NCBI RefSeq assembly: GCF_016862555.1
Contig: NZ_BONE01000072.1
Location: forward strand, 1 to 39,870
Origin: Asanoa siamensis
Lineage (GTDB): Bacteria > Actinomycetota > Actinomycetes > Mycobacteriales > Micromonosporaceae
Length of the DNA stretch: 39,870 nt
Direction: 5' to 3'
Shown: one piece after another, positions 1-39,870 of the stretch
How positions within the stretch are numbered: position 1 is the stretch's first letter
How the letters are laid out: each line of letters begins with the position of its first letter
Notes under the pieces: model-generated
Told to the model about the DNA's origin: nothing
What the model saw: the letters and a program-made list of their open reading frames with translations, nothing else
Database searches by the model: none
Program-made: the position numbers and the translations under genes

Positions 1-177
1 ACCGCCGTGCGGGCGCGGCACCGCCAACCTGATTGGTCATCGTCGTCGGCGGTAAGAGCGGTCCAAGTTCGGCCCTTGCGGCGGTAGCACTTTGGGTGAA
101 CGCCTTTGGCCGACGCGCGGGCGGCCTGACGCGACATGACCGCGACGCCCGTGCGGCCGGGCGCGGTTGGTGGCTTG
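1..177. other. left-edge sequence without a recognisable gene
   Basis: These 177 bases lie downstream of the MarR gene, which reads toward the window edge. Open frames run through them, but they are arginine/proline-rich frames typical of GC-rich DNA and are not supported by a ribosome binding site or a recognisable domain. I see no tRNA, repeat or clear terminator. A neighbouring gene may start just outside the window. Confidence 0.4.
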
Positions 178-636
178 TCACGCGCGGTTGTTGTCCAAGG
201 CGTCCAGGAGGTCCTGCAGCGCGCGGCAGGCCTCGGCGAAGCGTGCCTCGCCGATCAAGGTCGCCCAGTGTTGTTCGATCTCCGCTACCCGGTCCCCCGC
301 GTCCGCGAGGGCCGCGCGGCCGCGGGTCGTCGGGACGATCAGTTTCGCGCGGCCGTCCGCCGGGTCCGGCTGGCGTTCCAGGTATCCCAGCCGCTGCAGA
401 TCGTTCACCAGCTCCGACGTCGCGGCCAGGCTCAGCTGGGCGCGGGACGCCAGGTCGGTGAGGCGGGCGCCGCCGTAGATGTTGCCGAAAATCTGTAGGT
501 GCGGCTCGCGGAGGTCGCCGTAGCCGCGGGCCTCGGCCGGTTCGAACATCTCCGCGCGGAACTCGCGGAGGAGGCGCACCAGGAGCTGGCCGATGGCCGC
601 GCGGTCGGTCGGGAGGTCGCTTGACGTGGGCGTCAC
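178..636 (-). CDS. MarR-family transcriptional regulator
   Basis: The product (152 aa from a GTG start at 636) has the MarR layout: a dimerisation helix at the N-terminus, then a winged helix-turn-helix around residues 45-105. The latter carries the family pattern LTDLASRAQLS...LVNDLQRLGYLERQPDPADGRAKLI, in which the DGR of the wing is the clearest hallmark, followed by a C-terminal dimerisation helix. The same frame is open further upstream, but that extension would run through the divergent hydrolase gene and has arginine/serine-rich shadow composition, so I place the start at 636. No strong ribosome binding site is visible. The gene is divergent from the alpha/beta hydrolase at 713, and a tandem palindrome lies between them. 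MarR proteins usually repress themselves and the adjacent gene, so it probably controls the hydrolase. The ligand is unknown. Confidence 0.85.
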   Translation of the reverse strand: MTPTSSDLPTDRAAIGQLLVRLLREFRAEMFEPAEARGYGDLREPHLQIFGNIYGGARLTDLASRAQLSLAATSELVNDLQRLGYLERQPDPADGRAKLIVPTTRGRAALADAGDRVAEIEQHWATLIGEARFAEACRALQDLLDALDNNRA

Positions 637-648
637 GGCAGGATGATA

Positions 649-678
649 CTTCGGAAGCCGAAGCTTCGGGCTCCGAAG
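649..678. promoter_or_regulatory. tandem palindromic operator, probable MarR site
   Basis: Two perfect 15-bp palindromes of the form CTTCGG-N3-CCGAAG stand directly end to end, at 649-663 (spacer AAG) and 664-678 (spacer GCT). The junction itself makes a third palindrome, CCGAAGCTTCGG. They occupy most of the gap between the divergent MarR and hydrolase genes, which is where a MarR dimer is expected to bind. Confidence 0.75.
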
Positions 679-712
679 CATCTCATCAGCGAGCGCGAGG
701 CAGGTAGAAGAG

Positions 713-1570
713 ATGGCGCACGTGGCCACCCGGGTCGGCCGGCTGCATGTCGAGGTCGAGGGGTCCGGTCCCCCGGCACTGCTCTGGCACAGCCTGTTCG
801 TCGACTCCACCACCTGGGCCCGGCTGCGACCAACACTGGCCGCCACCCGGACCCTCGTCACCGTCGACGGCCCGGGCCACGGGCGCAGCGACGCCGCGCC
901 CCGGCCGTACACCCTGTCGGACTGTGCCCTTGCCGCCCGTGAAGTGCTCGGCGCGCTCGCCGTGAGCGGGCCCGTCGACTGGCTCGGCAACGCCTGGGGC
1001 GGGCACGTCGGCGTGTTCTTCGCCGCCGAGCACCCGGACGCCTGCCGCAGCCTCACCACGATCGCCACCCCGATCACCGCCCTGGCGCCAAACGACCGGC
1101 GGTCAGTCGCGCTCGTCCGCCTGCTGCACCGCCTGGCCGGTCCCCGGCCGGTGGCCGGACTGCTCGCCGACGCGTTGCTGGGCAAGGATCTGCGCCGCGC
1201 CGATCCCGAAGCCGCCGCCGTCGTGCGGTCGGCGTTCGTCCGTGCCGACCGGCGTGGCATGCGGCAGGCGATCCAGGCGATCAGCCTCGACCGGCCCGAC
1301 GCCACCGACCAACTCGACGCGGTACGGGCACCGACCCTGATGGCCACCGGCGAACACGATCCGATGTGCACCCCCAGCGACACGGCCGCCTGGGCCGCGC
1401 GCGTCGCCGAAGGGCACCATCTCGTCCTACCCGGAAAAGGTCACCTCGCCCCGCTGTTCGACCCGCGCACCGCCGAGGCGATCACGGGTTTCTGGGCCGG
1501 CAACACCGTCACCGCGACTACCACCACGAGCAGAAACAGCACCCCGGCCACCAGGAAGCCGAGGTCGTAG
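713..1570 (+). CDS. alpha/beta-fold hydrolase homologue lacking the serine nucleophile
   Basis: This 285-aa protein has an alpha/beta-hydrolase core: an oxyanion-region LWHSLF (residues 24-29), DGPGHGRSD (52-60), a nucleophile elbow, an acid-turn Asp216 in GEHDPM and a catalytic-type His244 in GKGHLAP. The elbow, however, reads G-N-A-W-G-G (92-97): the nucleophile position is alanine (codon GCC) instead of serine. The protein may therefore be a non-hydrolytic member, a cofactor-free oxygenase-like enzyme or an inactive binder. Start: ATG at 713 preceded by a purine-rich GGTAGAAGAG. Natural family members would end near ITGFW, about residue 262; the last ~23 residues are a Thr/Ser/Arg-rich tail read through the end of the convergent exporter gene, giving a 130-bp 3' overlap. 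Probably regulated by the divergent MarR protein. Confidence 0.8.
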   Translation: MAHVATRVGRLHVEVEGSGPPALLWHSLFVDSTTWARLRPTLAATRTLVTVDGPGHGRSDAAPRPYTLSDCALAAREVLGALAVSGPVDWLGNAWGGHVGVFFAAEHPDACRSLTTIATPITALAPNDRRSVALVRLLHRLAGPRPVAGLLADALLGKDLRRADPEAAAVVRSAFVRADRRGMRQAIQAISLDRPDATDQLDAVRAPTLMATGEHDPMCTPSDTAAWAARVAEGHHLVLPGKGHLAPLFDPRTAEAITGFWAGNTVTATTTTSRNSTPATRKPRS

Positions 1571-2898
1571 CCGGCGGCCAGCGCGTCCGCGGCCGGTCCG
1601 CCCGGGTGGTCAGCCCTGAAGCCCGCCGTGCGCGCGGTGGCCGCGGTCACCAGCGCCGCCAGGCCCACCGCTCCCCCGACCTGCCGCGCCGCGTTCAGCA
1701 GGCCCGACGCGAGCCCGGCGTCCGCGCGGGCCACCCCCGTGGTGGCCAGCGTCGTCATCGGCACGAAGCACAGCCCCATGCCGAACATCGTCAGCATGGT
1801 CGGCGCGAGGATGTGCCCCGCGTACCCGTCACCGGCCGAGAGCCGGGCCATCCAGAACATGCCGCCCGCCGCGAGCACGGGACCGACGACGAGCAGGGCA
1901 CGCGCGCCGATCCGGGCTACCAGCCGACCGCCGAGCAGCGACGCGACCGCCGTCGCCGCCGCGGCCGGGGCCATCGCCAGGCCACCGCGTACCGCGCTGT
2001 AGCCGTTGACCTCCTGCAGGTAGAGCGAGACGAAGAAAAGGTAGCTGGTCGCGGTGACGCCGATGACCACGGCGATCAGGTTGGCGGCGTTGAGCGTGCG
2101 GCCGGCGAAGATCCGCAACGGCACCAGCGGCCGCGGGTGGCGAGCTTCGATGAGCAGGAACACCACGATCAGGAGTACGCCCAGCGTCAGCAGCCCGACC
2201 GTGTGCACCGACGACCACGCGTGCGTGTCGGTGGCGACGATGGCGTAGGTGAGCAGCGCCAGCCCGGCCGTGACCGTGACGGCGCCGGGCAGGTCCAGCG
2301 TCCGCCAGCCGCGTGCCGAGCCCGGCGACTCGGTCAGGTAGGCGAACGCCGCGAGCAGCAGGCCGAGGCCGATCGGTACGTTGACGAACAGCACCCAGCG
2401 CCAGTCGAGCGCCGAGGTGAGCACGCCGCCGAGGACCACGCCCGCGACGCCGCCGCTGGATGCCGTGATCGCCCAGACCGTCAGGGCGGTCGTGCGCGCC
2501 TTCGCCTCGGTGTACGTCGTCGTCAGCAGGCTCAGCGTGGCCGGCGCCAGGACCGCGGCGCCCAGCCCCTGCGCCACCCGGGCGCCGATCAGCATGCCGC
2601 CGCTCTGGGCAAGGCCGCCGAGCAGGCTCGCCAGCGTGAAGACGACCAGGCCGGTCGCGAACACCCGCCGCCGGCCGAACAGGTCGGCCAGCCGACCGCC
2701 GAGCAGGAGGAACCCGCCGAACGCGAGCACGTAGGCGTTCACCACCCACTGCTGCCCCACCACACTCAGGCCCAGGTCCCGCTCCATCCCTGGCAGGGCG
2801 ACGTTCACGATCGTCGTGTCCAGGATGACCATGAACTGGGCGACGGCCGCGATGACCAGCACCGCCCAGAGCGGCACGCGTCTTTCCACAGAAACCAT
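1441..2898 (-). CDS. MFS drug exporter, DHA2 (EmrB/QacA) type, 14 TM segments
   Basis: The product (485 aa) is a proton-driven multidrug exporter of the inner membrane. Visible family motifs are LDTTIVNVALP in the first helix, the loop 2-3 motif GRLADLFGRRR, and a motif-C-type helix (GVAGVVLGGVLTS) followed by WRWVLFVNVPIG, all typical of the DHA2 drug:H+ antiporters. The length and number of hydrophobic segments fit 14 transmembrane helices. The ATG at 2898 has a GAGAG ribosome binding site a few bases upstream. It is divergent from a TetR regulator, and palindromic operator sequences sit between the two, the classic arrangement of a TetR-repressed efflux pump. The substrate cannot be predicted. 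The 3' end overlaps the convergent hydrolase by 130 bp. Confidence 0.9.
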   Translation of the reverse strand: MVSVERRVPLWAVLVIAAVAQFMVILDTTIVNVALPGMERDLGLSVVGQQWVVNAYVLAFGGFLLLGGRLADLFGRRRVFATGLVVFTLASLLGGLAQSGGMLIGARVAQGLGAAVLAPATLSLLTTTYTEAKARTTALTVWAITASSGGVAGVVLGGVLTSALDWRWVLFVNVPIGLGLLLAAFAYLTESPGSARGWRTLDLPGAVTVTAGLALLTYAIVATDTHAWSSVHTVGLLTLGVLLIVVFLLIEARHPRPLVPLRIFAGRTLNAANLIAVVIGVTATSYLFFVSLYLQEVNGYSAVRGGLAMAPAAAATAVASLLGGRLVARIGARALLVVGPVLAAGGMFWMARLSAGDGYAGHILAPTMLTMFGMGLCFVPMTTLATTGVARADAGLASGLLNAARQVGGAVGLAALVTAATARTAGFRADHPGGPAADALAAGYDLGFLVAGVLFLLVVVVAVTVLPAQKPVIASAVRGSNSGAR

Positions 2899-2906
2899 GT
2901 CGATCT

Positions 2907-2978
2907 CTCAAGCAGTCGATTGAATCATTCGCTTGAACGGTAGGTCGTGTGGACACACTCTTCAAGCGCGTGCTTGAA
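2907..2978. promoter_or_regulatory. TetR operator region between exporter and regulator genes
   Basis: A perfect palindrome TTCAAGC-N4-GCTTGAA lies at 2961-2978, only 8 bp before the TetR start codon. A degenerate copy, CTCAAGC-N4-GATTGAA, lies at 2907-2924 next to the exporter start, and an extra half-site GCTTGAA is at 2931-2937. The spacing places one site on each divergent promoter, consistent with one repressor closing both genes. Confidence 0.75.
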
Positions 2979-2986
2979 TCAGCCGC

Positions 2987-3628
2987 ATGAGGAAGGTCAC
3001 GCTGCCGCCTGCCTCGGGGCAGGCCGAGAGCACCCCGGAGCGGCTGGTCACGGCCGTCGAGACCCTTCTCGCCGAGCGCCCCGACCTGGACGTATCACTG
3101 CGCGACATCACGGCCGCGGCGGGTACGAACGTGGCCGCGGTCAACTATCACTTCGGCTCCAAGGACGCCCTGGTCACCGCCGTGATCGAGCGCGCGCTGA
3201 CCGCCCACGCCGGCCAGCAGCTCGCGGCGTTGCGCGCCGCCCGGGCCGCGGAGCGGTGCGATCTGGAGGGCGTCGTCCGGGCCTGGATCGGCCCGTCCGT
3301 CGAGGCCGGCACGGCCCTGATCCCCCGCGTCGCCGCCCGCGTGGTCAGCGGCGGCTCCCCGGAGCTGCGGGAGCTGGGGACGCGCACCCACGCCGAGACG
3401 TACGCGCTGCTCTTCGCACTACTCGCGGAGCGACTGCCGGCACTGTCCACGGCGGAGCTCACGTTCCGCGTCAACATGGCCGCAACCGCCGTGGCCAGCA
3501 TGATCGTGGGCCCGTTCGACGAGACCAGCGTCGCCGGCCGGCCGCCGGTCGCCCGCGACGCGCACACGCTGGACCGTGCGGTCCGCTTCATCGTGGCGGG
3601 ACTCCAGGCCCCGCCCGCGACCCCGTGA
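2987..3628 (+). CDS. TetR-family transcriptional repressor
   Basis: A 213-aa one-component regulator. Residues 15-60 form the TetR helix-turn-helix: ERLVTAVETLLAERP, then LRDITAAAGTNVAAVNYHFGSKDALVTAVIE, where the NYHFGSKDAL block is the diagnostic recognition helix and wing. The remaining ~150 residues are the helical ligand-binding and dimerisation domain, resembling TetR proteins that carry a C-terminal domain of the YcdC/CifR class (inference). The ATG at 2987 has no good Shine-Dalgarno sequence and begins 8 bp after the palindrome, so a very short or absent 5' leader is possible. The divergent exporter is the likely target together with its own gene. Confidence 0.88.
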   Translation: MRKVTLPPASGQAESTPERLVTAVETLLAERPDLDVSLRDITAAAGTNVAAVNYHFGSKDALVTAVIERALTAHAGQQLAALRAARAAERCDLEGVVRAWIGPSVEAGTALIPRVAARVVSGGSPELRELGTRTHAETYALLFALLAERLPALSTAELTFRVNMAATAVASMIVGPFDETSVAGRPPVARDAHTLDRAVRFIVAGLQAPPATP

Positions 3629-3643
3629 CGACCATTGTGGTCG
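3629..3643. repeat. perfect 15-bp palindrome after the TetR stop codon
   Basis: CGACCA-TTG-TGGTCG follows the TetR stop codon (3626-3628) immediately. It could be a short terminator stem or an operator for the next gene. A second weaker inverted repeat, CCGTA-N4-TACGG, follows about ten bases later. No T-tract is present. Confidence 0.45.
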
Positions 3644-3702
3644 ATGGCGCCGTAGTCGTACGGTGACGGTCTGACACCCGAACGTGCGCGGGGGTGACGA
3701 CC

Positions 3703-4110
3703 ATGAGCGGTCCACTGGTCGGCAAGGCCGTCGAGAACGCCGCGGTCGCGTTCGTCCTGCGGTGGGAAGCCGACCACGGGCGGCCCGCGCGGGACACCCG
3801 TGGCACCGGCGCCGCGGCCGACGTCGCCGGTGAGGTCCGGACCATCGAGATCAAGGCGTACGGCCAGTGGGCGCGCGGCCAGGACCTGTGGCTCGAGCCC
3901 CGCCAGCGCGACGAAGCCCTGGCGAACCCGAACTTCTGGATCTACGTCGTCGAGAACGTACGCCAGGGCGACCCGGCCCTGTTCCGACTGAAGACGATCA
4001 GCGGCGCGGACCTGCGCCCGTTGCTCGACCGGGCGGTCGAACGGCGCTACTTCACCGTGCCCTGGCCCGTCGCCCACTACGACGCGCTCGCGGCGGAGCC
4101 GCCCGGCTGA
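3703..4110 (+). CDS. small DUF3883-like protein with nuclease-type core motif
   Basis: This 135-aa protein looks like a stand-alone DUF3883 (NO VEIN C-terminal) domain. The pattern from residue 30 reads DTRGTGAAADVAGEVRT, then IEIKAYGQW, then LEPRQRDEAL and FWIYVVENV. The Asp40...Glu49-Ile-Lys51 arrangement resembles the PD-(D/E)XK restriction-endonuclease-like core, and in larger proteins this domain accompanies helicases and restriction systems. Here it is alone and the neighbours are a TetR regulator and a sialidase, so the role is open. The ATG at 3703 is preceded by GCGGGGGTG at good spacing, which is why I prefer it to the in-frame GTG at 3694. It is convergent with the sialidase-like gene. 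Confidence 0.65.
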   Translation: MSGPLVGKAVENAAVAFVLRWEADHGRPARDTRGTGAAADVAGEVRTIEIKAYGQWARGQDLWLEPRQRDEALANPNFWIYVVENVRQGDPALFRLKTISGADLRPLLDRAVERRYFTVPWPVAHYDALAAEPPG

Positions 4111-4170
4111 GACCGCTCCGGCCGGAGACGAGGCCGACGTGCGACAGGTCGTCGAGCGGCTCCGCCGCGC

Positions 4171-6411
4171 CTACCCCACGGTGACGTCGTCGACGAAGTA
4201 GATCCCGCCGTACTCCGCCGGTTCACCGGTGCTCAGGGTGAGACCGTCGAAGGTCGCCGCGTCTCCCGCGCGCACCGTCGTCGTGAACCGCTGCCCGTCG
4301 ACCGTCAACGTCGCCGACCCCGCGGCAGCCTCCACCGCGAGCGGCACGTAGCTCTTGGCGGGCACCGCTGCGCCCAGCGTCCCCAGCGATGTCCACACCC
4401 GACCGTCGAAGACCTGGACCGACTGCGGCGCGGAGGCCGTCGCGCCCGCCACGATCGCGAACGTCCAGCCGGCCGCACCACCGCCGCCCACCCCGATGGT
4501 GAACCGGGCGCGCGGATCCGAGTAGCCCCACCGCAGGCTCGCGCTGACAGTCCCCGCGGCCGGCAACGGCCGGGTGATGTGGGCGTTCGCGTCGGTCCAC
4601 TTGTCCCACAACCGCAACGCCGTCGCGCTCCGGAAGCCGCCGAACTCCGTGTACGCCGGGTTCGGTGCCACGTCGGTCACCCAGGCGTGCGAGGCGTCCC
4701 GCCAGCCGCGCGGCACCGAGAACGGGTTCTCGTTCTCGAAGGTGTCCACGTCGGACGCGTAGACCTCCAGCTCGGTCACGGTCGTCGTCGCGCCCACCGG
4801 CCCGGTCACTCTGACGAACCGGGCTTCCTGGGCCGGGAACGACGCGTACCGCAGCGCCCAGTCCCGCTGGGCGACCGCGCTGACGACCGGGTCGGACCAG
4901 GTGACCCCGTCGGCGGAGAGCGCCACGGTGGCGGTCTGCGGCTGTCCGCTGCCCAGCATCAGGCCGACCTTGTCGAGCCGGTAGCTCCGGTCGAGCGCCA
5001 GCACCAGCGACGGCGTGCCCCGCCGGCCGGCCGTGAGCACCGCGGCGGCCGCCGGCGACGCGCTGCCGTCGAACGCACCCTGCGGCCGCTGCTCCGGGAA
5101 CCGCTTGTCCCGCCCGGCGAACGTGCCCCTCACCGTCGCCGATCCGTCGAGCAGCTTGCTCGCCACGTCGATCCGGCCGGCGCCGGGCGTGACCGCCGAG
5201 ACGTACTGGGCGCTGATGCCCATCTGCTCGTCGTACGCGCCACAGCCCCAGGCCGCGCACTGGTCGTAGAAGAGCACGGACCGGCCGGCACCCACCGTCT
5301 CCATGGTGGTGTTGCCGCTCGTCCCGTCGTACCGGCCGTTGTTCCCGGTCGACGGGTAGTTGGCGAACACCGTGGACTGCGTGTCCCACGCCTGCCCGGT
5401 GCCGTCGTAGCTGACCAGCACCCGCACGTCCGGCCGGCCGGTGGCCAGCAGCAGCGTGCCGTTGGCCTGCAGCAGCACCTCGGGCGAGACGCCGACGACC
5501 TGGGCGCCGTCCGGACCGCGCAGGGGCACCGGGTCGGTCCAGGTGCGGCCGTCGTCGGCCGAGAAGGACTGCACCAGACGCGCCGGGTTGTCGGTGGTGC
5601 GCAGCGCCGCGGTCAGCCGGCCGTCGGTGGTCCGGCTCCAGCCGACCTCGTTGGTGCCCGGCGTCGCGCCACCCGGCACGACCGACCGCAGCGACCACGT
5701 GCGGCCGAGGTCCGTCGACTGCAGCACGATCGAGATCTGCCGGCTGGTGCCCGCGAGCACGGTGTACGCGGGCACGACCAGCGTGCCGTCCGCCAGCACC
5801 AGCGGCCCGCGGTGCACCCGCAGGCCGTTGGACATGGGCCCGAGCGGCTTGTCGGGCGGCATGGTCACCGGGGCCTTGCGCGTCGTCCACCGCGTGCCGT
5901 CCCGCGACGTGCGCACGATCAGGTTGGTGTAGCTGTGCTGGGCGTCGCCCCACTCCGGGATGAAGTCGATGCCGAGCAGCGACCCGTCCGGCAGCCGCAC
6001 GATGTTGCCGGCCCCGGTCGGGTACGCCCGCTGCGTGGTGAGGAAGGACAAGCCCGAGTCGTCGGACCGCGACATGTTGTTCTCGCTGGCGGCCGTGCCG
6101 ACGTCGGGATTGGCCGCGGACGAGACGAAGATCTGCTTCACCGTACGCCCGGAGGCGTCCACGGTGTCCTTGGCGAACGAACCCGGCACGGCCGCCACCG
6201 CGCCCGGGCCCCAGTTGAGCACGTTCCAGTGCGAGCCGGTGCCACTGCTGAACCGGTCCGGCGCGGCACCGTCACCGGCGGGCAGCGCGTCGTCCCGCAA
6301 CGGCAGCGAGCCGCCGGTCGGCACGAACTGGAGACCGCCCACCGCCAGCGCCCCGACGGCGAACCCGATCGCGACCGCGCGGACGCGCACGGCGAATGTC
6401 GGACGACCCAT
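4171..6411 (-). CDS. secreted sialidase-like (BNR/Asp-box) glycoside hydrolase with discoidin-type domain
   Basis: The 746-aa product begins with a basic N-terminus and one hydrophobic segment (residues ~8-27), a signal peptide or membrane anchor. The next ~400 residues form a sialidase-like beta-propeller with four recognisable Asp-boxes: RSDDSGLSF, SRDGTRWT, STDLGRTWS and SADDGRTWT. Residues ~430-560 resemble an F5/8 type C (discoidin) carbohydrate-binding domain (LDRSYRLDKVGLMLG...FVRVTGP...TELEVYAS), and the last ~170 residues are a beta-rich, concanavalin-like module. It probably cleaves or binds extracellular glycans; the exact sugar specificity cannot be read here. The ATG at 6411 has a GGAGG site (6418-6422) at good spacing; a 12-codon upstream extension lacks one and would cross an operator. 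Two 17-bp palindromes lie directly upstream. Confidence 0.8.
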   Translation of the reverse strand: MGRPTFAVRVRAVAIGFAVGALAVGGLQFVPTGGSLPLRDDALPAGDGAAPDRFSSGTGSHWNVLNWGPGAVAAVPGSFAKDTVDASGRTVKQIFVSSAANPDVGTAASENNMSRSDDSGLSFLTTQRAYPTGAGNIVRLPDGSLLGIDFIPEWGDAQHSYTNLIVRTSRDGTRWTTRKAPVTMPPDKPLGPMSNGLRVHRGPLVLADGTLVVPAYTVLAGTSRQISIVLQSTDLGRTWSLRSVVPGGATPGTNEVGWSRTTDGRLTAALRTTDNPARLVQSFSADDGRTWTDPVPLRGPDGAQVVGVSPEVLLQANGTLLLATGRPDVRVLVSYDGTGQAWDTQSTVFANYPSTGNNGRYDGTSGNTTMETVGAGRSVLFYDQCAAWGCGAYDEQMGISAQYVSAVTPGAGRIDVASKLLDGSATVRGTFAGRDKRFPEQRPQGAFDGSASPAAAAVLTAGRRGTPSLVLALDRSYRLDKVGLMLGSGQPQTATVALSADGVTWSDPVVSAVAQRDWALRYASFPAQEARFVRVTGPVGATTTVTELEVYASDVDTFENENPFSVPRGWRDASHAWVTDVAPNPAYTEFGGFRSATALRLWDKWTDANAHITRPLPAAGTVSASLRWGYSDPRARFTIGVGGGGAAGWTFAIVAGATASAPQSVQVFDGRVWTSLGTLGAAVPAKSYVPLAVEAAAGSATLTVDGQRFTTTVRAGDAATFDGLTLSTGEPAEYGGIYFVDDVTVG

Positions 6412-6426
6412 CGACAACCTCCGAAC

Positions 6427-6477
6427 ATGGAACGACGTTCCATCCATGCCGGGACGGTAGGTGGAACGTTATTCCAT
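6427..6477. promoter_or_regulatory. paired 17-bp palindromic operators upstream of the sialidase-like gene
   Basis: ATGGAAC-GAC-GTTCCAT (6427-6443) is a perfect palindrome with 7-bp arms. A second copy, GTGGAACGTTATTCCAT (6461-6477), shares the TGGAA...TTCCA arms. Their centres are 34 bp apart. The shape resembles LacI- or GntR-family sites that control carbohydrate genes in actinobacteria, but no such regulator is encoded nearby, so it must act from elsewhere. Confidence 0.7.
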
Positions 6478-6497
6478 GTCAATCGATGGATGCCGCC

Positions 6498-8219
6498 TCA
6501 CGCGGCGCGGCGCCGCCGGGCCACCAGGACCGCGCCGACCGCGAAGCCGATCGTGACCGCCAGCGTCACGCCGAACATGGTGTAGGTGACCGGATCCCGC
6601 AGGATCGCGTCGTCGGGATTGGCCACCGGGTCGGCGGAGACGATGACGGCACCGCAGAGCAGGGTCAGCACGCCCATGACGGCGGCCAGCACGATCAGCA
6701 CGACGAGGCCGGCGGTGGTCGCCGGGCCGCGCTTCGCCGCCGGCGACGCGCTCGTGATGGTCTGGCCCGCGGACGGCTGCGGGATCGCCGAGGGCTCGCG
6801 CGCGGGCTGCCAGACCAGGCTGCCCGGCGGCACGCTCGCGTCGAGGCGGGCGATCTGGTCCGGCGGCACGGCGTAGAGCGTGGGCTCGACCCGCACCGCG
6901 ATCCCGTCGAGGCCGATCAGGTGGCGGCCGCCGTCGGGCCAGGCCAGGGCGACCGCGCACTCCGCGTAGCGGACCGTGACCTGGTGGGTCCCGTCGACGA
7001 GGCTGACGCCTTCGGCGCCGATGACGAGCCCGAGCCGGTCGTTCTGCCGGGAGCCGTAGCTACGCCCGTCGACCGCCGAGGTCGAGAACGTCGGCGCGGG
7101 CCGGTAGCCGGCCCACTCCGCGTCGAGGCCGTCGGGCACGAGCAGCAGCCCGGCGGCCGTCGCCTCCACCGCGACCGCCCGCACGTCGTCGGCGGTCACG
7201 GCGCGGATCTCGTCGAGGAGCTGCTCCCCGGGCTGGTTGGGCTGGCCGGTCAGCGCGTTCATCGCGGCGCCCGGGAGCCGGGCCGCGTCGCGCTCCTCGT
7301 GCCGCAGCGCCTCCTCCGCCTTGGTGCGCACGCTGGCGATGTCGGCCTGGTCGATCCGGCCCACGCGGAGCTTGGCCAGCAGGTCGACGAAGCCGCCGAG
7401 CACGGCGTCCTGCTTGTCGGGCAGCGCGTCGGCCAGCGCGGTCACGGTCGCGAACCCGTCGCCGCGCGGGTCGTACGACGTGCTGGCCACATAGGAGTAG
7501 CCGCCGTCCTGGCGCAGGCTGCGGTACATCTCCCGCTCCAGCACCGCCGAGAACACCTGCGCGGCCGCGCTGCGGCGGACCACCGTGTCGTACACGACGC
7601 CGTTGACCCGGTCGCTGAAGTACGCCGGTGTCGTGGGCAGCGCCGAGGAGGGCCGCGGCACCGGCCGGCGGACGCCCTCCGGGAGGTGCAGCCGCAGGCC
7701 GGCGGGCACCCGGTCGGAGGCGATCCAGAGCACCGCGTTCTGCCGGGTGAACCAGGTCGCGGCCCAGCGGCGCAGGTCGTCGGGGGTGAGCCGGGGCAGG
7801 CCCATCTCCTCGTAGCTGACCAGGCCGTAGCCCTGCGCGCCGTACCGCCAGAGGGGCAGCGAGTCGTTGACGCCCCGCTTGCGACCGGCGGCCTCCGTAC
7901 GCAGGATGCCCTTCTCCATCTCCAACCGCGCCATCGGCAGGTTGGCCAGGGCCGCGCAGACCCCGTTCAGGTAGCGCGCGATGTCGTCGGGCGAGCCCTG
8001 CATGTGGAAGTGGGTGACGACCGAGCCGGTCGCGCCGTTGTAGTGGTAGTCGCTCAACCCGTTGTGGTGCAGGGCGAGATGCTCCAGCAGGTGCGTGATG
8101 CCGGCCGTGGCCAGCGTCTCGTCGGCCCGGCCCACGCGGAAGGTCAGGCCGGCCACGAGCGGGCCGCTCTTGCGCGCCAGGAGGGTCTGTACCCCGTCGA
8201 CCTCTGTTTCGCGGATCAC
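6498..8219 (-). CDS. M16-family metallopeptidase with C-terminal membrane anchor
   Basis: This 573-aa protein belongs to the pitrilysin/insulinase (M16) family. The inverted zinc motif H-L-L-E-H is at residues 43-47, and a downstream acidic ligand is likely Glu102 or Glu109 in EMEKGILRTE. A second M16-type half follows (VLEREMYRSLRQDGGYSYVASTSYDPRG, with the R/Y pair typical of the substrate-binding half). After ~residue 370 the similarity ends; a proline/serine linker leads to two hydrophobic helices (about 490-515 and 540-562) and an RRRR end, so the enzyme is membrane-tethered. The start is a GTG that overlaps the stop of the upstream gene as GTGA, implying translational coupling. The single polypeptide with both halves plus membrane anchor is unusual for M16 enzymes. 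Confidence 0.8.
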   Translation of the reverse strand: MIRETEVDGVQTLLARKSGPLVAGLTFRVGRADETLATAGITHLLEHLALHHNGLSDYHYNGATGSVVTHFHMQGSPDDIARYLNGVCAALANLPMARLEMEKGILRTEAAGRKRGVNDSLPLWRYGAQGYGLVSYEEMGLPRLTPDDLRRWAATWFTRQNAVLWIASDRVPAGLRLHLPEGVRRPVPRPSSALPTTPAYFSDRVNGVVYDTVVRRSAAAQVFSAVLEREMYRSLRQDGGYSYVASTSYDPRGDGFATVTALADALPDKQDAVLGGFVDLLAKLRVGRIDQADIASVRTKAEEALRHEERDAARLPGAAMNALTGQPNQPGEQLLDEIRAVTADDVRAVAVEATAAGLLLVPDGLDAEWAGYRPAPTFSTSAVDGRSYGSRQNDRLGLVIGAEGVSLVDGTHQVTVRYAECAVALAWPDGGRHLIGLDGIAVRVEPTLYAVPPDQIARLDASVPPGSLVWQPAREPSAIPQPSAGQTITSASPAAKRGPATTAGLVVLIVLAAVMGVLTLLCGAVIVSADPVANPDDAILRDPVTYTMFGVTLAVTIGFAVGAVLVARRRRAA

Positions 8220-9193
8220 CGGCTGAACCCTCTCTGGAACGCGCGCCGGCGGTGGGCGACGAACTCGGCGTGCTCGTCGCCGAGGTACCGCCAGCTGTCG
8301 TCGTCGGCGTAGTTGCCGGCCCGGAGCAGCGCGTTGAAGTGCGCGGCCGCCGCGGCGTGGTTCTCGGCCAGGCTGAAGGCCATCGCGAACGCGCTGTGCC
8401 CCGTGACCCAGCCGGGCGACGGCCGGGCGGCCGGGTTGAACACGGAGTGCTCGGCCGCCCAGCGCAGCTCACCCTGGACGTCGTGGCGTGCCAGGTACGC
8501 GGCGGCCGCCGGGCCGCCCTCGTCGCGGTCGATCAACAACCAGTGCTCGATGTGCGCCAGCGCGACCGCGACACCGTTCGGGGACCCGGGCGGCGACGCC
8601 TTCACGCACTCGACGGCGAAGCCGTGCATGGCCTCGTACGATCCGCTCCACTTCGGACAGAGTTGCTGCACCATGGCTTCCTGGGCCGGGAGGAAGTGCG
8701 GCGCGACGTGGTCGTACCGGCGGCGCGCCTCGGCCTGGCCCAGGCTCAGCCCGCGCGCGATGTCGAGCCGCAGCTTCCACGCGGTGGCCTGGCCCGGGTC
8801 CCGCGCCGTCACCTCGATCAGCGTCTGCTCCGCGCGGTGCAGGTGCTCCGAGAACGCCTTCCACTGCTCGCGGCTGACGTCCTTGCCCCAGGAGCCGGTG
8901 CGGATGTCCCAGCCGTCGGTGATCAGCCGGCTCGCCAGCAGCGTGCCGGCCAGCACCGAGGTCGGCTCCGCGGCGGCGACGTCCTCGAGGAAGTACCGCT
9001 CCGCGGCGTTCGCGACCTTGCCGATCGCGTGGTGGCGCACGTCCGGGTCCGTCAGCCGCGCGAAGCCGGCGTCGACCGCGCGCCAGTCGCCCGCCTTCGC
9101 GGCGTCGGCCAACATCCGCGGCTCGGAATAGCCCGCGTACGGGTCGAAAATGGGCGCGGGTAAGGCGGCGGGGGCAGACACAGGCGGGAGCAT
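8216..9193 (-). CDS. conserved helical (TPR-like) protein of unknown function
   Basis: The 325-aa product is predicted to be soluble and almost entirely alpha-helical, with repeated Ala/Leu-rich hairpins such as AKAGDWRAVDAGFARLTDP, HLHRAEQTLIEVTARDPGQATAWKLRLDIARGLSLGQAEARR and FSLAENHAAAAAHFNALLRAGNYA that resemble tetratricopeptide or SEL1-like repeats. I do not recognise a named family and see no catalytic motif. Start: ATG at 9193 (MLPPVSAP); longer in-frame starts would overlap the esterase stop codon. Its stop overlaps the GTG of the M16 peptidase (GTGA), so the two proteins are probably made in fixed ratio and may work as a complex, for instance presenting substrates to the membrane-bound protease (inference). 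Confidence 0.65.
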   Translation of the reverse strand: MLPPVSAPAALPAPIFDPYAGYSEPRMLADAAKAGDWRAVDAGFARLTDPDVRHHAIGKVANAAERYFLEDVAAAEPTSVLAGTLLASRLITDGWDIRTGSWGKDVSREQWKAFSEHLHRAEQTLIEVTARDPGQATAWKLRLDIARGLSLGQAEARRRYDHVAPHFLPAQEAMVQQLCPKWSGSYEAMHGFAVECVKASPPGSPNGVAVALAHIEHWLLIDRDEGGPAAAAYLARHDVQGELRWAAEHSVFNPAARPSPGWVTGHSAFAMAFSLAENHAAAAAHFNALLRAGNYADDDSWRYLGDEHAEFVAHRRRAFQRGFSR

Positions 9194-9243
9194 ACGACAG
9201 GCGTACGCCCTCGATGGTCCGCCGATTGGATGATCTTGAGCGG

Positions 9244-10497
9244 CTACCTCTCCTGCCGGGCCATCCACTGCCAGATGTGGGTGCCGTCGATGCTCGGGTC
9301 GTTGCGGGCCACGTAGATCCAGGACCAGTGGCCCGGGAACCGGTGGCCGTTCCAGACCACGTTGTCGTAGAGGGTGAGCAGCGAACCCGGGATGAGCTCG
9401 TGGGCGTGCACGGTGTTGGGCAGCGGCGGCACCGTCGTGTCGTCGAGCGACGTGACGAGCCAGGTCGGCGTCCGGATCGACGCGAGCTCGGCGTCGGTCA
9501 CCATCGTCGGGCCGCCGGGCTGCAGGGACGTGACGACACCGCAGACGGGTACGGAGGCCGCGAACAGGTCCGGGTACGTCGCGGTCAGCTTCAGGCTCAG
9601 GTAGCCACCGTTGCTGCAGCCGGCGACGTAGATCCGGTCGCGGTCGACCGCGTGGCGGCGGGCCAGGTCGTGCACCAGCTCCCGGATCAGCGGCGCGAAC
9701 CGCGGGCCGTCCTCGAGCCAGAACGAGGTGCTCTGCGGTGCCACCACGTACGCGCCGCCGAAGACGCGCTGCGCCTCCCGCGTGGCGAAGCCCAGCGCGC
9801 CGCGGTTGGCCCGCAGGGTCGTCTCGTTGTCGTAGTAGCCGTCGGGCAGGGACGCGCCCTCTCCCCCGCCGTGCAGCCAGACGACCAGCGGGCGCCGGCC
9901 GCGGCCGGAGCTCGGCGCGAACAGCCGGTACTTCATGCCGGAGGCGGAGGTTCCGTAGCGGAACGCGTCGACCTCCGGGTTGACCAGCCGGCCCTGGACG
10001 AACCGCTCGACGGTGACCGGGCCGCGGCCGCGTACGACGAGCGGTGCGTGCTGGGTGATGGTGTAGACGAGGTCGAGCCGGACGTTGCGGCCCCGGCTGA
10101 GGATGTAGCCGAGGGTGCCGCCGCCCGTCTGGCCCTCGGCGTGGCTCAGCTCGAGCACGATGTCGCCACGCCGGTCGAGCCGGGCGGCGGTCACGGTGCG
10201 GTCGAGGTCGTACTCGCTGAAGATCTGGTCGCCGGGCGCGATGGGAATCGGGCTGGTGGCCTTGGCGTGCACGCCGAACGTGCCGGTGGTCAGGCTGGCG
10301 GGGTCGATCCGGCCGAGCCGCGCGGTGTCGAGGGTGACCGAGGTGACCTGCTCACCGCCGTCGAGCACCTCGGCGTCGAGCGTGAACCGCACGGTCGTGG
10401 CGCCACCGGCCGCAGCGGCGGATGCGGCGGCGGGCGCGGCGATACCGGCTGCGGCGCCCGCACCGGCGGCCAGGAGGGAACGACGGCTGATCGGCAT
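9244..10497 (-). CDS. Tat-exported PHB-depolymerase-like esterase
   Basis: A 417-aa secreted esterase. It starts with a twin-arginine signal (MPISRRSLLAAGAG, then an Ala-rich stretch). Residues ~33-175 form a beta-rich N-terminal domain like the Ig-like module seen in some bacterial esterases. The catalytic alpha/beta-hydrolase domain follows: oxyanion motif LHGGGEG, nucleophile elbow GCSNGG (the CxSxGG type typical of PHB depolymerase/feruloyl-esterase-like enzymes), acid in SLDDTTVP and histidine in NGHRFPGHWSW. The natural ester substrate is not deducible. The ATG at 10497 has an AAGGAG site at 10504-10509. A promoter must lie in the 65-bp gap to the next upstream gene, which contains an imperfect inverted repeat (GATAG...CTATC, 10511-10539). 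Confidence 0.82.
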   Translation of the reverse strand: MPISRRSLLAAGAGAAAGIAAPAAASAAAAGGATTVRFTLDAEVLDGGEQVTSVTLDTARLGRIDPASLTTGTFGVHAKATSPIPIAPGDQIFSEYDLDRTVTAARLDRRGDIVLELSHAEGQTGGGTLGYILSRGRNVRLDLVYTITQHAPLVVRGRGPVTVERFVQGRLVNPEVDAFRYGTSASGMKYRLFAPSSGRGRRPLVVWLHGGGEGASLPDGYYDNETTLRANRGALGFATREAQRVFGGAYVVAPQSTSFWLEDGPRFAPLIRELVHDLARRHAVDRDRIYVAGCSNGGYLSLKLTATYPDLFAASVPVCGVVTSLQPGGPTMVTDAELASIRTPTWLVTSLDDTTVPPLPNTVHAHELIPGSLLTLYDNVVWNGHRFPGHWSWIYVARNDPSIDGTHIWQWMARQER

Positions 10498-10562
10498 GTC
10501 GTACTCCTTCGATAGTCATCGCTGTGATGATTGTCTATCACAAGGAGGTTCCCGCCGGATCC

Positions 10563-11798
10563 TCAACCGCGGGCGGACGCTTCGACGATGTCCGCGATCG
10601 CCCGCAGCGGGTCGTACCGCGCCATCTCCCGCGCCATCGTGCCCGCCTGGGCGCGGTAGCCGGGGTCGAACAGCACCTTGCGCACGGCCGCCGAGACCTC
10701 GGAGTCCGCCGGGCGGCCGGTGCCCAGGTCCAGGCCGGTGCCGCTCCATGCGACGCGGGCGGCGACCTCCGGCTTGTCCTCGCTGGCGCCGGCGACCACC
10801 AGCGGGACACCGTGGTGCAGCGCGGTCTGGACGCCGCCGTAGCCGCCGTTGGTGACGAGGACGGCGGCGTGCGGCAGCAGGCGGTCGAAGGGTACGTAAC
10901 CGGCCAGCCGCACGTTCGCCGGCACCACGCCGCCGAGCTCCCGGCGCACCACCTCCGGCCCGTCCGGGCGGGCGGTGGCCGCCACCACGAGCACGTCGAG
11001 GTCGGCGAGCGCCCGCACGGTCGGGACCACCAGTTCGGTCAGGTCGGTGTTGGCGACCGTGCCCTGGGTGACGACCACGACCGGGCGCCCGTCCGACAGC
11101 TCGGGCCACCACGACGGCTCCGCGAACTCGCCGCCGCGCGTCGGCGGCAGCGCTCCGACGAACCGGAGGTGAGCCGGCAGGTCGTCCCGGGGGTACTCGA
11201 AGCTCGGCACCGTGAGCTGGAGGTAGTGATCGGTGCGTTGGAAGGGCGCGTCGAACAGGAAGTCGGTCAGGCGTACGCCCAGCGACGCGAGGGTCGTCTC
11301 GCCGAACTTCTGCAGGCCGGCGAAGGCCTGGCGGGCTTCGGCGTCGTCGCCGCCACCGAGCAGCAGCGGGATGGCGCCCAGCGTCACGAGCGTCGGCCGG
11401 TGCTCCCGGGCCGTGTGCAGGCTGAGCACGGGTATCGACCAGAACCCGAGCTCACCGATCACCACGTCGGCGGGGAACTCGGCCCGCAGCGACCGCAGGC
11501 CGCACATCTGCGCGGGCAACTGGCCCAGGAAGAAGTTCTCGAAGTCGAACGAGAGCTGGGCCGGGCCGGGCGGCAGCGCCGCCCGCTCCGGGAAGAGGGT
11601 GCCCAGCTGCCCGTCGTCGACGTCGGCCTGCGGCGGCAGCGGCCGGAACCGGGCACCGGTCGCCCGGGCCCGCTCCGCGAACCGCGAACCCGTGTAGACG
11701 ACGACCTCGTGGCCACGTCGGACCAGATCCCCGGCGACGGTGAGGACCGGGCTCACGTGCCCCTCGAACGGGGTCGCCCCCACGATGACCTTCGCCAT
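10563..11798 (-). CDS. MGT-type glycosyltransferase (GT1 fold)
   Basis: This 411-aa enzyme has the GT-B fold of macrolide-type (MGT) glycosyltransferases. The N-terminal Rossmann domain starts KVIVGATPFEGHVSPVLTVAGDLVRRGHEV, with the GHV-P motif that positions the acceptor base. The C-terminal donor domain contains VVVVTQGTVANTDL and the nucleotide-sugar loop LVTNGGYGGVQTALHHGVPLVV, which has Asn where many relatives have His. It should transfer a sugar from an NDP- or UDP-donor to a small hydrophobic acceptor. Two ATGs are possible; the second (11798) lies 7 bases from a strong GAGGAGGG site, whereas the first (11804) is too close. It is the last gene of the HD-reductase-glycosyltransferase operon, starting 13 bp after the reductase stop. 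Confidence 0.85.
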   Translation of the reverse strand: MAKVIVGATPFEGHVSPVLTVAGDLVRRGHEVVVYTGSRFAERARATGARFRPLPPQADVDDGQLGTLFPERAALPPGPAQLSFDFENFFLGQLPAQMCGLRSLRAEFPADVVIGELGFWSIPVLSLHTAREHRPTLVTLGAIPLLLGGGDDAEARQAFAGLQKFGETTLASLGVRLTDFLFDAPFQRTDHYLQLTVPSFEYPRDDLPAHLRFVGALPPTRGGEFAEPSWWPELSDGRPVVVVTQGTVANTDLTELVVPTVRALADLDVLVVAATARPDGPEVVRRELGGVVPANVRLAGYVPFDRLLPHAAVLVTNGGYGGVQTALHHGVPLVVAGASEDKPEVAARVAWSGTGLDLGTGRPADSEVSAAVRKVLFDPGYRAQAGTMAREMARYDPLRAIADIVEASARG

Positions 11799-11811
11799 CC
11801 TCATACCCTCC

Positions 11812-12735
11812 TCAGTGGACGTCCGCGACCTGGATGATCGTCTTGCCGGGTGTCCGGCGGCGGCGGGCGAACGCGTCGACCGTCTCGGACAGCGGCCGCA
11901 CGTCCCCCACGATCGGCTCGAGCCGCCCCGCGCGGACGCGCTCGGCGAGGTCCGCCAGGCGGGCGCGGTCGGGTTCGACGACGAAGAAGACCGCGCGCCC
12001 GTCCTCGGGTCGCACGGTCGGCGGCTCGGCGATGGTGACGACCGTGCCGCCGGCGCGGACGAGCCTGGTCGACCGCGCGAGGATCTCCCCGCCGATGACG
12101 TCGAACACCACGTCGACGCCGCCGACGTCCGCGAGGTCGCCGGCGGCGAGGTCGACGAACTCGTGCGCGCCGAGACCGCGCACGACGTCACGGTCGCCGG
12201 CCCGCCCGGTGCCGATCACCCGGGCGCCCACGTCGCGGGCGAGCTGGACGGCGATCGAGCCGACGCCGCCCGCGGCACCGTGCACGAGGACCGTCTGGCC
12301 GGTCGTCAGGTGCCCGTGGTCGAACAGCCCCTCCCAGGCGGTCAGCCCGGAGATGGGCAGCGCGGCGGCCACCGTGTGGTCGACGTCGGCCGCGAGCGGC
12401 GCGAGGTTGCGCGCCTCCACCGCCGTGTACTCGGCCAGGGATCCGTTGCGGGCCCAGTCCGTGAGCCCGAACACGCGCTGGCCCACGCTCAGGCCGGTCG
12501 TCCCGTACCCGAGCTCCGCCACCGTCCCGGACAGCTCGTGCCCGGGGATCGTCGGCGTCCGGTCGTGGCCGGCGCGGTCGGTCCAGGTGGCCGGCCACGA
12601 CAGCTCTCCAGGCGTGAAACCCGCCGCGTGTACGCGCACGATGACGTCGTTCTCGGCGGCGTGCGGATACGGCATGTCGGTCAGGGTGAGGCCGCCGACG
12701 CCGGCCTCGCGGTCTCGTACCGTGATCGCTCGCAT
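11812..12735 (-). CDS. zinc-independent medium-chain dehydrogenase/quinone oxidoreductase
   Basis: The 307-aa product is a medium-chain dehydrogenase/reductase of the quinone-oxidoreductase branch. The N-terminal GroES-like half contains IPGHELSGTVAELG and VGQRVFGLTDW; the NAD(P)-binding Rossmann motif is VHGAAGGVGSIAVQLA (GAAGGVG at 153-159). The structural and catalytic cysteine ligands of zinc alcohol dehydrogenases are absent, so it is probably an NADPH-dependent reductase of enones or quinones. It starts with ATG at 12735, with an AAGGGACGG-type ribosome binding site, 16 bp after the HD gene, and is followed closely by the glycosyltransferase; the three form an operon. Confidence 0.88.
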   Translation of the reverse strand: MRAITVRDREAGVGGLTLTDMPYPHAAENDVIVRVHAAGFTPGELSWPATWTDRAGHDRTPTIPGHELSGTVAELGYGTTGLSVGQRVFGLTDWARNGSLAEYTAVEARNLAPLAADVDHTVAAALPISGLTAWEGLFDHGHLTTGQTVLVHGAAGGVGSIAVQLARDVGARVIGTGRAGDRDVVRGLGAHEFVDLAAGDLADVGGVDVVFDVIGGEILARSTRLVRAGGTVVTIAEPPTVRPEDGRAVFFVVEPDRARLADLAERVRAGRLEPIVGDVRPLSETVDAFARRRRTPGKTIIQVADVH

Positions 12736-12751
12736 GGTCCGTCCCTTCGTC

Positions 12752-13390
12752 TCAGCTCGGCCAGGGCGCCCCGAGGATCCGCTGGACCGTCGTGGCCCGG
12801 CGGAAGTCCGGGACGAGGTGCTCGAGGATGTCGGCGTTCACCGTCCCGTTGGTGGTCTCGGGGCGCCCGCGCAGCCCGTCGACATGGGCCTGCAGGAACT
12901 CGTTCTTGAAGTCCCCCCGCGGGTACGCGGCCACGATCTCGTCGACCCGGCCGCGGTCGAACCCGTCGAGCCCGAGGCCGAGCACGTCGGTCAGGATGCC
13001 GAGCTGCGTGGTCGCGATCTCGGGACCCATGCGGTGCGGGATGCCCGGCGTGGTGTGCAGGGCGATCGCCAGCCAGACCTTCTCGACGGCGCCCTCGTCG
13101 AAGCCCCGCTCCAGCAGGAAGGCCCGCGCGTGGTCGGCGCCGTCGACCTCGAAGCGCTGCTCGACGGCGGAGAACGGGGTTAGGAGACCCGAGTCGTGGA
13201 AGATCGCCGCCAGGTAGTTCAGCTCCGGGTCGGGCTGCAGGCCGAGGTTGCGCGCGTGCAGCAGGCCGAACACGAAGACCCGCCGCGAGTGCCGGTACAG
13301 GACGGGGCTCATGGTCTTCTCGACGAGCCTGTCCGCTTCCGCGACGGCTGTGGTCTCGGGAATCTCCACGCCCGCGATGACGTCCGGCAT
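12752..13390 (-). CDS. HD-domain protein, cyanamide-hydratase-like
   Basis: A 212-aa single-domain HD protein. Metal ligands are visible as His34 in LYRHSRRVFVFG and the His65-Asp66 pair in AAIFHDSGLL, with a further His near WLAIALHTTPGIP. The arrangement RHSRRVFxFG followed by an FHD motif resembles the cyanamide-hydratase-like HD family rather than the larger nucleotide phosphohydrolases, but the true substrate is uncertain. The ATG at 13390 has a GGAGGG site at suitable distance. It is the first gene of an operon with a reductase and a glycosyltransferase, and is divergent from a GlxA-type regulator that probably controls the operon. Confidence 0.75.
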   Translation of the reverse strand: MPDVIAGVEIPETTAVAEADRLVEKTMSPVLYRHSRRVFVFGLLHARNLGLQPDPELNYLAAIFHDSGLLTPFSAVEQRFEVDGADHARAFLLERGFDEGAVEKVWLAIALHTTPGIPHRMGPEIATTQLGILTDVLGLGLDGFDRGRVDEIVAAYPRGDFKNEFLQAHVDGLRGRPETTNGTVNADILEHLVPDFRRATTVQRILGAPWPS

Positions 13391-13486
13391 GACCCTCCGG
13401 CTTTCCGTGCGGTGATCCGCTTCCGATCCCCATGCTGCCCGCGGACGACGGCGCGACGCCGCCTTTCGCCTGCCAGGAGTCACCCG

Positions 13487-13526
13487 TATCCAGACAACGG
13501 CCGCGCTGTCCGATAACGCTGTGTTA
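13487..13526. promoter_or_regulatory. inverted repeats in the HD operon / GlxA-regulator gap
   Basis: The 146-bp divergent gap contains two symmetric elements near the regulator: a TATC-x2-GACA ... TGTC-x-GATA arrangement spanning 13487-13515, and TAAC-N5-GTTA at 13514-13526, ending 10 bp before the GTG start. They are candidates for the GlxA-type regulator's own binding sites. Confidence 0.45.
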
Positions 13527-13536
13527 CCAATGAACG

Positions 13537-14505
13537 GTGCCCGCGCCCCACCGCATCGCGATCCTGGTGTACGACGGGGTGACGCTGCTCGACGTGGCCG
13601 GCCCCGCGGAGGTCTTCAAGGAAGCGACCCGCCTCGGCGCCGCGTACGAGACGGTGCTGGTGTCACCGACGGGCGCCGACGTCACCTCGAACCTGGGGAT
13701 CCGCGTCGCGGTCGACGGCGCGGTGTCGTCGACACCATTCGACACGTTCCTGGTGGCCGGCTCGGACATCTACCCGCGCACGCCCGTCCCCGCCGACCTG
13801 GCGGACGCCGCCCGGAAACCGGCGCCCGCGGCGGGCCGGATCGCGTCGGTCTGCACGGGCGCGTTCGTCCTCGCCGCCGCGGGCCTGCTGGACGGCAAGC
13901 GGGCGACGACGCACTGGCAGGTCACCCACGAGCTCGCGGCCCGCTGCCCGACCTGCCAGGTCGACCCGGACGCGATCTACGTACGCGACGGGAACACGTA
14001 CACCTCGGCGGGTGTGACCGCGGGCATCGACCTGGCGCTGGCGCTGGTCGAGGAGGACCACGGCCCGGACCTGGCCCGCGCGGTGGCCCGGTCGCTGGTG
14101 GTCTACATGCAGCGCGCGGGCGGGCAGTCGCAGTTCTCGGCGCCGCTGCAGGGACCACCGCCGCGCTCGCCGACGCTGCGCACGATCACGGACCTGGTGA
14201 CGGCGAACCCGCGGGCCGCGCACTCGCTGGGCGACCTCGCGAAGCACCTCAACGTGAGCACGCGCCAGCTGTCCCGCCTGTTCCACGACGAGCTCGCGAC
14301 GACACCGGCGCGCTACGTGGAGAACATCCGCTTCGACATGGCGCGGGCGCTGCTCGACCAGGGCCACACGGCGACACAGGCGGCGACGATGGCGGGGTTC
14401 CCGAGCTACGAGAGCATGCGCCGGGTCTTCGCCCGCGAACTGAAGATCACCCCCACGGCCTACCAACGCCGCTTCAGCACCACCCGTCGGCCGACCCCGG
14501 CCTAG
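13537..14505 (+). CDS. GlxA-family (DJ-1/PfpI + AraC) transcriptional regulator
   Basis: A 322-aa regulator with two domains. Residues 5-185 are a DJ-1/PfpI-like sensor (IAILVYDGVTLLDVAGPAEVF, nucleophile-elbow-type Cys106 in SVCTGAFVLAAAGLLDGK, then RATTHW). Residues ~215-315 are an AraC/XylS double helix-turn-helix (LGDLAKHLNVSTRQLSRLFHDEL and TATQAATMAGFPSYESMRRVFAREL, ending in the family-typical TPTAYQRRF). Such regulators sense small metabolites, often nitrogen or redox related, and activate neighbouring genes. The GTG start at 13537 gives the canonical MPAPHRIAILVYDG N-terminus. Probable target: the divergent HD-reductase-glycosyltransferase operon, and perhaps the aldo/keto reductase 20 bp downstream. 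Confidence 0.88.
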   Translation: MPAPHRIAILVYDGVTLLDVAGPAEVFKEATRLGAAYETVLVSPTGADVTSNLGIRVAVDGAVSSTPFDTFLVAGSDIYPRTPVPADLADAARKPAPAAGRIASVCTGAFVLAAAGLLDGKRATTHWQVTHELAARCPTCQVDPDAIYVRDGNTYTSAGVTAGIDLALALVEEDHGPDLARAVARSLVVYMQRAGGQSQFSAPLQGPPPRSPTLRTITDLVTANPRAAHSLGDLAKHLNVSTRQLSRLFHDELATTPARYVENIRFDMARALLDQGHTATQAATMAGFPSYESMRRVFARELKITPTAYQRRFSTTRRPTPA

Positions 14506-14525
14506 GAGGTGACTATGTTCGTCCG

Positions 14526-15404
14526 GTGCCTACAGACGAGATCATCGCGGCCGCCGCGGGGACGTGGACGCTCGGTGACCTGACCGTCAATCGGATCGGG
14601 TTCGGGGCGATGCGGGTGACCGGCAGCGGTGCCTTCGACCGCGGTGCGCCCAGCGACCGTGAGCGGGTCATCGGTGTGCTGCGCCGCGCGGTCGAGTTGG
14701 GTGTCAACCACGTCGACACCGCGGCGTTCTACTTCTCCTCCCTGCGGTCCGCCAACGAGCTGATCAACCGCGCGCTCGCGCCGTACCCGGCCGATCTGGT
14801 CATCGTCACCAAGGTCGGTCCCGGCCGGGATCCGTCGGGTGACTGGCTGCCGCTGGCCCGGCCCGACCAGCTGCGCGGGCAGGTCGAGGAGAACCTGCGG
14901 CAGCTCGGCCGGGACCACCTCGACGTGGTGAACCTGCGGCAGCACGGCCTCGACTCGATCGCCGAGCACTTCGGTGCGCTGGCCGACCTGCGCGCGGCCG
15001 GGCTGATCCGGCACCTGGGCATCTCCAACGTGCGCCCGCAGCACCTGGCGCAGGCCCAGGCGATCGCGCCGGTCGTCTGCGTGCAGAACGCGTACGGCAT
15101 CGACAGGCGGATCAGCGAACCGACCCTGCGCGCGTGCGGCGAGCAGGGCATCGCGTTCGTGCCGTTCTACTCGATCGCGGGTGACGGCCGCGATGCCGGT
15201 GGCGTCGCGGGCAACGACGCGGTCCACGCGGTCGCCCGCGCCCACGGCGCCACCCCGGCGCAGGTCCGGATCGCCTGGACGCTGAGCCGCGGGCCGCACG
15301 TGCTGGCGATCCCGGGCACAGGCGACCCGGACCACCTGGTCGAGAACCTGGCAGCCGGCGCACTCCGCCTGACCCCGGAGGACCTGGCGACGCTCGACGC
15401 CTAG
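14526..15404 (+). CDS. aldo/keto reductase
   Basis: The 292-aa product has the (beta/alpha)8 aldo/keto reductase fold with catalytic Asp64 and Tyr69 (HVDTAAFYF), Lys96 (VIVTKVGPG) and the cofactor-binding IPGTG loop near residue 261. The usual histidine strand is modified to DVVNLRQHG, putting His140 in the catalytic region. It should reduce an aldehyde or ketone with NADPH. The only sensible start in frame is GTG 14526. The excellent AGGAGGTGA at 14503-14511 is 14 bases away, rather far; a TATGTT sequence at 14514-14519 could instead be a -10 box of a leaderless transcript. The gene follows the GlxA-type regulator closely. Confidence 0.85.
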   Translation: MPTDEIIAAAAGTWTLGDLTVNRIGFGAMRVTGSGAFDRGAPSDRERVIGVLRRAVELGVNHVDTAAFYFSSLRSANELINRALAPYPADLVIVTKVGPGRDPSGDWLPLARPDQLRGQVEENLRQLGRDHLDVVNLRQHGLDSIAEHFGALADLRAAGLIRHLGISNVRPQHLAQAQAIAPVVCVQNAYGIDRRISEPTLRACGEQGIAFVPFYSIAGDGRDAGGVAGNDAVHAVARAHGATPAQVRIAWTLSRGPHVLAIPGTGDPDHLVENLAAGALRLTPEDLATLDA

Positions 15405-15426
15405 CTCGCGCCCGCCGCCGCGGAGG

Positions 15427-16125
15427 TCAGGCCCGTTGCGCGGCGGGCAGGTCGTCGTCGTGGTCCAGCCACCAGGCCGTGCCCCAGCGCAGGACCTTGC
15501 CGTACAGGGTGAGGACGAGGCCCGCCTCGAAGTCGGTGGCCGGGGTGCGGACCGCGCGGGCCAGCGGATCGTCGTCGCGCCGCCAGGTGAAGCTGCCTTT
15601 GCCCGGCACGTACTCGTCGCGGTGTCGCGGCAGGCAGTCGACGAACACCCAACCCGACCCGTCGGCCGGGGCGTAGCCGAGGATCCGCTTCCCCATGACG
15701 AGGCTCGCCGGCCCGATCTCGGCGACCACCTCGCTCAGCCGCACGTCGCGGCCACCGAAACCGCGGACGGTCGCGATGAGACGCTGCCACTCGTCGGCGT
15801 CGAGCACCCGCTCGACGTCGAGGTAGCCGAGCCGGTGGAACTGCTCGGCGAAGACCGACGCGACCTCGGCCGTGCAGCTCAGGTCCTCCCCGAACATCGC
15901 GACGAACGGCCCGGCCACACCGAGCGTCCCGTACGCGCGCAGGCCCGCCAGCACGTCCTCGAACTCCGGCTCGCGCTCGTCGAGGAAGCACAGGTCCGCC
16001 ATCAGCGCCCGCGCCGCGAAGTCGAACGCCTGGCCGCTGGTCGCGTACATCTCGGGTCTGGTGAGCATCCATGGCAGGGAGTCGAGCCAGCGCTGCCGAA
16101 GCTCCGTCGCGGACCGCACCGCCAC
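15427..16125 (-). CDS. conserved protein of unknown family (has a decayed paralog in this window)
   Basis: The 232-aa soluble protein matches no family I can name. Features: an N-terminal ATELRQRWLDSLPWMLTRPEMYA stretch, a central EQFHRLGYLDVERVLDADEW, and a well-conserved block GYAPADGSGWVFVDCLPRHRDEYVPGKG near residues 150-178. Most of this block recurs in a damaged second copy at 26719-27213, so it is the most constrained part. No signal peptide or membrane segment. Start: GTG at 16125. It is convergent with the aldo/keto reductase (22-bp gap) and has no obvious partner. Confidence 0.7.
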   Translation of the reverse strand: MAVRSATELRQRWLDSLPWMLTRPEMYATSGQAFDFAARALMADLCFLDEREPEFEDVLAGLRAYGTLGVAGPFVAMFGEDLSCTAEVASVFAEQFHRLGYLDVERVLDADEWQRLIATVRGFGGRDVRLSEVVAEIGPASLVMGKRILGYAPADGSGWVFVDCLPRHRDEYVPGKGSFTWRRDDDPLARAVRTPATDFEAGLVLTLYGKVLRWGTAWWLDHDDDLPAAQRA

Positions 16126-16153
16126 ACGCTACCGGTCGCGGGCGGCACGTGCG

Positions 16154-16735
16154 TCAGGCCGGGAGGTCGCGCGGCCGGCGGCGGCGCCAGGCCAGGGTGG
16201 CCGCCTGCAGGACGAAGAACGTGCCGCCCGCGGCGGTGTAGGTGACCAGCGCCCCCAGGCCCGGCGCCGGCCCGGCCGCGGCGACGAGGTAGGTCGCGCC
16301 CGCGATCGCCGAGAGCACCCCGGCGGTCAGCATCGGCCACTGCCGGCCCAGCTCCGGAACGCGGCGGCGCACCGCGACCGCGACCTGCGCGCCACCGGAC
16401 GCGATCGCCCACACGCCGAACGTGGCCAGCACCGCCGCGAGCCCGTCGACGGCCGCCACGCCGAGCGCGACGGCCGCCGCCGCGCTGAGCGCGGTGTTGA
16501 ACAGCTGCAGCCGCCGCGCGGGAGAGCCCGGGTCCGCGCGGGCGTCGAGCAGCGTGGCCACCACGTCGATCAGCGGGTACGCGACCAGCAGGAGCACCGA
16601 AGCGGTGGACAGGGACGCGGGCGTGGTCGAGAACGCCACGGCCCAGGCGATCGCGGCGAGGCCGCGGACGAGGTAGATGCGGAACATGGCAACACTGTCG
16701 GCCGCCCACCCCCGGGCGGGAGCCAGGGCAGTCAC
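16154..16735 (-). CDS. DUF308-like small membrane protein
   Basis: This ~193-aa protein has about six hydrophobic segments arranged in three hairpins (LVRGLAAIAWAVAF, ASVLLLVAYPLIDVVATLL, ALSAAAAVALGVAAVDGLAAVLATFGVWAIASG, MLTAGVLSAIAGATYLV, LVTYTAAGGTFFVLQAATLAW), ending in RRRRPRDLPA. This is the pattern of DUF308/HdeD-like inner-membrane proteins, whose role is poorly known. A GTG at 16735 with a GGGGGTC site, 15 bp after the LuxR stop, fits operon translation; an internal ATG at 16687 (MFRIYLVRG) is an alternative start. Probably co-transcribed with the LuxR regulator. Confidence 0.7.
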   Translation of the reverse strand: MTALAPARGWAADSVAMFRIYLVRGLAAIAWAVAFSTTPASLSTASVLLLVAYPLIDVVATLLDARADPGSPARRLQLFNTALSAAAAVALGVAAVDGLAAVLATFGVWAIASGGAQVAVAVRRRVPELGRQWPMLTAGVLSAIAGATYLVAAAGPAPGLGALVTYTAAGGTFFVLQAATLAWRRRRPRDLPA

Positions 16736-16750
16736 TGGCCGACCCCCGGG

Positions 16751-19441
16751 TCAGCGCCCGCGCAGCTCGCGCCGTGACGTGATGCCCAACTTCATGTAGA
16801 TCTTGCGTAGGTGCCATTCGACCGTGCGTGGGCTCAGGAACAGGACCGCGCCGATCTCCGGGTTGGTCCGGCCCGCGCCGGCCAGGCGGGCGATCTGGGT
16901 CTCCTGGGCCGTCAGGTCGGCCGCGGCACCGGCCGCGGCCCGGTGTCGCACCGGGTCGCCGGCCGCCGTCAGCTCCCGGCCCGTCCGCTCGGCGAAGCCG
17001 TCCGCGCCCATCGCCGTGAACGCGTCGTAGGCGAGGCGCAGGTGCGTACGCGCGTCGACGAGCCGGTTCTGCCGCCGCAGCCACTCCCCGCACAGCAGGC
17101 GCGCGCGGGCGAGCGGCAGTCCCATCCGGGTCGCCGACAGCCGGTCGACCGCCTCGCGGAAACACTCCTCCGCCCGTGCCGGTCGGCCGGCCAGCGCGTC
17201 GGCGAGGGCCTGGGCACCCAGCGCCCAGTTCGTGCCGGCCGCCGCGGTCCGCTCGGCGAGGCGCTCGCGTGCCTCGGCCGCCACCGCCGGTGCGCCGGCC
17301 CGGGTCGCCGCCTCGACCAGCTCGCCGAGCGTCCAGTGGTAGACGGCGAGGTCCTCGTACCCGGCCCCCTCCCGTGCGGCCGCCAACGCCGCCGGGTAGT
17401 CGGACAGGCCGTTGAACAGCACCGCCCTGGCGTAGCCGGCCAGGCCGAGCAGCCGGCCCTCGCCGCGGGCGTCGGCGTCCTTCACGGTGCTGTCGATCAG
17501 CTCCAGGGCCGCCGCCTCGTGGCCCCGGTGGGCCGCCAGCGCCAGCGCGGCCGACGGGTGCGCCGCCAGGCCCGTGGCCCGTTCCAACGCGCCGGCCTCG
17601 TCGAGCAGGTCCGCCGCGTCGGCGAGCCGACCGCCGTACAGCAGCGCACCGGCGCGGAAGGTCAGCGCCGCCGGGCCGCGGGCGTGGGCGAGCGCCCGCT
17701 CGGTGAGCCGGAACCAGTCGGCCTCCCGCCACACCTCGTGCGCGACCGGCGCGGCCAGCCAGAGCAGGCCCGGGTCGTCCTGGCGCGCCAGCGCGTCCAA
17801 CGCGTCGTTCAGCAGTGGCAGGGCCGGCGCGTACCCGTCGAGGCTCCAGGCCGTGAGCCCGGCCAGCAGCAGACCGCCCGCGTCCGTGCCCGGCGTGACC
17901 TCCCGGGCGGCCCGCGCGGCGCGGTGCAGGTCGCCGTCGCCGAGCCGGCCCGCGTGCACGGCCGCGCCGAGCGCGGACAGGTAGGTCGCCCGGGCCGCGG
18001 CGGGGTCCAGCGTCTCCAACCGGTGCGCGGCCGCGAGCAGCGCCGGGCCGGCCTCGCGGCCCGGGTTGAGCGCGAACGTGACCCTGGCCCGCAGGCGTTG
18101 CGCGTCGGCCCGCTCGCGCCCGTCGAGCGGACCGAGATCGGCGGCGGAGAGCAGATCGGGTACGGCGGCCGGCGCGCCGGCGGCGAACCAGGCATGGGCC
18201 GCGGCCAACGCCAGCGTCGCGCGGCGCCGCGGGTCCGCGGTCAGCTCCGTCGCACGCTCCAGAAACGACGCCGCGGCCGCGTTGCCACCGCGGGCCCGGG
18301 CCCGGTCCGCGCAGCGTTCCAGCTCACCGGCGACCTCGTCGTCAGGCCCCAGCGCGGCGTGCGCGCGGTGCCAGGCCCGCCGGTCCGGGTCCCGCGCCGG
18401 ATCGGTCGCGTCCGCGAGAGCCCGATGGACGAGGCGCAGCGCCGTGGGCTCGGCCGACCGCCACGCCGCCGAGCGCACCAGCGGATGCCGGAACCGCACC
18501 CGGGTGCCGATCTCGACGAGCCCGGCGTCCGCCGCGGGTGCGCCGGCCTCCGGCCCGATCCCCAGCCGTTCCAGCGCGCGCCAGAGCAGGGGCACGTCAC
18601 CGATCGGTTCGACGGCGGCGGTGAGCAGCAGGCGCCGGGTCTGGTCCGGCAGGGCGGCGATGCGCCGCTGGAAGCCCTCCTCGACCCGGGTGACCAGCGC
18701 GGCCGGGCTCGGCCCGCCGAGGCCGAAGGCGAGCTCCGCCGGGGTGAGGCCACGCGGCAGCTCCAGCAGCGCCAGCGGGTTGCCGCGGGTCTCGGCGACG
18801 ATCCGGTCGCGTACGCGGGCGTCGACCGGCCCGGTCAGCACGGAGTCGAGCAGCGCCCGGGCGTCGGCGTCCGGAAGCCCTTCGACGCGCAGCTCCGGCA
18901 GGCCGCGCAGCAGGTCGTCGCCCGGCCCGCGGGAGGCGAGGACCAGCGCGACCGACTCGGCGTCGAGCCGGCGGGCCACGAACGTGAGGATCACCTCGGA
19001 CATCCGGTCGAGCCACTGCGCGTCGTCCACGACACAGACGAGCGGCCGGGCCGTCGCCGCCTCGGCGAACAGGCCCAGCACGGCCAGCCCGACCAGCAGC
19101 CCGTCGGGCGGATCGCCGACCGTCAGCCCGAACGCGGTGGACAGCGCCGCGTGTTGCGGCTCGGGCAGCCGGTCGAGGTGATCCAGCAGCGGCGCGCACA
19201 CCTGCTGCAGCGCGGAGTAGGCGATCTCGGACTCGGGCTCGACGCCCGCGGTGCGGGTCACCACACATCCGCCCGCCCGCGCGGCGAGGTGATCGAGCAG
19301 CGCCGTCTTGCCGACGCCCGGCTCGCCACGCAGCACCAGGACCTGGCTCCGGCCGTCACGGACGGTACGCAGCAGGTGGTCCAGGACCTCCTGCTCCCGC
19401 CGCCGGCCGCGCAGCCGCACGCCCCCCGCGTTCCTCGGCAC
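16751..19441 (-). CDS. LAL-type LuxR-family transcriptional regulator (896 aa)
   Basis: A large ATP-binding LuxR regulator. The N-terminal AAA-like domain shows Walker A GEPGVGKTALL (39-49) and Walker B PLVCVVDDAQWLD. A long helical, TPR-like middle region (about residues 350-820) would sense ligands or partners. The C-terminal LuxR helix-turn-helix begins LTAQETQIARLAGAGRTNPEIG and continues through LSPRTVEWHLRKIYMKLGI. Such proteins are pathway-specific activators in actinomycetes. The GTG start at 19441 follows a GGGAGGGG site. The gene is divergent from a tannase-like esterase with a strong nested palindrome in the gap, making that esterase the likely target. Confidence 0.9.
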   Translation of the reverse strand: MPRNAGGVRLRGRRREQEVLDHLLRTVRDGRSQVLVLRGEPGVGKTALLDHLAARAGGCVVTRTAGVEPESEIAYSALQQVCAPLLDHLDRLPEPQHAALSTAFGLTVGDPPDGLLVGLAVLGLFAEAATARPLVCVVDDAQWLDRMSEVILTFVARRLDAESVALVLASRGPGDDLLRGLPELRVEGLPDADARALLDSVLTGPVDARVRDRIVAETRGNPLALLELPRGLTPAELAFGLGGPSPAALVTRVEEGFQRRIAALPDQTRRLLLTAAVEPIGDVPLLWRALERLGIGPEAGAPAADAGLVEIGTRVRFRHPLVRSAAWRSAEPTALRLVHRALADATDPARDPDRRAWHRAHAALGPDDEVAGELERCADRARARGGNAAAASFLERATELTADPRRRATLALAAAHAWFAAGAPAAVPDLLSAADLGPLDGRERADAQRLRARVTFALNPGREAGPALLAAAHRLETLDPAAARATYLSALGAAVHAGRLGDGDLHRAARAAREVTPGTDAGGLLLAGLTAWSLDGYAPALPLLNDALDALARQDDPGLLWLAAPVAHEVWREADWFRLTERALAHARGPAALTFRAGALLYGGRLADAADLLDEAGALERATGLAAHPSAALALAAHRGHEAAALELIDSTVKDADARGEGRLLGLAGYARAVLFNGLSDYPAALAAAREGAGYEDLAVYHWTLGELVEAATRAGAPAVAAEARERLAERTAAAGTNWALGAQALADALAGRPARAEECFREAVDRLSATRMGLPLARARLLCGEWLRRQNRLVDARTHLRLAYDAFTAMGADGFAERTGRELTAAGDPVRHRAAAGAAADLTAQETQIARLAGAGRTNPEIGAVLFLSPRTVEWHLRKIYMKLGITSRRELRGR

Positions 19442-19495
19442 GGCACCCCTCCCCGGCGCGCAAATCTACACCGGCGGCGGCGCCGGGCCGGGACG

Positions 19496-19524
19496 CCAGG
19501 GAGCACACCCGGGTGCCTCCCTGG
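19496..19524. promoter_or_regulatory. nested palindrome between LuxR regulator and tannase-like gene
   Basis: CCAGGGAG (19496-19503) and CTCCCTGG (19517-19524) are perfect inverted arms around a core that contains a second perfect palindrome, CACCCGGGTG (19506-19515). The element lies 35 bp before the esterase start and could be a binding site for the LAL regulator or a 5'-leader hairpin. On the minus strand the upstream gap also has a TAGATT-like -10 sequence facing the regulator gene. Confidence 0.6.
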
Positions 19525-19558
19525 TCCCGCGCCGGCGCCCGGCCGCGACGGTGGGGAC

Positions 19559-20995
19559 ATGAAACGAATGATCATGCTGATGGCGGCGATCGTGCCCCTC
19601 TCGGCGGCGTTGCTGCCGGCAGCGGCCGATGCCGCCGACAGCCGTCCGCGCTGTGCTCCGCTCACGGTCGCCGCGCCACCCGGCGCCGAGGTGGAGGCCG
19701 TGACGGCCGTCGCGCACGCCGGCGGGACGGTCACCGTCCCGGCCCCGCCGCCGCTGCCGCAGCCGCCACCGATCACCGGCGTCCCCGCGCGCTGCGAGAT
19801 CACCGTCACGCTCACCCACCCCGGCGCGCACGACCACGTCCAGGTCAGGATCGCGCTCCCCCAGGACCGGCGCGACTGGACCGGACGGTTCCAGGCCACC
19901 GGCGGCAGCGCGTACCTGGCGGGTGATTTCGGCGCTCCGCTCGTGACCGCCGTCAAGGCGGGCTATGTGGCGGCGGCCACCGACGCCGGCATCGGCCAGT
20001 CGCCGCTGGACGTCAGCGGCTGGGCGCCGACCGACGACGGCGCGCTGCTCGCGAACTTCGCCGACCGGTCGGTGCACGACATGGCGATCGTCGGCAAGGA
20101 CGTGGCCCGGTCGTTCTACGGCAGCCCGGTGCGCTACTCCTACTGGAACGGCTGCTCGACGGGCGGCCGGCAGGGCTTCGCGGAGGCACAGCGGCACCCG
20201 AAGGACTTCCAGGGCATCCTCGCCGGGGCGCCGGCGACGAGCTGGGACCGGTTCGCCGTCGCCACGCTCTGGCCGCAGGTGGTGTTCAACGAGGAGAAGA
20301 CGTACCCGACGGTGTGTGAGCTCGAGGCGTTCACCACCGCCGCCGTCAAGGCCTGCGACAGGTTGGACGGCGTCGCGGACGGCATCATCGACGACCCGCG
20401 CGACTGCCACTGGGACGCCCGCCGGCTGATCGGCACGAAGGTCGTCTGCGACGGCCGCGAGATCACGATCTCCCCGGCGGTCGCGGACGTCGTCAACAAG
20501 ATCTGGGCGGGTCCGAAGCTGTGGTACGGCCCGAACAAGGGCGCGAGCCTCAGCGCGCTGGCGAACGCCGGCACCCCGTTCTTCGTCGCCGACACCTGGG
20601 TCAGGTACTTCGTGGAGCGCGACCCCGCGTTCGACACCACGACGCTCACCTACCGGGAGTTCGCGCGGCTGTTCCAGCAGTCCCAGGACCGGTTCCACGA
20701 CGTCATCGGTACGGACGACCCGAACCTGTTCGCCTTCCGCGCCGCGGGCGGCAAGCTGCTGAGCTGGCACGGCCAGGCGGACGAGCTGATTCCCACGCGG
20801 GGCAGCGTCGACTACCGCCAGCGGGTGGAGCGGCTGATGGGCGGAGCACACCGGGTCGACGACTTCTACCGCCTCTTCCTGCTCCCCGGCGTCACCCACT
20901 GCGGCGGCGGCTCGGGCCCGCAGCCGGTCGACCCGCTCGGGGCGCTGGTGCGCTGGGTGGAGAAGGGCCACGCACCGACCACCATCACCGGCTGA
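19559..20995 (+). CDS. secreted tannase/feruloyl-esterase-family enzyme
   Basis: This 478-aa enzyme has a Sec signal peptide (MKRMIMLMAAIVPLSAALLPAAADA). The catalytic layout is that of tannase/feruloyl esterases: nucleophile Ser200 in GCSTGG preceded directly by Cys199, acid Asp408 in GQADELIP and His447 followed directly by Cys448 in THCGGG. The two cysteines next to Ser and His form the characteristic disulfide (CS-D-HC motif). A lid with CDRLDGVADGIIDDPRDC (266-283) matches the calcium-binding lid of this family. It would hydrolyse plant-derived aromatic esters outside the cell. The ATG at 19559 lies after GGTGGGGAC. Divergent from the LAL-type regulator that probably controls it. Confidence 0.88.
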   Translation: MKRMIMLMAAIVPLSAALLPAAADAADSRPRCAPLTVAAPPGAEVEAVTAVAHAGGTVTVPAPPPLPQPPPITGVPARCEITVTLTHPGAHDHVQVRIALPQDRRDWTGRFQATGGSAYLAGDFGAPLVTAVKAGYVAAATDAGIGQSPLDVSGWAPTDDGALLANFADRSVHDMAIVGKDVARSFYGSPVRYSYWNGCSTGGRQGFAEAQRHPKDFQGILAGAPATSWDRFAVATLWPQVVFNEEKTYPTVCELEAFTTAAVKACDRLDGVADGIIDDPRDCHWDARRLIGTKVVCDGREITISPAVADVVNKIWAGPKLWYGPNKGASLSALANAGTPFFVADTWVRYFVERDPAFDTTTLTYREFARLFQQSQDRFHDVIGTDDPNLFAFRAAGGKLLSWHGQADELIPTRGSVDYRQRVERLMGGAHRVDDFYRLFLLPGVTHCGGGSGPQPVDPLGALVRWVEKGHAPTTITG

Positions 20996-21000
20996 CATCG

Positions 21001-21046
21001 GGGCCGGGAGCTCGGCCTCGTCGAGGCCGGGCTCCCGCGCCGGCCC
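21001..21046. terminator. bidirectional terminator hairpin
   Basis: A 15-bp stem with one mismatch (CGGGAG..CGGCCTC at 21005-21019 with GAGGCCG..CTCCCG at 21023-21037) closes on a 3-base loop, with further GGGCC/GGCCC pairing outside. It fills the gap between the convergent tannase-like and DUF2306 genes. There is no long T-tract, common in GC-rich actinomycetes. Confidence 0.75.
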
Positions 21047-21047
21047 T

Positions 21048-21683
21048 TCAGCGGACCGGGTCCGCGACCCGGGCAGGGGCCTTCCGGGTGACCGGGCGGC
21101 GGCGGACGAGCCACTCGGCGACGATCGCGTTGACGACCCAGCCCGCGCCCACGCAGAGTGCCGTGCTCAGGTCGCCCGTGCCGAACAGCGGCTCGCCGAT
21201 GCCCTGGGTGAGCACCTGCGTGCCGGCGCCGACCGCGAGCGCGTAGGCGCGGATCATCCACGCCCGGTGGGCGGCGAAGTCGCGGCGCCGGATCGCGGCG
21301 AAGCCCAGCACCAGGAACGCCCCCATCGCCGACGAGACCACGAGCCGGATCCCCCACAGCAGGTCGCCGCCGGGCGCGCCCGGATAGAACAGGGTCATCC
21401 ACAGGCCGGTGCCCGCCACGACCAGCCCCGTCCCGACCAGCACCCGGCCCGCGACCCGGTGCCAGCCGATGCGGCGGCGGCGCAGCCGGGCCGAGAACTG
21501 GGCCGCGCCCAGGAAGGCATAGACGGCCGCGGCGACGATGTGCGGCACCACCGGCAGCGGCGACGCGTCGACGCGGGGGTTGTCGGGCAACAGCCGCGGT
21601 CCGCCGGCGAACTCGATCAGGCGCAGCGACCCGGCGATCACCGGGACCAGGCTGAGAGCCACCAACGCCAGGATCGTCTTCAT
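21048..21683 (-). CDS. DUF2306-type integral membrane protein
   Basis: The 211-aa protein has about six to seven transmembrane helices. Family features are the histidine-bearing segments LPVVPHIVAAAVYAFLGAAQF, IGWHRVAGRVLVGTGLV and RRDFAAHRAWMIRAYALAVGAGTQVL, the last being the best-conserved DUF2306 block. Conserved histidines in membrane helices suggest heme or metal binding, but no function is established. The ATG at 21683 has GGAGG seven bases upstream; the frame stays open further but runs into the operators. Expression is probably set by the two palindromes immediately upstream. Confidence 0.8.
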   Translation of the reverse strand: MKTILALVALSLVPVIAGSLRLIEFAGGPRLLPDNPRVDASPLPVVPHIVAAAVYAFLGAAQFSARLRRRRIGWHRVAGRVLVGTGLVVAGTGLWMTLFYPGAPGGDLLWGIRLVVSSAMGAFLVLGFAAIRRRDFAAHRAWMIRAYALAVGAGTQVLTQGIGEPLFGTGDLSTALCVGAGWVVNAIVAEWLVRRRPVTRKAPARVADPVR

Positions 21684-21694
21684 CAAAGCCTCCA

Positions 21695-21735
21695 GGTGTA
21701 CGGCGTACACCAACCGTAGGTGTACGCCGTACACC
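21695..21735. promoter_or_regulatory. two perfect 17-bp palindromic operators upstream of the DUF2306 gene
   Basis: GGTGTAC-GGC-GTACACC (21695-21711) and GGTGTAC-GCC-GTACACC (21719-21735) are perfect palindromes with identical 7-bp arms; their centres are 24 bp apart. The form fits TetR-family sites. No TetR gene is adjacent, so the controlling repressor is encoded elsewhere. Confidence 0.8.
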
Positions 21736-21910
21736 CCGTCAAGGGGGCAGGTTTCGGGCGTCATCCGCTGCCTGGTCACCGAGCTGTCGACCAATCGCAA
21801 GGGAGGCGCCTTCCGCCGTTGCGCGATACGTAGACCCCGCCCGAGCAAGATCAAGCGGCAAAAGATCTACGAGGCCGGTCGAATCACGGACCGGCGAGAA
21901 GGGAGGATCC
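21736..21910 (+). promoter_or_regulatory. leader of the ABC operon with hairpin GCCGGTC-N8-GACCGGC
   Basis: The 175 bases between the DUF2306 operators and the ABC operon start hold no gene I can support. A perfect 7-bp inverted repeat (21874-21880 and 21889-21895, loop of 8) ends just before the AGAAGGGAGG ribosome binding site, so it could be an operator or a leader hairpin influencing translation. No known riboswitch is recognised. Confidence 0.5.
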
Positions 21911-23041
21911 GTGCGATTCTCGATAGCCCGCGGGACCGCCCTGGTTGCGGTCGCCGCCACGCTGGTCGGCCTGTCGGCCTGTTCCCCGCCGGCGAAGGAG
22001 AACGAGGCCGCCGCGAGCGACGCCGCGAAGGCCACCAGCGCCGCCGCCCTCGGTGGCATCGACAAGCTCGTCGAGGCCGCCAAGAAGGAAGGCGCGCTCA
22101 ACGTCATCGCGTTGCCGCCGGACTGGGCCAACTACGGCGAGATCATCAAGGCGTTCACCGCGAAGTACGGCATCACCGTCAACTCCGCCCAGCCCGACGC
22201 GTCCAGCCAGGACGAGATCAACGCGGCCAAACAGCTCAAAGGCCAGGGCGGCGCGCCCGACGTGTTCGACCTCGGCTCCTCGGTTGCGCTGGCCAACACG
22301 GCCACGTTCGCCCCGTACAAGGTGACGACCTGGGACGACATCCCGGCCGCGCTGAAGGACGCCGGCGGCACGTGGGTCAACGACTACGGCGGCTACATGT
22401 CGATCGGGTACGACTCGTCGAAGGTGCCGGCTCCGACCAGCATCGCCGACCTGCTAGGCCCCGCGTACAAGGGGAAGGTCGCCCTCAACGGTGACCCGAC
22501 GCAGGCCGGCGCGGCGTTCAACGGCGTCGTCGCGGCCGCGCTGGGCAACGGCGGCTCCGCCGGCGACATCGCGAAGGGCGTCGACTTCTTCGGCCAGCTC
22601 AAGAAGTCCGGCAACTTCCTGCCCGTCGACCCGACCCCGACGACGATCGAGTCGGGCCAGACCCCGGTCGTCTTCGACTGGGACTACCTGAACGTCGCCC
22701 AGGGCGCCAAGCTCAAGGGCAAGGTCGAGTGGAAGACCGTCGTACCCGCGAACGCGGTGCTCGGCTCCTACTACGTGCAGGCCGTCAACGCCGACGCGCC
22801 GCACCCCGCGGCCGCCCGGCTGTGGCAGGAGTTCCTCTACAGCGACGAGGGCCAGAACCTGTGGCTCGAGGGCGGTGCCCGTCCGGTCCGCGCCGACGCG
22901 ATGACGGCGGCCGGCACCCTGGACAAGGCGCTGTTCGACGCGCTCCCGCCGGTCACCGGCTCCCCGGTGTTCCTCACCGAGGACCAGACCAAGTCGGCCA
23001 ACGAGTACCTCGCCGCCAACTGGGCCAAGGCCATCGGTTGA
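21911..23041 (+). CDS. ABC importer substrate-binding lipoprotein
   Basis: A 376-aa lipoprotein: signal peptide with lipobox LSAC (Cys about residue 24), a low-complexity Glu/Ala linker, then a periplasmic-binding-protein fold of the family-1/6 type (DKLVEAAKKEGALNVIALPPDWANYGEIIKAFTAKYGI, then GGAPDVFDLGSSVA, NDYGGYMSIGYDSSKVPAP and PHPAAARLWQEFLYSDEGQNLWLEGGARP). This fold serves iron(III), polyamine or phosphonate-type importers; the ligand cannot be told from sequence. GTG start at 21911 with GGGAGG site. First gene of the operon; its TGA overlaps the ATG of the first permease (TGATG). Confidence 0.88.
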   Translation: MRFSIARGTALVAVAATLVGLSACSPPAKENEAAASDAAKATSAAALGGIDKLVEAAKKEGALNVIALPPDWANYGEIIKAFTAKYGITVNSAQPDASSQDEINAAKQLKGQGGAPDVFDLGSSVALANTATFAPYKVTTWDDIPAALKDAGGTWVNDYGGYMSIGYDSSKVPAPTSIADLLGPAYKGKVALNGDPTQAGAAFNGVVAAALGNGGSAGDIAKGVDFFGQLKKSGNFLPVDPTPTTIESGQTPVVFDWDYLNVAQGAKLKGKVEWKTVVPANAVLGSYYVQAVNADAPHPAAARLWQEFLYSDEGQNLWLEGGARPVRADAMTAAGTLDKALFDALPPVTGSPVFLTEDQTKSANEYLAANWAKAIG

Positions 23042-23955
23042 TGAGCGCCCCCGCCACGGGGACGCTCGACACAGCGCAGGCGCCGACCACCACTGTCGTA
23101 CGGGGTGGTCGGCTCCTGCGTGACCTGCTGGGTGTGCTCCCGTTCTTCGTCTTCGTCACGATCTTCCTGCTGATCCCGACGCTCGTCGTCGTGATCGGCG
23201 CGTTCGCCGGCCCCGACAACCGGCCCACGCTCGACAACATCACCGCGCTGGCCGACGGCTACATCGTGGACGCCTTCGTCCGCAGCATCACCGTCTCCGC
23301 GGTGACCGCGCTGCTCGGCGCGGCGCTGGGCGCCCTGCTCGCCTACGTGGTGGTGACCGCCGGGCCGGACAGCCTCGTCCGCCGGCTCGTCACCTCGGCC
23401 TGCGGCGTGCTGGCCCAGTTCGGCGGCGTGACGCTGGCGTTCGCGTTCATCGCCACGCTCGGCCTGAGCGGCTTCGTCACGGTGTTCCTGCGCGACTCGC
23501 TGGGCATCGACATCTTCTCGGGCGGCGTCTGGCTGTTCGACCTGCCGGGCCTCGTGCTCGTCTACACGTACTTCCAGATTCCCCTGATGGTCATCGTCTT
23601 CCTGCCCGCGCTCGACGGCATCCGTCCACAGTGGCGGGAGGCGACCGAGAACCTGGGCGGGTCGACCTGGTACTACTGGCGGCACGTGGCGGGCCCGCTG
23701 CTCGCGCCGGCGTTCCTCGGATCGACGCTGCTGTTGTTCGCCAACGCGTTCTCCGCGTACGCCACGGCGGCGGCGCTGGTCAGCCAGGGCGCTCCGCTCG
23801 TGCCGCTGCAGATCCGTTCCGCGCTGACCAGCGAGGTGCTGCTCGGCCGCGAGAACCTCGGCAAGGCGATGGCGCTGGGCATGGTCGTCGTCGTGGCGCT
23901 CGTCATGTGGCTCTACGGCCTGTTGCAGCGGAGGACCTCCCGATGGCTGGACTGA
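23041..23955 (+). CDS. ABC transporter permease (subunit 1)
   Basis: The 304-aa inner-membrane permease has about six transmembrane helices. The EAA loop that docks onto the ATPase is read as EATENLGGSTWYYWRHVAGPLLAPAFLGS (about residues 200-228), matching the E-A-A---G---------P signature. Typical of the binding-protein-dependent permeases of the spermidine/iron/phosphonate class. The ATG overlaps the preceding stop and its 3' end overlaps the next permease by 13 bp, so all subunits are translationally coupled. Confidence 0.9.
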   Translation: MSAPATGTLDTAQAPTTTVVRGGRLLRDLLGVLPFFVFVTIFLLIPTLVVVIGAFAGPDNRPTLDNITALADGYIVDAFVRSITVSAVTALLGAALGALLAYVVVTAGPDSLVRRLVTSACGVLAQFGGVTLAFAFIATLGLSGFVTVFLRDSLGIDIFSGGVWLFDLPGLVLVYTYFQIPLMVIVFLPALDGIRPQWREATENLGGSTWYYWRHVAGPLLAPAFLGSTLLLFANAFSAYATAAALVSQGAPLVPLQIRSALTSEVLLGRENLGKAMALGMVVVVALVMWLYGLLQRRTSRWLD

Positions 23956-24797
23956 GACAACGCCGCGTCCGCCGGCAGCGCGTGCTGCGCTGGGTCGTCG
24001 TCGCGCTGTTCGCGGTGCTGTTCCTGCTGCCGCTGTTCGCGATGCTCGAGTTCACGACCCGCGGCGCCGGTGGTGGTTTGACGTGGGAGACGTGGCGGGT
24101 CCTGTTCGACTGGGGCACGCTCGCGTCGACGTACCCCATCCTCTGGACCGGCATGAAGGCCTCGTTCTGGCTGATGCTGCTGTCGGTGGCGCTGACGCTG
24201 GCGCTGCTCGTGCCGACCGTGGTCTGGGTCCGGCTGCGGCTGCCGAAGCTGCGGCGGGTCGTCGAGTTCGTCAGCCTGCTGCCGCTCACGGTGCCGGCCA
24301 TCGTGCTCGTCGTCGGCCTCGCGCCGGTGTACGCGTGGGTCGTCTACTTCGTCGGCGGCTCGTCGGTGACGCTGTTCCTCGCGTACACCGTGCTGGCCTT
24401 GCCCTTCGCCTATCGCGCCATCGACGCCGGCCTGTCGGCGATCGACGTGCGCACGCTCTCGGAGGCCGCCCGCAGCCTCGGCGCCGGTTGGGCGACGGTG
24501 ATGTGGAAGGTGGTCCTGCCGAACATCCGCAGCGCCGTGCTCTCCGCCGCGTTCCTGACCGTGGCGCTGGTGCTGGGCGAGTTCACGATCGCGTCGCTGC
24601 TCAACCGCGACAACATCCAGGTCGCCATCAACCAGCTCGGCAAGAGCAGCGCGCCCGTGTCGGTGGCGGTGTCGCTGGCCGCGCTCGTGCTCGCGTTCGT
24701 GCTGCTGTTCCTGCTCTCCTTCGCCGGTCGCCGGCGCGGTCAGGCCCGTCGGGTCAATCGGGTCAATCGGGTCAATCGGGAAAGGACAACTTCGTGA
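23943..24797 (+). CDS. ABC transporter permease (subunit 2)
   Basis: The 284-aa second permease has about six transmembrane helices; the ATPase-docking EAA motif is SEAARSLGAGWATVMWKVVLPNIRSAVLSAAF (about 176-207). It starts at ATG 23943 inside the end of the first permease, preceded by GGAGG. Its C-terminal tail is odd: three exact 9-bp units GGGTCAATC encode RVNRVNRVN, a slippage-prone tandem repeat. Its stop overlaps the start of the ATPase gene as GTGA. Confidence 0.9.
   Translation: MAGLRQRRVRRQRVLRWVVVALFAVLFLLPLFAMLEFTTRGAGGGLTWETWRVLFDWGTLASTYPILWTGMKASFWLMLLSVALTLALLVPTVVWVRLRLPKLRRVVEFVSLLPLTVPAIVLVVGLAPVYAWVVYFVGGSSVTLFLAYTVLALPFAYRAIDAGLSAIDVRTLSEAARSLGAGWATVMWKVVLPNIRSAVLSAAFLTVALVLGEFTIASLLNRDNIQVAINQLGKSSAPVSVAVSLAALVLAFVLLFLLSFAGRRRGQARRVNRVNRVNRERTTS
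24751..24777 (+). repeat. 9-bp tandem repeat, three copies, in the permease tail
   Basis: GGGTCAATC occurs three times in direct succession (24751, 24760, 24769), followed by a partial GGG. It encodes an in-frame V-N-R repeat, so copy-number change would only lengthen or shorten the permease tail, but it also lies directly upstream of the ATPase ribosome binding site. Confidence 0.85.
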
Positions 24798-25834
24798 CTT
24801 CGTCAGGGGTACGCCTGGAGGCGCTGCGCCGCTCGTTCGGCGGCGTGCCGGCGTTGGACGGCCTCGACCTGGACCTGGCGCCGGGCGAGCTCGTGGCCCT
24901 GCTCGGGCCGTCGGGCTGCGGCAAGACGACGGCGCTGCGGATCCTGGCCGGGCTGGAGGACGCCGACTCGGGCCGCATCGTGGTGGGTGGCAGGGACATC
25001 GCGAACGTGCCGGCCAACCGCCGCGACATGGGCATGGTGTTCCAGGCCTACAGCCTGTTCCCGCACCTGACGGCGGCGGAGAACGTGGAGTTCGGCCTGC
25101 GGCTGCGGCGGCAGAACGCGGCTTCGCGCCGGGCGCGTTCCCGCGAGATGCTCGAGCTGGTCGGCCTGGGTGCGATGGGCGACCGCTATCCGCAGCAGAT
25201 GTCGGGCGGCCAGCAGCAGCGGGTGGCGCTGGCCCGGGCGCTGGCGATCCAGCCGCAGGTGCTGCTGCTCGACGAGCCACTGTCCGCATTGGACGCGAAG
25301 GTCCGCGTACAGCTGCGCGAGGAGATCCGGCGCATCCAGCTCGAGGTCGGCACGACGACGCTGTTCGTGACGCACGACCAGGAGGAGGCGCTGGCCATCG
25401 CGGACCGCGTCGGCGTGATGCGCGCGGGCCGGCTCGAGCAGATCGACGCGCCGGAGGCCATCTACGCGACCCCCGCGACACCGTTCGTGGCGGAGTTCGT
25501 CGGCCTGAGCAACCGCCTGCCGGGCACGGTGGTGGGCGACGTGGTCGAGGTGCTCGACGCCCGCCTGCCCCTGATCGCCGCGGCGTCCGCGCCCGACGGT
25601 GCGGTCACGGCGCTGGTCCGGCCGGAGTCGATCGACGTGACGGCCGCCCCGGACGGCCCGGGCCGGGTGGTCTCGGCGAGCTTCCTCGGCGCGACGGCCC
25701 GGGTCACCGTGGCACTGCCCGACGAGGTGCTCGTCGTCGCCCAGACGGAGAGCGCCCGCCTGGCGGACCTCCCGACGGGGACCGCGGTCCGGGTGGTCCT
25801 GCGGCCGGTCCCGGTGGTCGTCTCCGCCGCCTAG
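24794..25834 (+). CDS. ABC transporter ATP-binding protein
   Basis: This 346-aa ATPase energises the importer. Walker A is GPSGCGKTT (about 37-45), Q-loop VFQAYSLFPHLT, signature MSGGQQQRVALARAL, Walker B VLLLDEPLSALD and H-loop VTHDQEEAL. The last ~110 residues form the TOBE regulatory domain (VALVRPESIDV-type, read here as TALVRPESIDV) found in the polyamine/iron/maltose class of importers. GTG start at 24794 overlapping the previous stop, with AAAGGA upstream. Followed by a strong terminator. Confidence 0.92.
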   Translation: MTSSGVRLEALRRSFGGVPALDGLDLDLAPGELVALLGPSGCGKTTALRILAGLEDADSGRIVVGGRDIANVPANRRDMGMVFQAYSLFPHLTAAENVEFGLRLRRQNAASRRARSREMLELVGLGAMGDRYPQQMSGGQQQRVALARALAIQPQVLLLDEPLSALDAKVRVQLREEIRRIQLEVGTTTLFVTHDQEEALAIADRVGVMRAGRLEQIDAPEAIYATPATPFVAEFVGLSNRLPGTVVGDVVEVLDARLPLIAAASAPDGAVTALVRPESIDVTAAPDGPGRVVSASFLGATARVTVALPDEVLVVAQTESARLADLPTGTAVRVVLRPVPVVVSAA

Positions 25835-25844
25835 CCGACCGCGC

Positions 25845-25873
25845 CCGCGGTGCCCCTGTCCGGGGCACCGCGG
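25845..25873 (+). terminator. terminator of the ABC operon
   Basis: A perfect 12-bp stem CCGCGGTGCCCC (25845-25856) / GGGGCACCGCGG (25862-25873) with a 5-base loop begins 10 bp after the ATPase stop codon. It is not followed by a T-run, but its strength and position make it the operon terminator. Confidence 0.8.
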
Positions 25874-25880
25874 CGCGGTT

Positions 25881-26160
25881 CATGCGTTCATCGGCCAGTT
25901 GAACAGCAACGACGTCGACGCGCGGGCAGCCGGCCCGCGGCTGCCCGCGGACACGGTGTTGTCGTTCTTCTACGACCTGCCCGAGGAGCGGTGGGGCTTC
26001 GACCCCGCCGACGCCGGCCACTGGCGGGTGCTGGTCGCTCCGGTGGAGAGCGCGGTGCCGGTGACCGGGCCCGAGTCGGCGGAGTCGTTCCCGGCAGCCG
26101 CCGTAGACACCGTTGCCGTGTCGACGATCCCGGAGCCCCACCTATGTGCCTCGGCACCGG
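25881..26160 (+). pseudogene. remnant of a DUF1963 (YwqG-like) gene
   Basis: In one frame the sequence encodes AFIGQL, then LPADTVLSFFYDLPEERWGFD and PADAGHWRVLVAPVE, which is the core of DUF1963 proteins (aFi-Q... LP-G-LsFFYD... WGFDP... WRV). The match starts abruptly after the ABC terminator with no start codon or ribosome binding site and ends in unrelated sequence before the normal C-terminus. It therefore looks like a fragment left by deletion. The largest possible in-frame product is only about 100 aa from a TTG. The family's function is unknown. Confidence 0.5.
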
Positions 26161-26178
26161 GTCTTCGGCTGGCCGGGG

Positions 26179-26592
26179 TCAGGACGAGATCTGCCGCATG
26201 AGACCCATCATGTCCGGCGAGACCCACTCCTCGGCGATCCTGCCGTCCGCGACGCGGTAGATCTCGATGCTGGTGAAGCCGACGCGGCGTTCGGTCGCCG
26301 GAACGCCTTGGAACGGTCCCTTGTGGGTGCCCTCGAAACGCAACCGCATCGCGACCTTGTCGCCGTCGCCGAAGATGTCCTCGATGCTGACCCGCAGGTC
26401 GGGAAAGCCCGCCAGCATGGCCTGTACGCCGAGCTTCCAGATCTCCCGGCCGTGCAGCGGCTCGTCCAGCCCGGGAAGGTTGGCGACGAAGTCCTCCGCG
26501 ACCAGGTCGGCGCACGCCTCCAGATCGCCGCGATCCAGCGCCCCGAATGCCGTGCGCATCAGCGCGATGTTCGCCTCGACTGTTCCAACCAC
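26179..26592 (-). CDS. SnoaL-like / ester-cyclase-family protein
   Basis: A 137-aa cone-shaped alpha+beta-barrel protein of the SnoaL type: VEANIALMRTAFGALDRGDLEACADLVAEDFV, then PLHGREIWKLGVQAMLAGFPDLRVSIEDIFGDGDKVAMRLRFEGTHKGPFQGVPAT and FTSIEIYRVADGRIAEEWVSPDMMGLMRQ. In actinomycetes such proteins include polyketide cyclases and many orphan members of unknown substrate. The GTG at 26592 has an AAGGGG site; longer in-frame starts cross an inverted repeat ACATT-N8-AATGT (26618-26635) that may be its operator. Confidence 0.82.
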   Translation of the reverse strand: MVGTVEANIALMRTAFGALDRGDLEACADLVAEDFVANLPGLDEPLHGREIWKLGVQAMLAGFPDLRVSIEDIFGDGDKVAMRLRFEGTHKGPFQGVPATERRVGFTSIEIYRVADGRIAEEWVSPDMMGLMRQISS

Positions 26593-26718
26593 CGCAGTAC
26601 CCCTTCCGATCTGTTTCACATTACGACTGCAATGTAACCGAAGTCGCGTCACCTCCGCAACCCGCGCCGCATCCCGCGGACCCCGTTCGGGTTGACTCCG
26701 GGCCGGTAGCCTGTTGCC

Positions 26719-27213
26719 GTGCGGGCGGCGGCGGAGGTTCGGCGGCGATGGCTCGACGGTCGCGTCGGTCTTCGCGGAGCAGTTCCATCGGCTGGGCTAC
26801 CTCGACGTCGAGTGCTGATGGACGCGGACGCGTGGCGGCGCATCACCGCGGGAGTCGACGGCCGCGACCTGCGCTACGAACAGGTGCTCGACGAGTTCGG
26901 CACGCCGGGCCTCATCGTGTCCCGGCGAGTGCTCTGCTACGCCCCGCCCGACGGGTCCGGTTGGGTGTTCGTCGACTGTGTCCCCCTGCACCGCGACACG
27001 TACGTCCCGGGTCGCGGCACCGTCGTACGGCACTGGGACGTCGATCCCGTGGTGCGTGCGGTCCGTCGGCCCGCCGCAGGCTTCGAAGCGGGCCTGACGC
27101 TCACCCCGGACCTGTGGCTGGAACGCGGGGAAGCACCGCCCGACGGGCGGCCGACGACCGCGGTCCACTTCCCCGATCCGTTCGCACCCACCCCGGACGG
27201 CCGGGAGACCTAG
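26719..27213 (+). pseudogene. damaged paralog of the unknown protein at 15427-16125
   Basis: The open frame from GTG 26719 gives 164 aa whose last ~130 residues match the intact copy (VLMDADAWRRITAGV, then YAPPDGSGWVFVDCVPLHRDTYVPG and GFEAGLTLT). The first ~14 residues (VRAAAEVRRRWLDG) match the start of the intact protein. In between about 75 codons are missing, and for some 20 codons the matching text (VASVFAEQFHRLGYLDVE) is in another frame; an apparent 4-base deletion near 26813 brings the frame back. The gene is thus a deletion/frameshift derivative whose frame was restored. It may still yield a shortened, partly nonsensical protein. Confidence 0.75.
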
Positions 27214-27221
27214 ACCTGGGG

Positions 27222-27701
27222 CTACAGCAGCCCGGCGAGCCGGTACAGCACCAGCGAACCGGCGACGGCCACGTTCAGGCTCGAACCGGTGCCGACCATC
27301 GGGATCTCCACCGCACCGTCGAGCAGGTCGAGCGCCTCCGGTGGAATGCCCGTGGCCTCGTGCCCGAGCACCATGACGGTCCGGCGCCGCGCGGGCGGTA
27401 GGTCGGCCAGCCGGACCGCCTCGTCCGCCAGTTCCACGCCCAGGATCGCCGTGGAGGCGCGGTGCACGCAGGCGGGCTGCCGCAGCGTGTTGCCGCGGGC
27501 GAGCGCCTCGTCCACCCAGCCGAACGGCGGCACCGCCAGGCAGGCCCCGACCGCGTCGCAGGTGCGCAGCAGCGTGCCGAGGTTGGCGCCGTGCATCGGC
27601 CACAGTGGAGCGGCGACGAGGTGTCCCCAGCAGCGGTGCCGGCGGGGTCGCCGGGTCGCCCGGATCTCCCGAGGGGTCCGGACCCGGATCGCGGGCTTCA
27701 C
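27222..27701 (-). CDS. SpoU/TrmH-family RNA 2'-O-methyltransferase
   Basis: This 159-aa protein has the three SpoU/SPOUT motifs: GANLGTLLRTCDAVGA (motif 1, with N and R), VMVLGHEATGIPPEALDLL (motif 2) and IPMVGTGSSLNVAVAGSLVLYR (motif 3), which together form the trefoil-knot SAM site. It methylates a ribose in tRNA or rRNA; the size is like the short TrmL-type enzymes without an extra RNA-binding domain, though the target is undetermined. The GTG start (27701) lacks a convincing ribosome binding site. Convergent with the damaged paralog, 8 bp apart. Confidence 0.85.
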   Translation of the reverse strand: MKPAIRVRTPREIRATRRPRRHRCWGHLVAAPLWPMHGANLGTLLRTCDAVGACLAVPPFGWVDEALARGNTLRQPACVHRASTAILGVELADEAVRLADLPPARRRTVMVLGHEATGIPPEALDLLDGAVEIPMVGTGSSLNVAVAGSLVLYRLAGLL

Positions 27702-27810
27702 CGCACGGGAGCGGCGGCGCTCCGCGCGTCAGCAGTCATGTGTGGCGTGCTTCTCGGCGCACGCGGGCCATCGACGAGGTGCCTGACTCCGGGCTACAGG
27801 ATACCGCTGT

Positions 27811-29049
27811 TCAGACGAGGGCCGCCGCGGGTTTCGGGGTGGGGTCGAGCGGCAGGTCGCGGAGCCGGCGGATCGGGGTCGACAGGTAGATGATCGGCGA
27901 GAGCACCGTCAAAGCCCCGAACAACAGCAGGGTGGTACGGGCGCCGAGCGGACCCGCCAGGATCCCCGCAAGGAGCCCGCCCAGCGGGATGGCGCCCCAG
28001 GAGACGAACTTGACCGTCGCGATCACCCGCGACAGGAGCTCCGGCGGGCTCGCGAGCATCCGGTAGGTCCGGGTCGTCACGCTCAGGACCACTGTGGACC
28101 CGGCGAAGACGAGGTTGCCCACGGCGAAGGCGACGTAGCCGACGGTGCCCGTGCCCAGCGGGATCAGCAGCGCGCCGGCCACGCCGACGAAGGCCGAGAT
28201 GATCAGCCCGCGGGCGGTGCCGACCCGGTCCGTGAACCGCGTCGTGAGCGCCGCCCCGATGAGGGTGCCGAGGCCGTCGGCCGCGAGCAGCAGGCCGACC
28301 AGGACCGGCGTCGCGTGCAGCTCACGGACCAGATAGAACGGGAACAGCGCGAGCATCGCGCCGCAGACGAAGTTGGTCGCCGTCGCGTCCCACATGGCCG
28401 GCCCGATGATCGGGTGGCGGAGCACGTAGTGCCAGCCCTCGCGGATCAACGTGACCATCGGTGGCCGCTCCGCGGCGTGCAGCACCCGCCGGGCCGGCAG
28501 CGTGCGCAGCAGCACGGCCGAGACGACGTAGCTGACGGCGTCGACGAACAGCGTCGGCACCGCGCCCAGCACCTGCACCGCGAGCCCACCGAGCGACGGC
28601 CCGCCGAGCTGCGTGGCGGCGTGCGTACCGGAGTTGAGGCTGTTGCGGGCCTGCAACTGCTCCGCCGGCACGATCTCCGGCAGGAAGGTCTGGTTCGCCA
28701 CGTCGAACAGCACGTTGGCGAAGCTCACGACCAAGGCGACCCCGACGAGCTGGGCCACCGTCAGCGCGTCCAGCCACCACGCCAGCGGCACGGACGCGAT
28801 GGCGAGGGCCCGGACCAGGTCCAGCGCGACCTGCATGCCACGCAGCGGCACGCGCTGCACGATCACGCCCGCCGGCAGGCTGATCAGCAGGTACGCGAGA
28901 TAGCCGGCCGCCGTGATCAGGCCCATCTCGAAGGCCGAGGCGTCCAGCACGGACAGTGCGGTCAGCGGCAGCGCGATGCCACCGACCGCCGAGCCGAGGT
29001 GGCTGGACGTGCCGGCGATCCACCAACGCCAGAAGGCAGTGGGTTTCAT
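27811..29049 (-). CDS. MFS exporter, 12 TM segments
   Basis: A 412-aa major-facilitator transporter with 12 hydrophobic helices: MKPTAFWRWWIAGTSSHLGSAVGGIALPLTAL at the start, a central cytoplasmic loop (TLPARRVLHAAERPPMV), and LVGLLLAADGLGTLIGAALTTRFTDRVGTAR as the motif-A-like start of the second half. It resembles the MFS_3 (EntS-like) group that exports siderophores or drugs. ATG at 29049. It is divergent from the HxlR-peroxiredoxin gene with at most ~25 bp between the two starts, so the promoters must overlap and the HxlR protein is the obvious regulator. Confidence 0.88.
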   Translation of the reverse strand: MKPTAFWRWWIAGTSSHLGSAVGGIALPLTALSVLDASAFEMGLITAAGYLAYLLISLPAGVIVQRVPLRGMQVALDLVRALAIASVPLAWWLDALTVAQLVGVALVVSFANVLFDVANQTFLPEIVPAEQLQARNSLNSGTHAATQLGGPSLGGLAVQVLGAVPTLFVDAVSYVVSAVLLRTLPARRVLHAAERPPMVTLIREGWHYVLRHPIIGPAMWDATATNFVCGAMLALFPFYLVRELHATPVLVGLLLAADGLGTLIGAALTTRFTDRVGTARGLIISAFVGVAGALLIPLGTGTVGYVAFAVGNLVFAGSTVVLSVTTRTYRMLASPPELLSRVIATVKFVSWGAIPLGGLLAGILAGPLGARTTLLLFGALTVLSPIIYLSTPIRRLRDLPLDPTPKPAAALV

Positions 29050-29075
29050 AATGGAACTGACTATAGTGGTGGGTG
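29050..29075. promoter_or_regulatory. overlapping divergent promoter with ACTATAGT palindrome
   Basis: ACTATAGT (29060-29067) is a perfect 8-bp palindrome sitting in the very short gap between the MFS exporter and the HxlR-peroxiredoxin gene. TATAGT in it could serve as a -10 box for the plus-strand gene, so binding of a regulator there would act on both transcripts. Confidence 0.5.
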
Positions 29076-29977
29076 TGAGAAGAGTCGACCTCGCCGACGC
29101 GGACTGCGGCATCGCGCAGTCCCTCGGCGTGCTGACCGACTGGTGGACGTTCCTGCTCGTCCGCGACGTCGCCGGCGGGGTGACCCGCTTCGACGGCCTC
29201 CAGCACGGGCTCGGGATGAGCCGCCGCGCCCTGGCCGAGCGCCTCGCCGCGCTGGTCGACCACGGCGTGCTGCACCGCCGGCGCTACACGGACCGGCCGC
29301 CGCGCTACGACTACCTGCTCACCGAGAAGGGCGAGGGCCTGATGCCGGTGCTGATCGCCCTGCAGGAGTGGGGCGACCGGCACGTGCTCGGCGACGGGTC
29401 ACTGACCGCCACGGCGGCGGCCGGGTCGGCCGAGGCGCGCCGGGTGCACGCCCTGATCGGGCGCCGGCTCCCCGACCTGACCCTGGCGCGCCACGACGGT
29501 GCGCCGGTGCCGCCCGCCGACCCCGACGCCTGGACGGTCCTCTACTGCTTCCCCGGCGCGTTCGTGCCGGGCGTGCAGGGCCTCCCGCCGTACTGGGGAG
29601 ACATCCCCGGTGCCGCCGGCTGCACGCTCGAGTCGCACACGTACGCGGCCCGGGCCGCCGACTTCACCGCCGCGGGCGCGCGCATCCACGGGGTCAGCAC
29701 GCAGCGCCCGGACCAACTCGCGGCCTTCGCCGCGCACGCCGAGCTGCCGTTCCCGCTGCTCTCCGACGCCGAGGGGCGGCTCGCCACGGCGCTGCTGCTG
29801 CCCACGTTCCGCGCCGCGGGCACCGACCGGCTCAAGCGGGCCACGCTGCTGCTCGACCCGACCGCGACGGTGCGCGCCGTGCAGTTCCCGGTGACCGACC
29901 CGGCCGGCTCGGTCACCGAGATGCTGCGCCTGGTCCGCGACCGCACGTCGGCCGCCGCTCAGGGCTCCAGCAGGTAG
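29051..29977 (+). CDS. HxlR-type regulator fused to a peroxiredoxin domain
   Basis: One 308-aa polypeptide joins two proteins. Residues 12-110 are an HxlR winged helix (DCGIAQSLGVLTDWWTFLLVRDVAGGVTRFDGLQHGLGMSRRALAERLAALVDHGVL..., then YLLTEKGEGLMPVL), including the N-terminal cysteine Cys19 of the redox-sensing HxlR proteins. Residues 137-300 are an AhpC/TSA-like peroxiredoxin: LPDLTLARHDGAPVP, YCFPGAFVPG, then IPGAAGCTLES with the peroxidatic-type Cys191, and PFPLLSDAEGRLATALLL. No interruption, frameshift or stop lies between the parts, so the fusion is real in this sequence. The start is uncertain: ATG 29051 has no ribosome binding site, whereas GTG 29075 is 7 bp after a TATAGT -10-like box and may be leaderless. 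It overlaps the convergent membrane-protein gene by 19 bp. Confidence 0.82.
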   Translation: MELTIVVGVRRVDLADADCGIAQSLGVLTDWWTFLLVRDVAGGVTRFDGLQHGLGMSRRALAERLAALVDHGVLHRRRYTDRPPRYDYLLTEKGEGLMPVLIALQEWGDRHVLGDGSLTATAAAGSAEARRVHALIGRRLPDLTLARHDGAPVPPADPDAWTVLYCFPGAFVPGVQGLPPYWGDIPGAAGCTLESHTYAARAADFTAAGARIHGVSTQRPDQLAAFAAHAELPFPLLSDAEGRLATALLLPTFRAAGTDRLKRATLLLDPTATVRAVQFPVTDPAGSVTEMLRLVRDRTSAAAQGSSR

Positions 29978-31725
29978 ACCACCGCGTCCGGGGTGTCGAC
30001 GCGGCGCAGCGGCAGGCCGTCGACCCGACCGTCCAGCGTCGGCTCGTACGGCGTGCCCACGACCTGCGCGCGCACCACCACGACACTGCGGACACCGGAC
30101 TCCCGCAGCAGCGCGACGCTGTCGGCGTCCGGGAACCGCAGCGTGGCCTCGCGGATGGCGTTCTGCCGCGGCGGCGTGAACGCGGCCGCGCCGTTGACCA
30201 TCGCCGGGAAGCGGTCGGTCTCCCAGAGCATCGGGACGCCGTCGATCGTCGCTCCCGTGGGCAGGACGAGCAGCGGCGCGGGCGCGGTCGCCAGCGCGGC
30301 CGGCCGCGTCGGCACCGTCGGGTGGCCGGTGGTGTTGATGCCCTCGGCGACGACGAGCAGCGGCAGCAGCGCGACCGCGAGGCTCGCCGGCCGCAGGGTC
30401 GCCCGCCGGGCGAGCGCCGTGACCGCGCCGGCGGCGAGGATCCCGAGCAGCAGCGTGGTCCAGACGACGAGCCGGCCAGGGGTACGGATGCCGTCGAAGC
30501 CGGGCAGCACGTAGACGAGCCCGTACGTATAGCGACCGCCGCCGGGCCCCTGCGTGCCCATCGCGAGGACGATGCTCGCGATGACGCCCGCCGCGAGCAG
30601 CAGCCGTTGGCGCAGCGTCCAGATCGACACCACCAGGCCGAGCGCGGCGAGCGCGTACAACGTGTATCCGGGCAGCAGTGACGTCTCGCCCCGGTGGCCG
30701 AGCGACGCGCGGACGCCGGCGTGCAGGTCGCCCCAGACCACCGAGGTGTTGGGCGAGCTGAAGAAGCCGCGCAGGGGCGGCGAGGACCACTGCAGGTCGC
30801 TCCAGCTCCGGCGGACGTACGGGAACTGCTCGGCGACCTGCAGGTAGGGCCGGGCCATGAACGCGGCCGCGGCGAGGAACACCCCTAGCCCGATGCCGTC
30901 GGCGCGGAGCAGGCGGCGGGACACGGGCGGCCGGTGCCGCAGCCAGGCGATGACGGCCACGACGCCGACCAGGGCCAGCGCGTAGCCGAAGGGAACGCCG
31001 ATGCCGAAGCCGAGCGACACCTGCCACGCGGCGACGCACCACCCGGCGACCGCCCAGCCGGGACGCGCGTGCGACGGCCGGTAGCCGTGCCGCAGCGACC
31101 AGCCGTGCCCGCGGGCGAGCATCGCGAGGGCCAGCGCGATCCCACCGGTCGAGAGCACCTGGAGGTGACCGACCTGGGCGAGCCGCCACGGCGCGTACGC
31201 GAACGCGGCGCCCGCCACGGCACCGGCGATCCGGCCCGCGCCGAGTTGACGGACCAGGGCGTACGCGCCGATGAACGCCAACGCGAACACCAGCACGTAG
31301 ACGATGTTGTAGCGCAGCAGCGCGGCGACCGGCCCGGAGCCGATGAGCCCCGCCGGCGCGTATCCCAGCAGGGTGTCGGTGAAGGCGAAGCTGGTGCTCT
31401 CGGGATGGAACGCGTTGGCGTGCCAGAGGTTCGTCGGGTCGGTCCGCAGCGCGTGACCCGACCAGGCCATCTGCCACGCCTGCATGGTCGGGTCGCCGGT
31501 GTCGCCCGGGATCGTGCGGGTGGGATGGCGCAGCGTAGGCCAGGTGACCAGCGCGGCCAGCGCGACCGCGCCGAGGACGACCAGCGTCCACTCGTGCCGC
31601 AGGACGCGCCACCATCGTCGTGCCTCTGGAGCCGGCGCCGGACGCGCGGACTCCACCGTTTCGACGCGCGCAGGCGCCGCCCCCGTTATGACCACGACGC
31701 AGACAATCTCACCCACGCCATCCAC
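29959..31725 (-). CDS. large polytopic membrane protein, possible GT-C glycosyltransferase
   Basis: The 588-aa product has about ten hydrophobic segments after a cytoplasmic N-terminus and a first helix near residue 45. The first outside loop carries IPGDTGDPTMQAWQMAWS, i.e. acidic residues right after the first helix as in GT-C membrane glycosyltransferases that use lipid-linked sugars, and the C-terminal ~150 residues form a soluble domain. A named family is not evident, so the assignment stays tentative. The start (GTG 31725) lacks a clear ribosome binding site; an in-frame GTG about ten codons later is an alternative. It follows the imine-reductase-like gene by 26 bp and may be co-transcribed. 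Confidence 0.6.
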   Translation of the reverse strand: MDGVGEIVCVVVITGAAPARVETVESARPAPAPEARRWWRVLRHEWTLVVLGAVALAALVTWPTLRHPTRTIPGDTGDPTMQAWQMAWSGHALRTDPTNLWHANAFHPESTSFAFTDTLLGYAPAGLIGSGPVAALLRYNIVYVLVFALAFIGAYALVRQLGAGRIAGAVAGAAFAYAPWRLAQVGHLQVLSTGGIALALAMLARGHGWSLRHGYRPSHARPGWAVAGWCVAAWQVSLGFGIGVPFGYALALVGVVAVIAWLRHRPPVSRRLLRADGIGLGVFLAAAAFMARPYLQVAEQFPYVRRSWSDLQWSSPPLRGFFSSPNTSVVWGDLHAGVRASLGHRGETSLLPGYTLYALAALGLVVSIWTLRQRLLLAAGVIASIVLAMGTQGPGGGRYTYGLVYVLPGFDGIRTPGRLVVWTTLLLGILAAGAVTALARRATLRPASLAVALLPLLVVAEGINTTGHPTVPTRPAALATAPAPLLVLPTGATIDGVPMLWETDRFPAMVNGAAAFTPPRQNAIREATLRFPDADSVALLRESGVRSVVVVRAQVVGTPYEPTLDGRVDGLPLRRVDTPDAVVYLLEP

Positions 31726-31751
31726 AAAGGGATCAGCCGAAGGGGGGTTTC

Positions 31752-32612
31752 TCAGGATGGATTTCTGACGATGTCGTACAGCGCGGTCCAGTCGCGGGTC
31801 GCGAGACCGGCCGCGACGGCGCGGTCGTAGAGCGAGCGGACCGCGTTCGGGACGGCGGCGTCGACGCCGGCGGCCACGCTGGTCTCGGCGATGTGGACGG
31901 CGGTGGCGCCCATCATGCGAACCGTGCTGAGGTCGCCGGGATACTCCCCCGCCGCCAGTTCGGCGGCGAGGTCGGCGCCGTCACCGACCATCGCCGGCAG
32001 GTCGGTCAGGAGGCGCATCGCGTCGGGGAGGAAGTCTTCCGCGGGTACGCCCGCCGAGGTGACGAGCGCGGTGCCGTGCAGGAGGCCGGCGAGGGCGGTG
32101 AGGAAGACGTCGAGGTGCGCCTGGTAGAGCAGTTGCGCGAGGCCCGGGTCGGCGCCGAGGTACCGCGTGTCACCGATCGCCCGCAGGGTCGGCTCGTGCT
32201 CCCGGAAGAGGTCGGACGGTCCACTGTAGAAGGCGTACGCGCCGGCCTGGCCGACCAGCGGCGGCGGCACCATGATCCCGCCGGTCAGGAAGCCCGCGTC
32301 GCGCTCCCGGGCCCAGGCGGCGGCCGCGCGGGACTCGTCGGGGGTGCCGGAACCGAGGTTGACGAGGACCTTGCGGCTCAGGCCCGTGCTGCCCAGCACG
32401 TCGTACATCGCGCCGTAGTCGGTCAGGCTGAGCAGCACGAGGTCGCCGGCCGCGACGGCGGCGTCCGGGGTCGGGGCGATCGTGACACCGACGAGCCCGC
32501 CGGCGCGGCCGGCCGTGCGGTTCCAGACGGTGACCTGGTGCCCGGCGCGGACGAGCGTCGCGGCGATGGCGCGCCCCATCGGGCCGAGGCCGATGACAGT
32601 GGTGCTGTTCAT
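31752..32612 (-). CDS. imine-reductase-like NAD(P)-dependent dehydrogenase
   Basis: The ~286-aa protein belongs to the beta-hydroxyacid dehydrogenase / imine reductase superfamily. The dinucleotide-binding motif is TTVIGLGPMGRAIAATLVRAGHQVTVWNRT (GLGPMG about 8-13), followed by the N-domain end VLVNLGSGTPDESRA and the helical dimerisation domain (LLYQAHLDVFLTALAGLLHGTALVTSAGV). In this family the residue set around 170-190 decides between imine and 3-hydroxy-acid substrates, and I cannot settle it here. Start: ATG 32612 (MNSTTVIG) is the simplest; an ATG 9 bp upstream is also in frame. It is divergent from the HxlR regulator, which probably controls it. Confidence 0.82.
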   Translation of the reverse strand: MNSTTVIGLGPMGRAIAATLVRAGHQVTVWNRTAGRAGGLVGVTIAPTPDAAVAAGDLVLLSLTDYGAMYDVLGSTGLSRKVLVNLGSGTPDESRAAAAWARERDAGFLTGGIMVPPPLVGQAGAYAFYSGPSDLFREHEPTLRAIGDTRYLGADPGLAQLLYQAHLDVFLTALAGLLHGTALVTSAGVPAEDFLPDAMRLLTDLPAMVGDGADLAAELAAGEYPGDLSTVRMMGATAVHIAETSVAAGVDAAVPNAVRSLYDRAVAAGLATRDWTALYDIVRNPS

Positions 32613-32650
32613 GCGAACCATGCTTCGCGGATACCCTCGGTGCGGCAAGT

Positions 32651-32686
32651 ACCTACTATTTTGTGCACTACTTACCTTTCAGTAAG
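32651..32686. promoter_or_regulatory. HxlR/reductase divergent promoter region with inverted repeats
   Basis: CTTAC-N6-GTAAG (32671-32675 and 32682-32686) is a perfect short inverted repeat just upstream of the HxlR start, and a TACTATTTTGTGCACTACTTA stretch beside it contains TACT/AGTA-like half-sites, the kind of sequence bound by HxlR proteins. The region is markedly AT-richer than its surroundings. Confidence 0.55.
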
Positions 32687-32699
32687 CATGGGAGCCGGC

Positions 32700-33059
32700 A
32701 TGACCGCGAAGGCACGGCGCGGCCCGTACGTCTGCGGCATCGACGCCGCCATGGACGTGGTATCGGGCAAGTGGAAGTCGCTGATCCTGTGGGAGCTCGA
32801 CAACCACGGCGTGCGGCGGTTCGGCGAGCTCCGGCGCGGCCTGCCCGGCGTCAGCGAGAAGATGCTGATCCAGCAGCTCCGCGAGATGGAACAGGACGGG
32901 CTGATCAACCGCCAGGTGTACGGCGAGGTGCCGCCGAAGGTCGAATATTCGCTGACGCCGGACGGCCGGTCGCTGAACGCGGCACTCGCCCCGCTCGGCG
33001 ACTGGGGCACGGCCCGCGCGGCCCGCCTCACCGCCGACGGCACCCTCCACACGCACTGA
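32700..33059 (+). CDS. HxlR-family transcriptional regulator
   Basis: A 119-aa one-domain winged-helix regulator: VCGIDAAMDVVSGKWKSLILWELDNHGVRRFGELRRGLPGVSEKMLIQQLREMEQDGLINRQVYGEVPPKVEYSLTPDGRSL, a textbook HxlR pattern with the conserved cysteine (Cys12) that can sense oxidants or electrophiles. ATG 32700 has GGGAG six bases upstream; ATG 32688 is in frame but has no ribosome binding site. Divergent from the imine-reductase-like gene. Confidence 0.9.
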   Translation: MTAKARRGPYVCGIDAAMDVVSGKWKSLILWELDNHGVRRFGELRRGLPGVSEKMLIQQLREMEQDGLINRQVYGEVPPKVEYSLTPDGRSLNAALAPLGDWGTARAARLTADGTLHTH

Positions 33060-33114
33060 CCCGACCCCAACCATCGCGGCGTCAGGTGGCGTCCTATCTG
33101 GCGAGGGGGTGGGC

Positions 33115-33537
33115 ATGGCCGAGACGTTCCACGAGTTCGTGGTGCAACGATCCCCGGCGCTGTCCCGGCGGGCCTACCTGCTCACCGGCGACCACCAACT
33201 CGCCGAGGACCTGCTGCAGAACGCGCTGGCCAAGACCTACCGGCACTGGCGGCGGATCAGCGATCCCGAGGCGTACGTGCGGCGCGCCATGTACCACCAG
33301 CAGGTCTCCTGGTGGCGGCAACGTCGGCTCACCGAACGCCTGGAGTCGGAGCCGGTCGAGCGGGCCGGCACCGACCACTCCGACGCGACCGCCCTCCGGT
33401 TGACCGTCGCGGCCGCGTTGCGCCAGCTCACCCCGCGCCAGCGCGCCGTGGTCGTGCTGCGGTTCTACGAGGACCTGACCGAGCCACAGGTCGCCGAGGT
33501 GCTCGGCTGCTCGGTCGGCACTCCTAAGGGACGTTAG
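33115..33537 (+). pseudogene. SigE-family ECF sigma factor gene truncated by element insertion
   Basis: The frame encodes a SigE-family sigma factor: FHEFVVQRSPALSRRAYLLTGDHQLAEDLLQNALAKTYRHW (region 2), then VSWWRQRRLTERL and LRQLTPRQRAVVVLRFYEDLTEPQVAEVLGCSVGT (region 4). It ends just where the family continues VKSQ...ALAKLR, after only a few foreign residues (PKGR) and a stop. The second half of the region-4 helix-turn-helix (the DNA-recognition helix for the -35 box) is missing. The 3' part is not elsewhere in the window. ATG 33115 has GAGGGGG upstream. The truncation coincides with the start of the serine recombinase, so the gene is the integration target. Confidence 0.85.
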
Positions 33538-33540
33538 ATG
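33515..33540. mobile_element. left attachment junction (attL) of the integrated element
   Basis: The change from sigma-factor coding sequence to foreign sequence occurs after GGTCGGCAC (33515-33523 approximately), in the codons for C-S-V-G-T. The expected next codons (V-K-S) are replaced by CTCCTAAGGGACG and a stop. Serine integrases usually leave a 2-bp core within such a junction; the exact crossover base cannot be fixed without the other end. Confidence 0.65.
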
Positions 33541-33591
33541 CTAAGGTCGATGTCAATACTCAGGGTCATCGATCGCAGGGGGCCATTTCCG

Positions 33592-35130
33592 ATGGTACGG
33601 CGGGTCGCCCGGTCCGGGAACCGGGTTCGGTTCGACAGCAAGGACGCGCTTCTGGCCGGCGGTGTCGATGTGCGGGCCTTGCGGTACCAGCGGGCCAGTC
33701 AAGACAGGAAAGAGCAGGGCAAGAGCGTCGGTGATCAAGGCAAGCTGAACTTGGCCGAGGTCACCAAGCGGTCCTGGTCGGACGCGGGGTCGTTCACGGA
33801 CAACGACCGGTCGGCGAGCCGGCACGCGAAGAAGGATCGGCCGGAGTTCGAGTTGCTGATCGAGCGGATCGAAGCCGGTCGGGGTGACGTGCTGGTGATC
33901 TGGGAGATGTCCCGTCGGGAGCGTGACCTGGCGGTGTACGTGAAGATCCGGGACATGTGCACGAAGGTCGGCTTGTACTTCTGGCTCGTCGGCGGAGTCC
34001 TGTACGACCTGCGGGACAAGAACGACCGGATGATGCTCGGCTTCCAGGCGGTCCAGGCGGAGTGGATGGCGGACTCGATCCGGGACAACGTCTTGCGCGG
34101 TGTGGCGATGGCCGCGGAGGCGGGCCGTCCGCATGGGAAGGTCACCTACGGGTATCGGCGGATCTACGACCAGCGCACGAGAGCCCTGCTACGGCAGGAG
34201 CCCGACACGGAGCTCCGCACCGCGACCGCTGTTGACGGGACGGTGATTGAGTACAGCCATGCCGGGGTCGTGCGGGACAACTTCAAGCGGGTCGCGGCTG
34301 GGGTTCCGCTGATTACGATCGAGCGCGATCTGAACGCCAGGGGCATCCCGTCCCCAGAGGGAAAGACCTGGCGGCGCGGGATCATCCGTAAGCAGGTGAT
34401 GAACCCGGCCTACATCGGCAAGCGAGTCTTCCGCGGCGAGGTGATCGGGGACGGCGCGTGGCCGGCACTGCTGGACGGTGAGGGCGTCTATTGGGCGTGC
34501 GTGCAGTTGCTAAGCGACCCGTCCCGGACGACGACTCGGGCCGGCCGGGCCGTCCACCTGCTGTCCTACATCGCCGCGTGCGGGGTCTGCGGCGGTCCGC
34601 TGTCGTCCAACCACGTGAACCGGCACGGTTGGGAAGGACAGGTGTACTCGTGCCTCAAGAGGCGGTGCGCAGCGGTCAAGGCCGAATTCCTCGACGAGTA
34701 CGTCCAGCGAACCGTCGTGGCGTGGCTGTCCCTGCCAGAAACCAGCGAGATGCTCTCGGCCTTGTCCGGTGGGGACGAGCAAGCCGCTCAGGCGCGAGCT
34801 GAGGCGGTTCGGCTCCGGGTGGAGTTGGAGGAGTGGCGCAAGCTGGGCGAGCAGGGCGAAGTCTCGGCTGTAGCGTACGCACGGGCGGAGAAGGGGTTGA
34901 CCGCGCAGATCGCCGAGCACGAGCAGCGGGCACAACAGGCCGGTATGCCGCCGGTACTTCGCGGACGGATCGGCGAGCACGCCGCACAAAAATGGGCCGA
35001 CCTGGGCGATCAGGTCGCGGTAAAGCGGGAGATCATCCGGACGGTGGCAGACATAAACTTGCTACCGGCCGGCAAGGGCAACCGCCGGCCGTTTGGCGGG
35101 CACCGTCTGAGGTGGTCGTGGCGATTCTAG
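33592..35130 (+). CDS. large serine recombinase (integrase)
   Basis: The 512-aa product is a large serine integrase. The N-terminal catalytic domain has nucleophile Ser36 in RYQRASQDRKEQGKSVGDQ, and the SRRERD and GVLYDLRDKNDR blocks that hold the catalytic arginines. The recombinase domain follows (GKVTYGYRR, VFRGEVIG), then a zinc ribbon with Cys330, Cys333, Cys354 and Cys359, and a coiled coil (about 385-440). It would integrate the element by attP x attB recombination. The ATG at 33592 lies 9 bases after AGGGGG, so I prefer it to the upstream ATG 33538. No excisionase-type directionality factor is visible in the window. Confidence 0.92.
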   Translation: MVRRVARSGNRVRFDSKDALLAGGVDVRALRYQRASQDRKEQGKSVGDQGKLNLAEVTKRSWSDAGSFTDNDRSASRHAKKDRPEFELLIERIEAGRGDVLVIWEMSRRERDLAVYVKIRDMCTKVGLYFWLVGGVLYDLRDKNDRMMLGFQAVQAEWMADSIRDNVLRGVAMAAEAGRPHGKVTYGYRRIYDQRTRALLRQEPDTELRTATAVDGTVIEYSHAGVVRDNFKRVAAGVPLITIERDLNARGIPSPEGKTWRRGIIRKQVMNPAYIGKRVFRGEVIGDGAWPALLDGEGVYWACVQLLSDPSRTTTRAGRAVHLLSYIAACGVCGGPLSSNHVNRHGWEGQVYSCLKRRCAAVKAEFLDEYVQRTVVAWLSLPETSEMLSALSGGDEQAAQARAEAVRLRVELEEWRKLGEQGEVSAVAYARAEKGLTAQIAEHEQRAQQAGMPPVLRGRIGEHAAQKWADLGDQVAVKREIIRTVADINLLPAGKGNRRPFGGHRLRWSWRF

Positions 35131-35212
35131 GGCAAAGAGAACCAGCACCTCGCATAGCTGGGGGCATCACGTCGATTCGACCCGCCATCACGTCGCCAAT
35201 CCCAACTTAGTA
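35131..35212. other. gap between recombinase and Shedu gene
   Basis: These 82 bases contain a direct repeat CATCACGTCG (35165-35174 and 35186-35195) and a small palindrome GTCGATTCGAC. The recombinase and Shedu genes are convergent here. I see no convincing terminator hairpin with T-run. Confidence 0.4.
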
Positions 35213-36229
35213 CTACAAGCGGTCGACTGAACCAAGTAATGCTCTGCACTGTGCCAAAAGTTGGTCATATGTCATAACCGTGATGCCATGAAGGCGAGCA
35301 TTTAGTCCGTGCAATGCATGCAACTCACGGCGTGTCCACTTAGACGACCGTCCAGCAATGATGACGGCCCTGGGATGATACGCGACAATTTCCGGATGGT
35401 CGTCAAGTCCGCCTCGGAGCTTGTCGTGCAGAACGTCCAAATAGCGATGACATTGCCCGATTGCTTTCGTTATTTGGTGGGCCCAATAAAAACATTTGTG
35501 CTCACGGTCATAGTTCAACACCGTCGCGTCCGGCCGCTTCAGTTCGTAGACGTCTCGAAGGCCGTTTAACGCCGACTCCACAAGAATGTCTATATCGTCG
35601 GCGGCACTGACTCGCCGGACCGCGTCGCGACGAACATACACGTTTCCGAGCGCCCATGTGTGTGCCTCCAGCCAATCTTGATAAATGGTCTCTGCAACCT
35701 GGCCACTCTCGAGAAGTGACCCAAGCTGATCGGTTGCACGCCGCAATGCGCTCAATCTCACTGCGTCATCGATGGAATTGCTGATGATGTCCGCCACTTC
35801 AGGCTGTCGCATGACTGATGCCATCTGGGGCATGCTCAGAATTTTGGCTAACGCTGCGGCTGCATCTATTGAGTCGTCCCCGGCGACGTCGTCGACTCGA
35901 ATGAGTGCATATGATCCAGGCGTCCGATTCCGAATCGCGGCCGCAGCATCCACGTATTTTAGAAGCTCGTGAACCTCCGACTCGCTTAGGGAGATCTCAT
36001 TCTTTGGGGACATTGGCTTTGTCGTGTCAATACGTTCCAGGCGAAGCACTAGTTCAGCAGAGCTGGTGGAGTGTGGAACGATCCACGCTATCGCTTGAAT
36101 GAGATAGCGCTTGCTGCGCAATACCCGGGTCGGCAGATAGGTGACTATCCCGTTGCGAGCGAGTCTGCTTTCGATGCGCTCTACCTGCACCACGTCCCGG
36201 CGAGGGCCCGGACTATTCGCCTGAGTCAT
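35213..36229 (-). CDS. Shedu-type (SduA / DUF4263) anti-phage nuclease
   Basis: The 338-aa protein carries the DUF4263 (Shedu) nuclease domain in its C-terminal half: YQDWLEAHTWALG (183-195), then DDIDILVE with Asp214, VYELKRPD with Glu229 and Lys231, and AIGQCHRYLD with Gln259. This is a PD-(D/E)XK-type active site (D...E-x-K...Q), the signature of SduA, the single-gene anti-phage system. Residues 1-170 are an N-terminal domain without a motif I can name, as in many Shedu proteins, and presumably sense infection. ATG 36229 has no clear ribosome binding site; a weak TTGACC (minus strand, 36259-36264) could be a -35 element. It lies 65 bp downstream of the restriction-modification gene on the same strand. 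Codon use and GC are unlike the host genes. Confidence 0.85.
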   Translation of the reverse strand: MTQANSPGPRRDVVQVERIESRLARNGIVTYLPTRVLRSKRYLIQAIAWIVPHSTSSAELVLRLERIDTTKPMSPKNEISLSESEVHELLKYVDAAAAIRNRTPGSYALIRVDDVAGDDSIDAAAALAKILSMPQMASVMRQPEVADIISNSIDDAVRLSALRRATDQLGSLLESGQVAETIYQDWLEAHTWALGNVYVRRDAVRRVSAADDIDILVESALNGLRDVYELKRPDATVLNYDREHKCFYWAHQITKAIGQCHRYLDVLHDKLRGGLDDHPEIVAYHPRAVIIAGRSSKWTRRELHALHGLNARLHGITVMTYDQLLAQCRALLGSVDRL

Positions 36230-36294
36230 GCGACAACACTGACGCAATGAGAACCGAGGGTCAAGGGAGGACGAGTGCCAACGCGGGAAACTAG

Positions 36295-39200
36295 CTAGGC
36301 CAGCATCGCTCGAACGATGGCTTCTATCTGCGTGGCCGCCGGATGGGTCGCAAGCTCGGTGCGGATGCGGCGGCGCAAAGAGATAAAGCTCGTATTCTCG
36401 TCGAATGCAAGCCCTGAAACGATGTCGCGCTGCCTAGCTCCCAGTTCGACGAGGCGTCGGTGATCGGGGCGCGCCTTGTCGTAAAGTGGAATCGGCAGCT
36501 GCCAGATGTGCTTGTCGACGTGTCGCTCGTCCTTGCCATAAGACATCATCGGCCGGATCAGCTCTGTGAGCAACGCGCTGTTTAGGATCGCGCACAAGTA
36601 GAGACCTTCGTCGTGCGTAGAAATTGTACAGTAATATAGTCCGTGCTCCAGGATTACTCGCGGATCCTCTACAACAGCCGCAGAGACGTGCATTCCAGAG
36701 GCGCCATACGCGAGACGTAGTGGAGATGGCGGAATCTGAACCGAGAGCTTCCGCCGGTAGTCGAGCTGCTCACCGAGCGTAAGGCGTGTGCTGCGACGGT
36801 GGTTCTCCCAAACGGCTACCGCCTGCTGCCACCAGTCCGCTAATCCGGGATAATAGTCAAGGACAGAGTCGTCACTAGCAATTAGGCGTTGCCCCACGAT
36901 TGGGAGGACGACCCGACGGGCAGGAAGCAGGCGGTACGGGAGGAGACTCTCTCCAAGTAGGACGTCCCGGATAAACTCGGTTTCAACAACCCCTTCTAAC
37001 CTTTCGAGGTCCTTCCATGGTTGTTTCTCGTAGTTGCTTCGCGACGACTTGACCTTTCGACTGCCGGCGGCAAACCCGAGTGGACTATGCGGAACATCAA
37101 CAAAAAACAACACGCGAGGGAAGATAGTGGCACCGTTGTTCACACGTGGCGCGTAAGGTGATTCCTCGACGAGTGATCCGGTCGAGACCAACCCTGCGAT
37201 CTTAATCTCTATGTTCGGTTCCACAACGTCCCATGATCCCCCTGAAGCCGGTATTCGCCCGGACCAACGTTGCGTCGTCGCGGACATCTGTCGATATTGG
37301 TCTGATGACGTTCTGCGGCCAAAAATCACGCTCGCGCCACGCGGGAAGGGATGGGGACGCAACCGCCGTAGGTCCCACGTAGCAGTGAACGTCACGGCAA
37401 CAGGCTCGGCAGAATCGTCGTACCAGCCTGACCGAAAGCCGGCATAGTAGGCACGGTCGAGTACCGCGTTTGGGAGCACAAATGCAAACGACCCGCCCAT
37501 CGCCAGATACTGCTGTATGGCGCGCGCAACGAATAGGGCGGAGAGGTCCTGGTGAGTCGCAAACTTGCCCCCGTGCCAGATCCCGCGATCGCTTGACAGG
37601 TCCTTAAAAAGTTTCTGCATATCGATCGGCATGTGCCGGTAGGACAACCACGGTGGATTTCCAATAAGGACATCCACGCGATTCTCGCGTAGGGCGAGCC
37701 ATACGGGACGCGCAAGGTTCCTAATGTAGTAACTCCAGATATGATTGCGACCTTCGTCGTGAAGTCTGCACATCGCGGCGAAGGTCTCGAGAATCATCGG
37801 CTGATCTTCTTCGGCGATCGCCATCCTATGAAAAACGGCGCCCAAGGAAGGAAGCGTATTCTTGTCGCGTGGCTTCGCCGCCAGCGATGCCAAATTCGAT
37901 ACGAGTCTGTCGAAACGACTAGGATCGGAGAGTAGGTGCTCGGGAAAGCGAAGCACGTCCTCGAGAAGACTTGCGCCGTGTCCAGCACTAATGCGGAGGT
38001 GTTCCTCGGTGAAGAGGTCGAGCCGTTCTCTCCATTGAATGCTGTCGCCCAGGTAGACGGGAATATTGATGGTGTCTCTACCGGGGTCGACCAAGCGTTC
38101 CCGACCAATGGCCAGCAGATAAGTCACGCGAGCGAGAGCCACTGCAACGGGGTGAAGGTCCACTCCGATCACGTGCCGCGAGAGGCTCGCAAGGGCAGAA
38201 TCAACGGATTCTCCGCGTACGTCCGCTGCGGCTAGATACTTCCTGACTGCGTGAAACAGGAACGTACCTGAGCCGCAAGCAGGATCCAGCACTCGTTGCT
38301 GCAAAGGTTGGCTGATCGACTTGTTTACTATCTCCTCCGCGAGCCAGTCGGGCGTATAGTATTCGCCCATTCGCTTGCGTGTCTCCGTGCCGATCACTGA
38401 TTCGTAGAGGATCTTAAGTACGTCGTGCTCGACGTGCGCCCAATCGAATCGGGCCAAACGTCGAGCCAAAGACTGCACGAACTGTGCGCCCCCGGGAACC
38501 TCTATTGTCCAGTCAAAGAAGTCCTGCTCTACGACCCCAAAAATGCCCGCTTGTTCGAATCGTTGGCCGCTAATCAGGCTAGCCGGCTGCAGGTCCAGGA
38601 CGTCGATCCCAAGAACCAGATGCGCAATTATGTCCGCGCTATTCACCAGAAGTGTGTGCTCGACGAAGAGTTCGTCACTGTCGATGAACTGAGTCCCAAG
38701 CGCGCTGTGCAAGAGTTGTGCCCAAAGGCGCCGCTTGACTTGGACTGTTGGTAGGTCGACATGTTCGGCGTAAAGGTCGGCAAGCATAGCCCGATCGAGC
38801 GCGTGCGATGTGCTGGCCGCACCGAGGCGCTGGACAATTTCCGTCGGTGTTGGCAAGACGCCCTGCTGGGTCGCTAAGATGCCCTCGAGCCAATAGAACA
38901 GCGCAAGAGGATCCCCCGTACCAGGGCTGTTCTTATAGGTTGTAACGCGAGTCAGGCCTTCGCCTTGAAGCTGATAGGCATGCCACTGAACTCCGTCTGT
39001 AAGAATGCCGACGTAGTGTTGTCCGGTCTGATGACTTCGCGCGGTTACATAGCCCGCCAACTGCTTCTCGGCCTCGGCGACGACGCGGGCGCTTCCCAGG
39101 TTCTTTTTGACCTCGATGGCGGTGTATCCGGCTTCGATATCGATGCGACGGCCACCACCAGCCGGCACTTCCAGGTCGACATCGACGTGGTCGTCGGACA

Positions 39201-39453
39201 GGCCGAAGTCACCGGCTAGCAGGAGCCTTCGAATGTCGGCCTGCAGTGTGGCTTCGCTCCGCGGGCGATCGCGGCTCGCGATCTTGGCCAGAAGATCAGC
39301 CACAGGCTCGCGAAAGCCCCGTAACTGTTGGTACTGGGGGACAAATCCGGCACTATGACGCCCCGTATTGGCCATGTGACAGTATGCGCAGCCCCATCGA
39401 TGTGCCGCCATAGCCCAATCGGTGACAAATGGCAGTGCCTCAGGGTGATCCAC
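36295..39453 (-). CDS. type IIG-like restriction-modification fusion protein
   Basis: The 1052-aa product combines all activities of a type IIG system. Residues ~65-165 form an HsdR_N-like PD-(D/E)XK nuclease: RRIDIEAGYTAIEVKKNLG gives Asp105, Glu114 and Lys116, with Gln131 after it. A helical linker leads to an N6-adenine methyltransferase: GEYYTPDWLAEEI (363-375), DPACGSGTFLF (motif I, 390-400), VIGVDLHPVAVALAR, and NPPW (motif IV, 599-602). Residues ~620-1050 would contain target recognition. The N-terminus also has WGCAYCHMANTGRH, a CxxC-H element. The start is uncertain: GTG 39453 is the first in frame after a stop, yet no ribosome binding site is near. PglX-like or DISARM-like methyltransferases are less likely because of the attached nuclease. 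Its GC content is low for this genome. Confidence 0.82.
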   Translation of the reverse strand: MDHPEALPFVTDWAMAAHRWGCAYCHMANTGRHSAGFVPQYQQLRGFREPVADLLAKIASRDRPRSEATLQADIRRLLLAGDFGLSDDHVDVDLEVPAGGGRRIDIEAGYTAIEVKKNLGSARVVAEAEKQLAGYVTARSHQTGQHYVGILTDGVQWHAYQLQGEGLTRVTTYKNSPGTGDPLALFYWLEGILATQQGVLPTPTEIVQRLGAASTSHALDRAMLADLYAEHVDLPTVQVKRRLWAQLLHSALGTQFIDSDELFVEHTLLVNSADIIAHLVLGIDVLDLQPASLISGQRFEQAGIFGVVEQDFFDWTIEVPGGAQFVQSLARRLARFDWAHVEHDVLKILYESVIGTETRKRMGEYYTPDWLAEEIVNKSISQPLQQRVLDPACGSGTFLFHAVRKYLAAADVRGESVDSALASLSRHVIGVDLHPVAVALARVTYLLAIGRERLVDPGRDTINIPVYLGDSIQWRERLDLFTEEHLRISAGHGASLLEDVLRFPEHLLSDPSRFDRLVSNLASLAAKPRDKNTLPSLGAVFHRMAIAEEDQPMILETFAAMCRLHDEGRNHIWSYYIRNLARPVWLALRENRVDVLIGNPPWLSYRHMPIDMQKLFKDLSSDRGIWHGGKFATHQDLSALFVARAIQQYLAMGGSFAFVLPNAVLDRAYYAGFRSGWYDDSAEPVAVTFTATWDLRRLRPHPFPRGASVIFGRRTSSDQYRQMSATTQRWSGRIPASGGSWDVVEPNIEIKIAGLVSTGSLVEESPYAPRVNNGATIFPRVLFFVDVPHSPLGFAAGSRKVKSSRSNYEKQPWKDLERLEGVVETEFIRDVLLGESLLPYRLLPARRVVLPIVGQRLIASDDSVLDYYPGLADWWQQAVAVWENHRRSTRLTLGEQLDYRRKLSVQIPPSPLRLAYGASGMHVSAAVVEDPRVILEHGLYYCTISTHDEGLYLCAILNSALLTELIRPMMSYGKDERHVDKHIWQLPIPLYDKARPDHRRLVELGARQRDIVSGLAFDENTSFISLRRRIRTELATHPAATQIEAIVRAMLA

Positions 39454-39870
39454 AGACGATTCAGAGCGACTCGTCGACGCCGGACCAACCTAACCTGAGC
39501 CGCAGACTTACCTCCTCTTGCTGATCATGCCAACCGCAGTCTCGGGCCCACCTCGCTGCCGGGCGACTCAGGCCCCGTATTCTCGGTGCCGCCTGGATCG
39601 TTCGGCAGGCCGGCACCTCCCGTTCCGGGCGGTATCTCTCGCGCCGATGCTTGATGTCAGCCAGAAGCCCTCCCGGGGGCCGACGAGCTCTTTCCCGTAG
39701 TCGGCCATGTGCCAGGTCGCTCGCCACCATGAGCCGCGTCAGGACATTGCGGCGCAGCCCCGGCTGATCGTGGACGGTGCCGCGAGGTCCTTCTGGCCCG
39801 TTGGATGAGATGCGCCTCGGAGGTTCAAGCTGCTGGATTGTTGGTGGGGTATTCGTTCCAGTGGAGCATG
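39454..39870. other. right-edge sequence, no supported gene
   Basis: On the minus strand one frame is open from the window edge to a TGA at 39461-39463, 7 bp before the restriction gene start, so the 3' end of a gene from outside the window is possible; I do not recognise the encoded text. A strong ribosome-binding sequence AAGAGGAGG (minus strand, 39519-39511) is present, but no ATG, GTG or TTG follows it at a proper distance. No repeat, tRNA or sigma-factor 3' end is visible. Confidence 0.3.

Follow-up and report, generated by a model that had tools for sequence, protein, structure and literature searches.

The contig C72 of Asanoa siamensis, analysed here in its entirety and referred to as the window (39,870 bp), most probably ends in the left arm of an integrative element that measures at least 22.2 kb, would have entered a sigma factor gene and carries a type IIG-like restriction-methyltransferase gene and a Shedu gene as two independent defence cargo genes (Table 1); we assign this reading a probability of about 0.8. 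Both cargo genes belong to known families, and it is the vehicle that is less ordinary, being recurrent and occupying the same short motif of many sigma genes. The serine-integrase element with cargo from anti-phage families that had been proposed in an earlier note on this DNA was supported by the presence of both ends in the same genome, by the AC dinucleotide common to them and by an uninterrupted site in congeners.

Table 1. Features at the right-hand side of the window
Feature	Position	Strand	Basis
5' part of SigE-family ECF sigma gene	33109..33521	+	TIGR02983 5.4e-49; break within region-4 helix-turn-helix coding sequence
AC dinucleotide shared by the two junctions, marking the left element end	33520..33521		Junction and congener comparison
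Element-derived part of attL	33522..33537	+	Finishes T codon of cut sigma frame; four further codons and in-frame stop follow (..GTPKGR*)
Large serine recombinase (integrase)	33538..35130	+	Pfam Resolvase and Recombinase, phrog_95; likely start ATG 33592
Shedu SduA-family nuclease, conserved D..ELK motif	35213..36229	-	PADLOC SduA, Pfam SduA_C, alignment; alternative start TTG 36247
Spacer of 65 bp between type IIG-like and Shedu genes	36230..36294	-	Simple site scan
Type IIG-like restriction-methyltransferase fusion	36295..39453	-	PADLOC REase_MTase_IIG 1.9e-75; Pfam N6_Mtase, Eco57I; 18-row alignment
Element sequence running to contig end	39454..39870		Element goes on past contig

The truncation of the sigma gene was confirmed: ORF 33109-33537 covers positions 5-144 of 162 of the NCBIfam profile SigE-fam_strep, and DNA homology to the closest congener sigma genes ends at window position 33521 (query base 522). 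Close sigma orthologs without interruption were found in three of five congeners, the best sigma matches of the remaining two reaching just 70-71%. The left junction reads GTCGGC-AC-TCCTAAGG, the right junction TTGACT-AC-GGTGAAGCGG, and the uninterrupted site in the congener G002 GTCGGC-AC-GGTGAAACGG. The right end, which the earlier note had suggested seeking, was located in the same genome on contig C8, which matches the sigma gene's missing 3' part together with the gene downstream (G000:C8:15868-17296). The interval 33515-39453 described before as the element is therefore part of a real element, but represents its left arm only, with the right end on the other contig. That C72 and C8 belong to one element is suggested by the two sigma gene parts and by the sister elements described below, the middle being unassembled and no sequence spanning the gap; a comparison of the 412 bases that end C72 with the first 3000 bases of C8 revealed no shared same-strand 12-mer. 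The ORF at the contig end (39461-39868, minus strand) was without matches at 0.1 in Pfam, PADLOC and NCBIfam, and a DUF2637 protein situated some 380 bp from the right end matches the excisionase family phrog_733 (4.4e-18). The lower GC content relative to the host noted earlier was likewise observed, with 0.662 for the recombinase, 0.548 for Shedu and 0.578 for the type IIG-like gene as compared to 0.732 for window positions 1-33000, the drop being strongest in the two cargo genes. Regarding the class of the element, an integrase lies beside one end, a short core is present at both ends and the uninterrupted site is known, as in serine-integrase elements, for an element whose middle is unassembled. 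Actinomycete integrative and conjugative elements (AICEs) feature an FtsK/TraB-type translocase and a replication initiator; neither was recognised in the right arm (ten proteins against Pfam and seven against PHROGs, the middle missing).

The earlier claim of a complete large serine recombinase holds, since the ORF encodes 530 aa with matches to Pfam Resolvase (3.8e-20) and Recombinase (5.7e-10) and to the integrase family phrog_95 (4.5e-73). Homologs in the host family are up to 84% identical, and because the alignments to most close homologs begin at residue 11-27, the true start is probably further in, e.g., the ATG at residue 19. Twenty of the 34 other places with this recombinase were examined together with the own locus, and at 16 of these 21 loci (own included) the same sigma motif is cut, mostly in different sigma genes: identity across the 120 pairs has a median of 41% and exceeds 70% in two pairs. 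The other five loci do not lie within a sigma gene. The layout of ..GT, four codons and a stop is present at all 16 sigma-located loci; the pattern used for their selection itself includes the stop, and the same 15 sisters also show a sigma gene by tblastn. Right ends were found in five of the 13 extended sister loci, each reading ..TGACTAC followed by the sigma 3' part, and not in the other eight. The cargo varies among most elements, G364 and G282 having much of theirs in common. PADLOC defence models were matched by five of the 20 sister cargo proteins scanned, among them the defence-type reverse transcriptase UG22 (1.4e-125), a protein resembling type I restriction systems (1.8e-40) and one resembling PifA (2.1e-40); the other 15 had no match at 1e-5, so that carrying defence genes may not be typical of the elements. 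Neither type IIG-like nor Shedu matches occurred in the 20 sister loci, some of which represent incomplete elements. No description of such a sigma-motif-targeting element was found in the available portions of the open-access literature.

The two intact defence-family genes reported earlier on the opposite strand were both recovered. The type IIG-like ORF encodes 1052 aa, with a PD-(D/E)XK-type motif (D105, E114-V-K116) N-terminal to a methyltransferase bearing the N6-adenine motifs DPACGSG and NPPW in one chain. In the 18-row alignment, from which L060 (G300) was left out for its three in-frame stops, D105, E114 and K116 are present in at least 90% of the rows, L065 and L066 departing, while D390, C393-G-S-G396 and N599-P-P-W602 are invariant. 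The C-terminal part is presumed to serve target recognition; no Pfam match lies beyond residue 675, and no separate S subunit gene was recognised beside the gene among ORFs or by Pfam or PADLOC. As most homologs align from residue 34-65, translation probably starts further in, e.g., at ATG 39375. Solved-structure matches cover methyltransferase parts only. Membership of BREX PglX or MADS MAD2 was rejected on the basis of scores of 35.8 bits against 400 (BREX-2 PglX) and 55 against 720 (MAD2). A Rhizobium homolog, 50.6% identical, is annotated as BseRI; the methyltransferase adjoining it is unmatched in both the window and the right arm, and the own genome contains a single weak match to it (2.9e-5). 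Five Eco57I-family matches occur in this genome, including the type IIG-like protein itself.

The longest Shedu ORF (35213-36247) encodes 344 aa, of which residues 18-339 match the PADLOC SduA model (E 3e-106), and Pfam SduA_C (PF14082) is recognised at 3.1e-13 (50.6 bits, cut-off 27). The PD-(D/E)XK residues are present, D-I-D..V-Y-E-L-K-R-P aligning in all of the rows that span it, which are four of the five homolog rows (L038 and L071, with a stop within the matched stretch, were left out of the Shedu alignments, and L034 out of the one for structure prediction). The predicted structure had a mean pLDDT of 45.9, a model too poor for structure searching. Phage records contained no Shedu match.

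The earlier note had also read the two genes as one operon encoding a two-layer defence. In such a system, the type IIG-like enzyme would cut unmodified DNA and Shedu would destroy the ends or the survivors. Since the genes share a strand, are spaced by 65 bp and have no terminator-like site found between them, one transcript for both is possible in this strain; the spacing stands if Shedu starts at ATG 36229, and falls to 47 bp for the longest ORF (TTG 36247). The simple scan found no sigma70-type promoter-like site in the spacer either, and the promoter scan gave one promoter-like match against 1.9 expected, a count that carries no information. The low GC content of both genes is compatible with joint arrival, and a Shedu that reportedly senses DNA ends, according to the title of one paper, would fit ends made by restriction. 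Nevertheless, a two-layer unit appears improbable, because the two genes were found together at no other locus searched: Shedu is absent from 14 other type IIG-like neighbourhoods of the host family and from four plasmid ones (H1, H2, H4 and H7), and no type IIG-like gene lies beside Shedu at seven Shedu-homolog loci (the Shedu matches H22 and H23 were left out). Among 300 genomes of the host family, the type IIG-like gene occurs in 15 and SduA_C in 32, and their overlap of two genomes including the own is at chance level (1.6 expected, Fisher p 0.49; without the own genome one against 1.45, p 0.79), the genes being unlinked in the other genome with both. No literature treating Shedu together with type IIG enzymes was found with either term in title or abstract. 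Within the genomes searched, the earlier reading as a joint system was thus not upheld, lack of linkage elsewhere having been named beforehand as evidence against it. As for association with the recombinase, SduA_C shares a genome with it in seven of 300 cases against 3.4 expected (p 0.039), or six of 299 against 3.2 without the own (p 0.084); this was not read as linkage, as five of the six other genomes have the two genes on separate contigs and in the sixth, G402, 1.35 Mb lie between them, although an element may be split across draft contigs. The type IIG-like gene and the recombinase coincide in the own genome and G502 only (1.6 expected), in the latter about 55 kb apart on one contig with the type IIG-like gene lying upstream of the recombinase.

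Two further readings concern the element as a whole. The skin element sits in sigK. In spore formers, elements interrupting sporulation genes get excised, according to the available text of PMC5595907, and a comparable switch, with excision at a set stage restoring the sigma gene, would be in keeping with the interrupted coding motif, with the integrase and the excisionase-family gene near the ends and with the best NCBIfam match of the recombinase, the fdxN element protein XisF (46.5 bits, far under the cut-off of 375). This is the least probable of the readings weighed here, given that the sigma genes hit from host to host are mostly different and that the site is uninterrupted in three congeners, both of which are more in line with a mobile element than with a fixed programme. 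A decayed prophage or remnant island with genes out of use is very unlikely as well: large serine integrases are common in phages, with 501 phage records matching the recombinase, all at less than 60% identity, and part of the element is unassembled, but three pattern scans of viral contigs revealed no relatives, and neither the integrase nor the two cargo genes are shortened, all of them having conserved motifs or close homologs. Moreover, no phage structural gene was found among the right-arm proteins scanned (ten against Pfam, seven against PHROGs), nor a capsid, tail or terminase gene among the integrase and these seven (PHROGs), the middle of the element being unassembled.

For a mobile element with two independent cargo genes, we propose that the serine integrase would recombine attP with a site in a SigE-type ECF sigma gene, located within the region-4 helix-turn-helix motif (LGCSxGTVK), with exchange at or beside the AC dinucleotide, by which the sigma gene would be cut and presumably lose its function. 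The integrase at the left end and the excisionase-family gene near the right end would both flank attP in the excised circle. For the type IIG-like enzyme, methylation of its target sequence is predicted, along with cleavage near this sequence in incoming DNA that lacks the methylation, and for Shedu degradation of phage DNA once triggered, the two acting as independent defences that would be neighbours by chance within the element. Mobility of the element, activity of both enzymes and their effect against phages are predicted from sequence. A broader proposal, of an element family whose integrase reads a coding motif shared by the SigE-type sigma paralogs (region 4) and which could thereby occupy any of many sigma genes in a genome, switch the sigma factor off reversibly and transport interchangeable anti-phage genes, is rather doubtful. 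If the integrase works, it may provide a site-specific tool for which actinomycetes offer many related targets, insertions would couple acquiring defence to losing a regulator, and unknown anti-phage genes could be sought in the variable cargo that lies between the element ends.

In comparison to known systems, the Shedu protein resembles SduA (DUF4263) in its match to the SduA model and its C-terminal nuclease core with conserved D..ELK, and differs in that phmmer found no sequence match to a solved structure at E 1 and that no N-terminal domain was recognised. The type IIG-like protein shares with type IIG enzymes the order of nuclease and N6-adenine methyltransferase in a single chain (PMC3874165, available text). 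BseRI has a companion fusion methyltransferase according to the same text, whereas no companion methyltransferase was found beside the gene within the window. The adjacency of a restriction system and Shedu on a mobile island is reminiscent of a Vibrio VSP-II variant, for which the available text of PMC12137116 describes the type IV restriction system GrwAB beside VcSduA, acting independently and rarely co-occurring outside V. cholerae; that system differs in being type IV instead of type IIG, in its Shedu subtype with a GHKL N-terminus and in the island. Finally, the element is similar to actinomycete serine-integrase elements and phages with respect to the integrase beside one end, the short common core and integration inside a gene, but the best-ranked phage match of its recombinase is just 34.7% identical, and its site lies in a motif that is common to related sigma genes.

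The SigE-type ECF sigma gene near the end of the window is cut by an integrative element that exceeds the interval 33515-39453 proposed for it in the earlier note. The cut gene, the large serine recombinase behind it and the opposite-strand type IIG-like nuclease-methyltransferase (IIG) and Shedu genes were all borne out by profile matches and by comparison with congeners, whereas the extent was set too small. The window is the complete contig C72 (39,870 bp; 73.2% GC over bases 1-33000) of a draft genome of 219 contigs and 8.78 Mb, and the right end of the element lies outside it, on contig C8 of the same genome, which carries a match to the rest of the sigma gene and to the gene that follows it in a congener. 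By sequence comparison, the cut sigma motif, the dinucleotide AC at both junctions and the uninterrupted site could be demonstrated: the left junction reads GTCGGC-AC-TCCTAAGG, the right junction TTGACT-AC-GGTGAAGCGG and the uninterrupted site of congener G002 GTCGGC-AC-GGTGAAACGG. Serine integrases use a crossover of 2 bp, which the shared AC fits. Among five congeners compared, an uninterrupted sigma gene was present in G001, G002 and G004 (84-87% identity), while G003 and G005 gave matches of 70-71% only. We infer that both arms belong to one element of at least 22.2 kb (6.35 kb in the left and 15.87 kb in the right arm), the middle between the contigs being unassembled; a short overlap joining C72 and C8 was looked for and none was found.

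Features of the left arm (contig C72) and right arm (contig C8, with its fetched locus L032) of the element
Feature	Location	Strand	Remarks
SigE-family ECF sigma gene	C72, start 33109; homology to closest congener genes ends at 33521		TIGR02983, E 5.4e-49
Element half of attL	C72, 33522-33537
Large serine recombinase	C72, 33538-35130		directly after cut sigma gene
Shedu SduA gene	C72, 35213-36247	opposite to recombinase
Type IIG-like nuclease-methyltransferase	C72, 36295-39453	opposite to recombinase
Match to missing sigma part and downstream gene	C8, 15868-17296		71% identity
702-aa protein	L032, 2950-5058	minus	DUF4209, 2.4e-5; candidate defence family PDC-S39, 3e-14
Nudix-like/DegT-like/dehydrogenase-like cassette	L032, 7257-9941	minus	named by reading the sequence

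The right end is adjoined by a 126-aa protein without Pfam, PADLOC or PHROGs match and by a DUF2637 protein (Pfam, 1.5e-16) that also matched the excisionase family phrog_733 (4.4e-18). Further in lie a helix-turn-helix regulator and then the Nudix-like cassette, relatives of which, at 56%, 66% and 62% identity, occur in the same order about 28.5-31.2 kb along a locus of another genome (G402), so that this module recurs. One right-arm Nudix-like protein matched the PADLOC candidate PDC-S07 (4.8e-10), and the 702-aa protein is possibly a third defence gene of the element. No phage structural or conjugation genes were recognised among the right-arm proteins scanned; such genes may lie in the unassembled middle.

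Surprisingly, insertion recurs at a single motif across many sigma genes. Relatives of the recombinase (E <= 1e-60) were found in 32 of 300 host-family genomes, at 35 places including our own, and 20 of the 34 other places were fetched, namely all 19 that reach 59% identity across most of the protein, plus one of 44%. Together with our own, 16 of 21 loci are immediately preceded by a related sigma gene that is interrupted in the same motif, and tblastn with our sigma protein recovered a sigma gene in 15 of the 20 sisters. The interrupted proteins are mostly different genes, with a median pairwise identity of 41% over 120 pairs and more than 70% in two pairs. At the 16 loci the reading frame continues as ..GT plus four codons and a stop; the script pattern required a stop, and this layout is therefore described rather than tested. 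In most of these loci the sigma reading frame is carried on into the element half of attL by GT(V/P)K-like codons before it reaches the stop, which suggests that attP resembles the sigma motif. The five loci without a sigma-gene location (L136 in G305, L139 in G534, L140 in G502, L147, the second copy in G481, and L153 in G288) are possibly secondary sites or rearranged elements. Two close recombinase copies each were present in G481 and G488. Right ends were located in five of the 13 sister loci extended to 40-60 kb and not found in the other eight: those of G416 and G284 by pattern, those of G364, G282 and G475 by reading next to the 126-aa homolog. All five read ..TGACTAC followed by the remainder of a sigma gene; subtraction gives element lengths of about 29-38 kb. 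No description of such a sigma-motif-inserting element was found among the matches listed from the open-access literature.

At the sequence level, a common target and varying cargo were demonstrated for the family. The sisters have the integrase in common; DUF2637 relatives were detected in 15 of 20 and the 126-aa protein in 4 of 20. The five delimited elements have few further genes in common, except for G364 and G282, which are mutually close relatives. Neither the Shedu nor the IIG protein had a tblastn match (1e-6) in the 20 sister loci, some of them incomplete elements. Twenty large proteins picked from four sister elements were scanned with PADLOC at 1e-5; 15 gave no match and five matched. 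G284 contributed a defence reverse transcriptase UG22 (1.4e-125). Two of the matching proteins are from G416, one resembling type I restriction proteins (1.8e-40) and the other a PN-superfamily effector (1.6e-22). The remaining two are from G475: one is PifA-like (2.1e-40), and the other is transporter-like, matches a candidate set (4.4e-18) and is perhaps not a defence protein. Defence cargo recurs among the sister elements, though it may not be what they typically carry.

IIG and Shedu are genes of known kinds, and alignments revealed conserved catalytic motifs in both predicted enzymes. The PD-(D/E)XK-type nuclease residues D105, E114 and K116 of IIG are conserved in 90% or more of the 18 alignment rows, across which the methyltransferase D390, CGSG and NPPW are invariant; the Shedu protein matched the SduA model across almost its entire length and retains D..ELK. 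IIG relatives occur in 103 plasmid records, 16 of which cover at least 80% of the length. Close Shedu relatives were limited to our own among the 300 family genomes, one other in a phylum draw of 246, five contigs in the genome collection and three plasmid records, with no phage record. In Streptomyces sp. WAC08241 (L037 9950-11007) the Shedu relative is split across two overlapping frames, and an IIG relative in G300 (L060, contig C1, about 9643-12795) looks decayed, given three in-frame stops across the match.

The two genes, which may be co-transcribed, are separated by 65 bp with the ATG start at 36229 or 47 bp with the TTG start at 36247, and the earlier note had read them as one two-layer anti-phage unit. 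This reading found no support: co-occurrence was at chance in the family draw, and no partner was found at the other loci examined. In the family draw, IIG was present in 15 genomes (own included), any SduA_C gene in 32 and both only in our own and G517, the latter having them on different contigs; the overlap of 2 compares with 1.6 expected (Fisher p 0.49), or 1 with 1.45 without our own (p 0.79). The 14 IIG loci from the family, viewed over about 8 kb per side where contigs permitted, and four plasmid IIG loci lack this Shedu, and IIG is likewise missing from seven Shedu-homolog loci (L034-L039 and L071; L034, L035 and L038 are short and give a limited view). SduA_C and the recombinase coincided slightly above expectation (7 vs 3.4, p 0.039; without our own 6 vs 3.2, p 0.084), and in the six other genomes they lie on separate contigs or far apart. 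On contig C15 of G502, an IIG relative (189034) lies about 55 kb from a recombinase relative (132891), on the upstream side of the latter and hence probably outside that element. The two genes in the window most likely came together as cargo by chance.

We propose that the integrase and the excisionase-family protein would move the element, that the IIG enzyme would mark self and cut unmarked DNA, and that Shedu, once triggered, would degrade phage DNA, degradation of the phage genome being the listed Shedu mechanism (PMC12948488). The insertion would inactivate the sigma factor, because the end of region 4 is lost.

A Rhizobium relative of IIG is annotated as BseRI, a system that includes a companion methyltransferase (PMC3874165), whereas none adjoins the IIG gene in the window. 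Neither the window nor the right arm contains a match to the methyltransferase beside the Rhizobium relative, and there is a weak one elsewhere in the genome; with five Eco57I-family matches in this genome overall, IIG may have a partner in trans. A close precedent for a restriction system next to a Shedu gene is a Vibrio VSP-II variant, whose restriction system is of type IV and in which the two adjacent systems are independent and seldom found together outside V. cholerae (PMC12137116).

Follow-up and report, generated by a model that had tools for sequence, protein, structure and literature searches.

Results

The interrupted sigma gene and its neighbours

The window, that is, the whole stretch of DNA analysed here, is the entire contig C72 (39,870 bases) of the Asanoa siamensis genome, which comprises 8.78 Mb in 219 contigs. 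The features of the locus, including one on a second contig of the same genome (C8), are as follows.

33115..33521, forward strand: 5' part of an interrupted SigE-family sigma factor gene, above the TIGR02983 cut-off, with 85-89% DNA identity to intact same-genus orthologues; includes the crossover dinucleotide AC
33520..33521, forward strand: core dinucleotide AC of attL, from comparison of attL, attR and intact orthologues; AC in 20 of 20 sigma left ends
33522..33537, forward strand: element-supplied tail P-K-G-R-stop, which closes the sigma frame; stop at the sixth codon from the core, as in 20 of 20 sigma left ends
33522..33551, forward strand: attP half forming the element's left arm, TCCTAAGGGA-CGTTAGATGC-..., which mirrors the C8 right arm in inverted orientation; symmetry of CGTTAGATGC with CGTAAGAAGC in several elements, by eye
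33592..35130, forward strand: large serine integrase, 512 aa, likely start ATG 33592; Pfam Resolvase (PF00239) 3.8e-20 and Recombinase (PF07508) 5.7e-10; relatives share the MVRR.. start
35213..36247, reverse strand: cargo, Shedu SduA-like protein; Pfam SduA_C 3.1e-13, PADLOC SduA 3e-106
36295..39453, reverse strand: cargo, type IIG-like restriction-methyltransferase; PADLOC REase_MTase_IIG 1.9e-75, Pfam N6_Mtase and Eco57I
39454..39870, no strand: element continuing past the end of contig C72; right end on C8 (L128:1-15867), outside the window
C8 (L128) 15482-15862, reverse strand: right-end gene of the window's element, starting 5 bp from the core

The sigma open reading frame (33115-33537) begins with ATG at 33115 and ends with TAG at 33535-33537. 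Its residues run ...LGCSVGT, then P-K-G-R and the stop (in full, ...FYEDLTEPQVAEVLGCSVGT-PKGR-stop), so that the frame does end four codons past G-C-S-V-G-T, as the earlier note had read it; compared with its orthologues, the gene departs at codon 136 and stops five codons later. The protein scored 164.9 bits against the NCBIfam model TIGR02983 (SigE family; cut-off 141.55), and matched Pfam Sigma70_r2 (2.9e-6) and Sigma70_r4_2 (3.5e-12), the latter over profile positions 4-42 of 54 only. The lost segment of region 4 is presumably the -35 recognition helix, and the truncated sigma factor would probably be inactive. Frame and family models therefore agree with the earlier claim of an integration inside the region-4 helix-turn-helix of a SigE-family sigma factor, with the end of region 4 lost. 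The host genome holds 24 TIGR02983 matches above the cut-off, the window gene counted.

Intact orthologues with 85-89% DNA identity were found in three genomes of the same genus (G004, locus L010 = L060; G001, L011 = L058; G003, L012). They have 165-167 codons and continue GTVKRHG(H/Y)DA, so these empty-site relatives are uninterrupted and not truncated. In the same-genus genomes G002 and G005 the best matches reached just 70-71%, and no sigma orthologue was found. The dN/dS of the window 5' half was 0.31 to L060 and 0.22 to L058 (two Asanoa genes) and 0.23 to L012, and among the intact genes it was 0.28 (L060-L012), 0.25 (L058-L012) and 0.07 (L060-L058). Clear decay thus appears to be absent, as would be expected of a recent insertion and just as much of a gene that remains in use after excision; a branch-wise substitution count for the 5' half held too few changes to decide, its outcome shifting with the outgroup.

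The sigma stop (33537) and the integrase (33592-35130) are separated by 54 bp. The first ATG of the integrase frame (33538; open reading frame 33538-35130) abuts the sigma stop (TAGATG), and automatic annotation may choose this longer start. Because the alignment with relatives starts at ATG 33592, the protein probably measures 512 aa; it has the Resolvase catalytic and Recombinase domains and the size (~500 aa) of a large serine integrase. The G+C content is ~71-75% upstream and 56-58% past the integrase in the window; the part of the element on C8 has 61-70% and the chromosome beyond it 71-76%.

The 3' half and the attachment sites

The window ends with contig C72, before the element does, and the 3' sigma half therefore lies outside it. 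With the DNA of L060 downstream of the break as query, the match in the A. siamensis genome was on C8 from 15868 (ACGGTGAAGCGGCACGGCCACGACGCG...). The 3' half there, ACGGTGAAGCGGCACGG... (reading T-V-K-R-H...), is in frame and is followed by an open 460-aa partner gene. The earlier note had placed the 3' part of the gene at the far end of the element, with codons starting V-K-S: the fragment with its open partner gene is present on C8, but its residues are V-K-R. Joining the 5' and 3' halves restores the full frame, so the earlier proposal that excision would reconstitute the sigma factor holds at the level of sequence, and we infer that the element still excises. There is no restoration at attL, consistent with the earlier statement that the element leaves its target gene unrestored.

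The attL reads GGC-AC-TCCTAAGG, the attR (C8:15868-15869) GACT-AC-GGTGAAG, and the attB of the relatives GGC-AC-GGTGAAG, AC being common to all three. Most right ends are close to GGCTTCTTACGCTCACTGACT-AC. In the attP arms, CGTAAGAAGC (on the reverse complement of the right arm) lies ~10 bases from the core, a spacing that CGTTAGATGC shares in the left arm, as judged by eye, with several elements deviating. Inverted arm symmetry around the core is expected of a serine-integrase attP, and here it supports AC as the core; the conserved TGACT adjoining the core is also part of attP. An attL and attR with a short common core, a rebuilt attB and open joined sigma frames in 13 of 13 cases are what a large serine recombinase would leave.

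On C72 the element covers 6.3 kb, from 33522 to the contig end, and on C8 the first 15.9 kb, the stretch between being unassembled. C72 and C8 probably carry the two ends of one element, and if so, its size would be at least 22 kb.

Element content and distribution of the integrase

In addition to the two cargo genes of the window, the element carries a PDC-S39 candidate defence protein on C8 (L128 2950-5058). The cargo varies between elements; that of G173, for example, holds a pPIWI-RE island (L170 10630-18210). We clustered the open reading frames of 16 elements, a clustering that is noisy because both strands were used, and part of the frames were scanned. The integrase and a DUF2637-like protein were present in all 16 and a Replic_Relax protein in 13; the latter is lacking in G325, G326 and the assembled part of the window's element. 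Pfam searches covered a single DUF2637 member (C8) and a pair of Replic_Relax members (G334, G299). The G299 element also has a TrwB-type coupling protein. Among the scanned frames, which cover part of each element, no FtsK/TraB translocase, no RepSA/RepAM/Prim-Pol and no virion family was seen. These contents point to an integrative, probably mobilizable, defence-gene-carrying element.

A search of 354 Micromonosporaceae genomes with the integrase gave 43 matches: 27 full-length copies (60-100% identity), lying in 25 genomes, 2 partial ones (G169 and G324, excluded from every count) and 14 at 35-44%. The five same-genus genomes gave no match. In order-level (397) and class-level (394) genomes, drawn evenly with family members included, none outside the family exceeded 43% identity at E<=1e-80. 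The top-ranked phage integrase was 34.7% identical, none of 501 matching phage records reached 60%, and a pattern scan of IMG/VR, which reaches close relatives only, found no integrase relative; the top-ranked plasmid integrase was 34.4% identical. Three of the deeper relatives (35-44%) were viewed by eye (L155, L157, L158), and all three lie outside sigma genes; for L157 and L158 the site is within or next to what we take to be a comEC-like gene.

A temperate phage was rejected on the distance of the nearest phage integrase and the absence of virion families from the scanned frames, and a plasmid home on the identity of the top-ranked plasmid integrase. A tRNA attachment site was likewise rejected, no tRNA having been found in the window.

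Insertion sites of the related integrases

We read 26 left ends and judged the copy of G310, which lies at a contig start, by its right end. The results showed that 21 of the 27 copies lie in a sigma gene: 20 of the 26 readable left ends, and G310, whose right end carries TVKSQTAKSLAKLRVVAPELAELYVLEGSAR followed by a stop, resembling the 3' half at G288. The break falls at one and the same codon of region 4 in all 20 sigma left ends (the T of G-T-V-K, core AC), and all 20 gain from the element a stop at the sixth codon (TPKGR, TVKDR, TVKNR, THIRR, TVMGP or TVLGP, then stop). Family models support every one of these left halves. For eight of them TIGR02983 is the best NCBIfam model; these are the window gene and seven more, and of the seven, all fragments, G288 alone is above the cut-off. 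The other 12 are supported by Pfam, matching Sigma70_r2 and Sigma70_r4_2, the match to the latter stopping at position 40 or 41 of the 54 in the profile.

Both ends were present in the fetched DNA for 16 copies (13 sigma, 3 non-sigma), and the 15 unsplit elements measure 17.3 to 40.2 kb; ten left ends had no right end within the ~5 to 60 kb of fetched DNA, with end-finding patterns that had been tuned on the first examples. The joined flanks gave an open sigma frame in all 13 two-ended sigma insertions, ending, for example, in TVKSQTSRALVRLR. In 12 further sigma insertions both ends lie on one contig, with the same junction as in the window. No excised form was seen in the genome collection, which holds one genome per species.

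Six copies lie outside sigma genes as judged by eye (G297, G353, G206, G259, G312 and G067b). The G297 insertion is in a DUF5753 gene, and joining the flanks of G297, G206 and G067b gives a long open frame across the junction; G353, as aligned here, is without the AC core.

Diversity of the targets

The 20 interrupted sigma genes form 17 clusters at 70% protein identity, 16 at 60% and 8 at 50%, the last by single linkage. Integrases that are 94-96% identical reach sigma genes down to 36% identity: those of G194 and G200 are 95.8% identical with sigma genes 36% identical, and those of G200b and G288 are 96.0% identical with sigma genes 41% identical. G200 holds two copies, in two sigma genes that are 44.5% identical. 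Orthologous targets (91%) were found for G235/G288 (integrases 94.6%) and G325/G326 (integrases 98.8%). Eleven integrases are linked at 90% identity or more (G167, G194, G200, G200b, G206, G235, G259, G288, G297, G300 and G312); seven of these are in sigma genes (6 genes at 60%, 3 clusters by single linkage at 50%) and four are not. A multi-targeting count of the Durrant type for these 11 exceeds three target clusters only if the unclustered non-sigma sites are counted.

From the 13 reconstructed sigma attB sites we derived the consensus CGGCTGCTCGGTCGGC-AC-GGTGAAGAGCCAGACC. In leave-one-out scoring these sites reached 18.6-50.5, and the maximum over the 4,684 AC positions of the window was 8.8. 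The non-sigma attB sites scored -9.0 (G297), -16.4 (G206) and -22.1 (G067b), at the 99.6th, 97.7th and 94.1st percentile. On this gap, the sigma sites look like real targets and the others like weak secondary sites, and the insertion specificity is not absolute, since 6 of 27 copies lie elsewhere and the three two-ended ones among them have weak attB scores. In the host's own genome the motif with up to 3 mismatches had 210 matches, against 33 in a reversed control, and is at that setting too loose for counting usable sites.

The right-end gene and its Shine-Dalgarno motif

Seven elements (G000, the window's own; G299, G325, G326, G074, G156 and G067b) have at the right end an open reading frame of 80 codons or more whose start lies 5 bp from the core. 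On C8 this frame encodes a 126-aa protein and is followed in an operon by DUF2637 and a helix-turn-helix protein. The circular attP puts GGGAG or AGGAG six bases before the start codon in all seven elements with the gene. At the attR of the six sigma insertions among them, host DNA takes the place of the Shine-Dalgarno motif, which is absent, and the non-sigma G067b keeps a weak GAGAG. The nine other two-ended elements have neither a frame starting 5 bp from the core nor such a motif; in G194 and G167 a right-end frame starts 23 and 28 bp in. The seven elements with the gene fall in part of the integrase tree, pointing to one or a few events. The arrangement suggests that integration may turn down the right-end operon.

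The joined regions of G288 and G200 (31826 and 34141; in L179 and L185) contain a second right-arm-like sequence ~5-6 kb inside the right end, which is possibly a trace of tandem elements.

Discussion

It is highly probable, in our judgement, that for this integrase lineage the DNA conserved among paralogous sigma genes serves as a menu of attachment sites, and that the disruption is a reversible by-product. The window locus would be the attL of a defence-carrying integrative element, whose large serine integrase would recognise, in SigE-family sigma genes, the DNA coding for the last part of region 4 (the -35 recognition helix-turn-helix); this integrase presumably acts on the sigma sites described here. 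As the host genome holds 24 SigE-family genes, the conserved stretch of the family could present a range of attB sites. By integrating at the core AC, the element would split the sigma gene, the 5' half gaining an element-encoded stop and the 3' half with its partner gene being left at the far end of the element, and attL recombining with attR would return the intact sigma frame. What can be read directly in the DNA is the split, both att halves, the reuse of one codon in many sigma genes and the open joined frames.

A regulatory switch of the skin/sigK kind, in which defined conditions would trigger excision of the element and so activate the sigma factor, would account for the frame restored on joining in 13 of 13 two-ended sigma insertions, and it would fit the integrase lying on the sigma strand 70 bp past the core, where it could be read from the sigma promoter. 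The lack of clear decay by dN/dS in the window 5' half also favours it, but normal values fit a recent insertion as well, the gene is short, and the L060-L058 value is much lower. No sigma gene is the fixed partner across hosts, as the number of target clusters shows; the integrase is missing from the five same-genus genomes and is present at 60% identity or more in only 25 of 354 family genomes, and six insertions are elsewhere than in sigma genes. Because the relatives use many sigma genes, the pattern looks like an attachment-site strategy, and we regard a dedicated single-gene switch as unlikely. A broader regulatory reading, rather unlikely as well, is that the lineage silences SigE-type sigma factors reversibly and across the family: the integrase would read the recognition-helix codons, each integration would disable one of tens of stress regulators, and the integration state would be sensed at both junctions, at attL by the integrase under the sigma promoter and at attP by the right-end operon, which would gain its Shine-Dalgarno motif only in the circle. 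If this were true, host stress would control excision, excision would restore a stress regulator, and the regulator under element control would differ by lineage.

The in-frame stop at the sixth codon in 20 of 20 left ends, which leaves region 2 and most of region 4, could mean that the disruption itself is selected for, a disabled or truncated dominant-negative stress sigma factor benefiting the element or the host. We consider this very unlikely: the targets differ widely, and a fixed frame at the core with a conserved left arm yields the stop, so that selection on the protein is not needed. That the locus arose by chance or artefact, as an assembly chimera or an old pseudogene adjoining an integrase, might be argued from C72 ending inside the element and the two sigma halves lying on different contigs; with the same junction found, both ends on one contig, in the 12 further sigma insertions, it is scarcely credible. 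We therefore retain the menu of attachment sites, under which target availability, rather than sigma-factor control, would be the object of selection.

The element resembles those of the phiC31, phiBT1 and phiJoe/SCO2603 type, which likewise have a serine recombinase by attP, a two-base core in an imperfect inverted repeat, an attB in a coding gene and cargo varying by host. For phiJoe, an actinobacterial serine integrase element, one site near the end of an SCO2606-like gene is described (PMC5311408), whereas the present lineage uses many sigma genes of one family. Another parallel is given by the multi-targeting large serine recombinases of Durrant et al. 2022, in which, according to the main text, related integrases lie in several target gene clusters (PMC10083194), as closely related integrases do here; their example has a relaxed A/T-rich motif around TT, whereas here we found mostly one gene family and a long GC-rich coding motif around AC. 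That main text does not mention sigma genes as targets. In the open-access literature we found no report of a serine integrase with SigE/ECF sigma genes as attB, and supplementary tables may hold single cases.

The skin element offers a comparison for a split sigma gene. In the account of sigK in B. subtilis and C. difficile cited here, the sigma gene is split and excision is needed for sigma activity (PMC5025042); the likeness lies in an interrupted sigma gene whose frame precise excision restores, as far as the sequences of our elements tell. Skin concerns one sporulation sigma gene at a set timing, and the present lineage many SigE-family genes. Insertions in tRNA genes usually leave the gene intact, whereas here the protein gene would stay split until excision. 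Tyrosine-recombinase AICEs use conserved multi-copy tRNA genes as attB (PMC3218068). The present elements share with them a conserved multi-copy gene class as attB. In mycobacteriophage integration-dependent immunity the attP lies within the repressor gene, whereas in seven elements here only the Shine-Dalgarno motif of the right-end gene is split off. In this immunity, gene expression depends on integration through the location of attP (PMC4557955).

The sigma orthologue of Micromonospora marina (L048, 6001-8500) has 146 aa, with the tail DTPKRHPRPR, and stops close to the codon of the break; the stretch read has no integrase, and the partner gene is cut. This truncated gene is perhaps an old scar. 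L116, the second short frame among 79 loci, was rejected as an interruption, as it keeps GTVK.

As a warning for annotation, truncated 'SigE-family' genes may be attL scars, and an integrase with a long GC-rich target is a possible tool for Micromonosporaceae. The finding would represent a strategy by which mobile elements attach to the conserved core of a large family of regulators instead of to a single gene. The host would thereby offer many sites, and each integration would be a reversible knock-out of a different sigma factor. This makes it testable how one serine integrase can be both specific and multi-target, and whether mobile elements shape the sigma-factor repertoire of actinomycetes.
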